Shown here: positions 1-37,820 of the stretch, piece by piece
How positions within the stretch are numbered: position 1 is the first letter of the stretch
Layout: each line of letters begins with the position of its first letter
Source of the DNA: Chlorobiota bacterium
GTDB lineage: Bacteria > Bacteroidota > Bacteroidia > Bacteroidales > VadinHA17
Reading direction: 5' to 3'
Assembly: GCA_013152085.1 (NCBI GenBank)
Contig: JAADHC010000069.1
Location: 1 to 37,820, forward strand
DNA length: 37,820 bases
Program-made: the position numbers and the translations under genes
The notes under the pieces: generated by a model
Told to the model about the DNA's origin: nothing
Database searches by the model: none
The model's input: the letters and a program-made list of their open reading frames with translations, nothing else

Positions 1-327
1 ACAGATGCCGAATGGACAACCCTGACCGGTTATTTGGGAGGAGAGAGTTTTGCAGGTGGTAAACTTAAAGAAACCGGCACCGTGTACTGGAACAGTCCGA
101 ACACAGGGGTAAATAACGAAACTAGTTTTACAGCCCTTCCGGGTGGCTACCGTTACTACGATGGAACGTTCGACGGCATTGGAAACGACGGGTTCTGGTA
201 ATCTTCTACGGAGTACTCGTCAACGGACGCCTGGTACCGGAACATGTACTACAATACCAGCGGTGTCTACAGGAATTACTTCTACAAGGAGGTTGGTTAT
301 TCAGTGCGTTGCGTTAGGGATCCATAG
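1..327 (+). pseudogene. FISUMP-domain protein, C-terminal fragment with in-frame stop
   Basis: Frame 1 reads from the window edge as the C-terminal part of a Fibrobacter succinogenes major paralogous (FISUMP) domain: a 'TDAEWTTLTGYLGG' segment, then 'ALPGGYRYYDGTFDGIG', 'SSTEYSSTDAWYRNMYYN' and the terminal 'GYSVRCVRD'. The frame is interrupted by TAA at 199-201, where relatives usually have a second Trp in the 'WWSSTEY' motif, so TGG to TAA is the simplest explanation. Reading resumes in the same frame to TAG at 325-327. FISUMP proteins are secreted, often lipoproteins, with no established biochemical function. The N-terminus lies outside the window. Either the gene is decayed or there is a base-call error; the rest of the domain is well preserved, so any decay would be recent. 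Confidence 0.75.
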
Positions 328-692
328 ACTATTTGACAAATCCGCAAGGCAGTTGCACTTACCCTATGAAATAATGCAAAGCATTGCCCGAAGTACATTT
401 CACGGGGCGTGCCAAATTTGCCAAAAGAGCCGGTCTGTACTTTCGTAATTTGAATAAAACAAAGAAGGAAGAATTTTGGAGGCTACATATGCCTGACATG
501 CGCTAAAATCAATGCCTGTAAAGACTTCTTTGGAAGGCTTGTTGCCTTTTGGTAATGTAATAGCTTCTATGAAAAATTACCTGTATTAAGGACAGCACTG
601 CTTTTAGCGCTGTCTGTAAGCATTAATTTTTTGGCACAAATCTTGATATTTTGCAGTTTAATTACCGGAAACTAAAACTAAAGTATCAAATT
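328..692. other. Intergenic region, no gene recognised
   Basis: I see no convincing coding frame between the FISUMP fragment and the next gene. A hairpin with arms GACAGC and GCTGTC spans 591-614. A TATTTTG-like element near 643-650 resembles a Bacteroidota -7 box with one base missing and could start transcription of the following gene. Confidence 0.4.
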
Positions 693-1298
693 ATGAAAAA
701 ACTAATACTTCTTATATTGACTATTTCGCTTTCATATTACTCCATCGCACAAGAATCTGAAAAACTTAATGAAATTGGATTTACAACATTAAACTTAAGT
801 AATTTTGGAATAACCTACAGAATTGGAAATAATAAATCTGTCTGGAGATTTAATGCCATAATAATAAATGGGGGTAGTTCAAAAAGCAATGAAGATAATT
901 TGGACAAATCACAAAACCGTTTCGGAGCAGGGTTTCAAGTTGGTAAAGAGCACAGGAAGACGATCAGTGACAAATTTGAACTTAGATATGGTTTAGATCT
1001 TGCTTTTAGCTATTACAAGAATAATTATATCAGGGTGGATCAATTAAATCTAAATCGTGATTCCAAAAAAAAATATTTATACTATGACCCGAGTATAAAT
1101 TTGGTACTTGGCTTCAATTTTGTTTTCACAGATAAGTTTCTGTTAGGAGCTGAATTCTTGCCATATTTTAGTTACTCTACAAGAATTAATAAAGAATATG
1201 ATTTTACAACTGATGAATATAAAATAACAAAAACTCAAGGGGCATCTTATGGATTATCAAGTGAGTCAATAAGACTGTCTTTAATATATAGATTCTAA
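693..1298 (+). CDS. Predicted outer-membrane beta-barrel (porin-like) protein, hypothetical
   Basis: A 201-residue protein. An in-frame start exists at 651, but ATG 693 gives a clean signal peptide (MKKLILLILTISLSYYSIAQ, cleavage after SIA-Q) and is preferred. The mature part alternates polar and aromatic residues and ends in Phe ('SIRLSLIYRF'), the usual C-terminal signature of outer-membrane beta-barrels. I do not recognise a specific family; small Bacteroidota 'porin family/outer membrane beta-barrel' proteins are the closest type. The gene is visibly more AT-rich than its neighbours (many AAA, AAT and TTA codons), suggesting separate origin. Its stop (1296-1298) lies only four bases before the first recognisable codon of a truncated yjbQ copy, so the gene appears to have replaced the 5' end of that copy. 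Confidence 0.65.
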   Translation: MKKLILLILTISLSYYSIAQESEKLNEIGFTTLNLSNFGITYRIGNNKSVWRFNAIIINGGSSKSNEDNLDKSQNRFGAGFQVGKEHRKTISDKFELRYGLDLAFSYYKNNYIRVDQLNLNRDSKKKYLYYDPSINLVLGFNFVFTDKFLLGAEFLPYFSYSTRINKEYDFTTDEYKITKTQGASYGLSSESIRLSLIYRF

Positions 1299-1302
1299 AC
1301 TA

Positions 1303-1515
1303 GCGCTTACATTACCTTCCTTCTCAAAAGGATACCATCTGATCACCTCACAGGTCCTGGGTGCCGTGGGCACACTGCCAAAACACGGGTTAATCCATAT
1401 CTTCATCAGGCACACCTCTGCGGGCCTGGGTACCTGGCAGGGAATCTGCCTGTGCGAGTTCAGACGCCACGGAGGGCCGAGAAGTATCGTAATTACCGTT
1501 ACGGGGGAGGATTAA
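1303..1515 (+). pseudogene. yjbQ-like pseudogene (truncated start, internal in-frame deletion)
   Basis: This is a damaged second copy of the intact yjbQ gene at 1978-2394. It begins at the equivalent of codon 6 ('ALTLPSF') with no start codon upstream, reads through 'SKGYHLITSQVLGAVGTLP' and 'IFIRHTSAGL', then jumps directly to 'GTWQGICLCEFRRHGG' and ends 'VTVTGED'. The jump removes roughly 190 bp present in the intact copy and is in frame. The join is at GGCCTG, which in the intact copy occurs at both ends of the missing stretch. Upstream of the join about a quarter of bases differ from the intact copy; downstream the two are nearly identical and stay so through the stop into the next repeat. 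The lost part includes the 'ENADPSVRRD' core, so no activity is expected. Confidence 0.85.
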
Positions 1516-1542
1516 ATGCATCGAAAAGGGCAAAACAAGGTC

Positions 1543-1591
1543 GCCACGAATTCACGAATAGTAATTCGTTCTGAATTCATGCATTCGTGGC
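1543..1591. repeat. 49-bp dyad repeat, copy 1 (GCCACGAATTCACGAAT...ATTCGTGGC)
   Basis: An imperfect inverted repeat begins GCCACGAATTCACGAAT and ends GCATTCGTGGC. A nearly identical 49-bp copy lies at 2422-2470, and half-length copies at 2710-2726 and, inverted and diverged, at 31498-31514. It sits between the yjbQ copy and a broken GxxExxY gene in both duplicated units. Confidence 0.85.
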
Positions 1592-1607
1592 AAAAAAAAA
1601 TAAAAAC

Positions 1608-1772
1608 ATGAATGATATAATCTATCCGGAGGAAAGCTACGAGATCATCGTCAAATGTTTCGGGGTTCACAATAATCTGGGACCCGGCTTTCCGTAGATC
1701 GTTTACAAAGTCCTTCCCTATTTTGAACCGGTTGAAAAACGTATAAAAACAATTGAAGATACCCTGAAATAA
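1608..1772 (+). pseudogene. GxxExxY family protein, broken copy 1
   Basis: The frame starts 'MNDIIYPEESYEII' and continues '...FGVHNNLGPGF', the recognisable N-terminus of the GxxExxY family (PD-(D/E)XK nuclease-like fold, function unproven). The signature 'GPGFLEIVYK' here reads 'GPGFP-stop-IVYK', with TAG at 1695-1697 replacing the Glu codon. After IVYK the similarity ends and the frame runs through unrelated sequence to TAA at 1770-1772. The nuclease core is absent. The downstream half of the family survives in the neighbouring copy (2485-2707), so the two remnants are complementary. Confidence 0.75.
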
Positions 1773-1950
1773 TTCACCATGGCGCTAATACATATAGCCC
1801 ATGACGGAAATCCCTGCCTTATGAAAGTAACCCTTAAATTTTAATTCCTGTATTTTCAACAATCGTAAACAAACCGTTTAGCCGACAGCACGAACCATTT
1901 CCTCCGACCGGTCATGTCAGTGAACCTGCTGCTTTCACCCTGATTTTTTG

Positions 1951-1958
1951 TACTTTTG
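1951..1958 (+). promoter_or_regulatory. Bacteroidota -7 promoter box for yjbQ
   Basis: TACTTTTG is an exact match to TAnnTTTG and lies 19 bases before the chosen yjbQ start at 1978. No clear TTG is present at the -33 position. A box here argues against a longer reading frame starting at TTG 1948. Confidence 0.5.
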
Positions 1959-1977
1959 CTTCAAGAACCGTCATGAT

Positions 1978-2394
1978 ATGATACGGCAGGCAGCGCTTAC
2001 ATTACCTTCCTTTCCACGGGGATACCACCTGATTACCCGTCAGATCCTTGATGCGGCTGGAGCACTACCCGAAAAAGGATTAATACATGTTTTCATCCGG
2101 CACACCTCTGCCGGCCTGACCCTAAATGAAAATGCCGATCCTTCTGTCCGGCGTGATTTTGAAACCTTTATGAACGACATGGTTTCGGAGGATTATCCGC
2201 GGTTTATTCATACTTATGAGGGGGCGGATGATATGCCGGCACATCTGAAATCATCAATCATCGGTTCATCCGTTACGATCCCGGTTGTGAATCACCGTCC
2301 GGGCCTGGGTACCTGGCAGGGAATCTACCTGTGCGAGTTCAGACGCCACGGAGGGCCGAGAAGTATCGTAATTACCGTTACGGGGGAGGATTAA
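1978..2394 (+). CDS. yjbQ: YjbQ/UPF0047 family protein (secondary thiamine-phosphate synthase type)
   Basis: A 138-residue cytosolic protein of the usual YjbQ length. Family hallmarks are in order: 'RGYHLITRQI' near the N-terminus, 'HVFIRHTSAGLTLNENADP', 'HTYEGADDMPAHLKSSI' and the C-terminal 'LGTWQGIYLCEFR...RSIVITVTGE'. YjbQ proteins can weakly substitute for thiamine-phosphate synthase, but the true physiological role is not established. ATG 1978 is chosen because a TAnnTTTG box occupies 1951-1958, inside any longer reading. This is the intact member of a local duplication; a deleted copy lies at 1303-1515, and the following 49-bp dyad repeat and GxxExxY remnant are duplicated with it. Confidence 0.9.
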   Translation: MIRQAALTLPSFPRGYHLITRQILDAAGALPEKGLIHVFIRHTSAGLTLNENADPSVRRDFETFMNDMVSEDYPRFIHTYEGADDMPAHLKSSIIGSSVTIPVVNHRPGLGTWQGIYLCEFRRHGGPRSIVITVTGED

Positions 2395-2421
2395 ATGCAT
2401 CGAAAAGGGCAAAACAGGCTC

Positions 2422-2470
2422 GCCACGAATTCACGAATAGTAATTCGTTCTGAATTCGTGCATTCGTGGC
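2422..2470. repeat. 49-bp dyad repeat, copy 2
   Basis: This copy is nearly identical to 1543-1591 and lies at the same place relative to yjbQ (27 bp after the stop). Its arms GCCACGAATTCACGAAT and ATTCGTGCATTCGTGGC can form a long hairpin. Confidence 0.85.
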
Positions 2471-2484
2471 AAAAAAATAAAAAC

Positions 2485-2707
2485 ATGAGTGATATAATCT
2501 TTCCTGAAGAAAGTTCCTTTACCACATAAGTTTTATACTGATTTTGTTGTTTATGATAAGATTATCCTTGAAGTAAAAGGAGTCTCGGGAATTGCAGACG
2601 AATTTATTGTACAGGCACTCAATTACATGAAGGTCTCCGGAAATAAGCTGGCGCTGTTTGTGAATTTCGGAGGACTTTCGTTAAATTACAAAAGGATTGT
2701 GTTATAA
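2485..2707 (+). pseudogene. GxxExxY family protein, broken copy 2 (internal deletion)
   Basis: It starts 'MSDIIFPEES', homologous to copy 1, then shifts frame and continues from 2516 as 'PLPHKFYTDFVVYDKIILEV', followed by 'KGVSGIADEF', 'QALNYMKVSGNKLALFVNFG' and 'KRIVL', ending at TAA 2705-2707. That second part is the C-terminal half of the GxxExxY family, including the D...E-x-K residues typical of PD-(D/E)XK folds ('DFVVYDKIILEVKG'). The middle, including the GxxExxY signature itself, is deleted with a change of frame, so no full protein can be made. Confidence 0.8.
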
Positions 2708-2709
2708 AA

Positions 2710-2726
2710 GCCACGAATTCACGAAT
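2710..2726. repeat. Half copy of the dyad repeat
   Basis: GCCACGAATTCACGAAT follows two bases after the GxxExxY remnant stop and matches the left arm of the 49-bp repeats. The right arm is missing. Confidence 0.7.
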
Positions 2727-2760
2727 TATCAAACCTGTATTTGTAAAAGATTAAAAGCGA

Positions 2761-2818
2761 TATCTACGTAGTTAAATAAATTTAACTACGTAGATATTAA
2801 AAATTAATTACGTAGATA
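2761..2818. repeat. TACGTAG palindromic element, left of the ars operon
   Basis: A perfect inverted repeat has 16-bp arms, TATCTACGTAGTTAAA (2761-2776) and its complement (2781-2796), around a TAAA loop. A third half-site, AATTACGTAGATA, follows at 2806-2818. The same words recur at 5218-5244 on the other side of the arsenic operon. No gene of the element itself is visible; it could be a protein-binding palindrome, a REP-like hairpin or an element end. Confidence 0.75.
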
Positions 2819-2826
2819 AATGTTTT

Positions 2827-3090
2827 GGTTACCTTTTTTGGATCATTGTTCAACAATCAATCTATATAATTGTGTCCGTATCGTCTTTACGCCTAAGCGG
2901 TGATCAGTAGCGGTTCAGAAACCACTAAGGCGCCAGGTCACGAAGATTCGCAGGGAAGGTTTCTTCCCTTTTCCTCGATACAACCTATGCTCTGCTCAGG
3001 CCACACGGGAATCAGTATGATGTTTATAATCATATATCAACAACCGGGCATAACAAATCGAGCTTCATCCTTTGCACTTCTCCCTTCATT
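2827..3090. other. Intergenic region with degraded dispersed repeats
   Basis: No coding frame here looks real. The stretch ACCACTAAGG...GGTCACGAAGATTCG at 2921-2950 resembles the low-complexity 'CACTAAGGCACGAAG' intergenic repeats common in Bacteroidota genomes. The rest shows nothing recognisable. Confidence 0.4.
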
Positions 3091-3148
3091 CCTGACGATC
3101 CGCCTGACGGCAGATGTCAGGCTTGTCCTGACAACGAAGTTCGTCAGG
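3091..3148 (-). terminator. Nested CCTGACG/CGTCAGG hairpin downstream of acr3
   Basis: CCTGACGA (3091-3098) pairs with TCGTCAGG (3141-3148), and inside it GCCTGAC (3102-3108) pairs with GTCAGGC (3116-3122). It lies 43 bp beyond the acr3 stop, where the operon should end, but lacks a clear U-tract, so it may be a structured repeat rather than an intrinsic terminator. Confidence 0.45.
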
Positions 3149-3190
3149 GGCTTTCGCTTTGCTGCAGCATGAACCAGGAATCACGTTAAC

Positions 3191-4249
3191 TTACCTTGCT
3201 ACCCTGAAAAACCGCTTCCGGAACATCAACGCCACATCCACCAACAGGATCAGGACCGGAACCTCCACCAGTGGTCCGATAACCGTTGCGAAAGCAGCCT
3301 GTGAGTTAACACCGAAAACAGCCACCGCTACGGCGATAGCCAGCTCAAAATCATTACTCCCGGCTGTAAAAGCCAGTGTTGTAGTCTTCTCGTATGAAGC
3401 CCCCATCCGCCTGGCGGCAAAGAAGGTGATGAAAAACATGAAAGCAAAATAGAGGGTAAACGGAATAGCCACGCGCAGTACATCGAGAGGAAGTTCGATG
3501 ATCTTTTCCCCTTTCAGTGAAAACATCACAAAAATGGTAAAAAGCAGGGCGATGGGTGTAAGCCAGGATGCTTTGGGGATGAATTTCTTAAAATACCAGT
3601 TATCCGAAAATATCCGCCGTAGGAATATACTGGAAAGCAGGCCTGCCAGGAAAGGGATACCGAGGTATATCAGCACCGTTACGGCAATTTCACTGATAGA
3701 AATATCCACAATAGTTCCCGAAAGGCCAAAAAGAGGAGGCAACAGGGTGATAAACACAAAGGCATAGACGGAGTAGAGAAAAACCTGGAATAGGGCATTG
3801 AATGCTACCAGTCCGGCTGCAAGTTCCGAATCGCCTTTGGCCAGATCGTTCCAGACAAGCACCATGGCAATACAGCGTGCCAGGCCAACCATGATGACAC
3901 CTACCATCATTTCAGGTTTGTCAGGGAGTAGCAGAATGGCAAGGAAAAACATAATAAACGGACCTACAATCCAGTTTTGTACCAGCGATAACGTCAAAAG
4001 TCTGAGGTTCTTGAATACCAGTGGCAGCTTTTCATACCGCACTTTGGCCAGGGGAGGATACATCATCAGGATCAGGCCGATAGCAATCGGAATATTTGTA
4101 GTACCCCGTGAAAGGGAATTCCAGAAACCGGAAATAGACGGAAAAAAATATCCGACACCGACGCCGGTAAACATCACCAGGAAAATCCAAAGCGTAAGAT
4201 AACGGTCAAAAAAAGATAATTTTTTGACCGGAGAGGTTTGTTCTGCCAT
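3191..4249 (-). CDS. acr3: ACR3-family arsenite efflux transporter
   Basis: A 352-residue inner-membrane protein with about ten hydrophobic segments and the normal length of bacterial ACR3 (BASS superfamily). It exports arsenite using the membrane potential or proton gradient. Family signatures include '[21 protein letters not shown]', '[11 protein letters not shown]', the conserved Cys in '[17 protein letters not shown]' (C126), '[17 protein letters not shown]' and '[18 protein letters not shown]'. It is last in an arsR-arsC-acr3 operon, starting 23 bp after arsC stops, so export follows arsenate reduction. No ArsA-like ATPase is present, as usual for ACR3 systems. Start ATG 4249 fits the family's short cytoplasmic N-terminus. 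Confidence 0.93.
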
Positions 4250-4272
4250 GATAATAAAGTTTTTTGTCGGGA

Positions 4273-4698
4273 TTAATCTTTAAGGTTTTCAAGATAAAAT
4301 GCATAGAACTGTTCTTCGATCTGATCGCGAACCGTCCGGAAAACATCCATGATCTGGTCGTCGGAACCGGTGGCTTCGGCAGGATCTTCAAAACCCATAT
4401 GCAGCCGGCGTTTTACTTTGCCTGTAAATACAGGGCAGGTTTCTTTGGCACTGTCACATACCGTAATGACATAATCAAACGGTTCGGAGATGAATTGGTT
4501 TACTTTTTTCGGATAAGCGTCTCTGATATCAATCCCTTTTTCTTTCATCGCCTCTACAGCTTTCGGGTGAACTTTTCCCGAAGGGACCGTACCGGCAGAA
4601 TGTACTTCGAAACCGGGATCAAAAGATTTCAGGAATCCTTCGGCCATCTGGCTGCGGCAGGAATTACCGGTACACAGAATTAATATACGTTTTTTCAT
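4273..4698 (-). CDS. arsC: Arsenate reductase, low-molecular-weight phosphatase type
   Basis: A 141-residue cytosolic enzyme that reduces arsenate to arsenite, probably coupled to thioredoxin. The CX5R phosphatase loop is 'CTGNSCRS' (C9-R15), and the two further redox cysteines are C81 and C88 in '[10 protein letters not shown]', the same three-cysteine relay and spacing as the thioredoxin-dependent LMW-PTP type of ArsC. The frame extends upstream, but ATG 4698 gives the canonical '[14 protein letters not shown]' start, and the longer reading would overlap arsR. Only four bases separate it from the arsR stop, indicating one transcript. Confidence 0.93.
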
Positions 4699-4702
4699 AC
4701 AA

Positions 4703-5029
4703 TTAACATTCCTGGTTTTTAACGATTGAAAATTTATCAAGACGTTTCACAATCATTTGACGATATTTCCGGATAACATCAGGGTTGAGGCAGTAATTGA
4801 CAAATTTCCCGGATATATGTCCTTTGATCAGACCCATCTCTTTCAATTCTTTCAAATGCTGGTTCACGGTCGTCCGTCCCAGGGGTAGTCCGGAGGAAAT
4901 ATCCCCTGAGATACAAACACCGGTTTCAGCAATATAATCGAGAATGGCCAGCCGGGCAGGATGTGCCATAGCTTTAAATATGGCAGAGACCTGTTGTAAT
5001 TCAGGATCAAAAAGTTCCAGTTTGGTCAT
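4703..5029 (-). CDS. arsR: ArsR-family metalloregulator of the arsenic operon
   Basis: A 108-residue winged-helix repressor, first gene of arsR-arsC-acr3. 'VSAIFKAMAHPARLAILDYI' is the family's first helices, and 'GLPLGRTTVNQHLKELKEMGLIKG' is the recognition helix followed by the wing ('GKFVNYCLNP'). The classical ELCVCDL arsenic site is absent; available cysteines are C39, C80 and the C-terminal C108, so it would belong to a variant arsenite-sensing subtype. The start is ATG 5029, because an upstream TTG at 5053 would place the start codon inside the predicted -7 box. The operon promoter and two inverted repeats lie directly upstream (5028-5082), consistent with autoregulation. Confidence 0.9.
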   Translation of the reverse strand: MTKLELFDPELQQVSAIFKAMAHPARLAILDYIAETGVCISGDISSGLPLGRTTVNQHLKELKEMGLIKGHISGKFVNYCLNPDVIRKYRQMIVKRLDKFSIVKNQEC

Positions 5030-5082
5030 AATATCGGATATTATATGACGCAAATATACGTCATGTTGATTATGCTTCCAAA
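5028..5082 (-). promoter_or_regulatory. ars operon promoter with two overlapping inverted repeats
   Basis: On the minus strand TTTG (5082-5079) is followed after 20 bases by TATATTTG (5058-5051), an exact Bacteroidota -7 box. That box is precisely the spacer of the inverted repeat ATGACG-N8-CGTCAT (5045-5064). Immediately downstream is a second perfect inverted repeat, ATAATATC-G-GATATTAT (5028-5044), reaching the arsR start codon. ArsR bound at either would block initiation; which one is the operator is inference. Confidence 0.7.
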
Positions 5083-5217
5083 TAAATTATGTGAAGAAAA
5101 AGGTTAGTTACGCCTGGGAGGATCGTAATCTTTTGTGCTGCAAAACTGGTTTACCGGTGCAAAATAACCGTTTGTTTTTTCCTGTCCTGATTGTTTTTTC
5201 TGTTTCCATAAAAAAGG

Positions 5218-5244
5218 AATTACGTAGTTAACTACGTAGATAAT
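5218..5244. repeat. TACGTAG palindromic element, right of the ars operon
   Basis: TACGTAGTTAACTACGTA (5221-5238) is a perfect 18-bp palindrome, extended by AGATAAT on the right. It shares TTAACTACGTAGATA with 2782-2796 and AATTACGTAG with 2806-2815. It lies 14 bp past the stop of the DUF5916 gene, so it could also act as a hairpin at that transcript's end. Confidence 0.7.
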
Positions 5245-5258
5245 CTCCCGTAAGTTAT

Positions 5259-7418
5259 TTATAACCAAAGGGCATACGTTAGTTTAACAATCAGTTGATT
5301 TGAGGTATAGATCCACCGTTCGCCGACAGGGGCCTGCACGTTGTGATTGTAAACTACATAGAATTCTCCCCGTGGGTTAAACGTCCACCTGAAGCGGGTG
5401 TTGGTGCCGATATTATTACTTTCGTTATCGTATTGAATAAATGAGCTGAGTTGCATGTCAGGTGAAAAATTCAGCAGTACCCTTCCGGCAAAAAGGGCTT
5501 TTACAAAATCGCCTTCCGGGATTCTTCCCATATCCCGTTCATAATTAAGCTCGAAATTCAGAAAACGGGATGGTCGCAGGTTAAGCTGTATTTCAATCTG
5601 ATCCAACCGTCCGCCGTAAAATCCACCGAACCACCAGGTAAACTGTCCGTTAATGGCTCTTTTTGATGCAGTCTCGAGTTCAAGGCGGTAGCGCATCCAG
5701 TGATACGGTCCGGGCGGGATGATTACGTTATCTGCAATTTCAAACGAATCGGGGAGGTTCTCTCCCTGCGGCTTGATATTGAATTCGAACCGGTCACCGC
5801 TTTCCAGGCGGAAATGATAAGGAGCAGTGAAAAAACTATAACTTTCCCATTCATTCTGCAGGTTGGTTACCACCGAGAAAGAAGATTCGAAAAAGTATTG
5901 CCGGATCAGTTTGCTTTTCGGCCGGGGCATAAAATCCACACCAAGATGGTACATATTTACATTCCTGCGCGGAACAAAACCCATTGCAGGTTTGAATCCG
6001 TCTCCGATTCTTTTATATGATATATTAACATCCCATTTATCATTGGGATAATCCATAGAGATGCCATAAGCGGATTTATCCCCGGTGATACCTTCGCGTT
6101 GATTCATCAACCCCCAGAATCCTACCAGAAAGTTTTTGTCTTTCCGGAATGAGGAGGTTTGATAGGTGAAATCCACACCGGTCATATAACTGCCCGGATT
6201 GCCTTCCGGATCTCCGAAGGTACTGATCAGTCCGATGTTCGATTCCTTGAAAATGTTTTGTTTAATTCTGATAGCTCCCATCGTTGTTCGTCCCAAAAGC
6301 GTGTCCAGGTTGCCGGTTTGTGTAATCAGGCCGCCAAAGTTGGTATTGCCGACTTTTCCGTTGATTTTTCCTCCCATTCTGAGGGGAACTTCCCGTCCCC
6401 TGTACAGACCGATCCGACGTGAATGAAAAGGGATCAGGTCGCGGCTGATATTCAGGCCGAAATCGAAGATATCCGAACCCTGCAAAAAGAAATTCCGCTT
6501 TTCAGGGTAAAAAAGAGAAAAACGTGTCAGGTTGGTCTGCCTCGAATCTACTTCAGTCTCGGCAAAATCCGTATTTACCGTGAGCTGAGCAGATATATCG
6601 GGGGTTATTTTTTCCGTAATATCCAGGCTGTTATGCCAGCGCGTATCTGAAGAAAGGCCACGTTCATGACTGACCCCGAAACTGCTTGCCCCCCGCAGGG
6701 TCATACCCAGCCCCATGTTGATCGGCGGTAAATCTGTCAGTCTGCCTGCCCTGGAGGTATGTGTAACACGATAATCCTTGCTTATTGCCGTCCAACGGAT
6801 GATTTCCTGCTCCCTTTTTCGTTGTCTTTCAACGTTAAATCCCCAGGTCGTATTGTTACGTTTGAAAGAGAGTGTTTTGAACGGGATCATAATTTCGGCT
6901 GTCCAGCCATCGGCAGTGATCTGTGTTTTGGCATCCCAGATGGCATCCCAATTCTTATTTTCACTTTCTCCGCGGCGTGATACCAGCGCATCATATCTTG
7001 CCCCCAGGGGATTGATGGCAAAAATAAATCCCGTACGGCCATCCAGGTAAGTGTCAAGTACAATCTTAACATAATCTTCTGATCTGAGATAGGCGTCTCT
7101 TTGCTTGCTGAAAGCAACAATGTTTCCCGGATCAGGTTCTTTACAGTCAATACCCAGATAAAGATTGGTTCCGTTTGATAAGATGTAAACTATTGTCTTG
7201 ACTTCCGGGGTAATTCCGGTTTCCGGTTCTACTTCAAGAAAATGATCGATAATGCCTGCCTTTTTCCAGGCAGGGTCGTCTAACTTTCCGTCAAGTATGA
7301 TTTTTCCCGTAAAATGACCGCAGGATACAACCGGCGAAGTTTCCTGGGCCAATAAAATGTTAAAAACGGGAATAATAAAAATGAGAAATACAACGGAATA
7401 AAAATGTTTTCTGTGCAT
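5259..7418 (-). CDS. CBM9-like/DUF5916 outer-membrane protein, paralogue 1
   Basis: A 719-residue protein with a signal peptide (residues 1 to about 24, 'FLIFIIPVFNILLAQ'). Residues of about 35-230 form a carbohydrate-binding-module-9-like domain ('GKIILDGKLDDPAWKKA', 'LYLGIDCKEPDPG', 'DYVKIVLDTYLDGRTGF', 'AEIMIPFKTLSF'). The remainder is DUF5916, a predicted beta-barrel with the conserved 'FSLFYPEKRNFFLQGSDIF' and 'SRRIGLYRG' motifs, ending in many amphipathic strands. Such proteins are common in Bacteroidota; the biochemical role is unknown, and sugar binding is inferred only from the fold of the N-terminal domain. It appears monocistronic, with a promoter at 7467-7474. A second member lies at 31770-34022 and shares the domain order and the PEKR motif. 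Confidence 0.85.
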   Translation of the reverse strand: MHRKHFYSVVFLIFIIPVFNILLAQETSPVVSCGHFTGKIILDGKLDDPAWKKAGIIDHFLEVEPETGITPEVKTIVYILSNGTNLYLGIDCKEPDPGNIVAFSKQRDAYLRSEDYVKIVLDTYLDGRTGFIFAINPLGARYDALVSRRGESENKNWDAIWDAKTQITADGWTAEIMIPFKTLSFKRNNTTWGFNVERQRKREQEIIRWTAISKDYRVTHTSRAGRLTDLPPINMGLGMTLRGASSFGVSHERGLSSDTRWHNSLDITEKITPDISAQLTVNTDFAETEVDSRQTNLTRFSLFYPEKRNFFLQGSDIFDFGLNISRDLIPFHSRRIGLYRGREVPLRMGGKINGKVGNTNFGGLITQTGNLDTLLGRTTMGAIRIKQNIFKESNIGLISTFGDPEGNPGSYMTGVDFTYQTSSFRKDKNFLVGFWGLMNQREGITGDKSAYGISMDYPNDKWDVNISYKRIGDGFKPAMGFVPRRNVNMYHLGVDFMPRPKSKLIRQYFFESSFSVVTNLQNEWESYSFFTAPYHFRLESGDRFEFNIKPQGENLPDSFEIADNVIIPPGPYHWMRYRLELETASKRAINGQFTWWFGGFYGGRLDQIEIQLNLRPSRFLNFELNYERDMGRIPEGDFVKALFAGRVLLNFSPDMQLSSFIQYDNESNNIGTNTRFRWTFNPRGEFYVVYNHNVQAPVGERWIYTSNQLIVKLTYALWL

Positions 7419-7452
7419 CTTAACTGTACCTTTTGATCAGAAAGGATAAATT

Positions 7453-7474
7453 GCGGTTTTAACCGCCAAATTTA
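7453..7474 (-). promoter_or_regulatory. Promoter and palindrome upstream of the DUF5916 gene
   Basis: On the minus strand TAAATTTG (7474-7467) is an exact -7 box. It is directly followed by the palindrome GCGGTT-TT-AACCGC (7453-7466), a possible operator covering the transcription start. No clear -33 TTG is seen at 19-20 bp. Confidence 0.5.
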
Positions 7475-7541
7475 GCAAAGTTCATTTCCCGTAAACCATA
7501 CGGAAGTGCAAAAAACGGAAACCTTAATAAAAAGTAAGATT

Positions 7542-8198
7542 TTACCGTTTCAGGTTAACCAGAATCGAAAAGGCCTTTTCAATATCCCGTTCTGAAACAA
7601 CAATAGTAAATTCATTGGTAGTGGATATTACTTCGGTAATGGGAATCCCTTTCCAGGCCAGGTTTTTTAAAATGAAATAGTAAACTCCTGTAATCTCAGT
7701 GCTGTCCTCTGGCAACTGTAAGGTTATCGAGGCAAGATTTTCTTTTTTTGACAACAGAGTTTCCCCTGAGAATATCTTTTTCATGTATTCCCTGGCGGCA
7801 TTACTTATAACTATGGTGGTCTCACTGATCCCCCGCGAGAATGTGTAAAATATCCTGCGGTCCGTGCCAATGGTATGCAACAGGTTAAGCTGCTTTCGGA
7901 TCAGCGTGGGGGAATAAGCATAGGTGTAATCTTCGAGGTTGGAACGTGAGATAATATCCCCCAGTCGATGTACAAAATCCTTTATCCCGATGTTGATCTT
8001 CTTATAATAACCCGGAGCCATCCGGTTTATGGCCATTACCACAGCACCTGCTTTTACTTCATCACCATACTGTTGCTTAACTTCGGGAAGAATATTCCTT
8101 GCCAGGGCAGAAACATTTATCAGCCCGTCATTCAGGGCCTCTTCCAGAAACGGAGCACGGGAAATGATACCGGTAACAATTTCTGAAATGGTTGACAT
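7542..8198 (-). CDS. ACT-domain protein divergent from lysC, putative amino-acid-responsive regulator
   Basis: A 218-residue soluble protein. Residues of about 1-65 are helical and resemble a small helix-turn-helix-like module ('LNDGLINVSALARNILPEV', 'GAVVMAINRM'). The C-terminal third has the beta-alpha-beta pattern of ACT domains ('ITGVYYFILKNLAWKGIPIT', 'EFTIVVSERDIEKAFSILV'), as in the regulatory part of aspartate kinases. There is no kinase or other catalytic motif. It is transcribed away from lysC with 103 bp between the two starts, and a perfect inverted repeat covers its own -7 box. Established: ACT domains commonly bind amino acids. Inference: this protein senses lysine or another aspartate-family amino acid and controls lysC-lysA. 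No named family was recognised. Confidence 0.6.
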   Translation of the reverse strand: MSTISEIVTGIISRAPFLEEALNDGLINVSALARNILPEVKQQYGDEVKAGAVVMAINRMAPGYYKKINIGIKDFVHRLGDIISRSNLEDYTYAYSPTLIRKQLNLLHTIGTDRRIFYTFSRGISETTIVISNAAREYMKKIFSGETLLSKKENLASITLQLPEDSTEITGVYYFILKNLAWKGIPITEVISTTNEFTIVVSERDIEKAFSILVNLKR

Positions 8199-8205
8199 GA
8201 TGTTT

Positions 8206-8230
8206 AATATTTAACACAAAGTTAAATATT
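8206..8230. promoter_or_regulatory. Inverted repeat over the ACT-protein promoter
   Basis: AATATTTAAC (8206-8215) and GTTAAATATT (8221-8230) form a perfect 10-bp-arm inverted repeat with a 5-bp spacer. The minus-strand -7 box TAACTTTG (8224-8217), an exact TAnnTTTG match, lies across its centre. Binding here would repress the ACT-domain gene and could also influence lysC, whose box is 43 bp away. Confidence 0.65.
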
Positions 8231-8273
8231 TGTTTAATAAATGAAAAATATGATATCGTTAAAAGGATGAAGA

Positions 8274-8281
8274 TAGTTTTG
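8274..8281 (+). promoter_or_regulatory. -7 promoter box for lysC-lysA
   Basis: TAGTTTTG matches TAnnTTTG exactly and lies 20 bases before the lysC ATG. No good -33 TTG is visible at the usual spacing. Confidence 0.5.
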
Positions 8282-8301
8282 TATCGTAAAAGAAATGAAT
8301 A

Positions 8302-9636
8302 ATGAAAATATTAAAATTCGGAGGTACTTCGGTGGGTACACCTGGAGGAATGAAGATGCTGGAGAAGCTTGTGCCTGAAGACGGGCAGCACTGGATGGTG
8401 CTTTCTGCCCTGGCCGGGACTACGGATCGCCTGTTGGCTTTGGAAAAGGCCTGGATAAACGGGAACCACAAAGCCATGCTCCGGGAGATTGAAGTACTGG
8501 AAAAGAACTATGAGGAGTTTGTTTTTGAACTGTTTGATGACCCCCGCTTTTATAAAACAGGCAAGGCATTTATTGAACAAAAAATGGCAAGGGTCAGGAC
8601 ATTGGTTTCCGGGTCTTTTAATACATGGAAAGGAAAAATGCTGGTAGCTGAAGGTGAACTGATCTCAACCGGATTGTTTTACAGGTATATACGATCTGCA
8701 GATATTCCGGTGGTGTATGTCTGTGCGTCTGATTTAATTACAAAAAAGAGGGATGGAACCGTTGATATGGTACGGTTGCAGCGGCAGATCTCACTGGTAA
8801 TGTCACAACATCCCGAAGCCAGGATTTTTATCACCCAGGGGTTTATTTGCCGGGATCATGCCGGGAATATGGATAATCTTGGAAGAGGAGGCAGTGATTT
8901 TACGGCAACCTTGCTTGGAAATGTACTTGATGTGGATGAGATTCAGATATGGACTGATGTTGACGGGATGCATAATAACGATCCGAGGGTCGTTGAAGGC
9001 ACTGCGCCGGTTACGGAATTGTCATTTGATGAAGCTGACGAGCTTGCTTATTTCGGTGCCAAGGTATTGTATCCCCGGTGTGTGTTTCCGGCAAAGCAGA
9101 AAAACATCCCCATACGTATCAAGAATACCATAAATCCCGAGGCTCCGGGAACCGTGATTACACAACGGGCAGCAGGGAATAATATCAAGGCAGTGGCAGG
9201 AAAGGATGGGATCACCGCAATACGTATCCGTTCGGGCAGGATGTTAATGGCCTATGGGTTTCTGAAGAAGGTTTTTGAAATATTTGAAAAATATGAAACG
9301 CCCATAGATATGATCACCACATCCGAAGTTTCTGTATCTTTGTCCGTTGATGATGACTGTAATCTGGAGGCTATTGAAATGGAACTGAACGAGTTGGGTA
9401 GCGTTGAAGTGGAGCGCGATCAGTCTATTATTTGTGTGGTAGGTGATTTCATGGCCAGCCGGCGGGGTATGATCCGGCATGTATTGAATGCGTTGAAGGA
9501 TATTCCGCTTCGGATGGTTTCGTATGGTGGCAGTATGAACAATGTTTCCCTTCTGGTTTCATCAGCGGACAAGAAACCGGCCCTGGAGGCGTTGCATCAT
9601 TATTTTTTCATTAACCACGGGATTCATGTCAACTGA
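8302..9636 (+). CDS. lysC: Aspartate kinase (monofunctional)
   Basis: A 444-residue cytosolic enzyme phosphorylating L-aspartate, the first step to lysine, threonine, methionine and diaminopimelate. The N-terminal amino-acid-kinase domain shows 'MKILKFGGTSVG', 'LGRGGSDFTATLLG' and 'VDGMHNNDPRVV'. Two C-terminal ACT repeats follow from about residue 300 ('GITAIRIRSGRMLMAYGFLKK' region, then 'IICVVGDFMASRRGMIRHVL'). There is no homoserine dehydrogenase fusion, which many Bacteroidota also carry in a separate ThrA. The reading frame overlaps lysA by 11 bp, dedicating this isozyme to lysine/DAP synthesis. An ACT-domain protein is encoded divergently upstream. Confidence 0.95.
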   Translation: MKILKFGGTSVGTPGGMKMLEKLVPEDGQHWMVLSALAGTTDRLLALEKAWINGNHKAMLREIEVLEKNYEEFVFELFDDPRFYKTGKAFIEQKMARVRTLVSGSFNTWKGKMLVAEGELISTGLFYRYIRSADIPVVYVCASDLITKKRDGTVDMVRLQRQISLVMSQHPEARIFITQGFICRDHAGNMDNLGRGGSDFTATLLGNVLDVDEIQIWTDVDGMHNNDPRVVEGTAPVTELSFDEADELAYFGAKVLYPRCVFPAKQKNIPIRIKNTINPEAPGTVITQRAAGNNIKAVAGKDGITAIRIRSGRMLMAYGFLKKVFEIFEKYETPIDMITTSEVSVSLSVDDDCNLEAIEMELNELGSVEVERDQSIICVVGDFMASRRGMIRHVLNALKDIPLRMVSYGGSMNNVSLLVSSADKKPALEALHHYFFINHGIHVN

Positions 9637-10813
9637 GGAACAACTCGGCCTGTTTGCACAACTCGAAACGCCATTTTACTATTACAATATGGGATTATTG
9701 CGGGAAACCCTTGACGCATTAACAAAAGCAGCAGATCCTTTTGGTTACAAGGTATATTATGCCCTGAAGGCAAATGCTGATGACAGGATCTTAAAGATGG
9801 TAAGGGAGGCCGGGTTAGGTGCTGATTGTGTCAGTGGAAATGAAATCGGCAAAGCGCTGGAACAGGGTTTTAATCCCGGGGATATTGTATTTGCCGGCGT
9901 TGGTAAGACCGACCGGGAAATTATTCTCGGGTTATCTGCAGGGATCGGATGTTTTAATGTCGAATCGGAGGAAGAGTTGGATGTGATCATACAACTGGCC
10001 CGTGAAAAAAAGGCAGTTGCCCCTGTAGCCCTGCGCCTGAATCCGGGTGTGGATGCGCATACGCATAAGTTTATCACAACCGGTATGGTACAGAACAAAT
10101 TCGGGATCCTTCCTGAGAATCTTTCTGCTGTTTTGCATAAAGTGAAGGATACGGATCATATTCATTTTAAAGGAATTCATGTTCATATCGGCAGCCAGAT
10201 ACTGGATATGGCAGTATATGAAACCCTTTGCCATCGCTTAAATGATCTTTTACAGGTTGTTCGTAAAGAAGGGATGAATTGTGGGATGATTAACCTTGGC
10301 GGTGGGCTGGGCATAGATTATGAAAATCCTTCTGAATATCCTGTGGCAGATTTCGGTGGATTGTTTGAAACGGTGCACCGGAATTTACATGTTCTTCCCG
10401 GCCAGGAAGTACATTTTGAACTTGGACGTTCTGTTGTCGGTCAGATGGGGGACCTGATTACCCGTGTCCTTTACGTAAAACGACAGGGGGGGCAGCAATT
10501 TATCATTCTGGATGCCGGGATGACCGAACTGATCAGACCGGCACTTTACGGAGCTGCCCATAAAATTGAAAATCTTTCCTACAGGGAACGATCGGGTGAG
10601 AATCTGCCACTGGATCATTATGATATTGTCGGGCCGGTATGCGAAACCTCTGATACTTTTGCGCGGGATCTGCCTTTTCCCGCCACCTGCCGGGGAGATA
10701 TTATTACGATTCGCTCTGCCGGTGCTTATGCCCGGATGATGGCAAGTAAATATAACCTGCGTTCGATAGCCGGGGTGGTCTATTCAGATCTTCCGGGTAC
10801 TTTAACCACATGA
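9626..10813 (+). CDS. lysA: Diaminopimelate decarboxylase
   Basis: A 395-residue PLP enzyme (alanine-racemase fold) that decarboxylates meso-diaminopimelate to L-lysine. The PLP lysine is K48 in 'YKVYYALKAN'. Other hallmarks are 'HVHIGSQI', the glycine loop 'NLGGGLGIDYE', 'ELGRSVVGQMG' and the active-site Cys in 'GPVCETSDTFARD'. ATG 9626 is chosen over an upstream in-frame ATG at 9542 because it gives the normal family N-terminus ('EEQLGLFAQLETPFYYYN'); the longer version would be wholly within lysC. The start lies inside lysC, whose stop is at 9634-9636, indicating translational coupling. Confidence 0.95.
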   Translation: MSTEEQLGLFAQLETPFYYYNMGLLRETLDALTKAADPFGYKVYYALKANADDRILKMVREAGLGADCVSGNEIGKALEQGFNPGDIVFAGVGKTDREIILGLSAGIGCFNVESEEELDVIIQLAREKKAVAPVALRLNPGVDAHTHKFITTGMVQNKFGILPENLSAVLHKVKDTDHIHFKGIHVHIGSQILDMAVYETLCHRLNDLLQVVRKEGMNCGMINLGGGLGIDYENPSEYPVADFGGLFETVHRNLHVLPGQEVHFELGRSVVGQMGDLITRVLYVKRQGGQQFIILDAGMTELIRPALYGAAHKIENLSYRERSGENLPLDHYDIVGPVCETSDTFARDLPFPATCRGDIITIRSAGAYARMMASKYNLRSIAGVVYSDLPGTLTT

Positions 10814-10831
10814 TTTTTTATGTGTTTTTTT
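10807..10831 (+). terminator. Weak intrinsic terminator overlapping the lysA stop
   Basis: CACAT (10807-10811) pairs with ATGTG (10820-10824), followed by seven T (10825-10831). The stem is only five base pairs but is placed exactly at the lysA end and just before the trp promoter. Confidence 0.5.
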
Positions 10832-10859
10832 GCTTGTATGAAAAAAATCTTTACATTCG
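10830..10859 (+). promoter_or_regulatory. Promoter of the trp leader/trpB2 transcript
   Basis: TTG (10830-10832), 19 bases, then TACATTCG (10852-10859), one mismatch from TAnnTTTG. Transcription would begin shortly before the leader peptide start at 10879. Confidence 0.5.
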
Positions 10860-10878
10860 TTCCGTAAACAAGGATAAT

Positions 10879-10950
10879 ATGAATTATTCAAGGACATACT
10901 GGTGGTGGTGGCGTATAAAGATTTGCGCAGTAACCGGAATGTCCGAATAA
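10879..10950 (+). CDS. trpL: trp leader peptide (attenuator control peptide)
   Basis: A 23-codon ORF, ATG to TAA, containing 'YWWWWR': four consecutive Trp codons at 10900-10911 preceded by Tyr. Like other biosynthetic leader peptides its sequence is otherwise unimportant; its translation rate reports charged tRNA-Trp. The stop codon lies just beyond segment 2 of the attenuator, the correct place for a terminating ribosome to mask that segment and allow the terminator to form. It lies 98 bp upstream of a TrpB2 gene. Confidence 0.9.
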
Positions 10951-11010
10951 CAATAAACAGAATTTTACCGAACCGGGACATGTTGGTTACAGCATGTCCC
11001 GGTTTTTTTT
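10892..11010 (+). promoter_or_regulatory. Ribosome-mediated trp transcription attenuator
   Basis: Four RNA segments can be read directly. Segment 1 (10892-10903, GGACATACTGGT) pairs with segment 2 (10933-10944, ACCGGAATGTCC) with one mismatch. Segment 2 extended (10930-10944) pairs with segment 3 (10976-10990) as 14 pairs, two of them G-U, and one mismatch: the antiterminator. Segment 3 (10971-10982, AACCGGGACATG) pairs perfectly with segment 4 (10993-11004), followed by a T run to 11010: the terminator. A ribosome stalled on the Trp codons at 10900-10911 blocks segment 1, so 2:3 forms and trpB2 is transcribed; with ample Trp, 3:4 forms. The downstream gene is trpB2 at 11049. Confidence 0.9.
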
Positions 11011-11048
11011 ATGGATCGATTTTTTATTCACCTCTAAATTTTATAAAA

Positions 11049-12416
11049 ATGTCATCAACAAAAGTTTTTTTAGACGAGAAGGAGATGCCGAAGCAGTGGT
11101 ATAATCTCATGGCAGATTTACCCAAACCGCCTCCGCCACCTTTAGGCCCTGACGGGAAACCTGTTACTCCCGAGATGCTGTCGGCTGTGTTTCCGATGAA
11201 CCTGATTGAGCAGGAAATGGCTACCGACCGTTGGATAGATATTCCGGAAGAGGTATTGCAACTTCTTTATCGCTGGAGACCGACGCCTTTGCAGCGTGCT
11301 GTAAACCTGGAAAAAGCACTGGGTACACCGGCAAAAATCTATTTTAAAAACGAAAGTGTATCGCCTGCGGGCAGCCATAAACCCAATACGGCAGTCGCGC
11401 AGGCATGGTATAATAAACAGGCGGGTGTGAAAAAAATTACTACCGAAACCGGTGCCGGCCAATGGGGGAGTGCCCTGGCTTTTGCATGCTCATTGCTTGG
11501 TCTTGAAGCTAAAGTATATATGGTGCGGATCAGTTTTGATCAGAAACCTTTCCGGAAAATGATGATGCAGACCTGGGGAGCTACGTGTGTTCCAAGCCCG
11601 AGTAATGAAACGCAGGCCGGAAGGGCTGTTTTGGAAAAATATCCCGACACACCCGGTAGTCTTGGGATTGCTATCAGTGAGGCCGTCGAAGAAGCTGTTT
11701 CCGATCCGACGGGAAAGACCAAATATTCTCTCGGGAGTGTACTGAATCATGTATTGTTACATCAAACGATTATCGGCCTGGAAACAAAAAAACAACTGGA
11801 GAAGATCAATGAAAAGAAAGTGGATGTGGTGATCGGGTGTGCCGGTGGCGGTTCAAATTTTGCCGGCCTGGCATTTCCGTTTGTCCTGGATAAAATCAAC
11901 GGGGCCGGGGTTGATATTATTCCTGTTGAACCGGCATCCTGCCCGACCATGACACGTGCTCCGTATCATTACGATTTTGGTGATAATGCCGGGATGACCC
12001 CGCTGCTGGCCATGCATACGCTGGGTCATGGTTTTATACCGCCTCCCATCCATGCCGGTGGCCTGCGTTATCACGGTATGGCACCGTTGATCAGCCACAT
12101 AATCAACCTGGGGTTGGTCTCTCCTTTGGCGCTGCATCAACTGGAATGTTATAAGGCGGCTATACTGTTTGCCAAAACCGAAGGTATTATTCCGGCACCG
12201 GAAACCAGCCATGCAATTGCTGCTACCATTCGTGAAGCCAAAAAAGCCAAAGAAGAGGGTAAGGAAAAAGTTATCCTTTTTAATTTTAGCGGGCACGGAC
12301 TGATGGACCTCGTTGGATATGATAAGTTCCTGCATGGAGAATTGAGCGATTATGCCCTTAAAGATGAAGAACTGAAAAAATATACCAGAGAGATAGAACA
12401 ATTTCCTACTCCCTGA
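11049..12416 (+). CDS. trpB: Tryptophan synthase beta chain, TrpB2 type
   Basis: A 455-residue PLP enzyme that condenses indole with L-serine to tryptophan. Length (TrpB1 is about 400) and the N-terminal extension with the proline-rich '[16 protein letters not shown]' mark the TrpB2 subgroup, which usually acts without, or with only weak contact to, TrpA. The PLP lysine is K111 in '[16 protein letters not shown]'; the phosphate loop is '[11 protein letters not shown]'; '[13 protein letters not shown]' and '[10 protein letters not shown]' are family motifs. ATG 11049 is chosen because longer readings run back through the attenuator. No trpA or other trp gene is next to it: it is a single gene under its own attenuator, consistent with indole salvage. 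Confidence 0.93.
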
Positions 12417-12456
12417 TATTTTGGGTTTATAATTAATTGTGAAAGGAAGGTGAGTT

Positions 12457-12487
12457 AAAACCGGAAGTATCTGCTTCCGGTTTTTTT
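12457..12487 (+). terminator. Intrinsic terminator of trpB2
   Basis: AAAACCGGAAG (12457-12467) and CTTCCGGTTTT (12474-12484) form a perfect 11-bp stem with a 6-base loop, followed by T residues to 12487. Confidence 0.9.
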
Positions 12488-12557
12488 ATGCTGGTAAAAT
12501 CTCGAAAAGAAAAAAATCGTAACTTGGCAACAGATCATATCATAAATCCTCCCGGAG

Positions 12558-13439
12558 ATGAAAAATAAAGTTCGTAAAAGTATTCTGCTGATATTGATAT
12601 CCTTTACTGTTGTCTGGCTGGGGCATGCGGCCATTGAAACACTGTTTCTTCCCGGCCGGAGTTTCCTCCAGTGGTTTATAACAGATATAACCCTGTCCGA
12701 TCTTATCTTCAGATTGTTTTTCTTGATCGTGATTGCAGCCGTTATTCTGTCAATGTTACCCGGAAAGTTTGATCTTGATTTGATTGATATCAATATTCCC
12801 GATAAAATCCTTGAGGATGACGAATTCGGAAATGAAGCCTTTAAGCGCTTTATCCACACCCTTCGTACACATTTGAACAATATTGTAGGTTTTACCAATT
12901 TGTTACATGAAAAAGGCCTGGATGATAAGACTTCGAGAACCTATGTATCCTATCTTCAGATAAGTAAAAATGCATTAAATGTTGCTATGGATGACCTGAT
13001 TGCCATATATCACAAAGCCTCCAGGAAATCATCAGGCAAGCAGTGGGATTATATAAAAGATATCAACTGGTCGGGAAAACAGATTCTGATTGCAGAGGAC
13101 AATGCGATGAATTTCACCCTGCTTAAGAATATCCTCGATAAAACAAAAGTGGAAGTATTGTGGGCACGTAACGGACAGGAAGCGGTTGAGCTGGTTCAGC
13201 AACATCCTTCTATTTGTCTGGTGCTCATGGATATTATTATGCCGGTAATGGATGGTTTTGAAGCTACCCTGGAGATCAAAAAAATCAATCCCGGTCTTCC
13301 CGTTATTGCACAGACGGCCCATAGTATCGAAAATGAAAAAGAGACCATGGAGCAATATGGGTTCAGCGGGTTTCTGACCAAACCCATCTGGCATTACGAA
13401 CTGATTCTGAAAGCATCAAAATATCTGGATGATAAATAG
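12558..13439 (+). CDS. Membrane-anchored H-box/receiver protein lacking a kinase ATPase domain
   Basis: A 293-residue protein. Two membrane segments lie at residues of about 8-24 and 49-68. Residues of about 92-145 match the HisKA dimerisation helices: 'HTLRTHLNNIVGFTNLL' aligns with the canonical 'HEIRTPMNGILGFTNLL' of the hybrid kinase at 25437-30290, keeping the phospho-accepting His (H100). A HATPase_c domain should follow but is absent. Instead a receiver domain begins at about residue 173, with acidic pair E180/D181, phospho-acceptor D225 in 'VLMDIIMPVMDG', T253 and K275. It cannot autophosphorylate with ATP by itself; it may relay phosphate from another kinase, form mixed dimers or be a vestigial hybrid kinase. 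It stands alone between two operons; no partner or output domain is visible. Confidence 0.75.
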   Translation: MKNKVRKSILLILISFTVVWLGHAAIETLFLPGRSFLQWFITDITLSDLIFRLFFLIVIAAVILSMLPGKFDLDLIDINIPDKILEDDEFGNEAFKRFIHTLRTHLNNIVGFTNLLHEKGLDDKTSRTYVSYLQISKNALNVAMDDLIAIYHKASRKSSGKQWDYIKDINWSGKQILIAEDNAMNFTLLKNILDKTKVEVLWARNGQEAVELVQQHPSICLVLMDIIMPVMDGFEATLEIKKINPGLPVIAQTAHSIENEKETMEQYGFSGFLTKPIWHYELILKASKYLDDK

Positions 13440-13494
13440 AACTGACCATTTCCAAACGTTAGTCGATACCGTTTTTTATCAGTTTTTTCGATGA

Positions 13495-14595
13495 TTATCC
13501 GGCGGAGGTTTCATGGATGATTTCCTCCATCCTGTCCCGTTTCTTTTCCATTTCCCTGATAAGTTGAAACTGGACACGTGCTCTCTGGAGGTTATGGTTT
13601 GGCCGGTGTATCTTAAAATAAATATCCCCGTTAAGATGATCCGTTAAAAAACGTATCCCGATAATAAATGTCATTACCTGTGCCGAGAAAGCAAGGTGCC
13701 GGACTTCTTCTTCTGACAGAAAAGCGACGGTCTCCCTGAGAAACCCTTTGGCGAATGCTTCGAAGAAATCGATCCTGAAAGTGACTTTTTTCAGGTCCTG
13801 CTCATCTTCATCAGCCCCGTTGGCTGATGTACGTATGGCATCCCCGAAATCATAATGGATATACCCGGGCATAACCGTGTCAAGATCGATAACACACAAA
13901 CCATGGTCATATTCATCGAGGAGCACATTATTGAACTTTGTATCATTGTGTGTAATACGCAGGGGAATTTTTCCTTCGCTACCGAGACGCTGGATCCGCG
14001 TCATATCCTGACCGTGTGAATGTACAAACGCAATTTCCTCCGGGATATCTTTAGCCCGGTTTACAGAGTCAGATTGAAGTGCTTCGGAAAATTGCCTGAG
14101 GCGCAGTTGCATATCGTGAAATCCGGGAATGGTTTCGGTAAGCAGGGCCGGATCCAGGTCGGAAAGCCATTTTTCAAACTGCCCGAAGGTATGCCCGGCC
14201 TCAAAAGCCTGACTGGCATGCGAAACCCGGTTATAACTTTTATGATTTGAAATAAAAATATAACACCGCCAGTATCCGGTTTCCGGATGGAAAAAGTATG
14301 TTTTTCCTTTACGGGTGTTTATCAGGGTTAACGTTTGCCTGTCCGGGTTCGCTCCGGGTATTTTTTCCAGTTTACTGCGGATATGGCTTGTGACATATTC
14401 TATATTATGCTGTAATCCCGGTATATCTTTAAATACATAGTGATTGATACGCTGAAGAATATATTCATTTATTCCGGATCCTTTGGTAATGATTTTAAAA
14501 GTGTCGTTAATATGTCCCGAGCCGTAAGGCATTCCTTCCCTGAATATTCCCTGAGCGGAAAACTGATTGAAGATAAATCGAAGATCGGGAGTCAT
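13495..14595 (-). CDS. Aminoglycoside-phosphotransferase-fold kinase, N-acetylhexosamine 1-kinase-like
   Basis: A 366-residue cytosolic kinase, the size of NahK-type N-acetylhexosamine 1-kinases. The N-terminal lobe has 'GSGHINDTFKI' and 'YILQRINHYVFKD'. The C-lobe has the catalytic loop 'RITHNDTKFNNVLLDE' (catalytic Asp and metal-binding Asn) and the metal-binding 'CVIDLDTVMPGYIHYDFGD'. NahK enzymes phosphorylate GalNAc/GlcNAc at C1. Here the gene follows a sodium symporter by five bases and belongs with a GH109-type alpha-N-acetylgalactosaminidase, so phosphorylation of imported GalNAc or GlcNAc is a good inference. Related kinases of this fold have other sugar or choline substrates, so the exact substrate is unproven. 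Confidence 0.78.
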   Translation of the reverse strand: MTPDLRFIFNQFSAQGIFREGMPYGSGHINDTFKIITKGSGINEYILQRINHYVFKDIPGLQHNIEYVTSHIRSKLEKIPGANPDRQTLTLINTRKGKTYFFHPETGYWRCYIFISNHKSYNRVSHASQAFEAGHTFGQFEKWLSDLDPALLTETIPGFHDMQLRLRQFSEALQSDSVNRAKDIPEEIAFVHSHGQDMTRIQRLGSEGKIPLRITHNDTKFNNVLLDEYDHGLCVIDLDTVMPGYIHYDFGDAIRTSANGADEDEQDLKKVTFRIDFFEAFAKGFLRETVAFLSEEEVRHLAFSAQVMTFIIGIRFLTDHLNGDIYFKIHRPNHNLQRARVQFQLIREMEKKRDRMEEIIHETSAG

Positions 14596-14600
14596 TATGA

Positions 14601-16466
14601 TCAGTTTGCACGAAGTTTATTGAATGACTTAAACAAAACATACGTTCCGGCAGTGGCAACACCAAGCAGTATGAACCCGGGAACCGGCTTTTCATAAACA
14701 AAACTGCCAATAGCGAAAAGAGAAGAATAAATAACCACAATTCCGGTAAACACACAAAGCAATTGAACGGGCATTTCCCAGGCCAGCCCCTTGTCAGCTT
14801 CGTCAATGGGATCGTTCTCGGCATTTGCCTCGGCAACAACCTTTTTCCAGCCGGGACCGCCGGGATGGGTAAGACGGTAAAACCTGCGAAGTACACTTTT
14901 TTTCTCAGGTGGCGTAAGATAGGTGGTAACAATCCAGATAATGGTGGTAATGCCTACCGCTAAAAGAAGTTTAATGGGAAATACTGTTCCTGAAAGCGCT
15001 TTTACCCCCATGGATGCATAATCTGCGGGGAGAGGGTATATCCCCTGAAACGCATTTGCTAACCAGAGGTCGGGGACAAAAAGAACCAGGATGACAGCAT
15101 TAACGGTGGCGATGGTCATGGCAGAAATTTCACTCCAGGCATTGATCCGCCACCAGAACCAGCGCAACAGGTAGATTAATCCCGATCCGGCACCGCTTAA
15201 GAGGAGGATATTGAATGCCTGTGTGGCATCCTGCAGAAAAAACAGGGATACCAGTCCGGCCAGGATCATCAGAACAAGTGTTGATATCCTGCCCATCAGA
15301 ACAAATTCTTTTTCAGTAGCCTTGGGCCGGATAAAACGGCGGTAAAAATCATTGACAACGTAAGAAGAACCCCAGTTAAGATGTGTGCCGATGGTAGACA
15401 TGTATGCTGCAATAATGGAAGCGACCACAAGTCCCAGCCAGCCCGTACCGATTTTAGAGAGCATGACCGGATAAGCAACATCGGGTTTCAGGTAATTTGA
15501 TGTGATAGCCGGGAAATCTTTATGTATGGCAGCCAGATCGGGGTAAACAATCAATGATGCCAGTGCTACAATGATCCAGGGCCAGGGCCGCAACGCATAA
15601 TGGGCAAAGTTAAACAGCATGGTGGCACCGATGGCATGTTTTTCATTTTTAGCCGCCAGCATCCGCTGGGCAATATAGCCACCACCGCCCGGTTCTGCAC
15701 CCGGGTACCATACCGCCCACCATTGTACGGCTATGGGAATGATCATCAGGGGAATAAAAAAAGCAGGATCTGAAAAATCGGGAATAAAGGATAATTTATC
15801 CTGCAAGGCGGGATTGGCAAGCAGGTTCTTTAAGCCGCCAACTTCAGGTTGCCGTACCGCAACAACAGCCGCCAGCACGGCACCGAACATAGCTATACTG
15901 TATTGAAAGAAATCAGCCCAGACAACACCTTTCAACCCCCCCAGTCCGGCATACAGGACCACTACAATGGATGCACCCACTACGGTCTGCCAGGGTTGCA
16001 GGTTCAGCATTACCGCACCGATTTTTATTGCAGCCAGGGTTACCGTTCCCATGATCAGCACATTAAAAAACAAACCGAGGTATAATGAGCGAAACCCTCG
16101 AAGAAAAGCGGCTGCTTTTCCGCCGTAGCGTATCTCATAGAATTCCAGGTCGGTGAGGACATTCGACCGGCGCCATAATTTGGCATAGATAAAAACCGTT
16201 ACCATCCCGGTGATAAGGAAAGCCCACCATGCCCAGTTTTTGGCTACGCCGTTTTCACGAACCATCCCGGTCACCAGATTGGGTGTGTCTGCCGAGAAGG
16301 TGCAGGCAACCATCGAAACACCAAGCAACCACCAGGGCATGCCCCGGCCCCCGAGAAAAAATTCGGAGGTGTTTTTTCCGGCCGTGCGCGAAGCAATATA
16401 ACCGATACTTAAAACAATAATAAAAAAAACGGCTACAATTACCCAGTCAACAGCAACCAGTTTCAT
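14601..16466 (-). CDS. SSS-family sodium:solute symporter
   Basis: A 621-residue inner-membrane protein with about 14-15 hydrophobic segments. SSS signatures include 'FFLGGRGMPWWLLGVSMVACTFSADTPNLVTGMV' divided among the first helices, 'LTDLEFYEIRYGGKAAAFLRG', 'YAGLGGLKGVVWADFFQY' and 'MSTIGTHLNWGSSYVVNDFYRRF'. A long cytoplasmic stretch of about 40 residues follows TM13 ('LTHPGGPGWKKVVAEANAE'). The substrate is probably the sugar released by the neighbouring GH109 enzyme, judged by context only. It is co-transcribed with the kinase gene (5-bp gap) and separated from GH109 by a terminator-like hairpin. The C-terminus extends past the core fold, as in many Bacteroidota sugar symporters. Confidence 0.9.
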   Translation of the reverse strand: MKLVAVDWVIVAVFFIIVLSIGYIASRTAGKNTSEFFLGGRGMPWWLLGVSMVACTFSADTPNLVTGMVRENGVAKNWAWWAFLITGMVTVFIYAKLWRRSNVLTDLEFYEIRYGGKAAAFLRGFRSLYLGLFFNVLIMGTVTLAAIKIGAVMLNLQPWQTVVGASIVVVLYAGLGGLKGVVWADFFQYSIAMFGAVLAAVVAVRQPEVGGLKNLLANPALQDKLSFIPDFSDPAFFIPLMIIPIAVQWWAVWYPGAEPGGGGYIAQRMLAAKNEKHAIGATMLFNFAHYALRPWPWIIVALASLIVYPDLAAIHKDFPAITSNYLKPDVAYPVMLSKIGTGWLGLVVASIIAAYMSTIGTHLNWGSSYVVNDFYRRFIRPKATEKEFVLMGRISTLVLMILAGLVSLFFLQDATQAFNILLLSGAGSGLIYLLRWFWWRINAWSEISAMTIATVNAVILVLFVPDLWLANAFQGIYPLPADYASMGVKALSGTVFPIKLLLAVGITTIIWIVTTYLTPPEKKSVLRRFYRLTHPGGPGWKKVVAEANAENDPIDEADKGLAWEMPVQLLCVFTGIVVIYSSLFAIGSFVYEKPVPGFILLGVATAGTYVLFKSFNKLRAN

Positions 16467-16488
16467 GTTTTTTAATTTTTAAAATGAT

Positions 16489-16518
16489 AAAAAAAAAACC
16501 GGCCGCCGGAATGGCCGG
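16489..16518 (-). terminator. Intercistronic hairpin with U-tract between GH109 and the symporter
   Basis: On the minus strand CCGGCC and GGCCGG (16518-16513 and 16504-16499) form a GC stem followed by ten consecutive T (16498-16489). It sits 20 bp after the GH109 stop and 23 bp before the symporter start, so it would lower symporter/kinase expression relative to GH109 rather than end the operon entirely. Confidence 0.65.
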
Positions 16519-16538
16519 AACCTTCATGTTAATATCGG

Positions 16539-17900
16539 TTAATAATCATCTGTCAGTGCAAAAACCGGTTTTCGTTTGATCCATCTTCCTCGGGTAAAGT
16601 CCGGAAAATACTGGGGAGCATTCCCTTCGGCGAGGGACCGTTCCGACAGCGGAGTGATGGCACTCCAGGCAGCGGCATCGTATGCATCCAGAGGTGGTTG
16701 AGCTTTCCGCTTAACGGTTTCGACAAAAGCGTGATCTACAAAGAAGTCCATCCCGCCATGTCCGGAGCCGGCAGCAAATTCACCATATTTTTTCCATAAC
16801 GGATGATCATATTTTTTCAGCCAGCTGTCCATTTCGTCCCACTGGTGTGGTTTGCTTACCCCTTCAACATATATACGCTGGCTGTGATAATCAAATTCGG
16901 TCAGGCCGTTTGTTCCCTGTACCTGGAAATCCAGGGAGTAAGGTTTGGGTGAGTTCGTGTCGTGTGTGACAAGGATCGTTTCACCATTAGCCGTATTGAT
17001 CTGGGAAGTAACGATATCGCCCAGTTTCCATTTCAGTTTTGCATTCGGATGATCCGGTCCGCCTTCCGGATTATTAACGATATACCTGTGTAATCCACGG
17101 CTTTTCGTTGCATGTGAAGTAAGGGAAAGGAAACGGTTGCCCCGGTTAATATTCAACATGGTTGCTACCGGGCCGACGCCATGGGTAGGATAAAGGTCTC
17201 CGTTCTGGTAGAGTGAATGTTGTGTTCTCCAGCGGGCTTCGCCACGTGCTCCTTCACCAAAAGTCACACCGGGATTAAATTTAACTTCCCGTAAGTCATG
17301 ACGGTAACCGCAACGCAGGTGTGTGAGTTCACCGAAAACATCCTGTCTTACCATATTCAAAACTGCCATAACATCCCGGCGGTAACAGACATTTTCAAGG
17401 ATCATGGTTGGTGTTCCGGTTGCTTCGTAGGTGTTTACCAGATCCCAGCATTCGGACAGGGTCAGGGCTGCCGAAACTTCAACACCGGCATATTTTCCGG
17501 CTTTCATGGCAGCCACGGACATTGGCGTATGCCACAGCCAGGGGGTTGCAATAATGACTCCACTGATATCATCCCGTTCCAGAAGTTTCAGAAATGCATA
17601 ATCATCACCGGTGTATTCTTCGGCTTTCGGACGGCCGGCATCTTTCAGTTGCTTTTGTGCTTTGGCCAGTGCCTCGGGATCAATATCACAAATGGCAGGA
17701 ACGATAACATCATCCCTGTTGAGCAGATTTCTGAGATGACTTCGGCCACGGCCTCCGACGCCGATAAAGCCAATCCTGACTTTTCCGGCAGCTTTTTCAC
17801 GGCCGAAAGCCAGCGAAGGGACCAGTGCCACACCTATACCGGTCGCGGCAGTCGTTTTCAGGAAATCCCTTCGTTTAAGCAGATTCTGATTCGTTTCCAT
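16539..17900 (-). CDS. Tat-exported Gfo/Idh/MocA-fold glycosidase, GH109 type
   Basis: A 453-residue protein. A twin-arginine signal ('KRRDFLKTTAATGIGVALVPSLA', with RR at about 10-11) directs folded export with the cofactor bound. Residues of about 40-160 are the NAD-binding Rossmann fold ('VRIGFIGVGGRGRSHLRN', 'AICDIDPEAL', 'GVIIATPWLWHTPM'). The C-terminal part has GH109 hallmarks: 'ENVCYRRDVMAVLNMV', 'QNGDLYPTHGVGPVATMLNI' and 'GSGHGGMDFFVDHAFVE'. GH109 enzymes cleave alpha-N-acetylgalactosamine by an NAD+-dependent oxidation-elimination mechanism, and the symporter and kinase downstream fit that. The wider GH109-like group includes other specificities, so GalNAc is likely, not certain. 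It is divergently transcribed from the GbsR-type regulator. Confidence 0.88.
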   Translation of the reverse strand: METNQNLLKRRDFLKTTAATGIGVALVPSLAFGREKAAGKVRIGFIGVGGRGRSHLRNLLNRDDVIVPAICDIDPEALAKAQKQLKDAGRPKAEEYTGDDYAFLKLLERDDISGVIIATPWLWHTPMSVAAMKAGKYAGVEVSAALTLSECWDLVNTYEATGTPTMILENVCYRRDVMAVLNMVRQDVFGELTHLRCGYRHDLREVKFNPGVTFGEGARGEARWRTQHSLYQNGDLYPTHGVGPVATMLNINRGNRFLSLTSHATKSRGLHRYIVNNPEGGPDHPNAKLKWKLGDIVTSQINTANGETILVTHDTNSPKPYSLDFQVQGTNGLTEFDYHSQRIYVEGVSKPHQWDEMDSWLKKYDHPLWKKYGEFAAGSGHGGMDFFVDHAFVETVKRKAQPPLDAYDAAAWSAITPLSERSLAEGNAPQYFPDFTRGRWIKRKPVFALTDDY

Positions 17901-17941
17901 GGTAAATCCGGATTATTTGGTTTATTCTGTGTTAACAGGGG

Positions 17942-17972
17942 TAAAAGTATAATAATCCGGTTTTAAAACAAA
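17942..17972 (-). promoter_or_regulatory. Promoter of the GH109-symporter-kinase operon
   Basis: TTTG (17972-17969), exactly 19 bases, then TACTTTTA (17949-17942), one mismatch from TAnnTTTG. The words AATAATCCGG (17951-17960) and CCGGATTATT (17908-17917) form a 10-bp inverted repeat around the start region, another possible regulator site. Confidence 0.65.
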
Positions 17973-17995
17973 GCAATACGGGATTAATTTGTTTT

Positions 17996-18021
17996 TTTGG
18001 TTCAAAAGTTGCCGAACCAAA
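17996..18021. promoter_or_regulatory. Candidate operator between the divergent glycan operons
   Basis: TTTGGTTC (17996-18003) and GAACCAAA (18014-18021) form a perfect inverted repeat with a 10-bp spacer containing the -33 TTG of the regulator promoter. It lies 24 bp from the TTTG of the opposing promoter, so one bound dimer could control both operons. The adjacent GbsR-type protein is the obvious candidate ligand. Confidence 0.6.
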
Positions 18022-18038
18022 TATTAATTTTATCTTTG
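18009..18038 (+). promoter_or_regulatory. Promoter of the gbsR-fucI-GH2 operon
   Basis: TTG (18009-18011), 19 bases, then TATCTTTG (18031-18038), an exact -7 match with ideal Bacteroidota spacing. The start codon follows at 18073. Confidence 0.75.
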
Positions 18039-18072
18039 TAATAAAAGAAAATAACCATAAAGGATAACATCT

Positions 18073-18522
18073 ATGAATAACGGTTTACGTGAACATGCAG
18101 AAGAAATGGGAAGGATCTTTGAGAAAATGGGTTTTACCCCGATGCAGGGAAGAATCCTGGCTTATCTTGCCGCTGTTGCCGGTGGTACGCAAAGCTTCGA
18201 AGAGATACTCCAATTCTTTAATACCAGTAAAAGTACGGTGAGCAATTCATTGAATTACCTGCTTTCTGCCGGGCTGATTGATTATAAAACACGCATTGGT
18301 GAAAGAAAAAGGTATTTTTTCCTTACTTCCAGGTTCCCGGTGGCTTATATTCGCCTGCAGCTTGACCTGATCAACGCCTTCAAGGAACAGGCCTATAAAT
18401 CCCTTACAACCCAGAGTGTACAGAATCCTCAAAGTAATCAACTGATCCATCAGTGGATCGATTTTGCCAACCGGTACGAAAAATATTTGGGCGAACTGAA
18501 ACAACAGATTCAACAGCAGTAA
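18073..18522 (+). CDS. GbsR/MarR-type transcriptional regulator
   Basis: A 149-residue winged-helix protein. 'EMGRIFEKMGFTPMQGRILAYLAA' is the typical opening of GbsR-like regulators; 'SFEEILQFFNTSKSTVSNSLNYLLSAGLIDY' is the helix-turn-helix, followed by a basic wing 'KTRIGERKRYFFL'. The C-terminal helices ('WIDFANRYEKYLGELKQQI') would dimerise. GbsR itself responds to choline, but Bacteroidota homologues serve varied roles. It is first in an operon with L-fucose isomerase and a GH2 enzyme and divergent from GH109, with an inverted repeat in the shared gap, so local control of glycan use is likely. Confidence 0.82.
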   Translation: MNNGLREHAEEMGRIFEKMGFTPMQGRILAYLAAVAGGTQSFEEILQFFNTSKSTVSNSLNYLLSAGLIDYKTRIGERKRYFFLTSRFPVAYIRLQLDLINAFKEQAYKSLTTQSVQNPQSNQLIHQWIDFANRYEKYLGELKQQIQQQ

Positions 18523-18574
18523 ATATATAAAACGAAATAAAAGGTTATTCCCAAAGCATAAAAATAAGGTTGCC

Positions 18575-18793
18575 ATGTTAATAAAATATATTGTGATTAC
18601 ATCAAAACATCATGACGGAAAACACGGATTTAATGAGAAAACCGGTACTGTGAACCTGACAAAAGATTTGGCTTCTTTCTGCGTTGATTATTTTGAAGCG
18701 ACGGGTGTTGAGGGTATCCGCCTGAAGGTGAAAACTCCGGGTAAAGGTGAATATCTCCATAAGAGAACTGTTGACCATTCATTAATTATCTGA
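18575..18793 (+). CDS. Short ORF with GH29 fucosidase-like N-terminus, possible remnant
   Basis: A 72-residue ORF. '[13 protein letters not shown]' near the N-terminus is nearly identical to the conserved strand of GH29 alpha-L-fucosidases (normally '...KY-V-T-KHHDGF'), while the following 55 residues match nothing I recognise and lack the rest of the 350-residue barrel. Upstream in-frame codons ('KNKVAM') vaguely continue the GH29 helix before this strand. Codon use in the second half looks like a real gene, and the frame is open to TGA 18791-18793, 17 bp before fucI. It is either a deletion remnant of a fucosidase gene fused to other sequence or an expressed small protein; no activity can be assigned. 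The position next to fucI makes a former fucosidase plausible. Confidence 0.45.
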
Positions 18794-18810
18794 TAATAAT
18801 TCGTAAACCC

Positions 18811-20622
18811 ATGACAAATTTTATGAAAAACTCCCCTGTACAGCGTTTACAGGGATCCCTGCCTAAAATCGGGATTCGTCCCGTGATTGATGGCCGCCGC
18901 GAGGGGGTTCGCGAATCTCTCGAGAACCAAACGATGACCATGGCCCGCAATGTTGCGGAATTGCTTTCATCCCGCCTCAGGCATGCCAACGGTTTGCCGG
19001 TCGAAACGATCATTGCCGATAACACCATCGGCGGGGTTACCGAGGCAGTTCGTTGCGAAGAAAAATTTACCCGCGAAGGAGTGGGGGTAAGCCTGACGGT
19101 AACACCCTGCTGGTGCTATGGTACCGAAGTGATGGATACCCATCCGTGGATGCCTAAAGCGGTCTGGGGATTTAATGGTACCGAACGCCCCGGAGCCGTC
19201 TACCTGGCGGCAGCCCAGGCCGGATATGCACAGAAGGGCCTGCCGGCATTCAGCGTCTACGGACAGGATGTGCAGGATGCCGATGATACTACTATTCCTG
19301 ACGATGTAGCTGAAAAACTGTTGCGTTTTGCCAAAGCCGGACTTGCTGTCGCTGAGATACGCGGAAAATCCTATCTCTCCATGGGTGGGGTTTCCATGGG
19401 AATTGCCGGTTCAATCGTGAACCAGGAATTTTTTCTCGATTATTTAGGAATGCGTACGGAAACCATTGATATGACTGAGTTCATCAGAAGGATAAACGAA
19501 AGTATCTATGATCCCGATGAGTTTCATAAAGCCATGACATGGGTGAAAAAGTATTGTAAGGAAGGGGAGGATACCAACCCGCCTTCACGTCAGCATTCCA
19601 GGCAAAGAAAAGATGAGGAGTGGGAAATGATGGTAAAGATGACGCTAATCGCCCGCGATCTGATGATCGGCAATCCTGTCCTTACGGATTTGGGGTATGC
19701 CGAAGAGGCGATGGGGCATAACGCCATTGCTTCGGGGTTCCAGGGGCAGCGACAGTGGACCGACTACTTTCCCAACGGGGATTTTCCCGAAGCCATACTG
19801 AATTCGTCTTTTGACTGGAACGGGATCAGGGAACCTTTCATTGTAGCTACGGAAAATGACAGCCTGAATGGTGTGGCCATGCTGTTTGGACACCTGCTGA
19901 CCGATACGGCACAGATCTTTTCGGATGTACGTACTTTCTGGAGTCCCGGTGCCGTAAAACGTGTTACAGGGAAAGTGCTTACCGGAAGGGCACAATACGG
20001 GATCATTCATCTGATCAATTCCGGTTCCACAACCCTTGATGCAACGGGACAAATGAAATCCGGGGGACAGTCCGTAATGAAACCTTTCTGGGAGATCACT
20101 CCGGGGGATGCGGCAGCCTGTCTTGAGGCTACACGCTGGTGTCCTGCCGAACTGGAATATTTCAGGGGTGGAGGATTTTCTTCGCAGTTTCTGACAACCG
20201 GTGAGATGCCGGTAACCATGAGCCGGGTAAACCTGGTGAAAGGCCTCGGTCCGGTCTTACAAATTGCCGAAGGATACACCGTTGACCTTGATCCGGAGAT
20301 TCACAAAACACTTAACCGCCGCACTAGTCCTACCTGGCCCACAACCTGGTTTGTGCCTGTTCTCACCGGATCGGGAGCTTTCCGCGATGTCTATTCCGTG
20401 ATGGCAAACTGGGGAGCGAACCATGGAGCCATCTCTTACGGTCACATCGGTGACAGACTCATTACCCTGGCTGCCATGCTCAGGATACCGGTAAATATGC
20501 ATAACGTGCCGGATGAACGTATTTACCGCCCGGCAGTCTGGAGCTCTTTTGGTACTGCCGATACCGAAAGTGCCGATTTCAGGGCATGTAAAAACTACGG
20601 GCCCCTCTACCGGAAAGTCTGA
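18811..20622 (+). CDS. fucI: L-fucose isomerase
   Basis: A 603-residue cytosolic, Mn-dependent ketol isomerase converting L-fucose to L-fuculose; the length matches the family. Motifs include '[22 protein letters not shown]', '[13 protein letters not shown]', '[17 protein letters not shown]', the metal/catalytic segment '[19 protein letters not shown]', '[22 protein letters not shown]' and the C-terminal '[17 protein letters not shown]', whose histidines include a metal ligand. Some close homologues isomerise D-arabinose instead, but the nearby GH29-like piece supports fucose. Fuculokinase and fuculose-phosphate aldolase are not in the window, so the pathway is completed elsewhere. It lies 17 bp after the short ORF and 28 bp before the GH2 gene. 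Confidence 0.95.
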
Positions 20623-20650
20623 TAATTAACCAACCCTAAACTTTAAACCT

Positions 20651-23600
20651 ATGGATTTCATTCAATCATCCTTCAAAAACCAAAATACTAACCGCCATTT
20701 TGGTATTATTCCTGTAATTTTTATTCTTTCATTAATCATTTTATCCTGCAGTAATGAATATAACAAACCGACAGGCGAATATCCGGGCAAACCTGATGAA
20801 TATGCCGGCCCTGTACTGCAGATTGACCATGTTTACCGGAATGTTGCCCTGGACAGAGCCGCCTGGCATTCTTCCAGCTTTGATTACAACCTCACGGCCC
20901 AACTGGTAACCGATGGTTTTGTGGATACGGTTTTACCCCGCTGGCTGGAGGCTGCCTCTGCAATGGAAAATCCGTTGAAAAAAAACGAACGGGAATGGCT
21001 TACCGATCATAACCCGGTTACCGGCATCGTTTCAAGCGGGGAAACCGGTTGGGTACAGCTATATTTTGGCGGGAACCCTGACCTTCCGGAGATTGACCGT
21101 ATTGACCTGATTTCCATGATGCCACAGGACGCCAATGAATATAAAAGCTGGACCGTCACGATTTACGGTTCGGAAGATGGGGAAGACTGGAACCTGCTTG
21201 GTCGCCGGCATGAAAACCGGTCTCCCGTCGATACGGTGATTTTTCCCTGGGGCAATACCTTTCATCCTGTGGTCCCGTTTAAGGATCCCGTGCAGTATCG
21301 TTATTATAAAGCGGAATATACCGTACCCGGTATGGAAAGATGGAACATGGGAGAAATTGAGCTGTGGCATAACGGTAAGCGCATCGAAATTGCCGGGTCG
21401 CATACGTTTACTTCGGCATGGATGCCGGCCGGTACGGGAGAAGAGTGGGTGTATGTTGATCTTGGCAACACCTGCGATTTTGATAAGGTCGTTCTTCACT
21501 GGATCCGCAGGGCGGAAAAAAGTACCATCCAGGTTTCCGGTGACCGGGAAACCTGGACCAACGCAGGTGTGGTCCCCAAAAGCGACAGCCTGTCTGATGA
21601 ATTGATGCTGGATACTCCTGTTTCAGGCCGGTATGTTCGCCTGCTGGTGGAGCAGGATGGTACGGAACCCTGTATCCTTAGCGAGATGGAGGTATATGGA
21701 AAAGGCGGAATGTTACCGGTGCCGAAACCCGTACCGGCTGTCAGGGATAACAAACTTGCCCTTACCGGGGGTAACTGGAAGCTTTGCCGTGCAAATGCCG
21801 TTGCCGAAAGCGGGGAGGTTTTGTCAGGACCGACATTCAACGATACCCGGTGGCTGACCGCAACGGTCCCTGCTACCGTATTGGTGAGTTATCTTAACAA
21901 CGGCGCCATTCCCGATCCCAATTTCGGGGATAACCAACTGATGGTTTCCGAATCCTTCTTTCTTTCCGATTTCTGGTACCGGAATGCTTTTGAAGTTCCT
22001 GCATCGTTTTCTGCTGATCATGTATGGCTCAACTTCGACGGGATCAACTGGAAAGCTGACGTATATCTTAACGGCACACATGTCGGACGCATTGAAGGTG
22101 CCTTTACCCGGGCTCGTTTTGATGTTGTGAAGTTGTTAATCCCGGGAGAAACAAATGTTCTTGCTGTCAAAGTCGAGAAGAATGCCTCACCCGGTGGTGT
22201 TAAAGAACAAACCTATTACAGTCCGGATAAGAACGGAGGTTTCCTGGGTGCCGACAATCCGACTTTCCATGCTTCTATAGGCTGGGACTGGATACCAACC
22301 ATCCGCGGACGAAACAGCGGGATATGGAATGACGTATGGCTGAACCTTTCCGGCCCGGTAACCGTAGAAAATCCTTTTGTCTCAGCCGACCTCCCGCTAC
22401 CGGATACTTCATATGCTGATATCCGTATCGAAGTTGACCTTGCCAATCATGGCAGAGAAGCCGTCAGTGGTAAACTTCATGTTCAATTTGGTGATATCCC
22501 TGTTGAACAGGACGTTACTATAGACGGTGATGCAACGGAAAAAGTGATCCTGTCACCTGAGACACATCCCGGCCTGCACCTTAATCAACCCAGGCTCTGG
22601 TGGCCGGCAGGATACGGAAATCCGGATCTTTATCCTGTAGATATAAAGTTCGTAACTTCTGACGGGCAGGTATCTGATGTGAAAAAGTTTAAAACAGGTG
22701 TACGTGAAATGTCCTACAGCGTAGCCGACGGAACGCTTAAAATATGGGTAAACGGGAAACGGTTTACCGGCCGTGGTGGTAACTGGGGATTCTCCGAATC
22801 AATGCTCCGATATCGCGGACGGGAGTACGATATAGCCGTCAGGTATCATAAGGATATGCATTTTACCATGATACGTAACTGGGTAGGACAGACCGGTGAC
22901 GAAGAGTTTTACGAAGCCTGTGACAAGTATGGCATCATGATATGGCAGGATTTCTGGCTGGCCAATCCGTGGGATGGTCCCGATCCCGACAATAACGGAA
23001 TGTTCCTTAAAAATGCTACGGATTTTGTGTTGAAGATCCGCAATCATCCTTCGGTGGGACTGTACTGCGGACGCAATGAGGGTTATCCTCCTGAAATACT
23101 TGAAAAAGGATTGCGGAAGATCATCGCGGAAGATCATCCGGGATTGTATTATATTCCCAACTCGGCAGATGATGTGGTCAGCGGACACGGACCGTACCGG
23201 GCAATGCCGGTGAAGTACTACTTTACCCGACGGGCCACACGTATGCTGCACAGCGAGATGGGTATGCCCGACATCGTTTCGATGGAAAGCCTGCGGAAAA
23301 TGATGCCTGACAGTGCCCTCTGGCCGCAGGGAAGAATGTATGGCCTGCATGATTTCTGTTCTTATGGAGCGCAGGGTGCTTTTTCTTTCAGGGAGAAACT
23401 AAAGAAAAGTTACGGGCCTGCCAACAGCGCCGAAGAGTGGGTGTCCCTGGCACAGTTTATCAACTATGACGGGTACCGGGCTATGTTTGAAGCCCAGAGT
23501 AAAAACCGTATGGGCCTCCTGCTGTGGATGAGTCACCCTGCCTGGCCTTCGCTGGTATGGCAAACCTACGATTATTATTTCGATCCGACAGCAGCATATT

Positions 23601-24214
23601 TCGGCTGTAAAAAAGCATCCGAACCACGCCATATCCAGTGGAACCCGGTGACCGACTCGGTGGAGGTAGTAAACTACAGTGGAAAAGATACCAAAGAACT
23701 GGTTGCCGTAGCAGAAATCCTGAATATGGATGGTACTCAGCAATGGCAGCAGGAAGTTACACTGGACCTGCCCGAAGACCAGACGGTGAAATGTATGAAA
23801 CTTGTATTTGATACTACAAGGCTGTCTCCCGTACACTTCGTCAGATTACGTTTATCTCACCATGGGAAAGTCATCTCGGAAAATTTCTATCTCCATGGCA
23901 ATCAGGAGGATAATTTTACCGCCATCCGTACCCTGCCCAAAGCGGATATCCAGGCGGTAACTTCACATGTTCGTGATGGCGGAAAATGGTTACTTACCTG
24001 CCGGATTACCAGCAAAAGCGATGTGCCGGCATTGATGGTCCGTCTGAAAGTCGCAGGAGATGAAACCGGTGAAAGAATCCTGCCGGTACTGTATGGCGAC
24101 AACTATTTTGCCCTGATGCCGGGTGAAGAAAAAACCATCCATATAGAATTTAACCAGGCTGATACGCGTGGTGAAAAGCCGGTGGTAGTTGTGTCCGGAT
24201 TTAATGTGAAATAA
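20651..24214 (+). CDS. Surface GH2 family glycosidase with discoidin-like domains, lipoprotein
   Basis: A 1187-residue protein. A lipoprotein signal ends at the lipobox 'IILSCS' (Cys about 34). Residues of about 60-355 contain two F5/8-type C (discoidin-like) beta-sandwiches, the second ending 'GRYVRLLVEQDG...SEMEVYG'. Then come the GH2 sugar-binding fold (about 375-520, 'WYRNAFEVP', 'VYLNGTHVGRIEGAFT'), an Ig-like domain (about 570-690) and the catalytic barrel (about 700-950). The acid/base is E810 in 'YCGRNEGYPP' and the nucleophile is probably E869 in 'LHSEMGMPDI'. The closest specificities are exo-beta-D-glucosaminidase and beta-mannosidase/endo-mannosidase-like GH2; the sequence alone does not choose. 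Its operon partner fucI suggests a complex fucosylated glycan. It would act at the cell surface or in the periplasm. Confidence 0.88.
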   Translation: MDFIQSSFKNQNTNRHFGIIPVIFILSLIILSCSNEYNKPTGEYPGKPDEYAGPVLQIDHVYRNVALDRAAWHSSSFDYNLTAQLVTDGFVDTVLPRWLEAASAMENPLKKNEREWLTDHNPVTGIVSSGETGWVQLYFGGNPDLPEIDRIDLISMMPQDANEYKSWTVTIYGSEDGEDWNLLGRRHENRSPVDTVIFPWGNTFHPVVPFKDPVQYRYYKAEYTVPGMERWNMGEIELWHNGKRIEIAGSHTFTSAWMPAGTGEEWVYVDLGNTCDFDKVVLHWIRRAEKSTIQVSGDRETWTNAGVVPKSDSLSDELMLDTPVSGRYVRLLVEQDGTEPCILSEMEVYGKGGMLPVPKPVPAVRDNKLALTGGNWKLCRANAVAESGEVLSGPTFNDTRWLTATVPATVLVSYLNNGAIPDPNFGDNQLMVSESFFLSDFWYRNAFEVPASFSADHVWLNFDGINWKADVYLNGTHVGRIEGAFTRARFDVVKLLIPGETNVLAVKVEKNASPGGVKEQTYYSPDKNGGFLGADNPTFHASIGWDWIPTIRGRNSGIWNDVWLNLSGPVTVENPFVSADLPLPDTSYADIRIEVDLANHGREAVSGKLHVQFGDIPVEQDVTIDGDATEKVILSPETHPGLHLNQPRLWWPAGYGNPDLYPVDIKFVTSDGQVSDVKKFKTGVREMSYSVADGTLKIWVNGKRFTGRGGNWGFSESMLRYRGREYDIAVRYHKDMHFTMIRNWVGQTGDEEFYEACDKYGIMIWQDFWLANPWDGPDPDNNGMFLKNATDFVLKIRNHPSVGLYCGRNEGYPPEILEKGLRKIIAEDHPGLYYIPNSADDVVSGHGPYRAMPVKYYFTRRATRMLHSEMGMPDIVSMESLRKMMPDSALWPQGRMYGLHDFCSYGAQGAFSFREKLKKSYGPANSAEEWVSLAQFINYDGYRAMFEAQSKNRMGLLLWMSHPAWPSLVWQTYDYYFDPTAAYFGCKKASEPRHIQWNPVTDSVEVVNYSGKDTKELVAVAEILNMDGTQQWQQEVTLDLPEDQTVKCMKLVFDTTRLSPVHFVRLRLSHHGKVISENFYLHGNQEDNFTAIRTLPKADIQAVTSHVRDGGKWLLTCRITSKSDVPALMVRLKVAGDETGERILPVLYGDNYFALMPGEEKTIHIEFNQADTRGEKPVVVVSGFNVK

Positions 24215-24372
24215 ACAAGGTTTAGCGGAAGTAAGAAAAGTTGATTTGTGTTTTCCCCGGTGCAGTTTACGTTTGATAAGCATGTCCGTGGGCGAAAAAA
24301 GCAATACTAAATTTCCCTGATAAAACGGCGATTTAAACCGTGTAATATTAGGTTTTTTGAAAATAGTAAATT

Positions 24373-24380
24373 AAATTTGT
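24373..24380 (+). promoter_or_regulatory. -7 promoter box for cheD
   Basis: TAAATTTG matches TAnnTTTG exactly and lies 49 bases before the cheD ATG. The nearest upstream TTTG (24356-24359) is only 13 bases away, so the -33 element is unclear. Confidence 0.45.
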
Positions 24381-24429
24381 TAAAACCATGGTGTCAATGG
24401 AAACAGGTATATAAATACTTTGAATTTAT

Positions 24430-24966
24430 ATGATAGATAAAGAAAAGATAAAGAGAACTATTGATGTATATACGGGTGAAGTAAAGGGAGGTGGAAAGGG
24501 AACAATATTGAAATCAAATGCTATAGGTTCGTGTGTGGTAATTACAGTTTATGATCCTATACAAAAAGTTGGTGCTCTGGCGCATGTTATGGTACCGGGA
24601 GCCGCACCAAAAGGAAAAATCTTACAGCGCTTGAGATATGCGTCGAATGCCGTAAAGGAAATGATAGACCGGATGACTCAACTGGGGGCAAATACAGACC
24701 GTATGGAATCGTGTCTGATCGGCGGGGGAAACGTACTCAAAAGAGAGGGTGATACGATCGGTATGGAAAACCTTGCTTCTGTTGAAAAGCTTCTCAGGGA
24801 AAAAGGAATAAAAATCAGGAAAAGATCTATCGGTGGAATGGAGAGACGAACTGTTATGTTCGATATTGAAAAAGGAGTGGTTTATTATACAGTCGGGGAT
24901 TCGGTGGAAATGTTGCTGTGGGGAAATGATGAAAAACGAAATATTGAAAAAAGGAATGTGAAATAG
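24430..24966 (+). CDS. cheD: CheD-type protein-glutamine deamidase
   Basis: A 178-residue cytosolic protein. The CheD core is clear: 'SNAIGSCVVITVYDPIQKVGALAHVMVPG' contains the catalytic Cys (S-C-V) and His (A-H-V-M-V-P), and 'CLIGGGNVL' and 'RSIGGMERRTVMFDIEKG' match the later strands. CheD deamidates specific glutamines in chemoreceptor coiled coils and in some species binds CheC. No MCP, CheA, CheB, CheR or CheC is present here. The next gene is a giant hybrid histidine kinase, 470 bp downstream in the same direction. The C-terminal tail ('NDEKRNIEKRNVK') is charged and beyond the usual core. Confidence 0.85.
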   Translation: MIDKEKIKRTIDVYTGEVKGGGKGTILKSNAIGSCVVITVYDPIQKVGALAHVMVPGAAPKGKILQRLRYASNAVKEMIDRMTQLGANTDRMESCLIGGGNVLKREGDTIGMENLASVEKLLREKGIKIRKRSIGGMERRTVMFDIEKGVVYYTVGDSVEMLLWGNDEKRNIEKRNVK

Positions 24967-25300
24967 TCTATTGTGCCCTTTGCGAAGATCATAGCGGCCC
25001 TTGCCTGATCCACCTGGACAGGCCGGTTATAAATCCTGACCGTAAAGTACGTAAGGAACAACTGTGCAATACCGAAAAATGAAGTTAAAAGATGCGAGCG
25101 AAATTCCGTAACATTCATTCATTTATACATTTTATATCTTTTTCTTTTTCAGAATCTCCGGTATTATGTAACATTCCTGACCTGTCAAAATCGCAGAATA
25201 TATGGCATTATGACATCCCGGGAGAGGGAGTCATGGTGGTTTGCGGCTACCATTGTGGGCAGGTATAAAAATTGTGATCAATCCGCCAAACAATAAAAAT
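24967..25300. other. Intergenic region between cheD and the kinase
   Basis: No complete gene is seen. On the minus strand, 25085 to 24967 reads 'SFFGIAQLFLTYFTVRIYN' and 'PVQVDQARAAMIFAKGTIDY', which looks more protein-like than random, but I cannot assign a family and the frame continues antisense into cheD; it may be a gene fragment. The remainder is AT-rich without recognised elements. Confidence 0.3.
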
Positions 25301-25436
25301 ATGAAAGATTTGTTATATAATTATTTATTTTTTCTGTCTTCTGCTATTTATCCTGGCAACAGGTCAAAAAAGCCAGGCTGACCCCGGTTTGCAAAAGAAA
25401 AAAGATAGCGGAAGCGATGTCGGGAAGGAGGAGTAA
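25301..25436 (+). pseudogene. Short secreted-peptide ORF with apparent +1 frameshift, upstream of the kinase
   Basis: Reading from 25305 gives 'KICYIIIYFFCLLLFILATG' followed by a hydrophilic tail 'QKSQADPGLQKKKDSG...GKEE' and TAA at 25434-25436, directly abutting the kinase ATG at 25437. This is a convincing signal peptide, but the nearest ATG (25301) is out of frame by one base: deleting one A of the AAA at 25304-25306 would join ATG to this frame. As written, ATG 25301 encodes only 26 residues. Either a small gene has just been frameshifted, or a base is miscalled, or a non-ATG start is used. A purine-rich GGAAGGAGG lies near its end and may serve the kinase. Confidence 0.4.
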
Positions 25437-28400
25437 ATGACAATGAAAGAAAATGAAAAGGAGAAGGAGCAATACCTGATAGAAATTGCAAAATTGCGTG
25501 CAAAGATTTCCGAACTTGAAAAAGTTGAAAAAGACCGTGATGCTGCGTATCAAAAGCTTCGGGCTGTCAACCGGCAACTGGATGCTTCCAACCAACAACT
25601 CAGGGCAATAGAACAGCAACTAAGAGCTACGAATCAGCAACTGGATGCTTCCAACCAACAACTCAGGGCAGTAGAACAGCAACTGAGAGCCACGAATCAG
25701 CAACTGGATGCTTCCAACCAGCAGCTCAGGGCAAAAGAGCATCAACTGATAGCTACCATCCGGGAACTCAGAGTATGGTTAAAGGAACTTAACTGTCTGT
25801 ACCGGTTTTCCGGGATGGTGGAGGAAGAGGGCGATGATTTACATGCAATTTGTACCAGACTCACAGACCTGCTAAAGATATCCTGGCAGTATCCCGAGAT
25901 TACTGAAGTAAGGATAAATATGCCTGGAAAGAAATATGAAACGGATCATTTCAGGGAAACAAAATGGAGGCTGTCGGCGCCGGTGGTCATAAAGGGTCAG
26001 GAAAAGGGTAGCGTAGAGATCGTCTATACCGAAGAAAAACCGCAGGAAGATGAAGGGCCTTTTCTGAAAGAGGAAAGGAAGCTAATAAACACAGTAGCTG
26101 AAAGACTGGGAAAAATCATTAAGAGGATCCAGACGGAGAAAGCGTTGCAGGAAAGTGAGCAGGAAATCCGCAAAAAAGAGGCTCAGTTAAAACATATCGT
26201 TGACAGTGATACCGACGCAATGGTCATAATCGACGAAAAAGGTACTATTGTCTTTGCAAATCCGGCGGCAGAGGCACTTTGGGAAAGAAAAAAATCCGAA
26301 CTCATTGGTTTTCCTTTCGAATATTCTCCGGAGAAGGAAAAACAGGAGATAGATATTTTAAGAAAAAACGGAGAACCGGTTATTGGAGAAATGTATTGTG
26401 TCCCGATCACATGGGAAAACAAACAGGCATATCTGGCCTCTGTCAGAGATATCACCGAGCGTAAGGAAGCAGAGAAGAAAATCAAGAGGAATCTGGAATT
26501 TCAGGAGTTGATAACAGAAATTTCATCGGGCTTTGTTGGAATATATAATCTGAATGATACCATCAATAAACTGCTTGAAAGAACCGGTATGTTTTGTGGT
26601 GCAAGCCGTTCCTATCTCTTCCTTCTCAAAGATGATAATATGATGTTGGAGAATACCCATGAGTGGTGTGCTCCGGGGGTTCCCCCTCAGATTGAGGATC
26701 TGAAGAATCTTCCCGTGGAAAGTATCCCCTGGTGGATGAGTAAACTCAATAATAATGAACCTGTACATGTGCCGGATGTTGCCGCCTTACCCAAAGAAGC
26801 TAAAGTGGATAAAGAAATTCTCGAAATCAAGAATATTAAATCGGTTATTGTTTTTCCTTTGAATATCGAAAATAAGCTTATCGGGTTTATCGGTTTTGAT
26901 AATGTGGAGGAAACGTATACCTGGACAGATGAAGCAAACCAGGTTTTGCAGATAACTTCTGATATTCTGAGTAATGCATTAAAAAGTAAAAAAGCCGATG
27001 AAGAGATCCGTACGCTTAACAGGGAACTGGAGGAACGTGTCCGGGAGCGTACTGCAGAATTGCAACAAAGTGAAGCAAAACACAAGGAAGCTCAGCGCAT
27101 TGCTCACATTGGCCACTGGGAACTGGATCTGACCGCAAATAAACTCTATTGGTCAGATGAAGTTTACAGAATATTCAATATTCAGCCGGAGCAGTTTAAT
27201 GGAACCTATGAAGCGTTTCTGGATCTGGTGCATCCGGATGACCGTGATATGGTTGATAAAGCTTTCACTTCTTCCGTGAAAAACCATACCCCGTATGATT
27301 TAACCTACCGGTTAAAGCTAAATGACGGGCAGATCAAATATGTCCATGTACTTGGTGAAACCTTTTATAATGATGCCGGTCAACCGGTCAGGGCAATCGG
27401 CACAGGCCAGGATATTACCGAAATAATAAGAAAAGAACAGGAAATCATCCGGTACAACAAAGAGTTAGCCCTGTTTAAGGAGTTGAATGATGTGATTTTA
27501 TCGCAAACAGAGAAAGATAAGATCACGGATCATGTTTTGCGCATTTTTAGGGAAATGTGCAGCGCGGAAAATATTATGCTTTTCAAATATAATGATAATA
27601 CAAAAGATTTACACCCTGTAGCCATAAAATTTGATAACACTTTTTTTGATCATCTTCAAAAACTTATGGGAGAAAATATCATCAGGTATACGCCTGATAT
27701 TTCGAAAAACAATGCGTATTCAAAATGTCTGAAGGAAGGAAGAAGCTTTGTGACGGAGGGAACGGATAACATCGTTGAATTACTTAAAAACTGGACTTTC
27801 CCCGATTCTGTGCATAAATTTATCAAACCGGGACTTAGGTTCAGGAGTATTAATAGCATAGGTACCGTCCCTCTTGTTACCGGCTCAACAACCTGGGGAT
27901 TAATCACATTTGTAACCAAAGAAGCGGTTACGGACAAATATCTGGATAGACTGGACCGTTTTGCCAGGCAGGCCAGCCTGGCCCTGGTTAAAATTGAAAA
28001 CGAGAAAAAACTGGAGATCAGCGAATCGCGCTATCGTTCCCTGATTGCAAATATCCCTGATGTTACCTGGTCTGTTGACGAGGAGGATCAGATAATCTTT
28101 GTCAGCCCGAATGTGGAGAAAATCCTGGGATATACACCCGGGGTATTTTACAAAAGTGGTTTAAATTTCTTTTCCCGACAAATACATCCTGATGACATCG
28201 ATCAGATTAGAAGAGGTTTTAAGAAATTGTTTACAACGGGCATGCCTGTCAAGATTGAAGGTAGATTCAGAAAAGCAGATGGTAAATGGATTTGGGTACT
28301 GGTGAGATCAACAGGTATTTATACGAAGGATGGGAAAAAATATGCTGATGGCATTATATCAGACGTCACCGGGCGCAAGAAAGCGGAAGAAACAATACGT

Positions 28401-30290
28401 GAAGAAAGAGACTTATTCCAAACATTTATTAATGCATTGCCGGACAGTATATTCTTCAAAGACGATCAGCACCGTTTTGTACGCGTAAACAAGGCAAAAG
28501 CCCGGGAACAGAATATCGTCCCCGGGCAGATGATAGGTAAAACCGATTTTGATTTTTTCCCTCCGGAAATAGCCCGGAAATCCTATGATGATGATGAATA
28601 TGTTTTAAAATCCGGAGAACCTATTATATCCAGAAATGAAAAAATTAAATATGCAGACGGATCGATCCATTGGGTCTCTGTGACCAAACTTCCGCGAAGG
28701 AACGCTGAAGGCAAAATTATTGGTACGATGGGTATTGCCCGTGACATTACCGGGAGCAAGATAGCAGAGGAAGAAATCCGCAAGTTAAACCAGGCTGTTG
28801 AGCAAAGCCCTGCTTCAATAGTTATAACCGATACGGAAGGAAATATTGAATATGTTAATCCCAGATTCACGCAGGTTACAGGTTACACATTTGAAGAGGC
28901 TTTAGGGAAAAATCCGCGTATTCTGCAATCAGGTGAAACTTCGCAGGAGGTATATAAAGAAATGTGGGATACTATTTCAGCGGGAGAAACCTGGCACGGG
29001 GAATTACTCAATAAGAAGAAGAACGGTGAACTTTTTTGGGAATCAGCTTTAATATCTCCGATAAATAACCCTGACGGTGAAATAGATAAATACCTCGCTG
29101 TCAAAGAGGATATTACGGAAAGGAAAAAAATGATTCTCGATTTAATTGAAGCAAAAGAAAAAGCCGAAGAGAGTGACCGGCTGAAATCAGCCTTCCTTAC
29201 CAATATAAGCCACGAAATACGAACACCCATGAATGGTATCCTCGGATTTACCAATCTGCTTGAAGATCCTGAGCTTACGGAGAACGAACGTAAGGAGTTT
29301 ATCGAGATTATTAAAATCAGCGGTGATCGAATGCTTGATACGGTAAACAATTTAATAAGTGTTTCTAAAATAGAAACCGGACAGGAAAAACTCTATATTT
29401 CAGAAATAAATGTGAATGAACAGATCGAAGAACTTTACCGCTTTTTTGAACAGGCAGCTAAAAAGAAAGGGATTAAGTTGTCTTTTGAAAATGCTTTACC
29501 GGCTCAGAGGGTAAGAATTAAAACCGACAAAACAAAGTTTGTTTCAGTCCTTACCAACCTGGTGAATAATGCCATAAAGTATACCGACAAGGGTTCCGTT
29601 GCGTTTGGCTACAGGAGAAAAGATGAATGCCTGGAATTTTTTGTGAAAGATACCGGTATTGGCATTCCTGAAAGCAGGCAAAAAGCCGTTTTCGAGCGAT
29701 TTGTTCAATCTGATATGGCACTTTCAAGTGCTTATGAGGGCTCCGGTTTAGGACTATCCATTGCCAAATCCTATGTCGAGATGCTGGGGGGTAAAATATG
29801 GCTTGAATCGGTTGAAGGCGAAGGTTCCCGGTTTTATTTTACCCTGCCTTATAATACCGCTGATAAAGAAATAACATCAAACAAAGATACAGCACCCGGT
29901 GAAAAACCGGAAAGCCGGCTCAGGGATTTAAAAATCCTGGTTGCCGAAGATGATGAGACCTCCAGGATTTATCTGAAAAGAATATTACAGGATTTCAGCA
30001 GTGATATCATCTATGCAAAAACGGGAATTGAAGCTGTTGAGCTATGCAGAAGTCATCCGGATATTGATCTTGTGCTGATGGATATCAAAATGCCAAAATT
30101 AGATGGTTATGAAGCTTCGCGGAAAATCCGGGAATTTAACAAAGAGATTGTTATTCTCGCCCAAACCGCCTTCGCCATGGCGGGCGATAAGGAAAAATCG
30201 ATAGAGGCAGGTTGTGATGATTATATCGCCAAACCGGTGCAGAAGGATGATCTGATTGAAATGATCTCCAAATTCCAAATCAGTAAGTGA
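25437..30290 (+). CDS. Cytosolic multi-PAS/GAF hybrid histidine kinase
   Basis: A 1617-residue sensor kinase without membrane segments or signal peptide. In order: a Gln-rich coiled coil (about 20-115, made of 21-residue repeats); a kinase-associated sensor segment (about 120-235, 'LNCLYRFSGMVEEEGDDL' to 'GPFLKEERKLINTVAERLG'); PAS (about 243-350); GAF (about 355-525); coiled coil and PAS (about 550-665); GAF (about 675-855); three PAS domains (about 860-990, 990-1115, 1118-1240); HisKA with phospho-acceptor H1259 in 'SHEIRTPMNG'; HATPase_c (about 1350-1475, 'NNAIKYTDKG', 'DTGIGIP', 'GSGLGLSIAKSYV'); and a receiver with D1549 in 'VLMDIKMPKLDG'. No DNA-binding output is fused, so phosphate must pass to another protein. 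The next gene is convergent. CheD is the nearest upstream gene on the same strand. Confidence 0.93.
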   Translation: MTMKENEKEKEQYLIEIAKLRAKISELEKVEKDRDAAYQKLRAVNRQLDASNQQLRAIEQQLRATNQQLDASNQQLRAVEQQLRATNQQLDASNQQLRAKEHQLIATIRELRVWLKELNCLYRFSGMVEEEGDDLHAICTRLTDLLKISWQYPEITEVRINMPGKKYETDHFRETKWRLSAPVVIKGQEKGSVEIVYTEEKPQEDEGPFLKEERKLINTVAERLGKIIKRIQTEKALQESEQEIRKKEAQLKHIVDSDTDAMVIIDEKGTIVFANPAAEALWERKKSELIGFPFEYSPEKEKQEIDILRKNGEPVIGEMYCVPITWENKQAYLASVRDITERKEAEKKIKRNLEFQELITEISSGFVGIYNLNDTINKLLERTGMFCGASRSYLFLLKDDNMMLENTHEWCAPGVPPQIEDLKNLPVESIPWWMSKLNNNEPVHVPDVAALPKEAKVDKEILEIKNIKSVIVFPLNIENKLIGFIGFDNVEETYTWTDEANQVLQITSDILSNALKSKKADEEIRTLNRELEERVRERTAELQQSEAKHKEAQRIAHIGHWELDLTANKLYWSDEVYRIFNIQPEQFNGTYEAFLDLVHPDDRDMVDKAFTSSVKNHTPYDLTYRLKLNDGQIKYVHVLGETFYNDAGQPVRAIGTGQDITEIIRKEQEIIRYNKELALFKELNDVILSQTEKDKITDHVLRIFREMCSAENIMLFKYNDNTKDLHPVAIKFDNTFFDHLQKLMGENIIRYTPDISKNNAYSKCLKEGRSFVTEGTDNIVELLKNWTFPDSVHKFIKPGLRFRSINSIGTVPLVTGSTTWGLITFVTKEAVTDKYLDRLDRFARQASLALVKIENEKKLEISESRYRSLIANIPDVTWSVDEEDQIIFVSPNVEKILGYTPGVFYKSGLNFFSRQIHPDDIDQIRRGFKKLFTTGMPVKIEGRFRKADGKWIWVLVRSTGIYTKDGKKYADGIISDVTGRKKAEETIREERDLFQTFINALPDSIFFKDDQHRFVRVNKAKAREQNIVPGQMIGKTDFDFFPPEIARKSYDDDEYVLKSGEPIISRNEKIKYADGSIHWVSVTKLPRRNAEGKIIGTMGIARDITGSKIAEEEIRKLNQAVEQSPASIVITDTEGNIEYVNPRFTQVTGYTFEEALGKNPRILQSGETSQEVYKEMWDTISAGETWHGELLNKKKNGELFWESALISPINNPDGEIDKYLAVKEDITERKKMILDLIEAKEKAEESDRLKSAFLTNISHEIRTPMNGILGFTNLLEDPELTENERKEFIEIIKISGDRMLDTVNNLISVSKIETGQEKLYISEINVNEQIEELYRFFEQAAKKKGIKLSFENALPAQRVRIKTDKTKFVSVLTNLVNNAIKYTDKGSVAFGYRRKDECLEFFVKDTGIGIPESRQKAVFERFVQSDMALSSAYEGSGLGLSIAKSYVEMLGGKIWLESVEGEGSRFYFTLPYNTADKEITSNKDTAPGEKPESRLRDLKILVAEDDETSRIYLKRILQDFSSDIIYAKTGIEAVELCRSHPDIDLVLMDIKMPKLDGYEASRKIREFNKEIVILAQTAFAMAGDKEKSIEAGCDDYIAKPVQKDDLIEMISKFQISK
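25575..25763 (+). repeat. 63-bp tandem repeat, three units, encoding a QQ coiled coil
   Basis: Units start at 25575, 25638 and 25701, each with CAACTGGATGCTTCCAACCA. Units 1 and 2 are almost identical; unit 3 diverges in its last third. Each encodes three heptads of the form QQLxAxx (QLDASNQ-QLRAxEQ-QLRATNQ), so unit gain or loss would keep frame and heptad phase. Confidence 0.9.
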
Positions 30291-30383
30291 CCGACGTTAT
30301 CTAGGCATTGTCAACGATAAACCATGAACCAAGAATGCCGAAAAACTGCAAATATGAGATTTGCTTAGTTTTTCGAGCATCCA

Positions 30384-30420
30384 CGAAAAACAACGAAAAT
30401 CGAAGATTTTCTGTTTTTCG
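30384..30420. terminator. Bidirectional terminator between the kinase and esterase genes
   Basis: CGAAAAACA (30384-30392) pairs with TGTTTTTCG (30412-30420), and GAAAATC (30395-30401) pairs with GATTTTC (30405-30411), around a GAA loop. The A-rich and T-rich arms suit termination in both directions between two convergent genes. Confidence 0.75.
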
Positions 30421-30462
30421 GGACCAGGAACCATAAACCAGGAACTATTTCATCCTTCCTTC

Positions 30463-31350
30463 TTACCTGTGAAATCCCTGTCCGATAAACCCGAGTCCCG
30501 TCCGGAGGCTGCTGCGCCAGTAAGCCCATTCATGTTTTCCGTTGCGCACCCTGTATTCGTGGTTGATACCAAGATCGCGCATTTTAACATGGAGGGCTGA
30601 ATTTCCTTTATACAAAAAGTCATCATCCCCGCAGTCAATATACCAGCGCACCTTATTGATATCTTCTTTTGGAATTTCGTCCAGGATATGGAGCGGGTTG
30701 AATTTTTTCCAGGTGTCGTTCAGTCGTACTTTATCCTTTAATCCGGTTCCGATTAAAAATCCAAAGACATTTTCATACGAGTCATCACGCATGGCAGTAA
30801 TTTCCTCATCAGTGTATATCCCGGCGCTCATGGCAACGCAGGTGGCAAAGAGGCCGGTATTGCGCATGGCCAGGTGAAGGGCGCCGAACCCTCCCATTGA
30901 AAGACCGGCAATAGCACGAAACTCCCTTTTGACCCGTATGCGGTAATTGGATTCTATGTAAGGGATGAATTCTTTGATGAACATATCTGCCCACGGAGTT
31001 TTTTCCTGGTAATCATTCATATACCATGTAACGCCTCCGTCTGGCATCACGATGATCATCGGCGGAGCGTCACCGTTGCTGATCTCCTCATCTGCAATGC
31101 GCGGCGCTTCACCGAATTGTATCCAGCCCGTTTCATCATCTGTGTACCCGTGTAACAGGTACAGGACGGGATAACTGCGGTTGTCGGTTTCATAGCCCGG
31201 GGGGAGGTAAATGGCAAACTTTACCGGCGCTTTCATGAGCTTACTGTTCATGGTCAAACCTTCAACGACTTTTCCATGCCGGACAGCCTGTGCATTCAGC
31301 GGCAATGTGATGATGACTAACAGTACAATTGGAATGAATATTTTTTTCAT
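30463..31350 (-). CDS. Secreted CE1-like alpha/beta-hydrolase esterase
   Basis: A 295-residue protein with a signal peptide ('MKKIFIPIVLLVIITLPLNAQA'). 'FAIYLPPGYETDNRSYPVLYLLHGY' is the esterase D/CE1 opening. The triad can be placed: nucleophile S151 in 'AGLSMGGFGA', an acidic residue at about D242-D244 in 'DCGDDDFLY' and H273 in 'GKHEW'. The family includes feruloyl and acetyl-xylan esterases, S-formylglutathione hydrolase and mycolyltransferase-like proteins; the signal peptide favours a polysaccharide-decorating ester as substrate. It stands alone, convergent with the kinase gene. No carbohydrate-binding module is present. Confidence 0.85.
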   Translation of the reverse strand: MKKIFIPIVLLVIITLPLNAQAVRHGKVVEGLTMNSKLMKAPVKFAIYLPPGYETDNRSYPVLYLLHGYTDDETGWIQFGEAPRIADEEISNGDAPPMIIVMPDGGVTWYMNDYQEKTPWADMFIKEFIPYIESNYRIRVKREFRAIAGLSMGGFGALHLAMRNTGLFATCVAMSAGIYTDEEITAMRDDSYENVFGFLIGTGLKDKVRLNDTWKKFNPLHILDEIPKEDINKVRWYIDCGDDDFLYKGNSALHVKMRDLGINHEYRVRNGKHEWAYWRSSLRTGLGFIGQGFHR

Positions 31351-31497
31351 GATTGTAAGATTTATAAGTTAAACAAAACGATTTATCAATGTAATTCCGA
31401 CTTTAAAGGTATATAACAATTCTGAAACAGTATCCGTACTGCAAATCCGGGATATAAAATGAAAAGGATCCATACGTATATTTCATCATTCGCTAAA

Positions 31498-31514
31498 ATT
31501 CGTGAATTTGCGGC
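31498..31514. repeat. Diverged, inverted half copy of the dyad repeat
   Basis: ATTCGTGAATTTGCGGC is the complement of GCCGCAAATTCACGAAT, two mismatches from the 17-bp arm seen at 1543, 2422 and 2710. Confidence 0.5.
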
Positions 31515-31718
31515 TTCAATTCAGTCTTCTCACGTCTCACATTCTGACAATGTCATGTTCCTGGCAGTGCCGGGAATAAACAATGCATTTGATCATACAG
31601 GCCTTTTCTATTTATAAAATATATAATATAATACATAATTAAATTGACGATCCATTGATATTTTCTTTTAATATCTGAAAATCACTGATCTTTTTCAGAC
31701 GATTTCATTTTTTTCCGT

Positions 31719-31726
31719 TATACTTG
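31719..31726 (+). promoter_or_regulatory. -7-like promoter box for the second DUF5916 gene
   Basis: TATACTTG differs from TAnnTTTG at one base and lies 43 bases before the start codon. No TTG is seen at -33. Confidence 0.35.
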
Positions 31727-31769
31727 CAACGATTGAACATTATTATGAATCTTTCAATCCTGAATTTTT

Positions 31770-34022
31770 ATGAAGCATCAGCCGGAAACTCCTGTCTTTG
31801 TTATACGCAACCGTTTCATCGGTTTTTTTATGTTCATCCTGATCATTTCCCATATTTCCCCTTTATCTGCACAGATCAACCGTGAGAACTTCAGGTTGCC
31901 GGTCCGTAAAACCCATCAGCCTGTTATTATTGACGGCGTACTGGATGATCCCTGCTGGCAGCATGCGGATAAGGCAAAAGATTTTTTCAGGATATTGCCG
32001 ATTGATACCGGCCAGGCCAAAGCACAAACAATTGTAATGGTCTCCTATGATGATGAGACCCTGTATATGGGGATTATCTGTTATGATCCGACTCCCGGAA
32101 AACGGCCTGTCGAATCCCTCCGGCGTGACTTTAGTTTTCCTAAGAATGATAATTTCCTGGTCTTTATGGATACCTATAATGATTATACCAACGGTTTTTC
32201 CTTTGGTGTTTCGGCAGCCGGTGCACAATGGGATGGGATCCAGGCCAACGGGGGTTATGTATCCCTCAACTGGGACTGTAAATGGCGTTCGGCGGTGAAA
32301 AACGAACCTGACCGGTGGGTTGCCGAGTTTGCCATACCTTTTCATAGTATCCGTTACCGGAAGGGTTCACAAACCTGGGGTATCAATTTCAGCCGTCTCG
32401 ATCTGAAGACAAACGAAAAATCAAGCTGGGCACCGGTTCCACGACAATTCCAATCGGCCAATCTCGCTTTTACCGGAAGCATGATTTTTGACGAACCTCT
32501 GCCACCTCCAGGGCTGCAGTATTCTCTTATTCCTTATGTCATGGGAAAATCTTCATATAATCCGCAACAATCACCTGTATCGAATTCAGGCCTGGGTGCG
32601 GGGATGGATGTCAAGATCACACCGGCGCCTTCAATGAACCTCGATCTTACTTTCAGCCCGGATTATTCACAGGTTGAGGTTGACCAGCAGGTGACCAATC
32701 TTGATCGTTTCGAGCTCTTCTTCCCCGAAAAACGGCAATTTTTTCTGGAAAACAGCGATCTGTTTGCCAACCTGGGCAGTGAAACTGTCCGGCCCTTCTT
32801 TTCCCGGCGTATCGGATTGAACCAGCCTGTTATAGCCGGAGGGCGACTGAGCGGAAATATCAACGATAACAACCGTATCGGGTTAATGAACATCCAGACG
32901 GTTTCCTCTGAATCCTGGACACCGAACATTGGTTCGCCCATGAATACCCCGACCGGAAACAACCATGCGGAAAATCTGCCTTCCAACTATAGTGTGGCCG
33001 TATGGCAGCACAATGTATTCAGTCGTTCAAATATTACGGCATTTATGGTTAACCGGCAGCTGACAGGACAAGCCGCGGATACGGTGCCGGGAAGTAAATA
33101 TAACCGGGTTGCCGGTTTGGAATATAACCTGGCCAGTGAAGACAGCCGCTGGACCGGAAAGTTTTTTTATCACCGGGTTTTTCAGGAGAGTAATAACAGT
33201 GATGCATCATCCCTGGCTGCCGATATTCAGTACAATACGCAGCAGCTGGCCCTGCGTCTGGCTCAGACATGGGTGGGTGAAAATTATATCGCAGAAACCG
33301 GTTATGTCCCGCGCAACGGATATTATGCCGTCATGCCGTCGGCAGGATATAAATTTTATCCTGCATCCGAGAAGCTGGCAAACCACGGTCCAATTATAAA
33401 AGGGCTTATTTACTACAATACCGGATTGGAAAGGACCGAGCATAACCTGACGGCAGGGTATGGTTTTGAATGGCTCAACCGAAGTAAACTGGGCTTCTCT
33501 GTAGAGGATCACTATATCCTTTTACAGAAACCGTTTGACCCGACAAATACCGGAGGGGATTCACTGCAGACGGGAACAGATTATCAATGGAATAACGCGA
33601 TACTTACCTGGAATTCTGATCCCCGCAATCTTTTCAATATCGAAATTAGTGGCGGTTATGGTGGCTATTTTAACGGCACGCGGTTACATTTCGAAAGTTC
33701 GCTGAACTATCGCTGGCAGCCCTATGCAAACTTTTCACTGGTTTCGGCATGGAACAGGATACAATTACCTGCTCCTTATACCAGTACAGACCTTCTGCTT
33801 GTTGGCCCGAAACTGGACATTACCTTTACCGATAAGCTCTTTTTTACTACCTATGTTCAATACAATAACCAGATTGACAACATCAATGTAAACCTGCGGA
33901 TCCAGTGGCGTTTTGCCCCGGTATCAGATCTGTTTATTGTCTATACCGGCAACTCCACACCTGATGGTCTCGTAAACCAAAACCGTGCATTAGTCGTGAA
34001 ATTGTCATACTGGTTTCACTAA
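31770..34022 (+). CDS. CBM9-like/DUF5916 outer-membrane protein, paralogue 2
   Basis: A 750-residue protein with a long signal peptide ('FIGFFMFILIISHISPLSAQ', cleavage near residue 35). The CBM9-like domain covers about 45-240 ('QPVIIDGVLDDPCWQHADKA', 'LYMGIICYDPTPG', 'DNFLVFMDTYNDYTNGF', 'VAEFAIPFHSIRYRKG'). The DUF5916 barrel follows, with 'FELFFPEKRQFFLENSDLF' and 'FFSRRIGLNQPV', and ends 'ALVVKLSYWFH', a typical barrel C-terminus. It has the same architecture as the protein at 5259-7418 but is clearly diverged. Function is unknown; exported, outer-membrane association is inferred from the terminal strands. It appears monocistronic; nothing complete follows on this strand. Confidence 0.85.
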   Translation: MKHQPETPVFVIRNRFIGFFMFILIISHISPLSAQINRENFRLPVRKTHQPVIIDGVLDDPCWQHADKAKDFFRILPIDTGQAKAQTIVMVSYDDETLYMGIICYDPTPGKRPVESLRRDFSFPKNDNFLVFMDTYNDYTNGFSFGVSAAGAQWDGIQANGGYVSLNWDCKWRSAVKNEPDRWVAEFAIPFHSIRYRKGSQTWGINFSRLDLKTNEKSSWAPVPRQFQSANLAFTGSMIFDEPLPPPGLQYSLIPYVMGKSSYNPQQSPVSNSGLGAGMDVKITPAPSMNLDLTFSPDYSQVEVDQQVTNLDRFELFFPEKRQFFLENSDLFANLGSETVRPFFSRRIGLNQPVIAGGRLSGNINDNNRIGLMNIQTVSSESWTPNIGSPMNTPTGNNHAENLPSNYSVAVWQHNVFSRSNITAFMVNRQLTGQAADTVPGSKYNRVAGLEYNLASEDSRWTGKFFYHRVFQESNNSDASSLAADIQYNTQQLALRLAQTWVGENYIAETGYVPRNGYYAVMPSAGYKFYPASEKLANHGPIIKGLIYYNTGLERTEHNLTAGYGFEWLNRSKLGFSVEDHYILLQKPFDPTNTGGDSLQTGTDYQWNNAILTWNSDPRNLFNIEISGGYGGYFNGTRLHFESSLNYRWQPYANFSLVSAWNRIQLPAPYTSTDLLLVGPKLDITFTDKLFFTTYVQYNNQIDNINVNLRIQWRFAPVSDLFIVYTGNSTPDGLVNQNRALVVKLSYWFH

Positions 34023-34140
34023 AACCTCCGTCCGGATATTTCGAGACACGGTTCACTCCGCTCAACGCGCTTCAATAATTTGGGAGAAACAAAGGATCAT
34101 TTCTTATTAATACTCCACCCGAATTTCAATCCAAAAATAA

Positions 34141-34362
34141 ACCAAACCTGAACTTCAATTAATTAAGCTGGTTATTGGGATTGAAAGCGGAGAATTTATC
34201 AACCGTTGTGGCTTTGGCTTGAAAAGCTGTGATGCTGACCATCCTTGTCCTCTGCATGATAAGTACGCATCTATACGTAAGTCAATTCATAAGCTCCTAT
34301 CTACCGACACCATACAATCCCTTGCCGGCAAATATGCTTTTCATTCCTACAGGTTGATGTAA
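34141..34362 (+). pseudogene. Rrf2-family regulator, C-terminal remnant
   Basis: The frame between stops at 34138 and 34360 has no start codon. It reads 'RCGFGLKSCDADHPCPLHDK' followed by 'YASIRKSIHKLLSTDTIQSL'. This is the C-terminal part of an Rrf2-type regulator: the three cysteines in C-x7-C-x5-C spacing are where these proteins carry Fe-S or redox ligands, followed by the 'HD-x-IR---L' helix. The winged-helix N-terminus (about 90 residues) is missing; the 120 bp upstream shows no trace of it. The cysteines are intact, so decay by truncation is likely recent. Confidence 0.75.
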
Positions 34363-34388
34363 GGTGAATAAGATCAAGGTATCTCATT

Positions 34389-35201
34389 TCACCATACCAG
34401 ACTATCTGCAGTTACCGTACATGCCGCAAAGTAGCCCAGCGCACCGCCATTCAGGTTGCCTGCCACATTCCCGGGCTGAACATCAAAAATACTTCCTCTC
34501 CAGGCAGTTTCGGAAAGGAGGGTACGCAGGTATTCCTGGTAACCGGGTTCCAGGGAATATTTTTTACGGATGATCTTTGTTCCCCGCGGAAAGCGAACCT
34601 GTTCCTCTCCGGGTTTGAACAGGGCATTAGCATCAATATTCTGTAATGTGTAATGCCTGAAAAAAGCATGTGTTTTTTCCGGAGGCAAGGTGTCATAACC
34701 AGGGACTGCTGACCAATCGAGATAATACTCTTTCATGGCAGGGATGTCACTCTCGGCAGGGACAAGGATAAACAGCGAATCTTCGTCTCCCGTGGGACGG
34801 ATGTCCGGAGGGTTAAGTGGTGTCACGGGAACCATGGATGCATCGGCTGTATATTCATGTCCGTTGATGTTTATATAGAGTAAATATCTTTTATTGTTTA
34901 CACCCTGTATATTGGAAGGCGTAAGATAAAGGCCGGGTGTTTCAGCAGATTCATGGAGAATCCATGTAGTACTAAAATCAGTGATGCCAACCAATGCCCC
35001 GCTGACCGGCTTAAAATCTTCGTTAGGTGTACCTGCCGACCAGGTCAGAATCACCCGATGTGCTTTATACTCGTTTGTGATCATTCCGTCAACGGCAAGC
35101 CTGGTACCACTGTCGGTCGGGAACACCCAGTTTACGGGCTCTTCGCAGGAGCCCAGCACCAGCAGAAAGATTATCAGATATGAAAATTTCGTTCTCATCA
35201 T
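34389..35201 (-). CDS. DUF4249 lipoprotein, partner of the TonB-dependent receptor
   Basis: A 270-residue protein. The lipoprotein signal ends 'FLLVLGSCEEP' (Cys about 19). The mature part matches the DUF4249 pattern: 'RLAVDGMITNEYKAHRVILTWS', 'VSGALVGITD', 'PGLYLTPSNIQGVNNKRYLL', 'GHEYTADASMVPVTPL', and a C-terminal 'GNLNGGALGYFAACTVTADS'. DUF4249 genes in Bacteroidota are regularly found directly after TonB-dependent receptors and are probably the surface lid or binding partner, in the manner of SusD. The receptor stop overlaps this start by one base (TGATG), indicating translational coupling. Since the receptor here is frameshifted, this gene may have lost its partner. Confidence 0.85.
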   Translation of the reverse strand: MMRTKFSYLIIFLLVLGSCEEPVNWVFPTDSGTRLAVDGMITNEYKAHRVILTWSAGTPNEDFKPVSGALVGITDFSTTWILHESAETPGLYLTPSNIQGVNNKRYLLYININGHEYTADASMVPVTPLNPPDIRPTGDEDSLFILVPAESDIPAMKEYYLDWSAVPGYDTLPPEKTHAFFRHYTLQNIDANALFKPGEEQVRFPRGTKIIRKKYSLEPGYQEYLRTLLSETAWRGSIFDVQPGNVAGNLNGGALGYFAACTVTADSLVW

Positions 35202-37820
35202 CAGAATTTGAAATGGTAATGAATGGATGGAATGGTCTGGAAGATATAGATTTGCGTAGTGACCAGATTGGGTTGTCTGTAATAATTGACGGGTACGGTG
35301 AGTTGTCTGTTTTCGAGAATGATTTTGTTATAATTAATTTCCCAGGGATTTTTCCTGCCGTAGAAATTAAAAAGGGAAAAACTGAGGTCGTGTTCGAATT
35401 TTCCGGGATGCCTGTTCAGATGAAAAGTAACCGAGAGATCAAGACGATGATAAGGAGGAAGACGGTCATTGTTTTTTGCCTCATAATACGGTACCGAATA
35501 GCCCCGGTAATCATAAAATGAGGTAGGAGCGGAAAACGGGGAGCCTGATTGAATCAACCATTGTGCAGAAGCTTCCCAACGGGTGTGGATGTTATAATGA
35601 AGCAGCAATGAAAAACTGTGTGGCCGGTCGTAATAGACAGGGTAGGGGTTCGCATTGTTGAGTTCCGGGATATATAATGTAACATGAGAGAATGCATACC
35701 CGGCCTGCCCCGTAAGCCGTCCTTTTGTTTTGGCGATGGTGATTTCCAGTCCTGCCCCGGTAGCAGTACCGGATCTTAGCTCTCCTTCGAGGGCGGAATT
35801 TAACAGTAAACGTGCGTGGTCGTTGTAATCGATCTGGTTAAGCATTTCTTTCAACCATCCCTGTACTTTAAAACTGTATCCCTTTGGAGTCCATAACTTC
35901 CGGTATCCGATATCCAGTTGATGTGCTTTTTGAGGGGCGAGCGAAGGTCCGCTCGGTAGCCATACCTCAAAAGAGGTAAACGGACTTACCGAGTTACTTA
36001 TCATTTGCATAAACTGTGTCGTAAGGCTGTAGCCAGCTTCAAAAATGCGATTTTTTCCGGCATTTAGCCTGACAGCTACCCTTGGTTCCAGTGCCATCCG
36101 GTTGTGATAAAATTTTCCTGCAGGGTAATAAACAGTTTTCGTTACACGGTGTTGTTCATCATATCTGTTTTCCCAGGTAGCACCGATATTTGCCCAACCG
36201 GAAAACCTGAGTCCGTAATCAAACATTATTTTTCCCAATGTTGTTTCGTGGCGGATATAAGTCCCGTAACTTATCGTGTTGCGTATTGGTACCAGTGTTC
36301 CCGTCCATCCGGCGATCTGTCCCCGGTAAGTGAGGTTCCCGGGATTGAAATTAAACCCTCCAATCCACGTGCCTGCCCGTAAAGTACTGTGTGAGGAGAG
36401 AAACCAGGAAAGGTCACTTTTAAGGTTGATATTGGATATGTGTGAGTGCCAGCTAATACGGTCTTCAAAAGAAGTGTAAAGGTCATAGTCATAGCTGCTG
36501 GCGGATAATGTGGTGTTCATGAAAAAATCAGGCCGGAGAATATGATACCACCGGATACTGCCGGAAAGATTCTGCCAGGCAAGCCCTGACGAGTTACCGG
36601 TAGATTGACCCTGACGGAAAATATCCCGGCCCGCATATCCCGAAATAAAAAGGCGGTTATTCTGGTTGACGATGAGGTTGTATTTGCCGTTAAGATCAAA
36701 GAAACGCAGCTTATCGAGCAGCGGATTCTGTTGCCTGAAAAACCAGTCGAACCAGGAACGGCGGGCTGACAGGAAAAAAGAACTGCGGTCTTTTTTTACC
36801 GGTCCCTCAACGGATGCTTTGGCACTGATCAGGCCGAGGCTTCCTTCGGTTTTAATCTCTTTCATGTTGCCATCCCGTGTCCGGATATCAATAACCGAGG
36901 AGAGTCTTCCGCCGACATTTGCGGGAAAAGGGCCTTTGTACACCTTGATATCTTTCACCGCTTCGGGGATAATTGTGGAAAAGAGTCCCAGGAGGTGAGA
37001 TGGGTTAAAGAGGGGGGCATCGTCAAGCATCACCAGGTTCTGGTCGCGGTTTCCGCCACGGACAAAGAAAAAGGTTGAGCCGTCACCAAAAAGATTAATA
37101 CCCGGAATGGTTTCAAGCGATTTGATTACATCGTACTCTCCAAAGAATGCCGGCATCTGTTCCACCTGCCTGGGGGGTACAATGGTAGTCCCATTATTTT
37201 CTGCAGTGAACAATTCCGTCTGATCCAGGACAATCTTAACTTCTTCGAGTCTGGTAGTATCTTCCCTGAGCGAAACATTCAGGATGAGATGAGATTTTGC
37301 GACAGGTCAAAGGGTATTTCGACAGACTTGTAACCGATGTATGAAACCGTTAGGTGGTGGTTTCCGGTTGCCAGCGGAAGGGAATAGTATCCGTAAGCAT
37401 TGGTGACTGTTCCCTCGGATGCTCCGTCAATAGTGAGGGTTGCTCCGATCATGCCGGATGATTGCTCCCGGATAAAGCCGCTGAGGACATAATATGTTTT
37501 TCCAGGCTTAACCGGTTTTGCCGGTCCGGGGAGAAGTAAAATCCGGCTGCGGCGTATCATGTAGTGACATTGTGCGGCTGCTGCCAGTTTTTGAAGGATA
37601 AGTGTGAGGGGTTCGTCTTTAGCATGCAGTGTTATGGGAACGGAGGTATCTATGCGATCGGAGCTGTAGGCAAATTGAAGTCCGGTGTGGCTGGAAATAA
37701 CGGCCATTGCGCTGTCCATGGGAATATTAGAGAAATCTACAGACAAACGGATATCTCCTGCGAGCTCTTGTGCTTGCAATGGAAATGCGGCAACCAGTAA
37801 ACAAAGAAAAATAAGATTGG
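35201..37820 (-). pseudogene. TonB-dependent receptor with STN and carboxypeptidase-regulatory domains, frameshifted, N-terminus beyond window
   Basis: The window edge falls in the signal peptide ('LIFLCLLVAAFPLQAQ'). The first frame (to TGA at 37279) encodes a secretin/TonB short N-terminal domain ('IPMDSAMAVISSHTGLQFAY') and a CarboxypepD-regulatory-like domain ('VLSGFIREQSSGMIGATL', 'GYYSLPLATGNHHLTVSYIG'). The second frame has the plug ('FFVRGGNRDQNLVMLDD', 'VYKGPFPANVGGRLSSVIDI') and a 22-strand-type barrel ending in Phe. The frames meet at a 5-bp tandem duplication (37284-37293); removing one unit restores 'SQNLILNVSLRED'. Such receptors import large ligands through the outer membrane with TonB. 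The STN domain would normally allow signalling through an anti-sigma/ECF pair, which would lie beyond the window. As written no full receptor is made; a sequencing error is the alternative. Confidence 0.85.
37284..37293. repeat. 5-bp tandem duplication (ATGAG x2) causing the receptor frameshift
   Basis: The plus strand reads ATGAGATGAG followed by AT. Deleting one five-base unit joins the STN/carboxypeptidase-regulatory frame to the plug/barrel frame without any residue out of place. Confidence 0.85.

Follow-up and report, generated by a model that had tools for sequence, protein, structure and literature searches.

A predicted tryptophan-sensing transcription attenuator in front of a lone trpB2 gene, common in one order of the Bacteroidota

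The window analysed here is a stretch of 37,820 nt (contig JAADHC010000069.1, read on the forward strand). In it, a trpB2 gene is preceded by a short Trp-rich reading frame and by a set of overlapping RNA stems. The features of the locus are as follows.

10829..10859, forward strand: candidate promoter of the Bacteroidota type, read from the sequence as TTTG (10829-10832), 19 nt and TACATTCG (10852-10859)
10879..10950, forward strand: predicted leader peptide ORF of 23 codons, ATG at 10879 to stop at 10950, from translation
10892..10903, forward strand: segment 1, partner 10933-10944, from the fold
10900..10911, forward strand: sensor, four consecutive Trp codons (WWWW) lying 18 nt 5' of segment 2, from sequence and translation
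10930..10944, forward strand: segment 2, common to stem 1:2 and antiterminator 2:3, from folding and alignment
10970..11010, forward strand: intrinsic terminator 3:4, 16 bp with loop GTTA and a run of eight T, from the fold and kept with compensatory changes
10976..10990, forward strand: segment 3, the terminator 5' arm and loop, partner 10930-10944, from folding and alignment
11049..12416, forward strand: trpB2, 455 aa, a PLP-dependent tryptophan synthase beta-like enzyme, from NCBIfam profiles and motifs visible in the translation
12457..12484, forward strand: terminator-like hairpin 3' of trpB2, from a hairpin search

The product of the gene behind the leader scored 719 bits against NF009057 (cut-off 366) and 652 bits against TIGR01415 (cut-off 519), which bears out its earlier naming as TrpB2. 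With the operon-type model TIGR00263 (trpB) it gave 165 bits, under the cut-off of 392. Solved structures related to TrpB2 are 6hul, 4qys and 6hte. Because a hairpin follows the gene, and because the two ORFs upstream of the leader encode diaminopimelate decarboxylase (lysA) and aspartate kinase, trpB2 is probably alone on its transcript.

A 23-codon leader with four consecutive Trp codons had been proposed in a preliminary description of this DNA, and translation of 10879-10950 gave exactly that, with the Trp codons at 10900-10911. Folding also reproduced the positions proposed for the first two stems. Stem 1:2 joins 10892-10903 with 10933-10944 (11 bp, one A.A mismatch), and antiterminator 2:3 joins 10930-10944 with 10976-10990 (14 bp including two G.U pairs, one mismatch). 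The terminator, described earlier as a perfect 12-bp stem with a T run, is present but longer: 10970-10985 pairs with 10990-11005 over 16 bp around the loop GTTA (10986-10989), the eight T lie at 11003-11010, and the hairpin energy is -28.2 kcal/mol. The locus therefore has the mutually exclusive 1:2, 2:3 and 3:4 stems of an attenuator, with the terminator 5' of the gene. When the whole leader fold was compared with dinucleotide shuffles, z was -7.2 and none of 200 shuffles was as good.

The promoter, the leader start codon and the translation of the leader are predicted at the window. The candidate promoter box TACATTCG is one base off TAnnTTTG, which we take to be the consensus of Bacteroidota promoters. 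Sixteen of 30 leaders have an exact TAnnTTTG 12-75 nt 5' of the first Trp codon, where mononucleotide shuffles would give 1.6; this count scores L022 as a miss, the wrong leader ORF having been taken there. The box stood at -37 in 12 of the 16, among which the window's own box is not included. A scan also returned a sigma-70 promoter at 10850-10878, which was dropped. The Bacteroidota-type box was preferred because the sigma-70 match is at chance level (a mean of 1.2 in shuffles) and would begin transcription inside the leader.

Sixty genomes were searched for trpB2, namely the window's own, 35 others of its family and 24 of its order. They held 35 full-length trpB2 genes, the window's included (two fragments, G030:C36 and G025:C147, were left out of the counts). 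A Trp-rich leader ORF lay 5' of trpB2 at 30 of the 35 loci, again including the window (29 of the first 30 and one of the other five). A fixed rule was then applied, which demanded an ATG ORF with W, 0-2 residues and W, followed by a single hairpin of -14 kcal/mol or lower with at least five T in nine. This combination of leader and terminator was found in 28 of the 35 trpB2 upstream regions and in none of 367 control tiles taken from both strands (0/35 antisense upstream, 0/180 gene-body, 0/152 downstream). W-rich ORFs without a terminator occurred in 26 of the 367 tiles and are hence not rare. The rule failed at L017 (GTG start), at L026 (weak T run, by eye), and at L028 and L164-L167, the five of the 35 loci where no leader was found.

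Some of these loci are arranged differently. In the 600 nt 5' of trpB2, L013 (G003) has two Trp-rich short ORFs in a row, MNSGMKYYWWWQ... and then MKGYLVKWWRYINFRWGRC..., as does L014 (G023), where MSWWWRLIFF... is followed by MNEQLIHWWGRVIFRWRT. A terminator with a T run comes only after the first ORF in both, and these are possibly tandem leaders. At the leaderless L028 (G006), trpB2 follows closely after a gene whose end, by eye, is a chorismate-mutase-like domain, and trpB2 may there belong to an aromatic operon.

A named set of 80 loci was examined in the same way. Among the 20 titled Bacteroidota, six of which are the same contigs as in the 35-locus set, 16 passed the rule, and a W-rich ORF was present at 17 and absent at three. 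For the 60 with other titles, one passed (L062, a Spirochaetota MAG) and three had the ORF. In a phylum-wide draw, trpB2 was detected at E <= 1e-60 in 101 of 296 genomes. Outside the family f42, 10 of 40 upstream regions passed the rule, a set in which one region has only 87 bases and one comes from a second paralogue, and from which G067 is left out. Within f42, none of the 29 loci returned did so, four of them having less than 220 bases upstream and the gene start being estimated from a motif. The leader was thus missing in most of the phylum-wide trpB2 sample inspected. From these counts, the attenuator is common in the window's order and scattered in the rest of the phylum, and none of the f42 loci inspected has it.

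Six loci from other Bacteroidota families (L255, L259, L263, L266, L270, L272) carry WW or WWW leaders 5' of trpB2 with S-rich tails, several of them containing SLPS, and most have hairpins with GCCGUG...CACGGC. They apparently form a second lineage of trpB2 attenuators. Upstream of trpB2 at L062, a leader ...NAWQAWGWRGGSHHPRA* is followed by a terminator of -21 kcal/mol; this is possibly a Trp attenuator on trpB2 outside the Bacteroidota, or else a mis-binned contig. At L092 the region 5' of trpB2 has a terminator core, GGCATGTTGTTTTCAGCATGCC, much like the others, and no Trp-rich leader ORF was found there; to the eye it looks like a decayed sensor.

The preliminary description had proposed looking upstream of trpB2 in related Bacteroidota for the same leader and for compensatory changes in its stems. 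Besides the Trp codons, such changes were found. The alignment used (A1) comprised 30 loci, aligned without structure and cut around the window's segment 2 and terminator. They were drawn from 41 distinct Bacteroidota loci whose leader ORF is Trp-rich (30 from the 35-locus set and 11 further named ones). L010, L013, L014, L026, L163, L038, L041, L043, L054, L056 and L103 were excluded for having another register, another layout or no alignable core. Also outside A1 are L092, which has no Trp leader, L040 and L062, which belong to other phyla by title, and the leaderless loci. Terminator 3:4 was paired in 89.8% of the cells, two-sided changes occurring at 9 of its 14 pairs. The core of 2:3, in which segment 2 pairs with the terminator loop and its closing base, was paired in 119 of 120 cells, where the sequences are related and the cells are not independent events. 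Two-sided changes were seen at all four core pairs, in 13 sequences at one pair and in a single sequence at each of the three remaining pairs. The core stood above all of 500 shuffles on four of five measures (the fifth was reached by 48/500) and above slid registers on all five. The full 14-pair 2:3 helix of the window was paired in only 72.4% across A1, its distal part not being kept in register. For single sequences the 2:3 duplex was often no better than shuffles (L001, p 0.027; L004, p 0.35), and the argument therefore rests on covariation.

It had also been claimed that the antiterminator uses the terminator loop. In three of the four core pairs, one base is a loop position that pairs nowhere else in the attenuator, and the covariation there speaks for the claim. 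It does not extend to the subclade of L010, L041, L054 and L056 (L045 is the L010 contig), which has a different terminator loop and a 2:3 duplex of -12.8 to -17.5 kcal/mol in another register; hence the loop-using antiterminator is not universal.

The spacing of the leader was also examined across these 30 loci. Between the last Trp codon and segment 2 lay 15-21 nt in 30/30, a range that may be somewhat narrowed because the alignment by which segment 2 was placed included the Trp codons as well. The leader stop is not fixed: its position ranges from 9 nt 5' of segment 2 to 27 nt 3' of the start of that segment. A fixed Trp-to-segment-2 spacing with a wandering stop is what a stalled-ribosome sensor demands. 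Segment 2 was paired upstream with a mean probability above 0.5 at 29 of 30 loci, stem 1:2 being tested by folding only. With the ribosome stalled, the 2:3 core had a probability above 0.5 at 27 of 30 loci (0.99 at the window) and was not favoured at L020, L023 and L024.

When the Trp-codon region of the window was masked in folding, as had been suggested, the structure switched. With a ribosome stalled on the Trp codons, the RNA that stays accessible, taken up to segment 3, had the 14-bp 2:3 helix as its minimum-energy fold (-17.2 kcal/mol). Folded from the leader stop onward, the RNA formed the terminator (-28.8 kcal/mol), and the full RNA without a ribosome formed 1:2 and the terminator. 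At equilibrium the terminator beat 2:3 in every full-length state folded, the stalled state included. Therefore, the switch must be kinetic. Antitermination of E. coli trp is likewise kinetic.

On this basis the following sequence of events is proposed. With ample Trp, the ribosome would reach the leader stop and cover segment 2, so that 3:4 would form and RNA polymerase would halt about 40 nt 5' of trpB2. When charged tRNA-Trp is short, the ribosome would stall on the four Trp codons, covering segment 1; segment 2, which begins 18 nt 3' of these codons, would hence be left exposed. The 14-bp 2:3 helix, extending into the terminator loop, would then form ahead of the synthesis of segment 4, and trpB2 would be transcribed. 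We infer this read-through under Trp starvation from parts, conservation and covariation that were computed. That the region is a ribosome-mediated transcription attenuator which senses charged tRNA-Trp and governs a trpB2 transcribed on its own is, in our estimate, about 93% probable. The preliminary interpretation as an attenuator has thus proved largely right, through the Trp codons of relatives, the compensatory stems and the fold switching.

Two other accounts of the leader and the hairpin have to be weighed. The leader might be translated and yet act by coupling to the initiation of trpB2, or through Rho, the hairpin being a by-product. Leader genes lying close to the structural gene have been proposed to act by reinitiation in Bacteroidetes and other phyla, and the distances given for Bacteroidetes in that report are 11-14 bp (PMC4833913). 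At the window, the leader stop lies 98 nt 5' of the trpB2 start, a strong intrinsic terminator with a run of eight T stands between them, and the terminator stem and the antiterminator covary. We regard such coupling or Rho control as very improbable. Still less credible, to the point of being nearly negligible, is that ORF and hairpin are independent, the hairpin constitutively ending a transcript that comes from upstream and the W run being a matter of chance. Terminator-less WWW short ORFs do occur elsewhere in the genome, as W-rich ORFs did in the control tiles. Chance would not explain why leader and terminator are jointly kept at 28 of 35 loci against 0 of 367 tiles, why the Trp codons keep their spacing from segment 2, or why segment 2 covaries with the terminator loop; these comparative data already contradict an independent origin.

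The window's own genome also has a trp operon. Its seven genes, trpEGDCFBA, lie together on contig C9. By NCBIfam, trpD, trpC, trpB and trpA were over their cut-offs, and trpG was over that of a subfamily model; trpE (413 against a cut-off of 518) and trpF (162 against 215) are below cut-off and carry best-match names. The operon is preceded by a leader of its own, MIYTTKHINWWWLYGIRITP* (WWW), with a terminator of -17.2 kcal/mol. The control of trpB2 had been described as independent of the main trp operon. This holds in cis, but with a WWW leader and a terminator in front of the operon too, both switches should answer the same signal. The trp operon and trpB2 may thus constitute a small regulon with two separate attenuators for one signal.

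A W-rich ORF was present within 500 nt 5' of trpE at 26 of 30 loci, our own included; the count took ATG, GTG and TTG starts and considered the ORF only, terminators aside, and two of its members, L126 and L133, look doubtful. At L123 and L135, two WWW short ORFs stand in tandem 5' of trpE. The pattern TGGTGGTGG, which misses leaders with interrupted Trp codons, was not enriched in the window's own genome (48 matches, against 47 for the reversed control). Among these 48 matches (46 stretches), only the trpB2 and trpE leaders clearly join a short in-frame WWW ORF to a strong terminator. A further match, L207, was a marginal pass, with a TTG start and a hairpin of -12.9 kcal/mol.

To place trpB2 in its pathway, trpE was scored as present above 400 bits, and trpA and trpC over their Pfam cut-offs; weaker matches of chorismate enzymes and sub-cut-off PF00290 matches were scored as absent. 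Fifteen of the 30 leader-bearing genomes also had trpE, trpC, trpA and trpB1. In 12 of the 30, all four went undetected at these thresholds. Four of these 12 (G008, G009, G027, G032) are 96-98% complete and the rest 68-89%, and some of the absences may be assembly gaps. In addition, G041 has trpE without trpC, trpA and trpB1, and all four genes occur without a full-length trpB2 in eight genomes. A contrary case is G043 (100% complete), in which trpB2 occurs alone and leaderless. NF009709, a tryptophanase subfamily, was over its cut-off in 44 of the 60 genomes and in 7 of the 12 leader genomes without the four genes detected, a model that outside our own genome cannot tell tryptophanase from tyrosine phenol-lyase. 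In our own genome, a gene at G000:C29:94281-95654 (L284) scored 788 bits against NF053783 TnaA (cut-off 750), and this tryptophanase is a putative source of indole.

The likely role of TrpB2 is the synthesis of Trp from free indole and serine, a substrate we infer, while the presence of leader-bearing trpB2 in genomes where trpE, trpC, trpA and trpB1 went undetected is a computed result. We lean, with some reserve, to a broader proposal. In a large part of the Bacteroidota, trpB2 would be a Trp-starvation gene that is on only when tRNA-Trp is uncharged and that works in indole recapture. Where a tryptophanase is present, the switch would stop Trp synthesis and breakdown from opposing each other; where no de novo pathway is detectable, TrpB2 would be the last Trp-making step left, fed by outside indole.

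The same attenuator might instead serve a TrpB2 with another job that is needed when Trp is short, such as serine deamination or another beta-replacement. Serine deamination was at one time suggested as the function of TrpB2, and P. horikoshii, which keeps trpB2 in the absence of other trp genes, was taken to point to another function; the same report gives poor deaminase activity for the TrpB1 and TrpB2o proteins tested (PMC1854888). Indole salvage by TrpB1 and TrpB2 of T. kodakarensis is the subject of a study cited in PMC11085991. Runs of Trp codons stand 5' of both trpB2 and trpE in one genome, and leader and trpB2 are kept where the pathway was undetected; both fit Trp synthesis better. 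A different job for TrpB2 therefore appears unlikely to us.

If the proposal of indole recapture is true, it gives a role in physiology to the 'lone trpB2', described earlier as having a function not yet identified. It is the conserved Trp-codon attenuator, kept even where trpE, trpC, trpA and trpB1 were not found, that ties TrpB2 to tryptophan supply. It may then be mistaken to class such bacteria as Trp auxotrophs where they have access to indole, a point relevant to indole cross-feeding in anaerobic communities.

Ribosome-mediated trp attenuation is textbook regulation. The predicted device resembles E. coli trpL and other proteobacterial attenuators in its Trp-codon leader, its exclusive 1:2, 2:3 and 3:4 stems, its intrinsic terminator and its stalling logic. 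Unlike trpL, it has as target a lone trpB2 and not the trp operon, its antiterminator reaches into the terminator loop, and a further attenuator, distinct from this one, stands before the trp operon of the same genome.

Within the Bacteroidota, the closest known element is the Bacteroid-trp leader RF01692, listed in a table of Weinberg 2010 (PMC2864571) and noted at the trp operon of F. psychrophilum (PMC6414381). It is likewise cis-regulatory and a Trp peptide leader. In a permissive Rfam scan, the window matched RF01692 with 19.0 bits (E 8.9), under the gathering score of 49, as one of 23 mostly-chance matches; neither a T-box nor any other Rfam cis-regulatory family matched the window at gathering score. 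When 20 of the 35 trpB2 loci and 20 of the 30 trpE loci were scanned, not one reached the RF01692 cut-off; the trp leaders of the window's order thus lie outside the model, at either gene. It had 29 matches in the 296 genomes; among the best 20 of these 29, 19 precede trpE, one trpB1 and none trpB2.

A predicted Trp attenuator also stands 5' of a gene named trpB2 in C. diphtheriae, a likeness by name only. That trpB2A is called a biosynthetic operon and includes trpA, whereas trpB2 of the window is alone; other actinobacterial trp attenuators are described there too (PMC1262725). TrpB2o, encoded by trpB2 outside operons, resembles the window's gene in position. It is a stand-alone trpB2 beside an operon-borne trpB1, or sometimes the only trp gene, as in P. 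horikoshii; for the lone gene, the account in PMC1854888 speaks of another function not yet identified and describes no regulation, whereas the window's gene bears a Trp leader. A flavobacterial transcriptome gives clues for leader-peptide attenuation 5' of amino-acid operons, with tryptophan, trpB and trpE absent from its main text (PMC9723704), and a map of B. thetaiotaomicron notes that long 5' UTRs hold sORFs resembling leader peptides (PMC7366714). The main text of a broad terminator survey contains none of the words 'bacteroid', 'trpB' and 'tryptophan' (PMC2965389). Searches of the main text of open-licence papers returned no account of a trp attenuator acting on a Bacteroidota trpB2. 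Since this type of regulation is already known in the Bacteroidota through RF01692, the novelty lies not in the device itself but in its target gene, trpB2, and in its spread and conservation.
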